The notes under the pieces are model-generated. The model saw nothing but the letters and a program-made list of their open reading frames with translations, searched no databases and was not told where the DNA came from. Positions 1 through 34,227 of a stretch of 34,227 nucleotides of DNA are shown one piece after another. The stretch spans positions 1 to 34,227 of the IMG/VR virus record IMGVR_UViG_3300032092_000125. One strand, given 5' to 3'. Both the position numbers and the translations under genes were made by a program. Positions within the stretch are counted from its first letter, which is position 1, and each line of letters starts with the position of its first letter. Source of the DNA: a virus.

Positions 1-1
1 G

Positions 2-274
2 GAGTGTTTCAGCCAAACGCACCCTGCACCGGATGATGCCAGTGCCGCACTGGTGACCAGCGTTGACTACCTGCTGCGTGCTGCAGCGACTCACGAGGGA
101 CACGCCAAGTCGTTCCTTGCCTACGCCTACTGGCAGGAATGGCACGATGCCATCGAAGGGGCCGCTGGTGACTCCAAGGAGTTCCGCATGGGTGCGGAGG
201 AGATGGAAGAGAACGTAGCGGCATCCCTGTGTCAGGCAATGCCGGAGACATGGATGGGCTGCGACGACGATTGA
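2..274 (+). CDS. Partial plus-strand ORF, unknown function
   Basis: This frame is open from the window edge to a TGA at 272-274, so it is the last 90 residues of a longer protein or a gene whose start lies just outside. A GTG at 53-55 could also be a start, giving 73 aa. The protein is acidic and Ala/Glu/His-rich (visible stretches include ATHEGHAKSFLAYAYWQEW) and ends in CDDD. I recognise no family. It is the only credible gene on the plus strand and it converges on the minus-strand late operon. A hairpin begins about 18 nt after its stop. It may be a phage gene near the genome end or flanking sequence; the reading frame is intact but coding status is not certain. Confidence 0.5.
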   Translation, partial: ECFSQTHPAPDDASAALVTSVDYLLRAAATHEGHAKSFLAYAYWQEWHDAIEGAAGDSKEFRMGAEEMEENVAASLCQAMPETWMGCDDD

Positions 275-772
275 CCAGCAGGGCCAGCAGCAGGACGGGC
301 CGTAGGTGATCCCCACAAGGGCCCTACGGCCCTGTCCATTAGTGCCGATAAAAAAACGGGGAACTAGAGACCGACGACCGGCGGCCCCCACAGGGCTAGC
401 CACAGCGGACCGCCTACAATGCCCCACAATCGATCCGAAGTTTCCCCCACCCATGGCCCCACCTGACCCCTGCGGATCGATCTGGGGGCATCCTAGTGGC
501 CGCTGGTGGCGGGGGCTGGCTGGGCAGCGGGGGTAGCCCCCAAGGGGGGAAGTCAGCCCGGCTACGTTAGCGTATGGCCTTTCAGATTTTTTTACCAAAA
601 GGTCCGAAGGTCATCCCCAGGAACACCCAGTGGGCTCATCCCACACCGCCACCCTGTGGCATCCTGTCAGGCGGCTCTTGGGAAAGCTCTTACCTGCCCG
701 TGGTGACCCAGCGGACTGCCGAAGCTTGGCCTGAGGTTAGACGATGGGTCTTGTTCCTGGAGACCCCAAGTG
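275..772. other. Non-coding, GC-rich genome-end region
   Basis: About 500 nt between the plus-strand ORF and the late terminator hold no convincing gene; the short open frames here have no recognisable protein or good ribosome site. The DNA is rich in G-runs and inverted repeats: 293-337, 429-437 with 473-481 (9 bp perfect, CGATCCG core), and 511-517 with 535-541 (GGGGGCT/AGCCCCC). A 7-T run occurs at about 597-603. In T7-like phages the direct terminal repeat follows the last late gene, so this is the natural place for it. A direct repeat cannot be confirmed because the other genome end is not in the window. Confidence 0.45.
293..337. terminator. Hairpin after the plus-strand ORF
   Basis: GGGCCGTAGG at 297-306 pairs perfectly with CCTACGGCCC at 323-332. 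The stem is extended by GGAC at 293-296 and GTCC at 334-337 across a one-base bulge, with a 16-nt loop. It lies 18 nt after the stop of the plus-strand gene, where a terminator would be expected, but neither strand has a U-tract next to the stem. It may instead be a structural element of the genome end. Confidence 0.4.
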
Positions 773-806
773 AAAAGGCCGCCTTAGGAATTACCCAAAG
801 ACGGCC
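773..806 (-). terminator. Rho-independent late terminator
   Basis: On the minus strand GGCCGTCTT (806-798) pairs with AAGGCGGCC (785-777) as a 9-bp stem with one G.U wobble and a 12-nt loop, followed directly by TTTT (776-773). The wobble pairs only in minus-strand RNA, and the U-tract is only on that side, so the direction is clear. It lies about 50 nt beyond the last minus-strand gene and closes the late operon. Confidence 0.75.
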
Positions 807-828
807 CGTGGAGAGTTACACCGACATG

Positions 829-857
829 ATTATATCATCATTGCCAACGTGTGTCTA
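829..857 (-). promoter_or_regulatory. Sigma70-like promoter, minus strand
   Basis: On the minus strand TAGACA (857-852, five of six matches to TTGACA) is followed by exactly 17 nt and a perfect TATAAT (834-829). Expected transcription start is near 822. The -35 box overlaps the stop codon of the HExxH gene at 855-857. The late terminator stem begins only about 16 nt downstream, so the expected product is about 50 nt unless the terminator is read through. The match is strong by sequence; activity is inferred. Confidence 0.55.
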
Positions 858-1160
858 GTCAGAAGTGATCTTTTCGATCAACTTTAGTACATCTGCCTTG
901 TTGTCCTGGATGAACAGCCCAATGGCTGTCTCAAGAAGCCTCACGGTGCTCTCAGGGAGATCCAGGCCATAGGTATCGGTGACCGCATGGATCAGCTCAT
1001 GGAGGTGCGTGAGGCCCTCGCTGCGGGTACCGGTGCCTGCCTTAAGGCGGATCTCGTTAGAGTCCGAGTCCCACTCCCCGAAGTCCTCCAAGGGACCCTT
1101 GAGGACTGAGACCTTGATGGCACCGATCTTGTGAATAGCAGTCAGAAGGAAGTCGTCCAT
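855..1160 (-). CDS. Small HExxH zincin-like protein
   Basis: A 101-aa protein with a zinc-protease motif HELIH at residues 54-58 (ligands H54 and H58, catalytic E55) and a candidate third ligand E77 in LLETAIG, 19 residues after the motif. This is the pattern of small ImmA/IrrE-like or related gluzincin-type proteins found as short stand-alone genes in many tailed phages. It lacks the DNA-binding HTH that accompanies true ImmA partners. A Shine-Dalgarno-like AAGAGG precedes the ATG. It is the last gene of the late strand, 54 nt after the preceding gene and 50 nt before the terminator. Substrate and role are unknown; a cytosolic peptidase acting on a host or phage protein is possible, but not shown. 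Confidence 0.75.
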   Translation of the reverse strand: MDDFLLTAIHKIGAIKVSVLKGPLEDFGEWDSDSNEIRLKAGTGTRSEGLTHLHELIHAVTDTYGLDLPESTVRLLETAIGLFIQDNKADVLKLIEKITSD

Positions 1161-1214
1161 TGGCAGCCTCTTGGGTTTGGTGTTTACATAGCCAAAAGTA
1201 GCCGTAAAGTAAAC
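1161..1214 (-). other. Short spacer before the HExxH gene
   Basis: This is one of the few real gaps in the late operon, AT-rich on the minus strand and ending in the ribosome site of the HExxH gene. A TATGTA hexamer resembles a weak -10 box but no good -35 box is placed for it. No hairpin with a U-tract is seen. Confidence 0.3.
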
Positions 1215-1502
1215 TTAAGCCCAAACCCTCATGGGATGGGAGGGGGGTGGATCAAGAATTGGTAGAGCAGCAAGCTGTTCCGCAGTCAGCTCTCCAGATA
1301 CCCGCAGGTTAGCGTGAAACCGTTCATCGGTAACCAGCTCTTCGTCAACAATGCGAGTCACGGGGCCGATCCAACCGATGTCAATGCGCTGCCCGTCCAG
1401 GATGTGGCACTCACCATCAATGCCGGACACTTCAACGCCGATGGCTGCAAACACTTCGACCATCTGCTCTTCGGTATTGGTGCGTAGGTAGTAGTCGGTC
1501 AT
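1215..1502 (-). CDS. Small protein coupled to the lectin-like tail gene
   Basis: A 95-aa acidic protein containing VTRIVDEELVTDERFHANLR and a Pro-rich C-terminus ending in MRVWA. Its ATG overlaps the stop of the large tail gene by 4 nt (ATGA), so the two are translationally coupled. The C-terminal half resembles uncharacterised small proteins that recur next to tail genes in phages; I do not know a proven function. The position right after an adhesin-like gene allows a fibre chaperone or attachment subunit role, but this is inference from context only. There is no signal peptide or membrane segment. Confidence 0.65.
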   Translation of the reverse strand: MTDYYLRTNTEEQMVEVFAAIGVEVSGIDGECHILDGQRIDIGWIGPVTRIVDEELVTDERFHANLRVSGELTAEQLAALPILDPPPSHPMRVWA

Positions 1503-3247
1503 GTGCTGAGGCTCTGAAGGGTTGCGTTTGGAAGTCTTAATGGGAAATACTTAATCAACTTCAACGAAGTGTTGATGGCAGCTGTTCCCGCTTGGCTGTT
1601 GCCAAGAGCAATCTGATTCAGCCCGGTGGGGAGCGTCACGCCAGTGTCTGTTGCAACCGCTCCACCACTCAAACACCAAGCAGCATCATTGGTTGCATAT
1701 GCCAATGCGACCTTTCCGTTTGCTGTTCCAGCGGTTCCAAATGATGCTTGGAATGACCCGTTATAGATTGCCGATTCAGAGTATCCCACCCAAATCTGAT
1801 TGCTTGCACTCCCATCGTTGATGGTTGCATATCGACCACTCGTGATTCCCGTTCCGCTCCATGTGGTGAGCAGCGTGCCTTGCGTTGCGTTGAACCACGA
1901 AGAGAAGTTCGTACCGCTTATCACGCAACTATCAGCCGCTCGCTGCACGGTGCTTGTGCCAGTAGGGATGTACGAGGATGCGCCAGAGCCTGCTTCCAGT
2001 TGTGCGCCCCAAATTAGTACATCAGCAGCAATAGAAGTGGAGTTGTTGGAAATATAAATCTGTCCAACAAGGCTAGTTCCAGATGTGTTTACCAGCGTAA
2101 ATCGCTGCCATGTCGGAGTAACAGTGGGAGCACTACCAGTTCCATCAGTTCCGAGAATGTTAATTGTGTAGTTTGTTCCAGCAGTGTTGCTCTTCATCCA
2201 TACCGAAACTGTATATGGAGCAGCCGTAGTGGGAAGTGTTGCATACGAAGTCCCCTGAGTTATTCGACTTGCGCTTCCACCATTTACGGGAAATTGAACT
2301 CTCGTTGGCCTAGAAGTATTGTCTGGAGCAAAACCGTTCCCGGTATATCCAGCAGTAACTGTTGGAGGTGTGGTTCCGGCAGTTTGCCATGTCGGAGATG
2401 CGAACGGATTAAGTCCGCTTTGAAGAACATAGTTGACACCGCTTCCCTCAATCAGCAACCCGCGAGGAGTCAGCGTGGTTGGGTCGTAGTCAAAGCGGGG
2501 CGCATGGTAGGTGCTGGCAACTGGACTTTCAAAGTAAGTGGGTTGCGTTTGTGATCCAATCACGCAACGCGGGAGTGTCATACTCACACTTGCGCTTGGA
2601 TACAATGTAGTACCCGAAGCACTGATTCCAATTCGCAGAGTATTCGAACCACCGCTTGTCCACACAATCGTGATGAGGCCAGTTGAAACGGTGGCACCAT
2701 CCGAAACCAACACGCCATCCTTGTACCTCGTGACACTTGAAAATGTACCGGCAATCGTGATCAGTTCTTCGTATGTGATTCCACCGGAAACCGCTGTGAT
2801 ATTGATGGATGCCGAATAGACACGGCCACTAACTGGTGCGTTGTCCTGAAATCCTTGTGCATTTGTTTGGGAGTAATACAACTGCGTTTGCGCAGCACTT
2901 GTTGAAAGCGTCAAAACACCACCAGCATTTGTAGTTGTGCCTGTTCCAGTAGGAGCCCACCCAGTAAGCGAACTGAATGTGCTATTTCGAACCAAATTGT
3001 GATCTGCGTACTGCACCAACCCTTGGCTGTTGATGAAGGTGGCGTTGCTGCTGCGCGAAAAGGTGAAGCGCGAATCCAGGTTTTGAATTTTGGTAAAATC
3101 AAGATCAAGGGTAGCTCCATTAGGAGCCATAACAGAGTTAGCTTGAAGTGAGTTGTTTTTAACAAAAGCTTCGTTTGACTTCAAGCTAAAGTTTGGACCG
3201 TTTGGTGGGTAATAGTTAGAACCAAGATGCTTCTTGTTTTTTGCCAT
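1499..3247 (-). CDS. Large lectin-like tail adhesin
   Basis: A 582-aa Ser/Thr/Gly-rich beta-type protein. Near residues 48-75 it carries the module LDLDF...LDSRFTFSRSSNATF followed by NSQGLVQYADHNLVRNS, and later APRFDYDP...PRGLLIEGSGVNYV. These are hallmarks of a recurring phage tail/structural module linked to carbohydrate-binding (concanavalin-like) domains. The remainder (roughly 85-230 and 270-430) looks like repeated jelly-roll carbohydrate-binding segments. It lies beyond the terminase, outside the usual T7 tail block, after a structured leader. No Shine-Dalgarno is visible before the ATG. Base composition looks more AT-rich than its neighbours by eye, which hints at separate acquisition. 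A host-surface binding role is inferred; no catalytic motif was seen. Confidence 0.75.
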   Translation of the reverse strand: MAKNKKHLGSNYYPPNGPNFSLKSNEAFVKNNSLQANSVMAPNGATLDLDFTKIQNLDSRFTFSRSSNATFINSQGLVQYADHNLVRNSTFSSLTGWAPTGTGTTTNAGGVLTLSTSAAQTQLYYSQTNAQGFQDNAPVSGRVYSASINITAVSGGITYEELITIAGTFSSVTRYKDGVLVSDGATVSTGLITIVWTSGGSNTLRIGISASGTTLYPSASVSMTLPRCVIGSQTQPTYFESPVASTYHAPRFDYDPTTLTPRGLLIEGSGVNYVLQSGLNPFASPTWQTAGTTPPTVTAGYTGNGFAPDNTSRPTRVQFPVNGGSASRITQGTSYATLPTTAAPYTVSVWMKSNTAGTNYTINILGTDGTGSAPTVTPTWQRFTLVNTSGTSLVGQIYISNNSTSIAADVLIWGAQLEAGSGASSYIPTGTSTVQRAADSCVISGTNFSSWFNATQGTLLTTWSGTGITSGRYATINDGSASNQIWVGYSESAIYNGSFQASFGTAGTANGKVALAYATNDAAWCLSGGAVATDTGVTLPTGLNQIALGNSQAGTAAINTSLKLIKYFPLRLPNATLQSLST

Positions 3248-3422
3248 GTGGATATCTAGCCGATCTTTTGGGTATCTAAAGGATAAGTCCTAGACATGTA
3301 CTTATACATACATCTTATCTAGGACTTAGTTAGGATTCTTAGGGTTTACCTTAGGAGTAATCCTTAGGTATTCCTAAGTATAACCCCCTCCATAGAACTA
3401 AGCCATTACTTTTTCTTAACTT
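3248..3422 (-). promoter_or_regulatory. Structured 175-nt leader of the adhesin gene
   Basis: This AT-rich gap between terminase and adhesin is filled with copies of CCTAAG/CTTAGG in both orientations. On the minus strand CTTAGG-AATA-CCTAAG forms a tight hairpin near 3366-3381, followed by further CCTAAG copies. Nearer the gene, AAGTCCTAGA (3327-3318) pairs with TCTAGGACTT (3294-3285), 10 bp perfect, enclosing an inner ATGTA/TACAT stem. A TATACT hexamer resembles a -10 box but its -35 is poor. It probably holds a promoter or mRNA-processing site for the adhesin operon. Confidence 0.5.
3285..3327. repeat. Perfect 10-bp inverted repeat with nested stem
   Basis: AAGTCCTAGA (3285-3294) and TCTAGGACTT (3318-3327) are perfect inverted repeats around a 23-nt loop. 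Inside it, ATGTA (3296-3300) pairs with TACAT (3305-3309) around CTTA. It sits 38 nt upstream of the adhesin start codon. No U-tract follows on either strand, so it is not a typical intrinsic terminator; an RNA-processing or translation-control hairpin, or a protein-binding site, fits better. Confidence 0.6.
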
Positions 3423-5075
3423 TTACGTCTTCATCCAACGATCACCGTCTTCACGTCTACCCGTGAAGCTCTCCATGAACTTCTTGAGTTCAAGGTCGAA
3501 CTTCTCTGACTTCCTCTCACGGATCTTCTTGTCCACGTCCTGGGCCATCTTCTCTGACCAATAGGCAACGCCCATAGACAGTGCGTCTAGACGGTCGTCG
3601 TGTGCCAGAGCACCCTTGGATCGGGTCACTCGGCTGATCTGGTACATGAGCTGGTACTGTAGGGCCTTGTCCACAGGCATGTCCTTGGTGGATGCCATGT
3701 CCTTCTTGATCACGCCACAGTCGATGATGAGCTTGTGCTGATTCATAACCGGCTCCAGGGTGTCGATGATGCGCTTTTCCTTCTGGATCGAATGGCGTAC
3801 CTCTTCGATAGCGCAGGGGTGGACCCTGGTCATCACAGGACGGAGCAGTTCGGTGAACATGCCGTTACCAAAGTTCTCTTCCACCAGCACCTGATTGACC
3901 TTTTGGGCCTTGGCGATGTTCGCCAGCTTCTCTAGCACGTCAGCCCCATAGCCGCCTTGCAGACCGCCCGCATCGGTGACGTACAGGTAGCCATTGAGGA
4001 TCTTAACGACCGCATAGGCGGTCTCGTCAGTACCCCTACCCGAGGGGTCAATGGCCATCACGGAGCCCGTATAAGCGATCCAGTCGCCTACAACAGCCAT
4101 TGGGCGGTGGTAGCGGTCTCCGTTGAAGCCGACGCAGGGCAGGTCCTTGTGGGCCAGGGCATAGTCAGCAGCCCAAACAAGCTTCTCTGGGGCCAGCTCC
4201 ACGTTGCAATCCATGACAATCAGCTCATTGATCTTGAGCGGGTACCTGTCCTGATCACTCAGGGTGGTGTCAAGCATGTACTGGAGGGCGAATCCAGACC
4301 GTCCATAGGACAGTTCACGCTCCACAAGCTCTGTGTCGTCAAACCGCAGGGGCTCAACCAGCTCACCGGCCTTCAGTTTGGCCACAGATGGTGCCAGCCG
4401 TTCCCCGTAGTTGATCCTCTGCTTCTCCCCAGGGGCCTTTACCGGCCAAATACGGACGGAATAGCCACGCTCAGGAAGCATGTTGTAGATACTCTGCTCT
4501 GTCTGGGGGGTACCCAGGAACAGAATCCTACCGTTGGGCTTGAGGACGGCCTCAAATTCCTTGATGGACTCAGCCAGCTTGTCACGCATGGGCTGGGTCG
4601 ATGAGTTGTTGGGCACCTCAACGTCGTCTGCGATGACGATATCTGCACGACTACCAGTGATCTGCGAGGTGATGCCCTTGGATGTCACGCTGGGTGCGTG
4701 CTGGGCCGGTGCAGGACCGACATCGAAGGCTACCTTGGAGTACCGCTGGGTCTCCTTGGGCCGCAGATGGGCCAACATTGGGATCTCTTCGATGAGCCGC
4801 AGGGTGAACGTGCTGAAGTCGTCTGCACGTTGCTTGCTGGCAGAGACCACCAGGATGTTCTTGGCGGGGTCCAGGAGTAACTGGTGGACCACGAAGGCCG
4901 AAGTGATGTAGCTCTTACCGACACCACGGAAGGCTTCCACAACAGAACGGCGGGGACCGTGCTGAATGTACTCTGCGATGTCGTACTGGACTCCGGTTGG
5001 CTTGGGAAGCCCCAGGTGTTTCCAGACGACATACAGGAAGTTGCGGAAGTCTTGTAGTCGTGTATCAAGTTCCAT
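3423..5075 (-). CDS. Terminase large subunit (DNA maturase B, gp19-like)
   Basis: The 550-aa packaging motor that docks on the portal, pumps DNA into the prohead with ATP hydrolysis and cuts concatemers. The N-terminal ATPase shows a Walker A motif FRGVGKSYI near residue 50 and Walker B IVIADDVEV near 147-155. LFLGTP near 185 is the coupling motif. The C-terminal RNase H-fold nuclease shows AIDPSGRGTDETAY near residue 332, VLVEENFGNG near 385 and HDDRLDAL near 485, giving the acidic metal ligands. Length is close to T7 gp19 (586 aa). It overlaps the small subunit by 11 nt. Confidence 0.96.
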   Translation of the reverse strand: MELDTRLQDFRNFLYVVWKHLGLPKPTGVQYDIAEYIQHGPRRSVVEAFRGVGKSYITSAFVVHQLLLDPAKNILVVSASKQRADDFSTFTLRLIEEIPMLAHLRPKETQRYSKVAFDVGPAPAQHAPSVTSKGITSQITGSRADIVIADDVEVPNNSSTQPMRDKLAESIKEFEAVLKPNGRILFLGTPQTEQSIYNMLPERGYSVRIWPVKAPGEKQRINYGERLAPSVAKLKAGELVEPLRFDDTELVERELSYGRSGFALQYMLDTTLSDQDRYPLKINELIVMDCNVELAPEKLVWAADYALAHKDLPCVGFNGDRYHRPMAVVGDWIAYTGSVMAIDPSGRGTDETAYAVVKILNGYLYVTDAGGLQGGYGADVLEKLANIAKAQKVNQVLVEENFGNGMFTELLRPVMTRVHPCAIEEVRHSIQKEKRIIDTLEPVMNQHKLIIDCGVIKKDMASTKDMPVDKALQYQLMYQISRVTRSKGALAHDDRLDALSMGVAYWSEKMAQDVDKKIRERKSEKFDLELKKFMESFTGRREDGDRWMKT

Positions 5076-5289
5076 ACTTCAGGTCATCATCCTTTGCCGG
5101 ATCAAACGGCAGTGCGTCATGCAGCTTCAGGATAGGTGCATTTTGCTTAACTGCCGAGTCAATGCCATTGTCCTTGAGGAGTTGACGAGCAACCCCAAGG
5201 TCTGCAGCTGTAGCTGTGCCAGCCTGGATTCTCTCTGTAAGTGTCCTGACAAGCGACGTGTGGAGATCCCTAAGAGCTTGTTCATCCAT
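5065..5289 (-). CDS. Terminase small subunit (DNA maturase A, gp18-like)
   Basis: A 74-aa helical protein, MDEQALRDLHTSL... then GTATAADLGVARQLLKDNGI and a C-terminal PFDPAKDDDLKYG. This pattern is typical of T7 gp18-type small terminases, which recognise concatemer DNA and load the large subunit (T7 gp18 is 89 aa). It starts 8 nt inside the preceding small membrane-protein gene and ends 11 nt inside the large-subunit gene, the order seen in T7 (17.5, 18, 19). The identification rests on sequence pattern and position together. Confidence 0.88.
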   Translation of the reverse strand: MDEQALRDLHTSLVRTLTERIQAGTATAADLGVARQLLKDNGIDSAVKQNAPILKLHDALPFDPAKDDDLKYGT

Positions 5290-5500
5290 GACTCAAGTAC
5301 CTCGTAGCGACGTTGATAAAGATTGACACGGCGGCCCCAACCACTGCGGAGCCGCCCATGAGAAAAGACTTGGAGTTTTCCAGACCACGCACGCGCTCAT
5401 CAAGGGACTTGATTTCCTCTTGCTGAACGTGCTGCATCTGGATGAGAGCGTCCATCTTTCCTTCAAGACGACCCAGGGCAAGAAACAATTCGTCGTTCAT
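5282..5500 (-). CDS. Small coiled-coil protein with C-terminal TM segment
   Basis: A 72-aa protein with an N-terminal heptad-like region (ALGRLEGKMDALIQMQHVQQ, then EEIKSLDERVRGLE) and one C-terminal membrane segment (FLMGGSAVVGAAVSIFINVA), ending RYLSHG. This architecture is common for small phage proteins of the XhlA/DUF1515-like kind. It occupies the T7 holin (gp17.5) slot between fibre and small terminase, so a lysis role (holin, antiholin or holin partner) is reasonable but unproven. It overlaps the upstream collar gene by 4 nt and the downstream terminase gene by 8 nt, so translation is probably coupled. Confidence 0.72.
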   Translation of the reverse strand: MNDELFLALGRLEGKMDALIQMQHVQQEEIKSLDERVRGLENSKSFLMGGSAVVGAAVSIFINVATRYLSHG

Positions 5501-6036
5501 GGGACAGCCGCCACGTTGACGTTGGTCTTGATGATGTAGTTCAGGATCATGGTGGGCTGCATGTTATTGTTGTTGTAAGTAACAACGTTAGTACCAATGT
5601 CGGACGGGACTTCGACCGTGGAGGTAAACGACTGTGAACCCCCGTTTGCGCCAAGGGAAACACCGTTGATTCCACTACCAGCGGTAGTCACTCGGTTAGC
5701 TGCGGTACCACCCATGTTGTCACGGCCAGCCACCGTGCGACCACGGAGGTCCGGTAGGTTAAACGTGGTGGTACCGTCGCCAGCACCGTACTGGTTTCCA
5801 ATCAAGGCGTACAGTTGAGCAAAGGTTGTTCGGTTGACCGCCTGACCATTGCAGAAAGCAAAGCCAGTGGGAGCCGAAGCAGTTGCTGCGGAGTACGGAA
5901 GGATGCAACCAAGGGGGATTGCGCTATAGCCGGTGTTGGAAAATCCAGTGGCAAGCGTACCGGCGAGCTCACTGAGACCGTTGGAGATCCTGAGGAGGTC
6001 TGTGGTCATCAATGGGCTTACAGTATTAAGGGGCAT
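5497..6036 (-). CDS. Short tail-collar domain protein
   Basis: A 179-aa structural protein with a phage tail collar domain (PF07484 type). Visible landmarks are GCILPYSAATASAPTGFAFC at about residues 43-62, NGQAVNRTTFAQLYALIG, then YGAGDGTTTFNLPDLRGRT near 82-100 and AGRDNMGG. The first 35 residues are a helical lead-in that may dock on the main fibre. The C-terminus (NVVTYNNNNMQPTMILNYII) is the usual end of collar-type fibre tips. It directly follows the gp17-like fibre, which carries its own collar domain, so the two may form a branched or exchangeable tip. It overlaps the next gene by 4 nt. Confidence 0.87.
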   Translation of the reverse strand: MPLNTVSPLMTTDLLRISNGLSELAGTLATGFSNTGYSAIPLGCILPYSAATASAPTGFAFCNGQAVNRTTFAQLYALIGNQYGAGDGTTTFNLPDLRGRTVAGRDNMGGTAANRVTTAGSGINGVSLGANGGSQSFTSTVEVPSDIGTNVVTYNNNNMQPTMILNYIIKTNVNVAAVP

Positions 6037-6050
6037 GTTTTAGTCCTTTC

Positions 6051-7361
6051 TTAGGCAGTACGCATGATGTACGCAAGGGCGTAGTAGGGAGGAAGGTTTG
6101 CATTGACTCCGGTCACACCACCAACTGGGTTAGCAACAGAGCCGCTGATGCTGTGGGTGTGGGCTCCGCTGGAGCTGGTTGTGTAAATTGAAGAACCATC
6201 GTCCGGTGTACCGCCACCAAAGCTTCCGTTAGATCCAACAGGTGTAAGAGCGGTGTTATATCCGGTTTGATATGTGTGGGTATGCGCTCCAGCAGACGCT
6301 GCGGAGAGAGATCCTGCATCGTGAGTGTGGTTCACAACGACAGCATCAGGAGTACCACCAGTAGCATCAACGGCGTATGTACTACCAGCACCAACACCAG
6401 CACCAACGATGAACTTGTTACGAAGATCTGGAGTACCAGAAGATCCGTTGCAAAGAGCCCAGTTTGCCGGAATAGAAGCAACGCTTCCACTCCACATGAT
6501 GATTCCACCGATGGGGGTTGCACCAGGAAGAGTGACACCAGCTCCAGCGGTGACCGTACTGTTGAAAGTCACTGGTCCATCAAAAACCACTTCAGCTTCA
6601 AATTCAACACCGTCTTTAAAAATGACTTCGTTGTTGAAAGCTGCGACGTTTCTGGTAATTCCAATGTTGCGAACGCGGATACCTACAGTTGCCGGAGGAG
6701 CAGAAACAAACTGAATGTACGACCCAAACACGTCGTAGTCAGTCACAGGTCGCTGAAGAACCCCACCAACTTCAACGATGAAAAAGTTTGGATCGGTTGA
6801 CAAAGCCACTGGGCTAAAAGAAAAGATTGTTGAAGAGCCGTTACCAGTAAACGACCACGCCTGAGGAGTCCCCAAGAATCCGTCGCCATACAAAGTCACG
6901 CCATCAATGTACTGCTTCGTTACAGCATCTGTAGCGTCGATGGGCAACCCAACATTGGTAATACGCTTACCGTCAGCATCCCAGTCTTGCTCATTAAGCG
7001 TTGGACCAATAGATCCATTGCCGGTATCCTGGGCTTCCTGAGCGATAAACAGAAGTTGAATTGCAGAACGATCCAGGTCATTTGCAGTCAGCACAGAGCC
7101 GTCAGAAAAGTCCACAACACGGGTAGCTTGTGTCTTTGGGGTCTCTCGGCGGACAACAATGATGTCCGTAGCGATAGGGGCCGTACTAAAAGACAAAGTT
7201 AGAACACCGCTGGGCTGTGTAAAAGTGTAGCCACTCGCCTGCAAAACATCATTCTTGTACACCTTCAGATGGCTGAGTTGAAGATAACCATCAATCTGGG
7301 TGACAGCAAACGAGTTGTTGGTAACGGTTGAGCCTGAGTAAACTTGATAAGAGTATGCCAT
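6051..7361 (-). CDS. Tail fibre (gp17-like) with C-terminal collar domain
   Basis: A 436-aa fibre. Residues 1 to about 150 match the T7 gp17 virion-attachment domain: MAYSYQVYSGSTVTNNSFAV, SHLKVYKNDVLQASGYTF, VRRETPKTQATRVVDFSDGS and LTANDLDRSAIQLLFIAQEA. A second beta-rich block (about 165-235, GNGSSTIFSFSPV... and DYDVFGSYIQF) forms the shaft start. The C-terminal part is a collar-type tip, GGIIMWSGSVASIPANWALC then GTPDLRNKFIVGAG near residues 285-320, ending in His-rich turns (NHTHDAG, AHTHTYQ, AHTHSIS) typical of metal-organised trimeric tips. It attaches to the tail tubular proteins and recognises the host surface. T7 gp17 is longer (553 aa) with a different tip. Confidence 0.93.
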   Translation of the reverse strand: MAYSYQVYSGSTVTNNSFAVTQIDGYLQLSHLKVYKNDVLQASGYTFTQPSGVLTLSFSTAPIATDIIVVRRETPKTQATRVVDFSDGSVLTANDLDRSAIQLLFIAQEAQDTGNGSIGPTLNEQDWDADGKRITNVGLPIDATDAVTKQYIDGVTLYGDGFLGTPQAWSFTGNGSSTIFSFSPVALSTDPNFFIVEVGGVLQRPVTDYDVFGSYIQFVSAPPATVGIRVRNIGITRNVAAFNNEVIFKDGVEFEAEVVFDGPVTFNSTVTAGAGVTLPGATPIGGIIMWSGSVASIPANWALCNGSSGTPDLRNKFIVGAGVGAGSTYAVDATGGTPDAVVVNHTHDAGSLSAASAGAHTHTYQTGYNTALTPVGSNGSFGGGTPDDGSSIYTTSSSGAHTHSISGSVANPVGGVTGVNANLPPYYALAYIMRTA

Positions 7362-7366
7362 TGTTT

Positions 7367-10300
7367 TTACCTATTAGCGAGGTTAATGAGTTCAGACACG
7401 GGACGGCCCAACCTCATGGCCTGCTTATTTGCGAAGTCGATACGGTCCGCATTGGCCAGTTCAGGGGATTCCTTGAGGACCTGCTGATATGCAGCCTCTC
7501 GGTAAGATGCTACAACCGAACGGAGCCTACGGATTCGTGGACTGTCGTACTGGTCAGTGCTCTCTGAACTAAGATTCTGGTAGTCCTGAGAGTTCACCAG
7601 ACGCATCAGCTGATCCCGCAGAGTCTTTCCACCAATCTTCACCTTTCCGTGGAGTTCCAACCAGCGGTCATACGCTTCCTGACCACCGGCAGTCTTGAAC
7701 TGGGTCAGGTCAACAGCACCCTTGGTTTCCTTAGGTGACGTGAAGCTATGCCCAAGCTTGGCAAACTCGTTCGCCAGCGGATCATCCTTGACCTTGGTGT
7801 AGGTGAACGGACTCAGCCAATCTGGACCGTAAGCCTCAGCGCGGCGAAGCGGATCACCGAAGATGTTTCGCTTCGGTGCCAGACCTTCGGCCAGACCTGG
7901 GATCTTGTTTCGGACAGCATCCAGCATTCCACGGGTCTCTCGGATGACATCATCGTTGAATGAACCCTTGGACTGGTTCAGGGCACCGCTGAACGGCACC
8001 ATAGATCCGGCGTACTGGTTGATGAAGTTCTGACCGAAACGGGACGGATCGCTGAGCACGTTACTCAGGGCAGTGAAGCCGGTGAGGTAGGTCTTGTTCG
8101 TGAAGTTGCTGGACAGAGCCAGCAGGGCCACGTTAAGACTGGACGTGAGCGGGTCCATGTGCTTCTCGTCTGCATAGCGAAGACCCTCAACAACGTCAGC
8201 CACAAGGCCGATCACTGATGCAAACGGGTCAAGTCGCCTATACGAAACGTAGCTATCACCAACCTTGATGGAGTACGGCTGCCATCCGGTTGCAAGCAGA
8301 GCATCTCGCTCAGACTTGTTCTTCGGGCCGCCGCCGGTGATGTTCCCATTGAACGCCGCGAAGCCAACACCCACGGTGACCGACGATGCAAACGCCAGTC
8401 GGCCCATTGCATCTGCTCGGATTGCCGCATCGGAGTGCGTCAGCAACTTGTTGTAATCACCAAAGGCACTCTTGGTGTACTTCAGGTTGAGTGGCAGAGA
8501 CCGCTGAAGGGCGAAGTTAAGGATGTTGGTTGGGGTGCGAATGAACGGAAGAATGAATCGGAGAGCTGGGTGCACCGCAACGGCCTGCTGAAGACGGGCC
8601 GGGAATGCAATCAGCGGATTCGTACTCTGGGTATCCAGCGTGGTCTGGAACGTGGCATAACGAGCACGCTCCATGGATGTACGAGCAAGAGCACCAAGGT
8701 TGGGGTCCCAGTTATCTGGTGAACCCATGTAGTTCATAATGAACGCCTGACGACCATCAGCAGTCAACGACCCTGCACTGATAGCCTCATCAGCCGCCTT
8801 GTTGGCATTGCCCAGAACAACACGCTCGGAGTACTGCTGACCATCCACGATAGTCTTCTTGAACGTATCCTCAACCCACTGGGCCGCCTGTGTGGTGTTC
8901 CCATTGAACCGAGTGATGCCTTCATTGAACAGCTCAGCCTTGTAGTAGGCGCGGTAGTTGAGCTGCTTGAAGAATTCGTCCTGAGCAGTCAGGAATCGGG
9001 TGGGCAGGTTAAGCACAGTACCGATCCAATCAACAGCCATGGAGCCCGTGGTACCTTCCTGCATACCAAAGTTGGCCGAAGAGATGGCCCGAACATTCGT
9101 CTTGGCTTCAGTCGTACCAACGGCTTCCAGGATTCCGGCATCAGACTTGAACGCAGCAAACGCAAGCTTGCTGACATCAGTCATCTGCTGAACCATGTAG
9201 ACGTAGGTCTGAAGTGCAGTACGAACTTCCTTGAGGTCAGCCCGGAGAGTCGCACCAACGGCACGCTCAAAGGGCAGATACAAGGAGGTGAACAGGTTAG
9301 CCGTGGTGTTAACGACGGACGTACCCGGAGCACTGAGGATGGAGTTCATCCAGTATTCCACGATGGCGTTACCTGCACGGTAACCACGAGACAGTTCCAT
9401 AACACCCCTGTCGCCACCCTGAACAGCCGCAGCGTTGTACTTACGCATACGAGCAATCAGATTGTCACGACCACCGGACTGTTGAATCTGGTCATTTACG
9501 ATACGAGCACGGGCAGTGGGGTCAAGAAGCGGGTTAGTTGGGGTAGCCCCGCCAAGGCCGGGACCCATACCCGGGCCAGCACCTGGTCCAGCACCTGGTC
9601 CAGCACCTGGTCCAGCACCTGGTCCAGCACCTGGTCCAGCACCTGGTCCAGCACCAGCTCCAGGTCCAGGACCCATACCAGGTCCTGCACCCGGCCCAGC
9701 TCCAGGTCCCATTCCCGGACCCATGCCAGGACCAGCACCCGGACCAGCACCAGCCCCCATAGAGCCCGTAGGCACGTTAGGATCGACTCCAGTAGCAGCA
9801 GCGGCACGGGCAGCGTCATCAGCCGCGGACGCGCCAGGACCGATTCTGGGGGCTTCAGCGGCCTTCTCCATGGCAGGCAGAATGCGGAAGTCCTTGATCG
9901 GCTCAGGGACAATACGAGCACCACCCAAGGTACGGGCCACCTCACGGTAGTGGTACTTGATGGACTGGACCGAAGCCTGAAGCAACTGCTCGCCACGGGC
10001 AAACTCGTACAACTGCTCATCGGTCAGGGTAGCACCAGTCTTGGCAATACCCGACAGCTCCTTCATGCGGGAAGCCACGGACGACCCGAAGGTACGCAGG
10101 GCCACCAGCTTCTGGTTGAACTGAGCAAGGTCGTACTGAGAGCGACCCCGCAGGTCAACCGGCAGGTCCAGACCAAAGGTGTCACGGATGTCAGCCATGT
10201 GTCCCTGAGCAGCCGTAGCCAGAGAGTCAAGGCTCTGGGCGGGCTCGTCAAGGTTCTGAGTGACACCGGCCTGATCCATCAGGTTCTTGGTGTACTCGCT

Positions 10301-13144
10301 GACATCAGCCGAACTGTTGAAGCGGTTCCAGTTGATGGGCTCGTTGGGGGTTCCACCGGGCTTACCAAGGGTTTGCGTGGGAGGAGTGATGTTGGCCTGG
10401 AATAGAGTCTTTGGCTCCTTATCACCAACCGCAGCAGTAGTAACCGCACGAACCTTACTATCAATACCGGGTCCGCGCTGAACCAACTTATCAAACGTGG
10501 CGGCCACTTCCTTAGACACGTTGATGTCCACGTCGGTGTTGGTCACGTCACGATACAGGTTACGCATCCAGTTGGTCAGGGTACCGAAGGTCCTCTCCAT
10601 GCCAGACGGAGCAGCACCGTCACGGACCCAACGCATCATCATGTTGGCAAAGTTCTCTTCAGCCTTGACATCCCAAGTCCATCCGCCGGTGCCATCAGGC
10701 AGTGCACCAGAAGCACGGGACATGGTGTCAATGTCAGCCTCAGACAGACCCCAACGGAGATTGCTGGGGAGATTCTTGTCAGCAATGTTGCGTCGAGCAA
10801 TGTGGGCAAACTCGTGGATGGCAGTGTCAACATCTGCGCCTTCCAGCAGGCCGACGACAGCACGTCCCTCATCAGCAAACGTGGCAAACCCACGGGGCTG
10901 TCCAGCATCCTGCATGAGGATTTTGGCAGCCTTGCGAGCAGAGATTACTTCTTTTCCTGCTGCTCCGGTTGCGCGAGGTACCCGTCCGGCAAGGACTTCA
11001 AACGCTCCAGCATCTGTGACAGTAAGTTCGGAGTCAAGGAAGGGACGGACTTTGGCTCGGACTGTGGAAGAGATCCCAGCGAGATCTTCAAGAAGTCCTT
11101 TGCTAGCACCGAGTCGAGTGAGTTCATTGAGTACCTCTGGCTTTTCGATGATTTGAAGAAGATTCCAAGAAGCGAGAAGATCACCATTGGTGATGTTCTT
11201 GAAGATATCCTTGGAAGGCACACCCATACGCTTGAGTGCTGCAATAGTGTAGGCAGTTCCCCAGGCTCGCTCCTGCGCCTGAGCTGGCATAATACCCATT
11301 TCGCCAGACAGCTTTCGCATGGTTGCAGAGAACGCCGAATAGTTCGGGGCCTTTGCTAGCCAAGCCTTCTTCGCATTGAGAATAGCCTTTGGCTCAAGTC
11401 CCTTAAACATGCTGTCTGGAAGAATCTTAGCCATGTAAGTATCCAGAACAACGTTGTCCATTCGGCCAGCAGAAGCCTCCATGAAAGAAGGAGTCTTACC
11501 GGCACCCGGCTTCATTCCACTACCAGCAAGGTTCTTGTACAGACCGGCGGTGTCAACCTTATTGATAAGGTCATCAATGGAAGCATCTGGGTTGGCTTCC
11601 TTAAGTGTTCGGAGCCGACCAAGGAAGTCGTTGGCAATCTTTGAAGAGCCCTTGCTATATCCCTCAGCCATTCCCTTCACATTCAGGCGACCGCCAACAT
11701 TCTTGATTACAGTCTTCATTTCTTCAGCAGTAATGTCAGAAAGGTTTCCACCACGGACTCGCTCAATGAAATCGGCAGTGATACCAAGACCAAGACGGGT
11801 GTGACTTGAGACCTGGTTCTGTGGGGACGTGGCAGAAGAGAAGCCAGCAAACAGCTCTGATCGGGTATCTCCAACAAGGGTGCGGAACATCTGAGCACCC
11901 TCTTCATATCCACCCTGAACAGGTGCACCCATCTCAATAGCAGCACGAAGCTGCGGCACCATGGTCTTCTTGAATGTCTTGTAGTTATTGATAAGAGCAG
12001 TAAGTGAGGCGGGGCTCTTAATACTGGACCATTCTTCTGGAGTCAGAAGACCCTTGAGTTCTGTTGCACTCTTTGGGAGATTTGCGGTGGCATCAAACCG
12101 GGCACGCTGAGCAAGAGCCTCGCCGCCAGTCCCCAGGATCTCCTGAAGAGTCTTCTGTGCAGCATCACCGCCCTGCAACGAGAGCTTGCTACGATCAATG
12201 CCCATGTAGTCAATGAGCACGTTGACCGCTTCGGCTTCCTTGTCGTTGGTGACGGAAGGCAGAGCCTGCTTGATCACCTGACGGTGCTCGTTACGGATGG
12301 CTCGGGCTTCAGCAATTACAGCCTGATCCGCATCCTTACCGACCAGCTTGGCGGCATAGCCAGCCTTGTACATACGGAAACCTTGAAGGGCAACGTCAAG
12401 GACGGAGCCAAGGCTCGCTTCCTCAAGGGCGTTCTTTAGGCGGCCCACTGCCATGGAGTCCTCAGGACTAGCCTGAAGGAATTCCGTAAGGGGGTTCTGA
12501 AGTGAGGGGTACTGCTGAACCAGGTTGCTCAGACGATCCTGCTGGCCATCAAACACCGTGAAACCGGTGATGCCTGAAGCCACCGCAGTCTTGCCAAGAT
12601 CAGCAAGACCCTTAGCAGCCTTCACCTTGGCACCAAGGCTGGCCACCCGAGCAGTGGCAGTAGCAGCCTCACTCACCAGACCAGCAGCCTCAGCGGCAAC
12701 CGCCGCAGCCCGTGCGGTGTTTGCAGCCGCAATCACCTCAGCGGTGCCCATGGCAGCCGCACGGCCCAGACCCAGGGCCTGACTGGCCTTGCCCACCTGA
12801 CCAAAGATAGGAACAAAGCCTACAGCAAAGTTGGTGATACCCTCAGTCAGGTCACCGGCGAAAGTGGTCGAGTCCTCCAGCAGACCGAACCGCTTCTCAA
12901 ACGTGGGCTTCTCAGAGAAGATGCTGGGCAGGTTAGCCACCGAAGACGCAGCAGACAGGACACCACGGGGGATACCCATGAGGGCATCAGCGGCGTATCC
13001 AAAGAACCCGGGGGATTCCTGGGGTGCAGCAGCGGTACCAGCCTGAGCAACTGCGGAGGTGGCTGAGGTAGGCGGAGGATTGAGCTTAAGGGGCTGCTTC
13101 TCCAGCTCATCAAAACTCATCATCGAACTTTGGAATGTGCTCAT
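7367..13144 (-). CDS. Internal virion protein D (gp16-like) with HEFAH motif and GPGA repeat
   Basis: At 1925 aa this is the largest gene, in the position of T7 gene 16 (1318 aa), the inner-core protein ejected into the host to form the DNA-translocation channel. The N-terminus (GFFGYAADALMGIPRGVLSA, about 45-65) and Ala-rich helices suit membrane insertion. I see no transglycosylase signature like that at the N-terminus of T7 gp16. Instead TAIHEFAHIARRN carries a zinc-peptidase-type motif, H777-E778-F-A-H781, with a possible third ligand in EENFANMM about 55 residues on. A Gly-Pro-Gly-Ala/Met repeat spans about residues 1130-1205. The C-terminal third has the conserved block KNKSERDALLATGWQPYSIK and YRRLDPFASVIGLVAD found in large ejected phage proteins. 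Confidence 0.88.
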   Translation of the reverse strand: MSTFQSSMMSFDELEKQPLKLNPPPTSATSAVAQAGTAAAPQESPGFFGYAADALMGIPRGVLSAASSVANLPSIFSEKPTFEKRFGLLEDSTTFAGDLTEGITNFAVGFVPIFGQVGKASQALGLGRAAAMGTAEVIAAANTARAAAVAAEAAGLVSEAATATARVASLGAKVKAAKGLADLGKTAVASGITGFTVFDGQQDRLSNLVQQYPSLQNPLTEFLQASPEDSMAVGRLKNALEEASLGSVLDVALQGFRMYKAGYAAKLVGKDADQAVIAEARAIRNEHRQVIKQALPSVTNDKEAEAVNVLIDYMGIDRSKLSLQGGDAAQKTLQEILGTGGEALAQRARFDATANLPKSATELKGLLTPEEWSSIKSPASLTALINNYKTFKKTMVPQLRAAIEMGAPVQGGYEEGAQMFRTLVGDTRSELFAGFSSATSPQNQVSSHTRLGLGITADFIERVRGGNLSDITAEEMKTVIKNVGGRLNVKGMAEGYSKGSSKIANDFLGRLRTLKEANPDASIDDLINKVDTAGLYKNLAGSGMKPGAGKTPSFMEASAGRMDNVVLDTYMAKILPDSMFKGLEPKAILNAKKAWLAKAPNYSAFSATMRKLSGEMGIMPAQAQERAWGTAYTIAALKRMGVPSKDIFKNITNGDLLASWNLLQIIEKPEVLNELTRLGASKGLLEDLAGISSTVRAKVRPFLDSELTVTDAGAFEVLAGRVPRATGAAGKEVISARKAAKILMQDAGQPRGFATFADEGRAVVGLLEGADVDTAIHEFAHIARRNIADKNLPSNLRWGLSEADIDTMSRASGALPDGTGGWTWDVKAEENFANMMMRWVRDGAAPSGMERTFGTLTNWMRNLYRDVTNTDVDINVSKEVAATFDKLVQRGPGIDSKVRAVTTAAVGDKEPKTLFQANITPPTQTLGKPGGTPNEPINWNRFNSSADVSEYTKNLMDQAGVTQNLDEPAQSLDSLATAAQGHMADIRDTFGLDLPVDLRGRSQYDLAQFNQKLVALRTFGSSVASRMKELSGIAKTGATLTDEQLYEFARGEQLLQASVQSIKYHYREVARTLGGARIVPEPIKDFRILPAMEKAAEAPRIGPGASAADDAARAAAATGVDPNVPTGSMGAGAGPGAGPGMGPGMGPGAGPGAGPGMGPGPGAGAGPGAGPGAGPGAGPGAGPGAGPGAGPGMGPGLGGATPTNPLLDPTARARIVNDQIQQSGGRDNLIARMRKYNAAAVQGGDRGVMELSRGYRAGNAIVEYWMNSILSAPGTSVVNTTANLFTSLYLPFERAVGATLRADLKEVRTALQTYVYMVQQMTDVSKLAFAAFKSDAGILEAVGTTEAKTNVRAISSANFGMQEGTTGSMAVDWIGTVLNLPTRFLTAQDEFFKQLNYRAYYKAELFNEGITRFNGNTTQAAQWVEDTFKKTIVDGQQYSERVVLGNANKAADEAISAGSLTADGRQAFIMNYMGSPDNWDPNLGALARTSMERARYATFQTTLDTQSTNPLIAFPARLQQAVAVHPALRFILPFIRTPTNILNFALQRSLPLNLKYTKSAFGDYNKLLTHSDAAIRADAMGRLAFASSVTVGVGFAAFNGNITGGGPKNKSERDALLATGWQPYSIKVGDSYVSYRRLDPFASVIGLVADVVEGLRYADEKHMDPLTSSLNVALLALSSNFTNKTYLTGFTALSNVLSDPSRFGQNFINQYAGSMVPFSGALNQSKGSFNDDVIRETRGMLDAVRNKIPGLAEGLAPKRNIFGDPLRRAEAYGPDWLSPFTYTKVKDDPLANEFAKLGHSFTSPKETKGAVDLTQFKTAGGQEAYDRWLELHGKVKIGGKTLRDQLMRLVNSQDYQNLSSESTDQYDSPRIRRLRSVVASYREAAYQQVLKESPELANADRIDFANKQAMRLGRPVSELINLANR
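9577..9648. repeat. Six perfect 12-bp tandem repeats inside the gp16-like gene
   Basis: The plus strand shows CAGCACCTGGTC six times without error, continuing into degenerate copies on both sides (about 9540-9765). On the coding strand each unit encodes Gly-Pro-Gly-Ala. Exact repetition at DNA level means copy number can change by slippage in multiples of four residues without breaking the frame. Confidence 0.93.
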
Positions 13145-13157
13145 TGTTTTTTATTTC

Positions 13158-15821
13158 TCAGATGCTGGACTCAGTGCCAGTGGTGTTATTTAGGGTTGCT
13201 TGAGAAGGTTCTGGGGTGGGGAGGACAGATGAGGGCTGCCGAGACATGAACAACATCCGCTGTGCTTCCAAGAATCTGTTTGGATCGAACGGCAGCTTAC
13301 CCTCAATTTTCTTAATGTAAGTGTCAATCGGGCCAGTGCCTTCATTTTTGTACTGAGTGGCTGCCTGCTTAAACGCGGCATAGTCGGGGAACAGGATGTT
13401 CGATCCCCAATCAAGCATGTCATCTGTGATGGTAAAGCCTTCACGGGTCTTACCGCTCTGGATCTCCTGCTCAGTCAGGCCACGGAAAGACACGCCAAGC
13501 TTATATTCGTTGGTGGCCTTTCCATCAAACTGACGCATTAGGCTGCCATCCTTAAAGTAACTTCTTCCAACCATTCCGGGAGAGTAAAGACCGTCGCTCT
13601 TGATCTCGTATTCTGGAACAGCAACATACCTATTTGCTGAGATACCCCCACGCATAACGGAAGTTGTTTCTCCACTTGGGATTTGGATGGTGCTGTTAGA
13701 CCCAACCTTATTCAAGATGGTTGTTGCAGAGTTATAGACAGCGGTGCGCTGCTTCGTGTATGCAGCTTCTGTTGCCGTGTTGGGGTTGTCATTGTATGCC
13801 TGAAAAGCCTTGGCATACTCAACGCCAACCACGGGAGCCACAGGAACGTTACGAGCACGCTCAATGCCTTCAGGTGTCTTTATGTACTTGCGCTGAGTTT
13901 CTTGCGACAAGAAGAAGTAGTTACCCTTTTGGATTCCAGAACGGACCTCTTGCTTAAGCCCGTCCCACCTCTTACGGACAGCCGCTTCCTTTTCCATTAC
14001 GGTTCCTTGGGTGGAGTCATAAGTCTTAGAAAGCTCGGTAATGCTGTAGATACGAAGCTGATCATAAACATCCCCATACTCTGGGTTGTTGGTGTCAACC
14101 TCACCGTTCTCTTTCTTTCCAATACCCATGTACCCAGGAGCAACAGCAACAAACGCATCAATACCGCTTGCGCCGCCGGAGAACTTAAGGACAGCCGCTT
14201 CGGAATCCAAAGTACCGGCCTTGATGTCCGCTTGGTAATCCTTAAGCATCTGGGCCTTAGCTTCATTGACCATCGTTCTGGTCATCTGCTGCACAGCCTG
14301 CTCATAGGCAGTTGGGTTATTTACAAAATCCTTCTTCATAGCCCTCGCTTTATCTGCAACGGCAACGGAAAGATCATTGCTAGCCTTGATAGCCGCCTGA
14401 CTCATGTTGACCTGTGTGCGGTCATCAAGGTTGTATCCAGCCCAGGTAAAGTTGTTCAACCCAGCTTCAGCCAAGGCATCCTTAAGAAATGCCTGACCGC
14501 TCTTACCAAAGGCATCATCAATGGATGCCGACTGGGTAAGTAGGCGATTAGCATCAGAGATATGAAGACCGCCGACATCAACAGCCGCATAAGCAAGAGC
14601 CCTGAACTGTTCGGTAGGAAGAGTCCGAGACAACGGCTCAAGATAAAGAAGGGTGTTCTTGTCAGACGGCTTGGGGCTGTTCATGCTGTTGAAAACACTC
14701 AGCGCGTGCATTCGGAGATCACCAACCTGTGCTCCTGGGTGCTTCTTTGCAACCTCATCAACAGCATCAAAAAGCTCCTTCTCTGTAGCAAAGAGCGTCC
14801 CATTTTTGCTTCGTTCAGTGATTACATAGTTAAACGCATCCTTAGCGTTGTCCGTAACCACTGCCTTACGACGCTGAGCGTTGGCAAAGTTCTTCTCATC
14901 AAACCGCTCACGGGCCACCTCAACATCCTCAGCAATCATTCGGATATCAGCAGAGAACCGTGTGGGAAGCTCTAGGTTACCGATGCGGGGACCCTTTTCA
15001 GATGCCATAGATCCCATGGCAGCAATGAGCTTGGTGGGGGTGTCATAGTCACCGGAAGAAATCGAACCCTTGGCCCACTTTGCGAAAGCATTCATCGCGG
15101 TCTCATAGCCACTGGTACCGAACTTCTGGTAGTACTGGTTGAGCAGATCAGCCGTCTGGGCCATAGCCTGGTCGGGGTCCTGGACAGTATTCCAGATACC
15201 AACCATGCTGTCCGACAGGTCATTGTCATTCTTCTGCTTCAGCTTCTGTGTGCGAAGCGAGATCAGACGAGAGTCAAACTGAGCATCAATACTCTGCTTG
15301 GTGGCAAGGGCCGCCTTCTGAATGTAGTAACTGTTCTGTGGCAGACCCACTTCATTGAACAGCTCTTCCTTCTTCTTAAGCACGTCCTCAGGGTTCTTCA
15401 TCGTGCCGTCCTGGTTGGTCGGCTCGCTCAGTGCATCAAGATTCTCGTACAGAGCCTTGCTGTACTTGTCCATGACCATACGCTCACCGGCAGCCTCAAG
15501 GGTCGCCTGAGCACGCCACGGGGCAAACCCACCGGAATTCTCAATGGCCTGAGCAACCTTGCGCTGAAGGTCAGCCTCGTTGGTTGCGGTGGCAATCTCC
15601 ATGGCACCCGCCTGCTTTTCCTGCTTAATACCGAAGGCAGTGACATCACTTGAGATAGCGTTCAGCTTAGGGCTAAGCTCAGACAGTGCCTTGTAAATCT
15701 CAGCAGACTTCGGAAGCTCAGGCTGAGCAAGGTTGGGACGGAAGTAAGTATCAACCGGCGAAGCTGCTGGCTGAAAGATCCGGGTCGGAGAGAAGTCAGG
15801 GTTGTTGCGCTGCTGGGCCAC
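13158..15821 (-). CDS. Internal virion protein C (gp15-like)
   Basis: An 887-aa largely helical protein in the slot of T7 gene 15 (747 aa), between gp14-like and gp16-like genes. The N-terminal segment FSPTRIFQPAASPVDTYFRP followed by Lys/Glu-rich helices is typical of gp15-type core proteins. Further helical blocks run through about residue 640, with a more beta-like C-terminal region (SANRYVAVPEYEIKSDGLYS, then KLGVSFRGLTEQEIQSGKTR). It forms the inner core stack and, after ejection, part of the periplasmic DNA-transfer tunnel with gp16. No enzyme motif was recognised. It begins 3 nt after the gp14-like stop. Confidence 0.9.
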   Translation of the reverse strand: MAQQRNNPDFSPTRIFQPAASPVDTYFRPNLAQPELPKSAEIYKALSELSPKLNAISSDVTAFGIKQEKQAGAMEIATATNEADLQRKVAQAIENSGGFAPWRAQATLEAAGERMVMDKYSKALYENLDALSEPTNQDGTMKNPEDVLKKKEELFNEVGLPQNSYYIQKAALATKQSIDAQFDSRLISLRTQKLKQKNDNDLSDSMVGIWNTVQDPDQAMAQTADLLNQYYQKFGTSGYETAMNAFAKWAKGSISSGDYDTPTKLIAAMGSMASEKGPRIGNLELPTRFSADIRMIAEDVEVARERFDEKNFANAQRRKAVVTDNAKDAFNYVITERSKNGTLFATEKELFDAVDEVAKKHPGAQVGDLRMHALSVFNSMNSPKPSDKNTLLYLEPLSRTLPTEQFRALAYAAVDVGGLHISDANRLLTQSASIDDAFGKSGQAFLKDALAEAGLNNFTWAGYNLDDRTQVNMSQAAIKASNDLSVAVADKARAMKKDFVNNPTAYEQAVQQMTRTMVNEAKAQMLKDYQADIKAGTLDSEAAVLKFSGGASGIDAFVAVAPGYMGIGKKENGEVDTNNPEYGDVYDQLRIYSITELSKTYDSTQGTVMEKEAAVRKRWDGLKQEVRSGIQKGNYFFLSQETQRKYIKTPEGIERARNVPVAPVVGVEYAKAFQAYNDNPNTATEAAYTKQRTAVYNSATTILNKVGSNSTIQIPSGETTSVMRGGISANRYVAVPEYEIKSDGLYSPGMVGRSYFKDGSLMRQFDGKATNEYKLGVSFRGLTEQEIQSGKTREGFTITDDMLDWGSNILFPDYAAFKQAATQYKNEGTGPIDTYIKKIEGKLPFDPNRFLEAQRMLFMSRQPSSVLPTPEPSQATLNNTTGTESSI

Positions 15822-15824
15822 GAA

Positions 15825-16562
15825 TTAACTCCTCGTCCGCATGATTTCGCGGGAGTACGGATTGAGGTAAAGGTTAGTAGCGAAGGTACCGACGTTGCCG
15901 CCAATGCTGAGACCAGTGGCCAGCAGGGACGGACTCTGGACGGGCTGCGGGGTAGCCGACAAGACGCGGCCCTGATACTCGCCACGCATGGCTCGCTTGG
16001 ACTGTTCCATCTGGAATAGGTTGGCACGCTGCTGCTGCTGAGTCACGTTCAGGTAGTCAGCTTCCTTGCGGTAATAATCATTCATCAGGGCATCAACCGA
16101 CAGGCCACTCACGCCGCCTTCAATGGACGACACGAGGGCTGCGCTGCGTGCCTCAGCCGACTGACGGGCAATCACCTGCATCTCCTGAGAAGCCTTCTTG
16201 GACTCCTCCTGCTGACGACGGGAGATGTCCGAATACTGGGAAGCAAGCGACTGCTCAGCAATGGCCTGGTTGGCCGAGTAGACCTGGTTCTGGTAGTCAC
16301 GCTGGGAAGAAGCCATCTGCGACTGGGTGATATACCCCATGATCGGAGTAGCCAAACCAGACAGAAGGCTTGCACCCAACGCGGCGTTCATACCCAGGGC
16401 TGCCAAGGGACTCACTGCCCAGGTGGTTGCCGCCGCAGCTGCACCCATAGACGCTGCCGCACCGGCTGCTGAACCCAGAGCTACTGTGGCTGCTGTACCG
16501 GCTGCCGCGCTTGAAGCTGCTGCTCCGGCTGCCGCGACGGGGACTGCTGCAAAGAAGCACAT
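15825..16562 (-). CDS. Internal virion protein B (gp14-like)
   Basis: A 245-aa protein starting MCFFAA with an Ala/Gly-rich hydrophobic N-terminal third (residues 1 to about 80, two or three possible membrane helices, including SPLAALGMNAALGASLLSGL). A long polar helix follows (SQRDYQNQVYSANQAIAEQS, SRRQQEESKKASQEMQVIAR). This matches T7 gp14 (196 aa), which is ejected and forms the outer-membrane pore of the DNA channel. The C-terminus is Gly/Asn-rich. The gene lies 3 nt after the gp13-like gene and 3 nt before the gp15-like gene, the T7 order. Confidence 0.9.
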   Translation of the reverse strand: MCFFAAVPVAAAGAAASSAAAGTAATVALGSAAGAAASMGAAAAATTWAVSPLAALGMNAALGASLLSGLATPIMGYITQSQMASSQRDYQNQVYSANQAIAEQSLASQYSDISRRQQEESKKASQEMQVIARQSAEARSAALVSSIEGGVSGLSVDALMNDYYRKEADYLNVTQQQQRANLFQMEQSKRAMRGEYQGRVLSATPQPVQSPSLLATGLSIGGNVGTFATNLYLNPYSREIMRTRS

Positions 16563-16564
16563 GT

Positions 16565-17047
16565 TTATTTGATCCTAATGAATTGATGGAAGAGCTCACC
16601 GTTTTTGCCACGGGGAGCTGTGTTTAGAAACTCAAAACCAAGCCACTTGAGCCAACGGACGTGCACAGTGTTCCTGACATCAACCCAGTTCCATAGAACG
16701 GGGTAGTCAGTGTGCAACTCATCCACACACCCAGGGACGATCCTGGCAGACCTGAGGGCCACCTTGGGAAACCCATCGGTGCCCACCAGCCAGCAGCACC
16801 CAACGAGAAGCTCATTGTCTAGGGTGTGCGGACCAACACCAAAAAGGGCCACGGCTGTATCGTTATCATCAACAACGGCAAACACCTTGTCGCTATAGAT
16901 GCAGGAGCTGGCAAGGGTTGCCTTTGGGTCATACCCAAGGGCCTTTGCCTCCCTAGCATCATCACTCCGCATACCTTCAGAAACGGTGCGGATGTCCTTG
17001 ATTGTGGCCTGTCTTACGACTTTATGCTCGCTGCGACCGTGTGACAT
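16565..17047 (-). CDS. Internal virion protein A (gp13-like), GNAT-like fold
   Basis: I start the 160-aa protein at the ATG at 17047 (MSHGRSEHKVVRQATIKDIR), 26 codons inside the open frame, because the upstream part only mirrors the end of the tail tubular B gene. The text KVVRQATIKDIRTVSEGMRS, AVVDDNDTAVALFGV and WVDVRNTVHVRWLKWLGFEF follows the layout of gp13-type (DUF2833) phage proteins, which resemble GNAT acetyltransferases. In T7 gp13 is needed for proper core assembly although it is barely present in virions. Whether an acetyl-CoA site is intact cannot be judged here. It overlaps the tail tubular B gene by 26 nt. Confidence 0.85.
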   Translation of the reverse strand: MSHGRSEHKVVRQATIKDIRTVSEGMRSDDAREAKALGYDPKATLASSCIYSDKVFAVVDDNDTAVALFGVGPHTLDNELLVGCCWLVGTDGFPKVALRSARIVPGCVDELHTDYPVLWNWVDVRNTVHVRWLKWLGFEFLNTAPRGKNGELFHQFIRIK

Positions 17048-19982
17048 AGCTCGCCTCAATCTCAGCTGACAAGAGATGGAAGGGAAGGTGGTTATCGTTG
17101 ATGATGTCGATACGCATCTCGTCATTCTTGCCGTGGACTGGGAACTTAAACGTACCAGAGTTTATGGGAACCGCAGCAATAACCGATTGGCCAGTCCCAA
17201 GCATTTTGCCGGTATACGGATATAGATATACCGGAGATGCCAGACGGTTTACCACACGAGCTCTGAAGTACGAGGAGTCGCTGTAGACCAAGTACATGTT
17301 CCGCATCTGGTACCGGCCTGAGGCATACACGGAAGTTCCGGTGTTGCTCTGTTGCTTGACGTACTGGGTGCTAAATTCGTATCGACTGCTGTAGACCTCG
17401 CCGACCCAGACCTCAATCGCGCTGACATTGCCTTTGACAACAATGGTGTTTGCCACGGTACCACCGACACTACCAGCGGGGCGGCTACCGTTATCCGAGT
17501 TACTGAACTCGGACGTACCAACGCTGTTAAATGCCTGCACGTTGTAAGTGTAAACCACCCCAGCCAGTGCGGAAATGTCCTCAAAGGCACCTTCGGTGGA
17601 CGTGCCAATTCGTGCGGCGACACCGTTCAAAGTTCGCCAGACGACGTATCCGGTAGCATCCGCAACGGTATTCCAAGTGAGCTCAACGGTAAGCGGGTGG
17701 GTAGCATCATTATCAGATGCCACCAAATTCAATGGACTTGATGGTGGGGTAGGACCGCCACCTCCTCCACCGCCTCCGCCACCGCCGCCTCCACCTCCGC
17801 CGCCAGATCCAGAGCCATCTTCTTCAGGGAACTCGCTTCCGGGGTCACCGATTGAGTTGTCTTCTCCAGTACCTTCTCCGCCATTAGGACCGGAGTTGTC
17901 ACCCTCAACCTCATTACCGAGCAGGTTTGGACTTCCTGGGATGTACACCGTATACAAGTAACCAGCTTCAGTAGTGCTGGTGGCCTGGGCCACAACACGC
18001 ATACGGGAGTAGTTCTCAACGCTGTAGGGGATAGTGATTGTGGTAAGGTTCGTGGAGGAATCGTAAGTCTTGGTGACGGGCTTAAACCGGCGGTCAAGGC
18101 AGGTCACAAATGAACTGTTCTCATCCCGCCGGTTGGGCTCCACAGTAATCTTCTCAAGGTAAAGCCCACCGGTTCGTTGAATGGCAACGTACAAAGTTGA
18201 CTTCATCCAGGTAATGCCACGGATCTCTCCACCGTTAAAGCTCCAGCGGGACCACGAAGACTGAACCCGTTCGTTACCGCTGTTCAGCCACTTGTAGACG
18301 TACAGGTTGAATGGCTCCTGGTCCGTGACACCGATAAGGATGTTGTCGTGGGTAGACCCAACGATTTGACGGAGCTTGCCATTGATGTACTTGGGAACGT
18401 GGGACGAAATATCCGGTGCGGTCAGCGTGGCGTTATCGTTGGGATTCGTGATCATTTCACGGACACCAGAGTAACCACCACGGTCAAACCCAAAGAACAC
18501 ACTCTCGGCAACTACCACTGGACGGCAGTACGACAGGGTGTCATAGTTGCCCACCACGTTAAGCGTAGCAGTCTTGGAGGTCAACGCCGGGGTACCAGAC
18601 AGAACAAACTGGGTCTGGTCAGAGAAGACCACCAACCGCTCAGAAAACGGAACCGCATGGCGGAAGACCGTGATGGCTGGGTAAGACGACCCAACGTCAA
18701 TGGGGTCAGAGTCCAGGAGCGTGGTGACAGTGCTTCGGAAGAAGTTGAAGTAGTTACCAGCTTCGGACAGGACAATGGCTTCCTGGCAAAGGAACCCAAG
18801 GCGACCACGGAACAGGAAGATGTCGTTGATGGTCTTACCGATAAAGCTCGGGTTGGGGTTAGAAGAGGTATCACCAACAGAGCGACTAGTCCACTTGTTG
18901 GCTGTGTTGGCAAAGCTGCTGTACTGGGTACCGTCAAGACGCTTGAACACAAACTCAGTGGACGACACGCGGATAAGCGCGTGAGGCATTGTGTTGTAGT
19001 TGTAATGCTGGACCGTGGACGGACCAATGGTCTCAGACCAAAGACCTTCGCTGATGGTACTCGTGGTGTCCTTGGCAGCGAACTTCACATAGTAATCATC
19101 TTCGGTGGAGTCCGGAAGACCATCCACACGAACGATCATGTTGTTCTTGGCTACCGAAGGAAGGTCACTAAACGACTGCACAGAGTTCTTGATGAGGCCG
19201 ATACCAGATTCACCAAGGCCGCTGTTAACGGTCATGTCGAATGCGGCGGTCTTAGAAATGTAAGTTGTATAGGAGCCTGCACCACGGGTAACAGTCCATC
19301 CACTTCCTGAGCTACCACCATTGGTAACGAAGGCAGCCTTTAGTTCGGCCATGATGGAAATAACATCAGCATGGGAAACATCGTTAAACGACTCGCCATC
19401 AAAAGTTGAGTTGTTGTGCTTAGTTGCTCCGCTCTTCATTTCAGCGGCGACAGTACCTGCAATAGCATACTTAGTGCTATATGCACCCTGCTTGATAAAC
19501 ACCAAAGCCTCATTGACAGCCGCTGCTGTTGCCGTACCAGAGTCCATGCTGACAACCGTATCGGTGTTCAGGATGAACGTGTAGTCAGCCACAGACACAG
19601 CTTTGAACACGGAGTCTGCATTGGTTGACGTGAGGTAGGTCGGAAGACCTCCAGTCAGGTGCACGTTGCTGTGAATGGTCACCGTCATAGTGGTGGTGGT
19701 GCCATCATCATTGATCCGATACACCCCAATACCACCACTGCGGATCACCGCAATGTACCGCTCAGTACCATCCCCACGGTCAATCCCGTGCACCGTGGCC
19801 TTCCCTGCGTCACCATCAATCAACTTTTGAACATGCTCAGTGGGTGGACGCTTGCCAAGGCCCTCAACCGGCGAAGCGTACATGTTCTCCTGAGCTTCGG
19901 CCTGGGTCTGAAACCTCAGAGCAGGGGATTGCTGGGAGATGCCGTTAAGAAGGTTGGCAATGGAAAGGGTAATAAGACTCAT
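17022..19982 (-). CDS. Tail tubular protein B (gp12-like) with Gly17 linker and FN3-like domain
   Basis: A 986-aa nozzle protein. The N-terminus (LLNGISQQSPALRFQTQAEA, then NMYASPVEGLGKRPPTEHV) is diagnostic of T7 gp12-type proteins. The middle contains the conserved LFRGRLGFLCQEAIVLSEAG and TQFVLSGTPALTSKTATLNV blocks. T7 gp12 is 794 aa; the extra length includes an acidic Gly/Ser region at about residues 700-726, an uninterrupted run of 17 glycines (727-743, bases 17754-17804), and an FN3-like domain at about 745-832 (PLNLVASDNDATHPLTVELT, YTYNVQAFNSVGTSEFS). After it the normal gp12-type C-terminal fold resumes. It ends 26 nt inside the gp13-like gene. Confidence 0.95.
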   Translation of the reverse strand: MSLITLSIANLLNGISQQSPALRFQTQAEAQENMYASPVEGLGKRPPTEHVQKLIDGDAGKATVHGIDRGDGTERYIAVIRSGGIGVYRINDDGTTTTMTVTIHSNVHLTGGLPTYLTSTNADSVFKAVSVADYTFILNTDTVVSMDSGTATAAAVNEALVFIKQGAYSTKYAIAGTVAAEMKSGATKHNNSTFDGESFNDVSHADVISIMAELKAAFVTNGGSSGSGWTVTRGAGSYTTYISKTAAFDMTVNSGLGESGIGLIKNSVQSFSDLPSVAKNNMIVRVDGLPDSTEDDYYVKFAAKDTTSTISEGLWSETIGPSTVQHYNYNTMPHALIRVSSTEFVFKRLDGTQYSSFANTANKWTSRSVGDTSSNPNPSFIGKTINDIFLFRGRLGFLCQEAIVLSEAGNYFNFFRSTVTTLLDSDPIDVGSSYPAITVFRHAVPFSERLVVFSDQTQFVLSGTPALTSKTATLNVVGNYDTLSYCRPVVVAESVFFGFDRGGYSGVREMITNPNDNATLTAPDISSHVPKYINGKLRQIVGSTHDNILIGVTDQEPFNLYVYKWLNSGNERVQSSWSRWSFNGGEIRGITWMKSTLYVAIQRTGGLYLEKITVEPNRRDENSSFVTCLDRRFKPVTKTYDSSTNLTTITIPYSVENYSRMRVVAQATSTTEAGYLYTVYIPGSPNLLGNEVEGDNSGPNGGEGTGEDNSIGDPGSEFPEEDGSGSGGGGGGGGGGGGGGGGGPTPPSSPLNLVASDNDATHPLTVELTWNTVADATGYVVWRTLNGVAARIGTSTEGAFEDISALAGVVYTYNVQAFNSVGTSEFSNSDNGSRPAGSVGGTVANTIVVKGNVSAIEVWVGEVYSSRYEFSTQYVKQQSNTGTSVYASGRYQMRNMYLVYSDSSYFRARVVNRLASPVYLYPYTGKMLGTGQSVIAAVPINSGTFKFPVHGKNDEMRIDIINDNHLPFHLLSAEIEASYVTRSQRA

Positions 19983-19985
19983 TGG

Positions 19986-20591
19986 TTATCCAGTGAAGTC
20001 CTCGGGGTAGTTGCGATCAATGATTCGGTACGTTGAGTAGTTGTCAAAGATGGTGCGATCAGCAGTCTCGCCTTCGTACTCACGGAGCTTGGTGAGAGCA
20101 AACACCTCGTCACGCAGGGTAAACCCATGGTGCTTCTCAGAGCCCACCATGCGGTCACCAAAGATGCGTGAAGCGCGGATCATAATGTACCCACGGGCTG
20201 CCTGAGGGATTTCCTCCCAGTCCAGACCGTAGATGACGGTGGCCTTGATGCTTTTTTCAAAGACCGTGGTCTTGTTCTTCTTGTCGTAAAGCTTGTTGCC
20301 ACGAAGAACAACCTCAAAGTCACCACGGTTAATCCCATCGACATCGACCATGAGGGCGTTGGGCGAGACCACAATCTCACCGCTGCTGGGATCTGGGACC
20401 AGCTCAACATCCTCCTCGGTATTCCAGTGCCACCCTTCAGACTGAACCGAAAGGTTAATCTCATCCAGGATCTGAATAGCCAAGGCTGTATCGGCAGAGT
20501 TGTAACCAGACAGAGAACTGATCGGGGAACACCCGATAGTGCTCAGCATGGTGTTGATAGCCTGAAGCTTGGTGGTTGGAGTAAGAGCCAT
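19986..20591 (-). CDS. Tail tubular protein A (gp11-like)
   Basis: A 201-aa head-to-tail adaptor. It shows the family's pattern throughout: LQAINTMLSTIGCSPISSL near the N-terminus, ALAIQILDEINLSVQSEGW, WNTEEDVELVPD, and ARGYIMIRASRIFGDRMVGS followed by an acidic helical C-terminus. T7 gp11 is 196 aa. Twelve copies are expected between the portal and the gp12 nozzle. It lies 3 nt upstream of the gp12-like gene and 15 nt downstream of the SGNH-hydrolase gene; in T7 it directly follows the capsid and T-phi, so the hydrolase gene is an insertion in otherwise conserved order. Confidence 0.96.
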   Translation of the reverse strand: MALTPTTKLQAINTMLSTIGCSPISSLSGYNSADTALAIQILDEINLSVQSEGWHWNTEEDVELVPDPSSGEIVVSPNALMVDVDGINRGDFEVVLRGNKLYDKKNKTTVFEKSIKATVIYGLDWEEIPQAARGYIMIRASRIFGDRMVGSEKHHGFTLRDEVFALTKLREYEGETADRTIFDNYSTYRIIDRNYPEDFTG

Positions 20592-20606
20592 GGGCTCTCC
20601 TTTCGA

Positions 20607-21968
20607 TTACTTATTGAGAGCAGCCACGATCAGTGCACCGACAGCCGCATAGCCAGTCAACGAGAGATGTGAGTTGCCACCGGAATCGTAAAAGCTGTTG
20701 GTATTCAGGTAGGTGTAAGGTGCCATCTCATTCATGTCAATGAACGTCACCTGGTTGCTAGCACCGAACGAAACGCTGGTCTTACCGAGAACTCGGCCTG
20801 CTGCAAGAGTGGTATCAGCCGCAGCCTGGGTGTGGGTAACAGCCACAACGAATGCAAGGTCCGAAGAGGGGTAACCAAGGGCAGTCCACTTGGTCTGGAA
20901 ATGGCTAATCATGGCGTTAGTCTTGGTTGCCCAAGCAGACAAGTTGGCTGCACCAACGTCATTGACACCGGTGTAGGTAAACACTAGGACTCGGCCAGAG
21001 CCGCCCTGAAGGATCTGACGCTCACGAAGCTCTCGCAGGTAAGTCGTAGTGGTGTCGCCAGAAGCAACTATTCCATCGCTGATCTGAGTCGTGGTACCAC
21101 CGGAGTAGACACCCATGCCAGTAACAGCAAAACCCTTGACATTGCGAGAGACGGATTCAAACAGGAATCCAACCGGCCCGATTACACTACCCTCACCGTA
21201 GAAGGCATCTGTCTTGGTAAAGCGAATAGCCTTACCGGAACGACCGGCGTTTGCAGCAATGGTGTGGCTAGCAATGCTGTAGCCAGACGTTCCGGTGTTG
21301 GTGTTGTAAGACGTGCCGCTAATCCAAGCACCGTCAGTATTGTTAAATGATCCAGCCTTAAAGCTGCCAGAACCGGTGGTGAAAGTCGCGTATCCAACCC
21401 GGTAGGTCAGTGCATTAGTGACACCAATCGACGAAGTTGCACCAAGCTCAGTATATTGACTTGCTTGGAAAGTTGTTCCGCTGGCAATATAGGCCCAATC
21501 AAGCACGGGACCGGCTGGCTTAAAGCCACTGCTGCCGCCGTTCCAGGCGTTGTTAATCGCAGTTAGGGAAGTCTGAGCTGAGCCAAGAGACACCGAAGCA
21601 GATCCACCCTGTGCCGTTCCAATCAGTGCCTGGTTTGCGTCAATGGCAAGAGCCGAATACTTACCAGCGGGCTGGTTGACGGTTGCCGTTGCGCCACCGC
21701 AAGGGAAAATTCCGGTTGCATAAGCAGCAGCACCAGCATCAAGGAGGCCCTTCTCCCAAGCATAGAGCATACCGCCATTAGAGCTGTACGCTCCGTTGCT
21801 GTCAGAAATCACCACCACGTCCAGAGAGTCCTTACCAGCGATCACGTCCTTCACAAACTGGTCAGCCATGGTTGAACCATATGCTCCAGCCTGCTGCTGG
21901 TTAAGGGTGCTGGTGACATACCCACGGGGGTAACGCTCGTTGTTGCTGGGATCAAAAACTGCTGGCAT
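20607..21968 (-). CDS. SGNH/GDSL-type hydrolase-like virion gene
   Basis: A 453-aa protein with SGNH-hydrolase signposts: block I as SLDVVVISDSNGAYSS with candidate nucleophile S57, block III as TYTGVNDVG (the Asn position) near residue 330, and block V as FYDSGGNSHLSLTGY with candidates D428 and H434. Between blocks I and III lies a large Ser/Thr/Gly-rich beta domain (about 130-290), an arrangement seen in phage esterases that deacetylate surface polysaccharide. The first block is SDS, not GDS, so activity is not assured. Placement between capsid and tail adaptor suggests a late, probably virion-associated protein. The alternative is a decoration protein with a decayed hydrolase fold. Confidence 0.8.
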   Translation of the reverse strand: MPAVFDPSNNERYPRGYVTSTLNQQQAGAYGSTMADQFVKDVIAGKDSLDVVVISDSNGAYSSNGGMLYAWEKGLLDAGAAAYATGIFPCGGATATVNQPAGKYSALAIDANQALIGTAQGGSASVSLGSAQTSLTAINNAWNGGSSGFKPAGPVLDWAYIASGTTFQASQYTELGATSSIGVTNALTYRVGYATFTTGSGSFKAGSFNNTDGAWISGTSYNTNTGTSGYSIASHTIAANAGRSGKAIRFTKTDAFYGEGSVIGPVGFLFESVSRNVKGFAVTGMGVYSGGTTTQISDGIVASGDTTTTYLRELRERQILQGGSGRVLVFTYTGVNDVGAANLSAWATKTNAMISHFQTKWTALGYPSSDLAFVVAVTHTQAAADTTLAAGRVLGKTSVSFGASNQVTFIDMNEMAPYTYLNTNSFYDSGGNSHLSLTGYAAVGALIVAALNK

Positions 21969-22003
21969 GTTGTTCCTTGTTGTTTAGGGTTGAGTGAGGA
22001 ATA

Positions 22004-22032
22004 GGCCAAGAGCCCTTTCGGTACTCTTGGCC
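22004..22032. terminator. T-phi-like hairpin after the capsid gene
   Basis: GGCCAAGAG (22004-22012) and CTCTTGGCC (22024-22032) form a perfect 9-bp stem around an 11-nt loop, 20 nt downstream of the major capsid stop. It sits exactly where T7 has its late terminator T-phi after gene 10. The minus-strand tail is only TATTCC, so termination of late transcription is probably partial, as for T-phi. The plus-strand tail (ATTTGTATTTT) is more U-rich, so it could also stop antisense transcription. Confidence 0.75.
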
Positions 22033-22052
22033 ATTTGTATTTTCAAACAGTA

Positions 22053-23033
22053 TCAGGCCGTAGCCAGAACCACCGACGACTCGGGACGCAGGATGCCCGA
22101 ACCCATGGCATACTTGGCCACCATCAGGTTACCCTGAAGGCGGATGTTGTACTCGCTCTCCATAGCCAGATCCATCAGCTTCACCGTACCGATAGCACTC
22201 TTGTGGAACGCCACACACTGGACGTTCGTGAAGTTGCCGTGGTAAGCATTGTTCTGGCTGGAGGTGCTGACGTTGGTCTTCAGAACGCTGGCAGCGTTGT
22301 TGCTCTTCACCAGAGCAAAACCAGCCACCTTCAGAAGCTTACCCTCGTAGTACGTTCCGTTGCTGTCGCCGCCGAAGTCACGGTCGATCAGGGCCAGACC
22401 CTGGGTGCTGTTCACGATGGTCCAGTAGTCATCGGGGGTGACCACGGCAAAGCGATCTTCGCTCGGGACGTTGTTCTTGTCCAGAGCAGCAGCCGCCTTG
22501 TACAGACCATCCACGATACCCGCACCGGTGTAAGCAGCGTTTACAGCAACGCTGTTCTTAGTCGGCATACCGGTGGTGGCTGAAGCCTGACCAGCCAGAA
22601 TCGCCAGACCAAGCAGGTTCTTATCGAACTGGTTGGCCAGAGCGCGACCGATTTCCTGGGCGTAGATCGAACGCACATCGTAGTGGTTCTTCATCTCGTC
22701 CAGCTTATCCACGAACACGCTCGACAGGAGAAGCTGATCAATGTAAATGACCTTCTCGTTGTGCTTGATGTTCTGGAGGTAGCTACCTTCCACGGCAATA
22801 TCCTGGCCGGGAGTGTGGTAAGCCACGCCAGCCACACCAGCGCAGGGGAACGAAGCCGACTTGCCGCTGGAAATCGTGCGGATCATCTGCTTGTCCTTCA
22901 TCACGGTGGTCGTTTCAAACGACTGAAGGACTTCGCCACCGAACACCTGGAGGAAAAGCTCATTGTTCTTTGCAAAAGTGCCGGTAGTGTCGTTGTTAAC
23001 ACGACCACCGAAAGTAATACTAGTAACTGCCAT
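22053..23033 (-). CDS. Major capsid protein (gp10-like)
   Basis: A 326-aa HK97-fold shell protein, close to T7 gp10A (345 aa). Landmarks are NNELFLQVFGGEVLQSFETT at about 23-42, KDKQMIRTISSGKSASFPC, EKVIYIDQLLLSSVFVDKLD near 93-112, and RSIYAQEIGRALANQFDKN, with a C-terminal NIRLQGNLMVAKYAMGSGIL. A strong ribosome site (AAAGGAG) lies 5 nt before the ATG, fitting the most abundant late product. It is preceded by a hairpin-rich leader and followed by the T-phi-like hairpin. There is no slippery sequence or downstream extension at the stop codon, so a gp10B-type frameshift product is unlikely. Confidence 0.97.
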   Translation of the reverse strand: MAVTSITFGGRVNNDTTGTFAKNNELFLQVFGGEVLQSFETTTVMKDKQMIRTISSGKSASFPCAGVAGVAYHTPGQDIAVEGSYLQNIKHNEKVIYIDQLLLSSVFVDKLDEMKNHYDVRSIYAQEIGRALANQFDKNLLGLAILAGQASATTGMPTKNSVAVNAAYTGAGIVDGLYKAAAALDKNNVPSEDRFAVVTPDDYWTIVNSTQGLALIDRDFGGDSNGTYYEGKLLKVAGFALVKSNNAASVLKTNVSTSSQNNAYHGNFTNVQCVAFHKSAIGTVKLMDLAMESEYNIRLQGNLMVAKYAMGSGILRPESSVVLATA

Positions 23034-23070
23034 TGTATGGCTCCTTTAAGTAACAGAATGCGATTGACAA

Positions 23071-23100
23071 GGGACAGCACAAAGCTGCCCCAAACAGGGG
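23071..23100 (-). promoter_or_regulatory. Alternative hairpins in the capsid mRNA leader
   Basis: On the minus strand GGGGCAGC (23091-23084) pairs with GCTGTCCC (23078-23071) around TTTGT, with one G.U. The same GGGG can instead pair with CCCC at 23100-23097 around TGTTT. The two structures exclude each other. They lie about 40 nt upstream of the capsid start codon. Possible roles are mRNA processing, 5' stabilisation, or a weak terminator separating the small upstream genes from the capsid; no strong U-tract follows. Confidence 0.45.
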
Positions 23101-23152
23101 ATACTTTTTCCCTCGACCGTGGTATGACAGCCGCAGCGTGCCAAAGACGATC

Positions 23153-23425
23153 TTACGGATTAAGCTTAGGGTCTTTAGAAGTAGCTCCCTCAGGAGCCAC
23201 ATACCCAGCGTACCAACCCTCGGGTAACGCTACGGTATTGGATGACAGTTCCCATTCGGAACCGTTCCAGAAATAGACATGGCCCCGGACATCAGGGCCA
23301 AGCCTTACTAGATCATGGTCTGCCGGGTGGACGAACACGACCCGTGTATTGTTGCACCCGTTTAGAAAACCGGTCGTAGACATTGCCAGGACCAGCAGGG
23401 GCATCTTTCGCAAGCGTGCGTTCAT
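23153..23425 (-). CDS. Putative lipoprotein overlapping a small membrane-protein gene
   Basis: A 90-aa protein from the ATG at 23425. It has a basic N-terminus (MNARLRK), a hydrophobic stretch (PLLVLAMSTTGFL) and a lipobox LNGC with acylation site C24, so it should be exported and lipid-anchored. The mature part (VFVHPADHDLVRLGPDVRGH, then VYFWNGSEWELSSNTVALPE and GWYAG) resembles a small lipoprotein type often found in phage lysis regions. An in-frame ATG at 23485 would hide the signal peptide behind 20 extra residues, so I prefer 23425. The first 113 nt overlap the 61-aa gene in another frame, as in Rz/Rz1 spanin pairs, but the mature domain is larger than a classic Rz1. Confidence 0.72.
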   Translation of the reverse strand: MNARLRKMPLLVLAMSTTGFLNGCNNTRVVFVHPADHDLVRLGPDVRGHVYFWNGSEWELSSNTVALPEGWYAGYVAPEGATSKDPKLNP

Positions 23426-23498
23426 TGGCGCGTTCCCATATCCGACAGACCAATTCCTTAACAAGGGCTTGAATGGCAACCACAATGGCTGCCCACAT
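23313..23498 (-). CDS. Small N-terminal membrane protein, possible spanin partner
   Basis: A 61-aa protein with a short hydrophobic N-terminus (MWAAIVVAIQALVKELVCRI) and a basic, Gly/Pro-rich tail (RTLAKDAPAGPGNVYDRFS... ending RVRPPGRP). Its ATG lies immediately after the preceding stop (TGAATG), with AGAAGGG upstream as ribosome site. The overlap with the lipoprotein gene recalls an inner-membrane/outer-membrane spanin pair. It is much shorter than typical i-spanins and lacks a long coiled coil, so this is a positional suggestion. Alternatives are a small holin-like or unrelated protein. Confidence 0.6.
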   Translation of the reverse strand: MWAAIVVAIQALVKELVCRIWERANERTLAKDAPAGPGNVYDRFSKRVQQYTGRVRPPGRP

Positions 23499-23621
23499 TC
23501 AATAACCCTTCTTCATCTGAGCGTAGGCTTCCTTGGACACCGTTGACTTAGACTTCGGTCTACTGGTGCCAGCCTTCTTACGTCGGTTAATGTTGATAAC
23601 CAAAGCGTTCTTCTTCTTCAT
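23499..23621 (-). CDS. 40-aa basic protein
   Basis: A short ORF of 40 codons plus TGA. It starts ATGAAGAAGAAG and encodes MKKKNALVINI followed by NRRKKAGTSRPKSKSTVSKE and an AYAQMKKGY end. It is very Lys/Arg-rich, so nucleic-acid or envelope binding is possible, but no family is recognised. It is credible because it fits exactly between its neighbours: one nucleotide separates its start from the upstream stop, and its stop abuts the next ATG. It is too short for most automated gene callers. Confidence 0.6.
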   Translation of the reverse strand: MKKKNALVININRRKKAGTSRPKSKSTVSKEAYAQMKKGY

Positions 23622-23622
23622 A

Positions 23623-23853
23623 TTAGCATCCCCACCTTTTTCGTGCGGCCTTTCCTCGTTCACCCTTCCAAGAACTGCTACGAGCGCAGAAGGACTTATG
23701 GCGCGGATTGTCCTTATCCTTGGTAGGAGCCTTCAGGTTAGATCCTGTGGCCTTGTTGTACTTAGCCCGACCCTTGGCAGTGAGACCAGCACCCTGAGAT
23801 ACAGGGAGCTTTTCTCCTCGGCCAATCGAAAGGTTGGGGCTACGTCGGTACAT
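23623..23853 (-). CDS. Small basic DUF6321-like protein
   Basis: A 76-aa basic protein from the ATG at 23853 (MYRRSPNLSIGRG). The core VSQGAGLTAKGRAKYNKATG, followed by SNLKAPTKDKDNPRHKSFCA, matches a small domain recurring in many tailed phages (known to me as DUF6321), normally ending in a Cys/Arg-rich tail as here (KRWGC). Function is unknown. A longer frame exists upstream but would run through the holin-like gene, while the ATG at 23853 overlaps that gene's TAA by one base (TAATG), so I use it. It sits in the gene cluster between scaffold and capsid. Confidence 0.75.
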   Translation of the reverse strand: MYRRSPNLSIGRGEKLPVSQGAGLTAKGRAKYNKATGSNLKAPTKDKDNPRHKSFCARSSSWKGERGKAARKRWGC

Positions 23854-24044
23854 TAGCTGTTCTTCTTCATCGACAGGCGTGCGCCGGTATAGCCAAGGGC
23901 CACCAGAGCAGCCGTGGCGGTACCCAGGATCTGGTTCCAAGCACCTTCCATGGGGACCAGGCCGCTGGCCTGAATCGCACCAACGGCAACGGCAAGCAGG
24001 CTCATCCAAAACTCAGTCGTCTTATATCCAGGCTTAAGTTCCAT
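23853..24044 (-). CDS. Two-TM small membrane protein, holin-like
   Basis: A 63-aa protein, MELKPGYKTTEFW, with two membrane segments (FWMSLLAVAVGAIQASGLV at about 12-30 and WNQILGTATAALVALGYTGA at about 36-55) and a positively charged C-terminus (RLSMKKNS). This is the size and topology of class II holins, and proteins starting with a similar GYKTTEFW motif are common in phages and sometimes labelled holins. Activity is not demonstrable from sequence. A second candidate is the 72-aa TM protein next to the terminase. No endolysin gene is in the window, so a complete lysis cassette cannot be assembled here. Confidence 0.7.
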   Translation of the reverse strand: MELKPGYKTTEFWMSLLAVAVGAIQASGLVPMEGAWNQILGTATAALVALGYTGARLSMKKNS

Positions 24045-24055
24045 TGTTTGTCCTT

Positions 24056-24817
24056 TCAGATGCTATTGGAAGTGGCAACACGACGGGCAACCTCTTCGCG
24101 GTATGCCGGGTCATTCTTGTATCGCGGATCAGACATGGCCTTGACCATCTCTGCCGTGCTGGCAAAACCAGAAGTCTTAGCCGGTCGGCCAGCGATCAGC
24201 TTGGGCTCGTTGTTGTTGGCAACGAAACGGGCATGAAGACCCTGGACTGCGAACAGCATTTGGCTTCGGTCACCAGACTCAACGGCCTTGTTGTACGCCA
24301 GAATCTCTTCCTCCTTAAGACTCTGGCGTGCCCAGTCAATGACCTTGTTGTACGAGTCCTTACCACCAACCGCAGACAAAACCTCTGCCTCGGCCTGGGT
24401 CATCACGGCCTGCTGACCAGCAATGAACTGATCAACGATGTCCTTGCCAATACCCATCTTGGCCAGTTGATCGTAGGACTTGTCACTCAGCTTTCCGCTG
24501 GTGAAGAACTCCTGAGAGAACTTACTCAGCTTGTCCGAAGACTCAGTCACTTCAGCCTTGGGGTCAACGTCGTCTTCCTTGTCCTCGTCACCGGTCTTCG
24601 GGTCAGCCTTAGAGCTCAGCTCGGCATACGCCTTGGCCAGCTCCTCGGGGCTGTTAAAGCCCTCAGGAAGCCACTCAGGGCGATCCGTCTGCTGGGCCTC
24701 AGTGCCATCAGCCTCTGCCGTAGCATCGGGCTGAGGGGCTTGCTCCTTGTTCATCGCTTCCTGCTGGGCAGGGCTAAGCGATCCGGTAATCTCAGGCTTG
24801 AATTCAACTCGGTCCAT
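24056..24817 (-). CDS. Scaffolding protein (gp9-like)
   Basis: A 253-aa, highly acidic helical protein between portal and capsid genes, the T7 gene 9 position (T7 gp9 is 307 aa). The N-terminal third is Gln/Ala/Glu-rich and disordered (AQQEAMNKEQAPQPDATAEA). The middle has RPEWLPEGFNSPEELAKAYA, a motif typical of T7-type scaffolds, then an Asp/Glu stretch (KTGDEDKEDDVDPKAE). The C-terminal helical part (RPAKTSGFASTAEMVKAMSD, then DPAYREEVARRVA) is the usual capsid-interaction end. It shapes the prohead and is released before DNA packaging finishes. Confidence 0.95.
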   Translation of the reverse strand: MDRVEFKPEITGSLSPAQQEAMNKEQAPQPDATAEADGTEAQQTDRPEWLPEGFNSPEELAKAYAELSSKADPKTGDEDKEDDVDPKAEVTESSDKLSKFSQEFFTSGKLSDKSYDQLAKMGIGKDIVDQFIAGQQAVMTQAEAEVLSAVGGKDSYNKVIDWARQSLKEEEILAYNKAVESGDRSQMLFAVQGLHARFVANNNEPKLIAGRPAKTSGFASTAEMVKAMSDPRYKNDPAYREEVARRVATSNSI

Positions 24818-24824
24818 ATGTTCC

Positions 24825-26414
24825 TCACTGGGTTGGCTGCATCATACCAGCCGGGGGCTGTTGTGCTGCTGCCATGTTGGGAGAAATAACACCTTCTCGG
24901 ACAGCCCCGCCCATCTGGTTGATGACGGCTGGGCCAAGCTTGTTGACAAGACCAGCGGCCATCGCCTGGTTGGACTCAGCTGCCTGTGACTGCTCATCCT
25001 TAAGCAGACCCTGGGGATCAATGCCAAGGGCTGCCGCACGGCGGGACAGGTATTCCTTGGGGTTGATGTACTGGGAGATAGCCTGGGGGCCAAAGGTCTG
25101 GGCAATGCCAGCAAGGAAAGCATCAAGCTTCACAAGGTCGTTGCCACGACCAAGGGCATCCACGCCGGTAATGACCACCGGCTTGACGAACTCCTTGGGA
25201 ACCTTGGGCAGACGCTTGGCCTTCTGCATCAGGTCCATGATCCGCTTGACCAGCGGGAGCTGGAACTCCTGAGACAGGATGCTATAGATACCGCCTAGCT
25301 GCCTCTCAACCGCTGCGGTCGTGAGTCGGATTTCTTCGGCGGTAACACGCTCAGCATTACGAATCGTTGACTCCGCAAGCAAGAAAGCATAATTAATTCG
25401 TTCACGAATCGAAGAGATCGCCTGCATCGCAATCCCGAGATCAGCCTGCTTTTGTAGCTGTACACATGTGACATCTGCTGCGTTACCCTCTCGGATAGCT
25501 CCATTAGGACTCTTGGCAAGGACATCGGCGCGGGTCATGCCGTTGGGGTTCACGAGGAACAGCACCTTGGCTGCTGCGGCGGAACCCTCAACGATTGCTT
25601 GGGTCAGGCCCTCAAGGCTACGGAGATCACCAAGGTACTCCTCAACGTAGCCACGGCCATAGCTCTCACCGTCCACGCGGTTCATACGAAGGGCAAGCCA
25701 AGGCAGGCTGCCCTCCTTGTACTTACCGCGGGTGCTATCAAGGACCACTCCCTTGATTTCCTGGAACGCCATGAACTCACCGTTCTCTTCACGGTGGATG
25801 CAGGTGTACAGGTCAACGGGGGTGTCGCTTCCATTGCCGTTCATCTCGTCGCCACCAATAGCGGCATAGGCTTCTTCGCTCAGCATGTCCTGAGCAACAG
25901 TCTCCTTCACCACGATGTTACACACGTTGCCCATGGGGTCACGCTTAATGACGTAACGGTTCAGGTGGAACACGCGGATGCCGTTGTCACCCAGGTGGAT
26001 CAGTGCATTGCCGGTAACGATCAGGTGCTTCAGTGCCTCAAAGACCGCCGGTCGAATCGCCTTCGATTCAATCTCCTGCATCACCGACCGCTCAATGGAA
26101 CTGAGGGTCTGGTCAATCTCCGTGCGGTATTCATCCATACCACCCAAAGCCCGGACGGCCTCCTCATCCAAAACCAGACGGAAGAAGGGCTGGTTCGGGG
26201 GGAGGAGACTCATCAGCAGGCTGGCTGCCAGATGATTAACGCCACGGGCACCAAGACCCTGGAAGGGGGTAGCAAACTGGGTGACGCTGGTAGCGTTCTC
26301 ATCCGGCAAAAGCGTTGGAAGAGTAACGCGGGAACAGTCCCTGCCACGACGCAGGTACGAATCCCGGTCGCTTTCAAGAGTTGAGTACAGGCTTCGGGCA
26401 GAGTAGTCAGACAT
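24825..26414 (-). CDS. Portal protein (head-tail connector, gp8-like)
   Basis: A 529-aa connector, near the T7 gp8 length of 536. Typical blocks are a start in Tyr/Arg-rich SLYSTLESDRDSYLRRGRDC, then PFQGLGARGVNHLAASLLMS and LLPPNQPFFRLVLDE near residues 45-85. LIVTGNALIHLGDNGIRVFH lies near 130, and AERVTAEEIRLTTAAVERQL near 353. The C-terminal tail is Gln/Pro-rich (AQQPPAGMMQPTQ). Twelve copies form the packaging vertex, binding the terminase during packaging and gp11-like adaptors afterwards. It ends 7 nt before the scaffold gene. Confidence 0.97.
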   Translation of the reverse strand: MSDYSARSLYSTLESDRDSYLRRGRDCSRVTLPTLLPDENATSVTQFATPFQGLGARGVNHLAASLLMSLLPPNQPFFRLVLDEEAVRALGGMDEYRTEIDQTLSSIERSVMQEIESKAIRPAVFEALKHLIVTGNALIHLGDNGIRVFHLNRYVIKRDPMGNVCNIVVKETVAQDMLSEEAYAAIGGDEMNGNGSDTPVDLYTCIHREENGEFMAFQEIKGVVLDSTRGKYKEGSLPWLALRMNRVDGESYGRGYVEEYLGDLRSLEGLTQAIVEGSAAAAKVLFLVNPNGMTRADVLAKSPNGAIREGNAADVTCVQLQKQADLGIAMQAISSIRERINYAFLLAESTIRNAERVTAEEIRLTTAAVERQLGGIYSILSQEFQLPLVKRIMDLMQKAKRLPKVPKEFVKPVVITGVDALGRGNDLVKLDAFLAGIAQTFGPQAISQYINPKEYLSRRAAALGIDPQGLLKDEQSQAAESNQAMAAGLVNKLGPAVINQMGGAVREGVISPNMAAAQQPPAGMMQPTQ

Positions 26415-26423
26415 TTTGTTTCC

Positions 26424-26636
26424 TTAGATAGACATGCCAGCACTAGAGCCCATGCCGCCAAGACCACCCAGCGGAATCGTCAGCATTGCCTTACCCTTAG
26501 TGGAAGACCGCATCTTGGGTGCACCGGCCATCTCCAGCGGAGAAGCCTGAACAGAACCCGCCATGGGGGTCGGCGGGGGCGGAGGAGGGGGCGGGGGGGC
26601 TGGCATAGACGGCATCTTGGGTGCGCTGAAACACAT
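26424..26636 (-). CDS. Pro-rich gp7.3-like tail assembly/host-range protein
   Basis: A 70-aa protein beginning MCFSAPKMP with a polyproline run at about residues 14-22. It ends in a hydrophobic Gly-rich tail, KAMLTIPLGGLGGMGSSAGM followed by SI. The short low-complexity body plus a Gly-rich terminal segment ending in an Ile resembles T7 gp7.3-type proteins, which are virion-associated and needed for tail assembly and adsorption. The position directly upstream of the portal gene agrees. Sequence similarity is mostly confined to the C-terminal segment, so this is a probable, not certain, assignment. Confidence 0.65.
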   Translation of the reverse strand: MCFSAPKMPSMPAPPPPPPPPPTPMAGSVQASPLEMAGAPKMRSSTKGKAMLTIPLGGLGGMGSSAGMSI

Positions 26637-26646
26637 GGTATTTGTC

Positions 26647-26862
26647 CTAGGTCTTTTTGATTACGTTGTCAAACCGGGTTTCCTGCTGCCTCTTATAGAC
26701 AGACTTCAGGAAGTCCACGATGTGGCGTTGCCCTGCATAGTACCAAATGTACCGATCTTCCCAATGAAGCTCGGGGCAACGTGGAGGAAACCGCTTTTCA
26801 ATGGCCTTGATAAAGTCCAATGTCAGCGTTGGGATGGGGTCTGTATCTTCCGGTGCATCCAT
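26647..26862 (-). CDS. Small conserved phage protein
   Basis: A 71-aa protein with IPTLTLDFIKAIEKRFPPRC, then PELHWEDRYIWYYAGQRHIV and DFLKSVYKRQQE. I recognise the general pattern (KALEE-FP-RCP, then a W...AG-R-VVDFL helix) as a small family found just upstream of the gp7.3/portal genes in many T7-like podoviruses, but no function is known to me. It is predicted soluble and helical. It starts 8 nt after the preceding gene's stop and ends 10 nt before the gp7.3-like gene. Confidence 0.75.
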   Translation of the reverse strand: MDAPEDTDPIPTLTLDFIKAIEKRFPPRCPELHWEDRYIWYYAGQRHIVDFLKSVYKRQQETRFDNVIKKT

Positions 26863-26870
26863 AAAGTCAC

Positions 26871-27080
26871 CTATTCAATGTCGCTGAGCATGGCCGCAAA
26901 CTCACGGACCTCTGCTTCAGTCATGTTTCGTCGGAGCTTTCGCATGGCCCTAAGAGCAACATCACGAACGTTGCCCTCAGTGAGGTTCTCTCCACTCATG
27001 TCATTGTACATGGCGGTGACTTCCCCAAAGGTACGAAGCTGTGGGATACGAGAAATGCTGTAGTCATTCTTTGCGGACAT
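26871..27080 (-). CDS. Small helical protein, possible HTH
   Basis: A 69-aa protein, MSAKNDYSISRIPQLRTFGE, then VTAMYNDMSGENLTEGNVRD and VALRAMRKLRRNM. The segment LTEGNVRDVALRAMRKLRR looks like the recognition-helix end of a sigma region 4 or HTH domain, but the upstream helix is not convincing and the protein is too short for a sigma factor. A DNA-binding role at the switch from replication to morphogenesis genes is possible. The C-terminal part is acidic (EAEVREFAAMLSDIE). It lies 11 nt after the nucleotide hydrolase gene, with a normal ribosome site (AAGGAGAAAC). Confidence 0.6.
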   Translation of the reverse strand: MSAKNDYSISRIPQLRTFGEVTAMYNDMSGENLTEGNVRDVALRAMRKLRRNMTEAEVREFAAMLSDIE

Positions 27081-27091
27081 GGTGTTTCTCC

Positions 27092-27481
27092 TTAAAAGGG
27101 TTGAGTAAAGTCTGGCAGGTCATCAAGCTCAACAGGAAGCCGTCCAATCCTAATCATTTCCTGGGTGTGCATCAAGGCCCCAATGTTCCACCGGGCTGCT
27201 GCAAGGTGGTCCTCGTCCCGGTGGCCCATCATAAACTTGTTCATGTGGCGGATGGCAGAGTCATAGTAACGGGACAGGGGCTGGCCCTTTTCCCAATTCC
27301 TATCTCCATACTTCTTGGCACCGAACTCAAGGTGGCGTGCATCACGCTCCATGACAAACGGGGACAGCAGGTCGAAACGTCCCTTGCCATCGCGGGTATC
27401 GCGGCGACTGCCTGTGTCAAACTCTTCCCGCTTACCAGAGTCCTTGACACCATCGAATGCAAACTTGCTTACGGATTCCAT
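27092..27481 (-). CDS. DUF5664 dATP/dGTP diphosphohydrolase-like protein
   Basis: A 129-aa protein from the ATG at 27481; the same frame is open much further upstream, but that part only runs antisense-like through the exonuclease gene. The core GRFDLLSPFVMERDARHLEF, then GAKKYGDRNWEKGQPLSRYY and SAIRHMNKFMMGHRDEDHLA, ending AARWNIGALM, is the DUF5664 pattern. Phage proteins of this family are usually labelled dATP/dGTP diphosphohydrolase and are related to MazG-type all-alpha NTP pyrophosphatases, whose metal ligands are the Glu/Asp residues of these helices. It overlaps the exonuclease by 13 nt, which suggests nucleotide-pool control during replication. Substrate is not established. Confidence 0.82.
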   Translation of the reverse strand: MESVSKFAFDGVKDSGKREEFDTGSRRDTRDGKGRFDLLSPFVMERDARHLEFGAKKYGDRNWEKGQPLSRYYDSAIRHMNKFMMGHRDEDHLAAARWNIGALMHTQEMIRIGRLPVELDDLPDFTQPF

Positions 27482-28221
27482 TGCTTGATCTCTCCCGTCT
27501 TGAAGTTGTACTCGCCGTGCTGGAGTATATGAGCAACACGCGCCTGGGTCAACGCATCCTCCGCCGTCAGCCCCGCATCCAAGAATGCAGCCAGCACCGC
27601 TTCCCATGATGGGGTTGTATCCACTCCAACAAGCTTCTCCGCCTTCACCGGCCCCACTCCCGGGCAACCCTTGTAGTTGTCCGTGGTGTCCCCCGTCAGG
27701 GTCTGGATGAAGTGATTCCTTATAGCCTGGTGTGGGGTAATAGAGAACCTGTAACCCGTGCGTGGGTTGAAGTGTTCTCCCGGGATTGTCTTGAAGTCCT
27801 TGTCCTCCGAGACCATCACCGGCAGCTCCTTGGGATTGGGGCTGGTGGCCAAGATCCCGGCTACGTCGTCCCCCTCTAAACGCGCATATGCCGCACTCGC
27901 ATACGTTTGAAGGGCATACTGGCGAACTTCCGTATAGCAAACAGGTTTGCGGGTAGTCGCCCGGTTCGCTTTGTAGTCGCTCAGGATAGTCATTCTGAAA
28001 TTGTTCGGGCTGCTCAGGCACAGGGTGATCCTATTGGTCTTGAGGTTGTCCTTGATTTCCTGCACGGAAATATCAAACATCTGCTTCGCTTCACGGGCAT
28101 CGGCATGGAGTGTCCACATGTCGTCGCCCCAGTTGGTTGCCTTCTCTACCGCAGCACAGGCATGGTAAAGAAGAATGTCAGCATCAATGTATGCGTGGAT
28201 TGGCTTCTGTTTACGGCTCAA
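27469..28221 (-). CDS. 5'-3' exonuclease (gp6-like)
   Basis: A 250-aa FEN-type nuclease that degrades host DNA and removes primers. Metal-binding motifs appear in order: IDADILLYH near residue 12, ILSDYKANR near 80, LEGDDVAGILA near 113, SEDKDF near 137, and TGDTTDNYKGCPGVGPVKAE near 175, the last being the helix-hairpin-helix DNA-binding region. T7 gp6 is 300 aa. The order after DNA polymerase is as in T7, with a homing endonuclease and one small gene inserted. It overlaps the gene before it by 4 nt and the one after by 13 nt. Confidence 0.94.
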   Translation of the reverse strand: MSRKQKPIHAYIDADILLYHACAAVEKATNWGDDMWTLHADAREAKQMFDISVQEIKDNLKTNRITLCLSSPNNFRMTILSDYKANRATTRKPVCYTEVRQYALQTYASAAYARLEGDDVAGILATSPNPKELPVMVSEDKDFKTIPGEHFNPRTGYRFSITPHQAIRNHFIQTLTGDTTDNYKGCPGVGPVKAEKLVGVDTTPSWEAVLAAFLDAGLTAEDALTQARVAHILQHGEYNFKTGEIKQWNP

Positions 28222-28439
28222 TCTTCAACCCCCCCAGCGGTTAGCAGCATACGGGCACACTCAACAAGCCCGATGCAGGAGTGGAACTGTCCAACAGAAC
28301 AGAACGTCATGTCCTGTGCTGACTTGGTTTTTGGTTGACAGCCGATGAACAACAGGGCATCAAAGCGTGCGCCAAGGATTGCAAGCAACTCGTCTGTGGT
28401 GTATCGGTTCAACGGATGAAGCGGATCATGCGGTTCCAT
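28218..28439 (-). CDS. Small protein of unknown function
   Basis: A 73-aa protein, MEPHDPLHPLNRYTTDELLA, then a more hydrophobic middle (GARFDALLFIGCQ) and three cysteines overall. I recognise no domain. It is supported by overlap architecture: it starts 14 nt inside the homing endonuclease gene and its stop overlaps the exonuclease start by 4 nt. TTDELLAILGARFDALLFIG resembles the short phage proteins built around a helix and one conserved strand often found in replication clusters. The function is open. Confidence 0.6.
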   Translation of the reverse strand: MEPHDPLHPLNRYTTDELLAILGARFDALLFIGCQPKTKSAQDMTFCSVGQFHSCIGLVECARMLLTAGGVED

Positions 28440-28797
28440 AGTCTACCTTCTTTGCTTTCTTGAGATTCTTCAGCAGGCTTTCTCGCGCCGCTGAACCATG
28501 GGGAAACTTGTGGGCAGTGAGAATAATATCTGCTTGATAGGCTTTCTCCCTGAGCCAAGGTCTGATTTTCTTTACAAACTTCCTGGCATTAGGGCCACAC
28601 ACTTCCCACCGATATGCGTTGCGCCTGGGTGCCTCGTTCTTTAACATCCTGATCTTCCCAAAACCGAACAGCTTTTGGATATCCTTCAGATGGTATGGCC
28701 AGCATGAGGTGATGTGTACACGGGCGGTAGATGTCCACACGAGACAGCCCTCGCCATCGAACAGCCCAGCAATGTAGGCCAGCTCGGTCTTCTTCAT
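28426..28797 (-). CDS. LAGLIDADG-type homing endonuclease
   Basis: A 123-aa protein from the ATG at 28797 (MKKTEL). AYIAGLFDGEGCLVW at residues 7-21 is a clear LAGLIDADG motif with the catalytic acid D14. Only one motif is present, so it should act as a homodimer. The rest has the family's features: HITSCWPYHLKDIQKLFGFG (an LFGVG-like DNA-binding loop), NAYRWEVCGPNARKFVKKIR and a basic C-terminus. The ATG overlaps the DNA polymerase stop by one base (TAATG). No intron or intein is seen in the polymerase, so it is free-standing, and probably spreads by cutting phage genomes that lack it. Confidence 0.88.
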   Translation of the reverse strand: MKKTELAYIAGLFDGEGCLVWTSTARVHITSCWPYHLKDIQKLFGFGKIRMLKNEAPRRNAYRWEVCGPNARKFVKKIRPWLREKAYQADIILTAHKFPHGSAARESLLKNLKKAKKVDYGTA

Positions 28798-30524
28798 TAG
28801 TGTGTCTCTGCCCAGTTGTTGCCCATGCGTGCCTCGCCTGCAAGTGGGCAACGGAAGTTGAAGAACTCACCGGCCTTGGTGATGGCCTGCTTGGAACTGT
28901 CGATCAGCCAGTCAGCTTCGCTGGGGTCTACGCTGAACTGGATCTCGTCGTGGATGTGGGCAACCTGCTTGGCACTGGAGCCCATGCGTGCAATCTCACG
29001 GTTGATCCCAACGGTTGCACGCTTCATCACCAGCGCACCGGCGGATTGAAGCAGTGTGTTGAGAGCAGCGTGCTCTGACCGAATGTTCAGCCGCCTGCCG
29101 TCAAGCCCTACCAGGTAACCACGGGACTTGGCCGCAGACTCTACTGCTGACTTCAGGGCAGCCAGTGCAGGAACCTTCTCAAGAAACTGCTTCTGCATCC
29201 GCTTGCCTTCCTTGGCACCGCCGCCGATGAGGGACCCAAGCTTGACCGGGCCAGCACCGTAGAGGAATGCGTAGATGAATCCCTTGGCTGCATTGCGAGT
29301 GGGCAGACCAGCTGCCTTCTGGTTAGCCGTGTGGATGTCACCCTGCAACAGCTCCTTCGCATAGTCGCCGTTGTCCCACTTGGCCATGTAATGGGCAAGG
29401 CAGCGAAGCTCAAGACCTGAGGCATCACAGCCAACAAGGACGTGGCCTGGGTCTGAGGTGAAGAGCTCCCTGCACTCCTTGCCATAGGGAGAACCGCAGG
29501 ATGGGACCTGGGCCATGTTAGGACCACGGTGTGTACACCTGCCGGTGACAGCCCCGTTGTGGTTGACGCTTCCGTAGATGCGGCCACTGCGCTCCACCTT
29601 GATCCAAGCCTCATCACCCTCAGCCAACATACCGATACGCTTCTGAAGCAGCAGGTACTGGCTCAGCTTCTTGGCAATGGGATACTCAAGAGAAGACAGG
29701 ACAGACTCATCCACCTTGGCCTCACCGGATGGGGTGAAATCTTCAGGCTCCCATCCGTGCATGGTCTTGAGAGCAGCCGCGATCTGCTGCCTGCTGGCTG
29801 GGTTGAATGGGATCTCCTTAACCTTCGTCTTCATCTGAATGATGGTGGGGGGAACGATGGTGACCAGCTCCTGGTTGATAGCCTCGCGTTCAGACGAGAG
29901 CTTTGCATACAGGGCGTTGGCCTTATCCTTATCAAAGGCAAAGCCATTGCGGACCTGCTGTGCAATGCACTCGGCAAACTCGTGTTCAAGGATCAGGGCC
30001 TCCTCCGCGCACTTCGGCATCAGGTGCTGGTAAAGCTCACGAGTAACCACAATGTCCTGCTTGCAATACTCGGCAAGTTGTGGGGTGAACTGAAGGTTCT
30101 TCCAGTCGGTGACTTCGCTACCGAAGTCATTCTTTAGATGACCAAGGCGGTGGCCCCAAGCCTTCAGCGAATGGCTGCCAATGAACTCCTTCGGAAACCC
30201 GCTGGTCTGCCAGTCACTGTCCTTGATGTCGGGGCTGGTAAGGCGAGCCATCACAAGGGTGTCACGAACGCAGCCGCTTGGTCCTGCCCACTTTGGGAAC
30301 AGCTTCTTCAACACAGGGATATCAAAGGCAATGATGTTGTGGCCGATGATCTCGTCTGCATTCTGCAACTCAACTAGCGCAGCTTCGATTGCATCCTTGT
30401 CATCACCATTGACAACAAACTCCTTGTTGCCGTACCCAGTATTGTAGCCAATACCAAGGCAGACAATCCTGCTGACACTATCCAGCAAGCCGTCACACTC
30501 AATGTCAAAATAAACTCGGTGCAT
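28797..30524 (-). CDS. DNA polymerase, family A (gp5-like)
   Basis: A 575-aa replicative polymerase with proofreading. I start at 30524 (MHRVYFDIECDGLLD) because that Met aligns with the Exo I motif position of T7-type polymerases; 38 codons further upstream look non-coding. The exonuclease has YFDIECDGLL, IIGHNIIAFDIPVLKK and YCKQDIVVTRELY. The polymerase has motif A GCDASGLELRCLAHYM, motif B RNAAKGFIYAFLYGAG with the conserved Lys and Tyr, and motif C HIHDEIQF. The end, MGNNWAETH, resembles T7 gp5 (704 aa). It is about 130 residues shorter than T7 gp5, which fits loss of the thioredoxin-binding insertion. Ribosome site GAGAG lies 6 nt upstream. Confidence 0.96.
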   Translation of the reverse strand: MHRVYFDIECDGLLDSVSRIVCLGIGYNTGYGNKEFVVNGDDKDAIEAALVELQNADEIIGHNIIAFDIPVLKKLFPKWAGPSGCVRDTLVMARLTSPDIKDSDWQTSGFPKEFIGSHSLKAWGHRLGHLKNDFGSEVTDWKNLQFTPQLAEYCKQDIVVTRELYQHLMPKCAEEALILEHEFAECIAQQVRNGFAFDKDKANALYAKLSSEREAINQELVTIVPPTIIQMKTKVKEIPFNPASRQQIAAALKTMHGWEPEDFTPSGEAKVDESVLSSLEYPIAKKLSQYLLLQKRIGMLAEGDEAWIKVERSGRIYGSVNHNGAVTGRCTHRGPNMAQVPSCGSPYGKECRELFTSDPGHVLVGCDASGLELRCLAHYMAKWDNGDYAKELLQGDIHTANQKAAGLPTRNAAKGFIYAFLYGAGPVKLGSLIGGGAKEGKRMQKQFLEKVPALAALKSAVESAAKSRGYLVGLDGRRLNIRSEHAALNTLLQSAGALVMKRATVGINREIARMGSSAKQVAHIHDEIQFSVDPSEADWLIDSSKQAITKAGEFFNFRCPLAGEARMGNNWAETH

Positions 30525-30531
30525 TGTTCTC

Positions 30532-30720
30532 TCACTGTTCTCTGGCCTCAAGCTCTTGAAGCTTGTGGGCAGTTCGGTTGTATCGCTCACGGAGCATTGC
30601 CGCTTCGGCGGAAACCTCCATAAGCTTGGAGCGTACACTAACCAACTCTGCCTTGGCTGTCAATAGGTCAAGCTTACAGATTCGCAATTCTTCTTCAACA
30701 TTTTTGAAGGTGTTCCACAT
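30532..30720 (-). CDS. Small coiled-coil protein
   Basis: A 62-aa protein consisting almost wholly of heptad-patterned helix, for example VEEELRICKLDLLTAKAELV and VRSKLMEVSAEAAMLRERYN. It is rich in Leu/Glu/Arg with no predicted domain. It ends 7 nt before the DNA polymerase start, and its TGA is directly followed by the polymerase ribosome site. Its start is 18 nt after the preceding small gene. It may be an accessory protein of the replisome; nothing in the sequence proves this. Confidence 0.6.
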   Translation of the reverse strand: MWNTFKNVEEELRICKLDLLTAKAELVSVRSKLMEVSAEAAMLRERYNRTAHKLQELEAREQ

Positions 30721-30738
30721 CTCAGTGTTCTCCTTTTA

Positions 30739-30996
30739 TCACTTGCCGTACTCCTTGAAGCAGTCCCATCCGCGTTCTGTTGCAATACTTTTAGCAGTTC
30801 TCGACATTCGTTCATCACGAAATAGACCAGTTTCAAATACGTGACAAATTTCCCGCCTTGCCTCGTCGCGTTCTTTACGAAGCTTTTCAATTTCATATAT
30901 AGCAAGCTTCGCCGTCATTGAAACACGAAGATCCTTACACCCTGCTTCGCTGCACATTAGTTCGTGAAGCTTGGCTACAATGTCAAAATTATCCAT
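30739..30996 (-). CDS. Small replication-region protein
   Basis: An 85-aa protein, MDNFDIVAKLHELMCSEAGC, then charged helices (AIYEIEKLRKERDEARREIC) and the end RTAKSIATERGWDCFKEYGK. The motif A..IA..RGWDCFK is a recurring C-terminal signature of small phage proteins of unknown function. It is soluble and helical. Its start abuts the primase-helicase stop (30997), which fits a coupled cistron. Cys residues at the N-terminal end (CSEAGC) and one in the terminal motif are notable but do not form a recognisable zinc site. Confidence 0.65.
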   Translation of the reverse strand: MDNFDIVAKLHELMCSEAGCKDLRVSMTAKLAIYEIEKLRKERDEARREICHVFETGLFRDERMSRTAKSIATERGWDCFKEYGK

Positions 30997-32622
30997 TTAA
31001 AACTCCTGTGCCTCGTCGTTGAACTCCTGGCCCTGTGCCGGGAGTGGTACTTCGGAAAGCCTACCAGTATCCCGGTTGTAATGCAACGCCGTGGCAAGCC
31101 CTGTCTCGCCGGTAAATCGGTTCTTAAGTACACGCATCTGAGTCACGTCCTTGGACTCAGGGTCCTGCTGGTTACGCTCAAGGCCGATGCAGAAGTCTGA
31201 CAGCTGGGCAATGGCAGCAGATCCACGGAGCTGGCTGAGGCTGGTCTGAGCACCTTCCTCATGGCCCTTGCCCTCAGGTCGCTTCAGGTGTGACACAAGG
31301 ATAAGACCGCAGCCCAGCTCCTCCACGAGGGACCGAAGCGAAGTCATCGTATTGTCGATGAGCCGCCGCTCGTCACCCTCACCCATTCCTGAAACGACAA
31401 TCGAAAGATGGTCAAGGAAGATCCAATTACAACCCATACCACGCACCATGTAACGAATGCGGCTAAGCAGATTATCCGAATCAATAGATCCAAAGTGGTC
31501 GTATAGATATACCCGGCCACAACCAACGCTCTGTTGGTACGCATTCTTCATGTCCTTCTCTGTGATGCCATCCATGCTGATGTGCAGGGGCTTGTTCATT
31601 GCGATACCCATGAGGCCCAACGCGGTGCGTCGGATGGATTCCTCAAGGGCAATGTATCCAACGGTCTGGCCCTGAGCAATAAGCCAGTGAGCCAGCTCAC
31701 GACAGACGCTTGACTTTCCGATGCCGGTGCCTGAGCACAGGGTGATGAGCTCACGCTGGCGCATACCCATGGTCATCTTGTTCACACCTTCCCACGGGTA
31801 GGGGATTGCCTCAATGTTCGGAGCGTTGATGATGGCATCCCACAGTTCGGTGCCGGGGATAATGCCGTCTGGCCTGAAGGTCTTGGCACTCCATGTTGCA
31901 TCCATCAGTTCCTTGCCCTTGCCTGCTACGAGCATGTCGTTGGCATCCTTCAGTGGCAGAGAAGCGATCTTTGCCTTGCCCGGTGACAAGAGAAGCGCGG
32001 CTTCCTTAGCAGCCTTCCTGCCCGCGTCGTCCTGATCGAACATGATCACGACCTCTTCGAACTTCTCCAGCCACTCAAGGTTATTCTTGATTGCCTTGGC
32101 TGCATTGCTGGCACCGTTTGGGATGGACACCACCGGCCACTTGTTTCCCTGAAGCTGGCTCAGGCTGAGGCAGTCGATCTCACCTTCGGTCAATGTCACA
32201 CGCTTACCACCGTCACGCCACAGGTGTGAACCGTACAGGCCCATGGACTTGGCATCGCCAAGGATGAGGAAGTCCTTGTTGGGGAAGCGCACCTTTTGTG
32301 CGACGGGATTACCGGCGGGGTCACAGTAGGTAGCCACCTGCACGGGGTTGCCGTTGTATGTGGCAACGCCGTACTTAAAGAAGCGGCAGGTCTCTTCGTT
32401 AATCATCCGCTTGTTCAGCGGGAGGTAATTGATATCAAGCAATGCGCTAGGCATTTTGGTCTCTCCTGTTTCTGTTTGATCGTCTGAGGCGAAGTAAGTA
32501 CGGCATCCAAAGCAGAAGCCGTGTCCGTCTGAGTAGCGTGCTAGGTTGTCTTTTGATCCACACTCTTCGCACGGCTCGTGCCGGAGGAAGTTTGAATCTG
32601 AATTACAATCTTCGGGAAGCAT
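30997..32622 (-). CDS. Primase-helicase (gp4-like)
   Basis: A 541-aa replicative primase-helicase, near T7 gp4A (566 aa). The N-terminal zinc-binding domain has C18, C21, C37 and C40 after SDSNFLRHEP, almost the T7 spacing, supporting this start. The TOPRIM primase core has LTEGEIDCLSLSQ near residue 145 and MFDQDDAGRKAAKE near 195. The RecA-type helicase has Walker A GTGIGKSS near 300, WIFLDHLSI near 393, RGSAAIAQLSDFCIGLERN near 470 and an acidic tail (EFNDEAQEF) like the T7 gp4 tail that contacts polymerase. The first 82 nt overlap the RusA-like gene. An internal start gives a helicase-only form. Confidence 0.96.
   Translation of the reverse strand: MLPEDCNSDSNFLRHEPCEECGSKDNLARYSDGHGFCFGCRTYFASDDQTETGETKMPSALLDINYLPLNKRMINEETCRFFKYGVATYNGNPVQVATYCDPAGNPVAQKVRFPNKDFLILGDAKSMGLYGSHLWRDGGKRVTLTEGEIDCLSLSQLQGNKWPVVSIPNGASNAAKAIKNNLEWLEKFEEVVIMFDQDDAGRKAAKEAALLLSPGKAKIASLPLKDANDMLVAGKGKELMDATWSAKTFRPDGIIPGTELWDAIINAPNIEAIPYPWEGVNKMTMGMRQRELITLCSGTGIGKSSVCRELAHWLIAQGQTVGYIALEESIRRTALGLMGIAMNKPLHISMDGITEKDMKNAYQQSVGCGRVYLYDHFGSIDSDNLLSRIRYMVRGMGCNWIFLDHLSIVVSGMGEGDERRLIDNTMTSLRSLVEELGCGLILVSHLKRPEGKGHEEGAQTSLSQLRGSAAIAQLSDFCIGLERNQQDPESKDVTQMRVLKNRFTGETGLATALHYNRDTGRLSEVPLPAQGQEFNDEAQEF
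32452..32467 (-). promoter_or_regulatory. Internal ribosome site and start for the short (4B-like) helicase
   Basis: Inside the primase-helicase gene, AGGAG (32467-32463) lies 8 nt before an in-frame ATG (32454-32452), codon 57, just after the zinc-binding domain. T7 gene 4 has the same arrangement with its second start at codon 64, making gp4B without the zinc domain. Initiation here would give a 485-aa protein from 32454 to 30997. Confidence 0.75.
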
Positions 32623-32969
32623 TGAGGTGTGTTTGTCCAGTGCTTGGAAGCATCGACCATAACAACCTGACTGTCGTCATTCCACACGATGCCATTGCAT
32701 CCGTCGAAGACGGCCTTCACAAAGTTGTCGATGTCTGGCTTCGGGTGCGAGAGCTTAGTAGACTTTGGTTTCTTGGCGAAGAACCAAAGGCTGACGGTGA
32801 GCTGAGAGTTGAACGGTGCCTTGTCCCCCACCACCCGGCGAAGCTCACGGTGGAAATCCTTTCGCCACCGTGAGTACTTCGCTGGATAGTAGGTGCCGAA
32901 CTTACCCACCCTTGGACGGGGGCAGGGTACTGGATCAAGATTGATCTGGTACGTTCGGCTATCTGACAT
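32541..32969 (-). CDS. RusA-family Holliday junction resolvase-like endonuclease
   Basis: A 142-aa endonuclease. The family signature is complete: LDPVPCPRPRVGKFGTYYPA near the N-terminus, then KPDIDNFVKAVFDGCNGIVW with D/DN and K, followed by NDDSQV with the paired acidic residues. RusA enzymes are dimers that cut four-way junctions and branched DNA. In T7 this locus, between ssDNA-binding protein and primase-helicase, holds endonuclease I (gp3), an unrelated PD-(D/E)XK fold with the same job. The C-terminal 27 codons overlap the start of the primase gene by 82 nt. Confidence 0.88.
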   Translation of the reverse strand: MSDSRTYQINLDPVPCPRPRVGKFGTYYPAKYSRWRKDFHRELRRVVGDKAPFNSQLTVSLWFFAKKPKSTKLSHPKPDIDNFVKAVFDGCNGIVWNDDSQVVMVDASKHWTNTPQCFPKIVIQIQTSSGTSRAKSVDQKTT

Positions 32970-32986
32970 CGCTTCGCCTAAGCGTA

Positions 32987-33634
32987 TCAGAAGTCAGGCG
33001 AACCGTCACCCACCGCAGCCTGCTCCTTGCTGGCAAATGGGTTAGCCTCGCCATCAGTCTCGTAGCCATCCTCAGCAGAGAACCCAAAGCTCGTAGCATC
33101 CTTGCTACCGTAGGTCTTCAGTTCAAGAACCTGAACGCTACGACAACGCAGAGAAATACCAAAGCCAAGGCTGGCAGAGAACCAGGGGTAAACCTCAGCG
33201 TTCACACGGATCACCGAGCCGCCGCCCACCTTGTCGCTGTCAGCGGGGATGGGGTTGAGCTTGGCATCAAACAACATGGGACGCTGCTCCCAGGACTTGC
33301 CTGCCTTGGTCTTCACGACAGCCTTGAGACTGAACTTGAAGTCCACGAAGCCATCCACGGGGACCTTAGTCTCGGTCTCCTTGTCATAGTTGGTGGCATC
33401 TGCCCACGGCATGGGGGCCAGCTTGATGTTCTTCTTGCCCAGCTTCTTCAGCTCCACTGCCTGTGCTTCGGAGTGGATCTTGGTGAGCTTGGCAATCAGC
33501 GGCGCAGCTTCTTCTTCGGTCAGGCGAAGGGTAACCTTGTAGGTACCTTCGGGATTGAACTTCTTGTCCGGCTCGTTCAGAGTCGGGAAGATGGCGGTGC
33601 CCTTCGGCGTAACAACGGTCTCGTTCTTAGTCAT
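32987..33634 (-). CDS. Single-stranded DNA-binding protein (gp2.5-like)
   Basis: A 215-aa protein near T7 gp2.5 (232 aa). It starts with GTAIFPTLNEPDKKFNPEGT as in this OB-fold family, and has SLGFGISLRCRSVQVLEL near residue 155. The C-terminus is acidic and ends in Phe (DGSPDF), as in T7 gp2.5, where the tail with terminal Phe contacts polymerase and primase-helicase. It lies 24 nt after the RNA polymerase stop and upstream of the resolvase gene, matching the T7 order 1 (with accessory genes lost), 2.5, 3, 4, 5, 6. Confidence 0.95.
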   Translation of the reverse strand: MTKNETVVTPKGTAIFPTLNEPDKKFNPEGTYKVTLRLTEEEAAPLIAKLTKIHSEAQAVELKKLGKKNIKLAPMPWADATNYDKETETKVPVDGFVDFKFSLKAVVKTKAGKSWEQRPMLFDAKLNPIPADSDKVGGGSVIRVNAEVYPWFSASLGFGISLRCRSVQVLELKTYGSKDATSFGFSAEDGYETDGEANPFASKEQAAVGDGSPDF

Positions 33635-33658
33635 GGTGTCTCCAAAAAGGATTGGCGA

Positions 33659-34227
33659 TCAGGCGAAAAAGTAGTCAGCATTCCGTAGCTGACTAATGTC
33701 CAGCGAGCCCTGCTTCGGGGGATCAGGAAGACTGATTCCCTTCGGGAGGTACTTGCTCATCTCAGAGTGTACACCATGAAGCAGGGGGTTGTCAAACATA
33801 TCAACCGCACATTCCCGAATAATTGTTGAAATGTTTCCTGCATCAGCAGGGCACACACCAAAGCTGTCGTGGATGCAGCTGATGTCAGTGATGCCACAGT
33901 TCTTGGCCATGTTCACGGTCCGCATAAGCAGTGCGGCATCAAGACTATGGACAAAGTTGGGGCTGATGCCGTTGACGTTGCGCTTCTTGCTGAGCTCCGT
34001 GCCGTCAACAATCATGCGGTGCTGCCTGATGGTGTGCCCGATGCTGGTCTTGACCATCACTTTGCTGGACTTCTTGTAGCCCTGCTCCACCAGGAATCCC
34101 GTGGGTGCAGTCCATCGGATAGGAACATTGGCATCAATGTGAATGGCTGCCACCTGCTTGAGCCAGTCCATGCACTCTCGTGCCGCCACAACGGTCTCCG
34201 AAATTGCGTCCCAAATGAGTCCACTCA
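33659..34227 (-). CDS. T7-type RNA polymerase, C-terminal part
   Basis: The frame is open to the window edge, so only the last 188 residues are present. GISPNFVHSLDAALLMRTVN, then SCIHDSFGVCPADAGNI, match the T7 RNAP palm, including the catalytic HD (D812 in T7) at about 33860-33877. The protein ends NADYFFA, equivalent to the conserved FAFA foot of T7 RNAP. VNGISPNFVHS is the motif following the fingers; the Lys and Tyr of the O-helix lie outside the window. This single-subunit enzyme transcribes the middle and late genes seen here, though its promoters are not recognised. Confidence 0.95.
   Translation of the reverse strand, partial: SGLIWDAISETVVAARECMDWLKQVAAIHIDANVPIRWTAPTGFLVEQGYKKSSKVMVKTSIGHTIRQHRMIVDGTELSKKRNVNGISPNFVHSLDAALLMRTVNMAKNCGITDISCIHDSFGVCPADAGNISTIIRECAVDMFDNPLLHGVHSEMSKYLPKGISLPDPPKQGSLDISQLRNADYFFA

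Follow-up and report, generated by a model that had tools for sequence, protein, structure and literature searches.

A Stand-Alone SGNH Hydrolase Gene With a Predicted Ape1-Like Domain Plan Lies Between the Capsid and Tail Tubular Protein A Genes of a T7-Like Phage

The SGNH Gene Lies in a Slot That Is Usually Empty

The DNA analyzed here (referred to as the window) is a T7-like phage genome, present as a virus record of 34,227 bases with the main genes on the minus strand. These genes, which were named partly by eye, include an RNA polymerase fragment, replication genes, and genes for portal, scaffold, capsid, tail tubular proteins A and B, internal proteins, fibre, and terminase. A gene for an SGNH-type hydrolase is located between the capsid gene and the gene of tail tubular protein A, and the locus comprises the following features:

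20607 to 21968, minus strand: SGNH hydrolase gene, 453 aa, ATG start, relatives occupying the same slot
22053 to 23033, minus strand: major capsid protein gene (Gp10A-like), upstream of the SGNH gene, Pfam PF21703 at 4e-63
19986 to 20591, minus strand: tail tubular protein A gene, downstream of the SGNH gene, assigned by homology to annotated tail tubular A genes
22004 to 22032, minus strand: strong RNA hairpin between the capsid and SGNH genes, z -4.89

The 453-aa ORF had been predicted before at 20607-21968 and is indeed present there, but on the minus strand, which had been left unsaid; the plus-strand reading of the same region is interrupted by stops. Directly 5' of the ATG an AAGGA-type ribosome site can be seen by eye. 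Judged by sequence comparison, the ORF is not a chance ORF, because relatives in the same slot show 88, 52, 46, and 46% identity and the comparison with contig L002 yields a dN of 0.067 and a dS of 0.61. This excess of dS over dN (dN/dS of about 0.11) also indicates that the protein is under purifying selection. Searches of Pfam and NCBIfam with the SGNH protein (P0001) had no match, and neither did a search of 50,697 annotated phage records at E 10, run with the low-complexity filter and on a collection from which the closest records to the window may be missing. Profiles A1 and A2, built for the SGNH protein, had no match in the genome-contig collection. Neither a signal peptide, as far as can be seen by eye, nor a recognized virion-anchoring domain was found in the protein.

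The occupancy of the slot was surveyed in the nearest IMG/VR relatives of the window, selected by capsid (80 kept of 596) and by tail tubular protein A (80 kept of 85), to which four annotated phages were added. This yielded 150 loci with capsid and tail tubular A in order, corresponding to 127 distinct junctions with the window's own counted, whereby SGNH carriers are over-sampled since the loci are nearest relatives by precisely these two proteins. In 118 of the 127 distinct junctions only 61-167 nt separate the two genes, which agrees with the original prediction that this position is normally empty. The nine longer junctions carry HNH-type ORFs, named by eye (two junctions, 306 and 447 nt), three paralogous proteins of about 120 aa (one, 1159 nt), the SGNH gene (five including the window; 1432, 1445, 1465, 1465, and 1476 nt), or an Mtd_N protein (Pfam PF18454) together with small ORFs (one, 3011 nt). 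Thus, the slot is usually empty and serves as a cargo site in a minority of phages. Furthermore, in L087, a contig without capsid sequence, an Mtd_N protein is encoded directly before tail tubular A. Since a few relatives hold Mtd_N proteins or small ORFs there, T7-like phages may use the slot for display or for cargo. In the titles and abstract beginnings that were searched, no SGNH gene between capsid and tail tubular A is described.

Two of the other slot contents deserve a short description. The Mtd_N-type proteins have long repeats (L087:96-1751, L013:7428-9488, and L089:3353-5413; PF18454 was scanned for L087 and L013) and occur in relatives without the SGNH gene, either in the slot or directly before tail tubular A. 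In L039 (1732-2838), the slot is filled by three tandem paralogues of 118-124 aa, which resemble decoration proteins by size and position only.

T-phi had been suggested as the one element usually found at this position. A hairpin is present there (22004-22032), at what we take to be the position of the T7 T-phi terminator, and hairpins were predicted 3' of the capsid gene in all eight loci folded, the window among them. The consensus scan, however, did not list the hairpin as terminator-like, and therefore the T-phi label is a positional analogy. The SGNH gene stands between this post-capsid hairpin and tail tubular A. In T7, 10B is a read-through or frameshift fusion of the capsid protein. 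Such a fusion was rejected for the window, where the open SGNH frame (stop to stop, 20610-21983) begins at 21983 and extends no more than 15 nt 5' of the ATG. In L008 and L009 the frame continues without a stop as far as the capsid end or into it, and there the SGNH protein may still be fused to the capsid protein.

Conservation of the SGNH Residues

An alignment of 17 rows with identities down to 25% was used to assess the SGNH blocks; it contains several near-duplicate rows, so that the following counts overstate the number of independent observations:

21798 to 21800, minus strand: codon of S57, block I nucleophile (D-S-N), 17/17 rows, in the loop after strand 49-55
21099 to 21101, minus strand: codon of G290, block II, 16/16 rows covering
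20961 to 20963, minus strand: codon of N336, block III (G-x-N), 16/16 rows covering
20667 to 20669, minus strand: codon of H434, block V, 15/15 rows covering
20832 to 20834, minus strand: codon of H379, [ST]H motif after a core strand, 16/16 rows covering
20685 to 20687, minus strand: codon of D428, candidate acid six residues before H434, D in 8/15 rows

The blocks SDSNG (S57), GVND (G334-D337), and D428/H434 are all found where the original prediction had placed them. It had also named a lack of S57 conservation in homologues as evidence against an esterase; the whole D56-S57-N58 stretch is invariant (17/17 rows), and the catalytic residues are kept down to 25-30% identity. An Asp three residues before the His is usual in SGNH enzymes, although it is not among the four residues that give the family its name. 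Here, the residue at -3 from H434 is G431, and the candidate acid D428 lies at -6, at an alignment position where the 15 rows with a letter have D (8), Q (6), or G (1). For many members of CE2, a Ser-His dyad is assumed (PMC9487903). At the position of the block I glycine, the window has S, L002 and L004 have A, and the other 14 rows have G. H379, which is located outside of the canonical SGNH blocks, is invariant as well and may, from its conservation, take part in catalysis or substrate binding.

The exchanged glycine and the displaced acid could mean that the protein decorates the capsid or binds glycans, having retained the SGNH fold without catalysis, and its gene adjoining the capsid gene is suggestive in this respect. 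S57, G290, N336, and H434 are invariant in every row covering them, however, and the protein appears to be under purifying selection relative to L002, which makes a non-catalytic role quite improbable.

The SGNH Gene Body Is Exchanged Between Near-Identical Phages

Comparison of the window with the contigs L004 and L085 revealed that scaffold, capsid, tail tubular A and B, gp13, gp14, and gp15 are 94-98% identical at the amino acid level (for the parts present), whereas the SGNH proteins share 52% identity. The dS amounts to 2.7 for the SGNH gene, which is saturated, compared to 0.18 for capsid and 0.07 for tail tubular A. Because of this difference, the SGNH gene in L004 is, on the evidence of the sequences, a replacement by a diverged allele relative to the window. 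The edges of the exchange were read from the DNA identity between the window and L004 in blocks of 60 columns. Identity is 78-100% in the capsid gene, where the last value is 78%, and reaches 98% in the spacer block that starts at 22023 and 97% from 21963 to 21904 (about codons 2-22); it falls to 37-68% over the remaining SGNH gene and is back at 87-100% from the end of the gene across tail tubular A. The spared part of the gene is:

21903 to 21968, minus strand: N-terminal leader, codons 1-22, 97% DNA identity to L004 (60 columns from 21963), residues 1-24 with pLDDT < 50 in the predicted model

Within the first 30 residues, 26 are identical between the window and L004, and 25 between the window and L002, even though the L002 protein is 88% identical overall. 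The grouping of the genomes depends on the gene: capsid, tail tubular B, and scaffold place the window with L004 and the SGNH protein places it with L002 (88%), while tail tubular A gives a tie (97 and 96%). Such a pattern, in which a short N-terminus stays fixed while the body is swapped, is that of receptor-binding proteins. As far as sequences tell, the SGNH gene resembles such genes in its allele swapping, with abrupt edges that spare about 22 codons, and the leader might serve as the virion anchor of the protein. It could also be that the conserved leader is merely the homology used for recombination, in line with the observation that L002, despite its 88% identical SGNH protein, is no better kept there (25/30).

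The Predicted Structure Matches Ape1

The SGNH protein was modeled with AlphaFold2 on the 17-row alignment (mean pLDDT 71, pTM 0.82; pLDDT < 50 at residues 1-24 and in much of 91-158). In the predicted order of secondary structure elements, S57, G290, and N336 follow core strands and H434 precedes the last helix (437-452). When the model was compared to known structures with VIA-align, three Ape1 entries came first with Z 21.2-21.6 over 317-331 aligned residues, namely 8gkd (Z 21.6, 326 residues, rmsd 4.3), 4k3u (Z 21.6, 317 residues, rmsd 3.8), and 8gld (Z 21.2, 331 residues, rmsd 4.4). The next SGNH enzyme scored far lower (Z 11.1, 176 residues), with several carbohydrate acetylesterases in the rows below it. 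Ranks 1-34 (Z 9.3-21.6) are, by their titles and from recall, presumably all SGNH-type enzymes. Foldseek also found 4k3u (E 6e-10), yet with TM-scores of just 0.48/0.59 and an rmsd of 6.7, and it scores non-SGNH chains (GlfT2) too, at E 4e-5. At the sequence level, a search of the PDB chains with profiles A1 and A2 had no match at E<=10.

Between blocks I and II the model has an additional region:

21138 to 21716, minus strand: beta-rich insert, residues about 85-277 (own delimitation), seen in the predicted structure at the position of the CBM35-like insert in Ape1

In Ape1, the catalytic domain spans residues 45-99 and 227-393, and a beta-sandwich proposed to be CBM35-like occupies residues 104-221 (PMC6174289); the insertion of CBMs has been described as characteristic of Ape1 (PMC9487903). 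The model thus suggests that the SGNH protein shares the Ape1 domain plan, with a sugar-binding-like sandwich inserted after block I, and the two align structurally over nearly the whole length. The beta-rich insert that had been expected from the sequence is borne out as a predicted structure, and the reading as an SGNH esterase gains support from residue conservation and the predicted fold. On this model, the enzyme probably clips acetyl groups off bacterial surface sugars. Unlike Ape1, the protein comes from a phage context, has no visible signal peptide, and carries the Asp at -6 instead of -3 from the His; the lack of a PDB match at the sequence level also sets it apart. In the viral model library, the nearest models are the uncharacterized UniProt entries A0A6J5M2C8 (40% identity) and A0A6J5RY71 (20%) from uncultured Caudovirales phages, followed by a Gordonia phage hydrolase, with tail fibres of Rhodococcus phage ReqiPoco6 and Klebsiella phage Sin4 among the later matches. 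Three of the top nine models have a functional name, one being a hydrolase and two being tail fibres.

Since the best predicted structural match is to Ape1 over the whole length including the insert, the protein might be a peptidoglycan O-acetylesterase, which would remove 6-O-acetyl groups from MurNAc so that a muralytic enzyme of the virion or of lysis can cut the O-acetylated wall. O-acetylation is known to block lysozymes and lytic transglycosylases (PMC6174289). However, a phage tailspike that was modeled on Ape1 works on capsule (PMC8471582), and allele swapping would suit variable surface glycans better than conserved peptidoglycan. Moreover, the internal virion proteins (887 and 1925 aa) have no Pfam match at E<=0.1 in this incomplete genome, and a signal peptide is not visible by eye. 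Overall, we regard a peptidoglycan substrate as rather improbable. Pairing of the esterase with a gp16-type transglycosylase was considered and dropped, as no such domain is found in the two internal proteins; it is kept as part of this alternative only.

SGNH Relatives Occur in Different Contexts, Often With a Small Partner Gene

Relatives were collected by two profile scans of IMG/VR with 21 contigs each, 22 in union, one of which (L001) encodes an SGNH protein identical to that of the window. In seven of the 22 contigs the SGNH gene adjoins a relative of the window capsid gene (67-100% identity). Six of these seven reach both neighbours and have the SGNH gene between capsid and tail tubular A, while L006 is cut off. 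In the other contexts, for which several gene names were given by eye, the gene of L174/L187, from a distant podovirus, is located before those for scaffold, capsid, and tail tubular proteins, and in L173/L186 it lies a few genes before a major head protein (phrog_1005, E 1.6e-5), a context that near-identical sister contigs probably share. It stands between a holin-like ORF and terminase genes in L170/L183, and among nuclease-type genes in L175-178 and L188. The SGNH proteins of L174, L166, and L175 had no match in the annotated phage collection. The capsid neighbourhood had been called unusual for such an enzyme; this applies to the T7-like phage type, but among the remote relatives L174/L187 and L173/L186 also have it beside head genes of other phages (L170, L175-178, and L188 do not). 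Three remote members have a CBM_5_12 match (best 1.2e-4), which, judged from sequence, fits sugar binding; these are the near-identical L175, L177, and L178.

This range of contexts (head genes, holin-like ORF and terminase, nuclease-type genes) is what would be expected of a mobile accessory gene, whose product is not virion-borne but acts in the infected cell or after lysis, e.g., on glycans of debris, thereby freeing progeny. The relatives beside nuclease-type genes suggest that members of the family need not be structural genes in every case. The GC3 of the SGNH gene is also lower (0.535) than that of the capsid, tail tubular A and B, portal, and terminase genes (0.60-0.72). On the other hand, the fibre gene, which encodes a virion protein, has a still lower GC3 of 0.435, and among the seven close-relative contigs six have the SGNH gene between capsid and tail tubular A, as for a late structural protein. 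Thus, we consider an accessory gene of this kind somewhat unlikely for the window.

Directly upstream of the SGNH gene, 13 of the 22 contigs have an ORF of one partner family (168-195 aa). These contigs represent six lineages, since near-copies are included (the five contigs L168, L169, and L171-173, and the four contigs L175-178). The partner ORFs of the lineages are:

L167, 543 to 1109: partner ORF
L175, 4347 to 4928: partner ORF
L186, 531 to 1070: partner ORF
L187, 1078 to 1626: partner ORF
L188, 5453 to 5956: partner ORF
L193, 5393 to 5932: partner ORF

With each lineage left out in turn, the profile of the remaining ones still recovered the partner from 10,935 ORFs, with E-values no higher than 6.5e-11. 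In L167, two further ORFs downstream of the SGNH gene match the partner profile weakly (4.8e-4 and 3.9e-3), and at no better than 0.098 and 0.031, respectively, when L167 is left out of the profile. The window has no partner match at E<=1. The partner profile gave no convincing PDB, Pfam, or PHROG match, the L187 partner had no match in the annotated phage collection, and the model of the partner fold (A3) is of low confidence (mean pLDDT 42). L166/L181 differs in that the SGNH protein has a phrog_5707-type domain fused to its N-terminus, with a paralogue encoded upstream; in L181 both the upstream protein and the fused domain match phrog_5707, a family of unknown function, and the upstream protein had no match in the annotated phage collection.

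As the enzyme and a small partner recur beside head genes of unrelated phages, it might be that phages repeatedly mount deacetylases on the head. The window protein would then be a receptor-destroying glycan esterase displayed on the capsid rather than on the tail, with a lectin-like sandwich inside the SGNH domain as in the hemagglutinin-esterase plan and with alleles swapped like those of receptor-binding proteins. Such a deacetylase would bind to and walk through acetylated slime, or escape from debris. We regard this more specific proposal as unlikely.

A Proposed Carbohydrate O-Acetylesterase Possibly Carried on the Virion

SGNH esterases of phages have been described as parts of receptor-binding proteins. 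Aristophanes gp41, an Autographiviridae tailspike modeled on Ape1 4K7J, takes O-acetyl off the K26 capsule of Acinetobacter (PMC8471582), two SGNH receptor-binding proteins of Klebsiella prophages are active esterases (PMC13123978), and Klebsiella prophage tailspikes that are structurally similar to Ape1 are known (PMC12115436). LPS deacetylases in tailspikes were reported earlier, as was an SGNH domain in phi11 Gp44 (PMC5380687). The window protein shares with gp41 the phage SGNH region of Ape1 type, while capsule deacetylation is the property of gp41. Whereas gp41 is a tailspike of 993 aa that has a particle-binding part at the N-terminus and whose gene closes the structural module, the window protein is a stand-alone protein of 453 aa with its gene between those of the capsid and the tail adaptor. 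G7C gp63.1 and the Klebsiella prophage proteins are likewise virion esterases that act, or are predicted to act, on surface polysaccharide, but they are tail fibres or tailspikes, and the sections of PMC13123978 concerned with them place none beside capsid genes. SGNH deacetylases are thus already known in phages; what is new about the window protein is that it stands alone, is encoded in this slot, is subject to allele exchange, and has relatives with a recurrent partner.

The SGNH protein of the window is neither fused to a particle-binding N-terminal domain, as a tailspike would be, nor encoded with the fibre. The fibre gene is separate (6051-7361), has a T7-fibre N-domain match and a collar match below the cut-off, and shows no enzyme domain in Pfam. 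Since the SGNH gene is located among head and tail genes, presumably expressed late with them, and no signal peptide is visible, the protein is most likely on the virion. Because the Ape1-modeled tailspike deacetylates capsule, surface polysaccharide is a likelier substrate than peptidoglycan. Based on the architecture of tailspike deacetylases and on the allele swapping, we prefer, as the original prediction had proposed for one of its two readings, a virion-borne esterase, here specified as a stand-alone carbohydrate O-acetylesterase of the Ape1 plan that acts on host surface polysaccharide, a proposal whose chances we judge to be about even. The protein would ride on the virion, perhaps held by its short conserved leader, and on host contact the insert would bind acetylated surface polysaccharide. 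S57 and H434 would then remove acetyl esters, which could help adsorption or allow the particle to move on, and differing host glycans might drive the exchange of the whole gene body among near-identical phages. As phage deacetylases have so far been known as parts of tail fibres and tailspikes, such a function would imply that phages can also recognize host glycans from sites other than the tail. The SGNH protein would also be a small and easily tested enzyme.

Some further genes of the window are worth mentioning. The protein encoded at 5497-6036, beside the fibre gene, has a tail collar domain match as well. Tail tubular protein B (17022-19982) contains a long glycine run, seen in the L001 translation, followed by a segment near the C-terminus that looks like fibronectin III type. 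Downstream of terminase, 1499-3247 encodes a 582-aa protein without Pfam match that looks like a carbohydrate-binding tail protein of phages. Finally, a LAGLIDADG-like ORF (28426-28851, PF14528) overlaps the end of the DNA polymerase ORF and possibly encodes a homing endonuclease.
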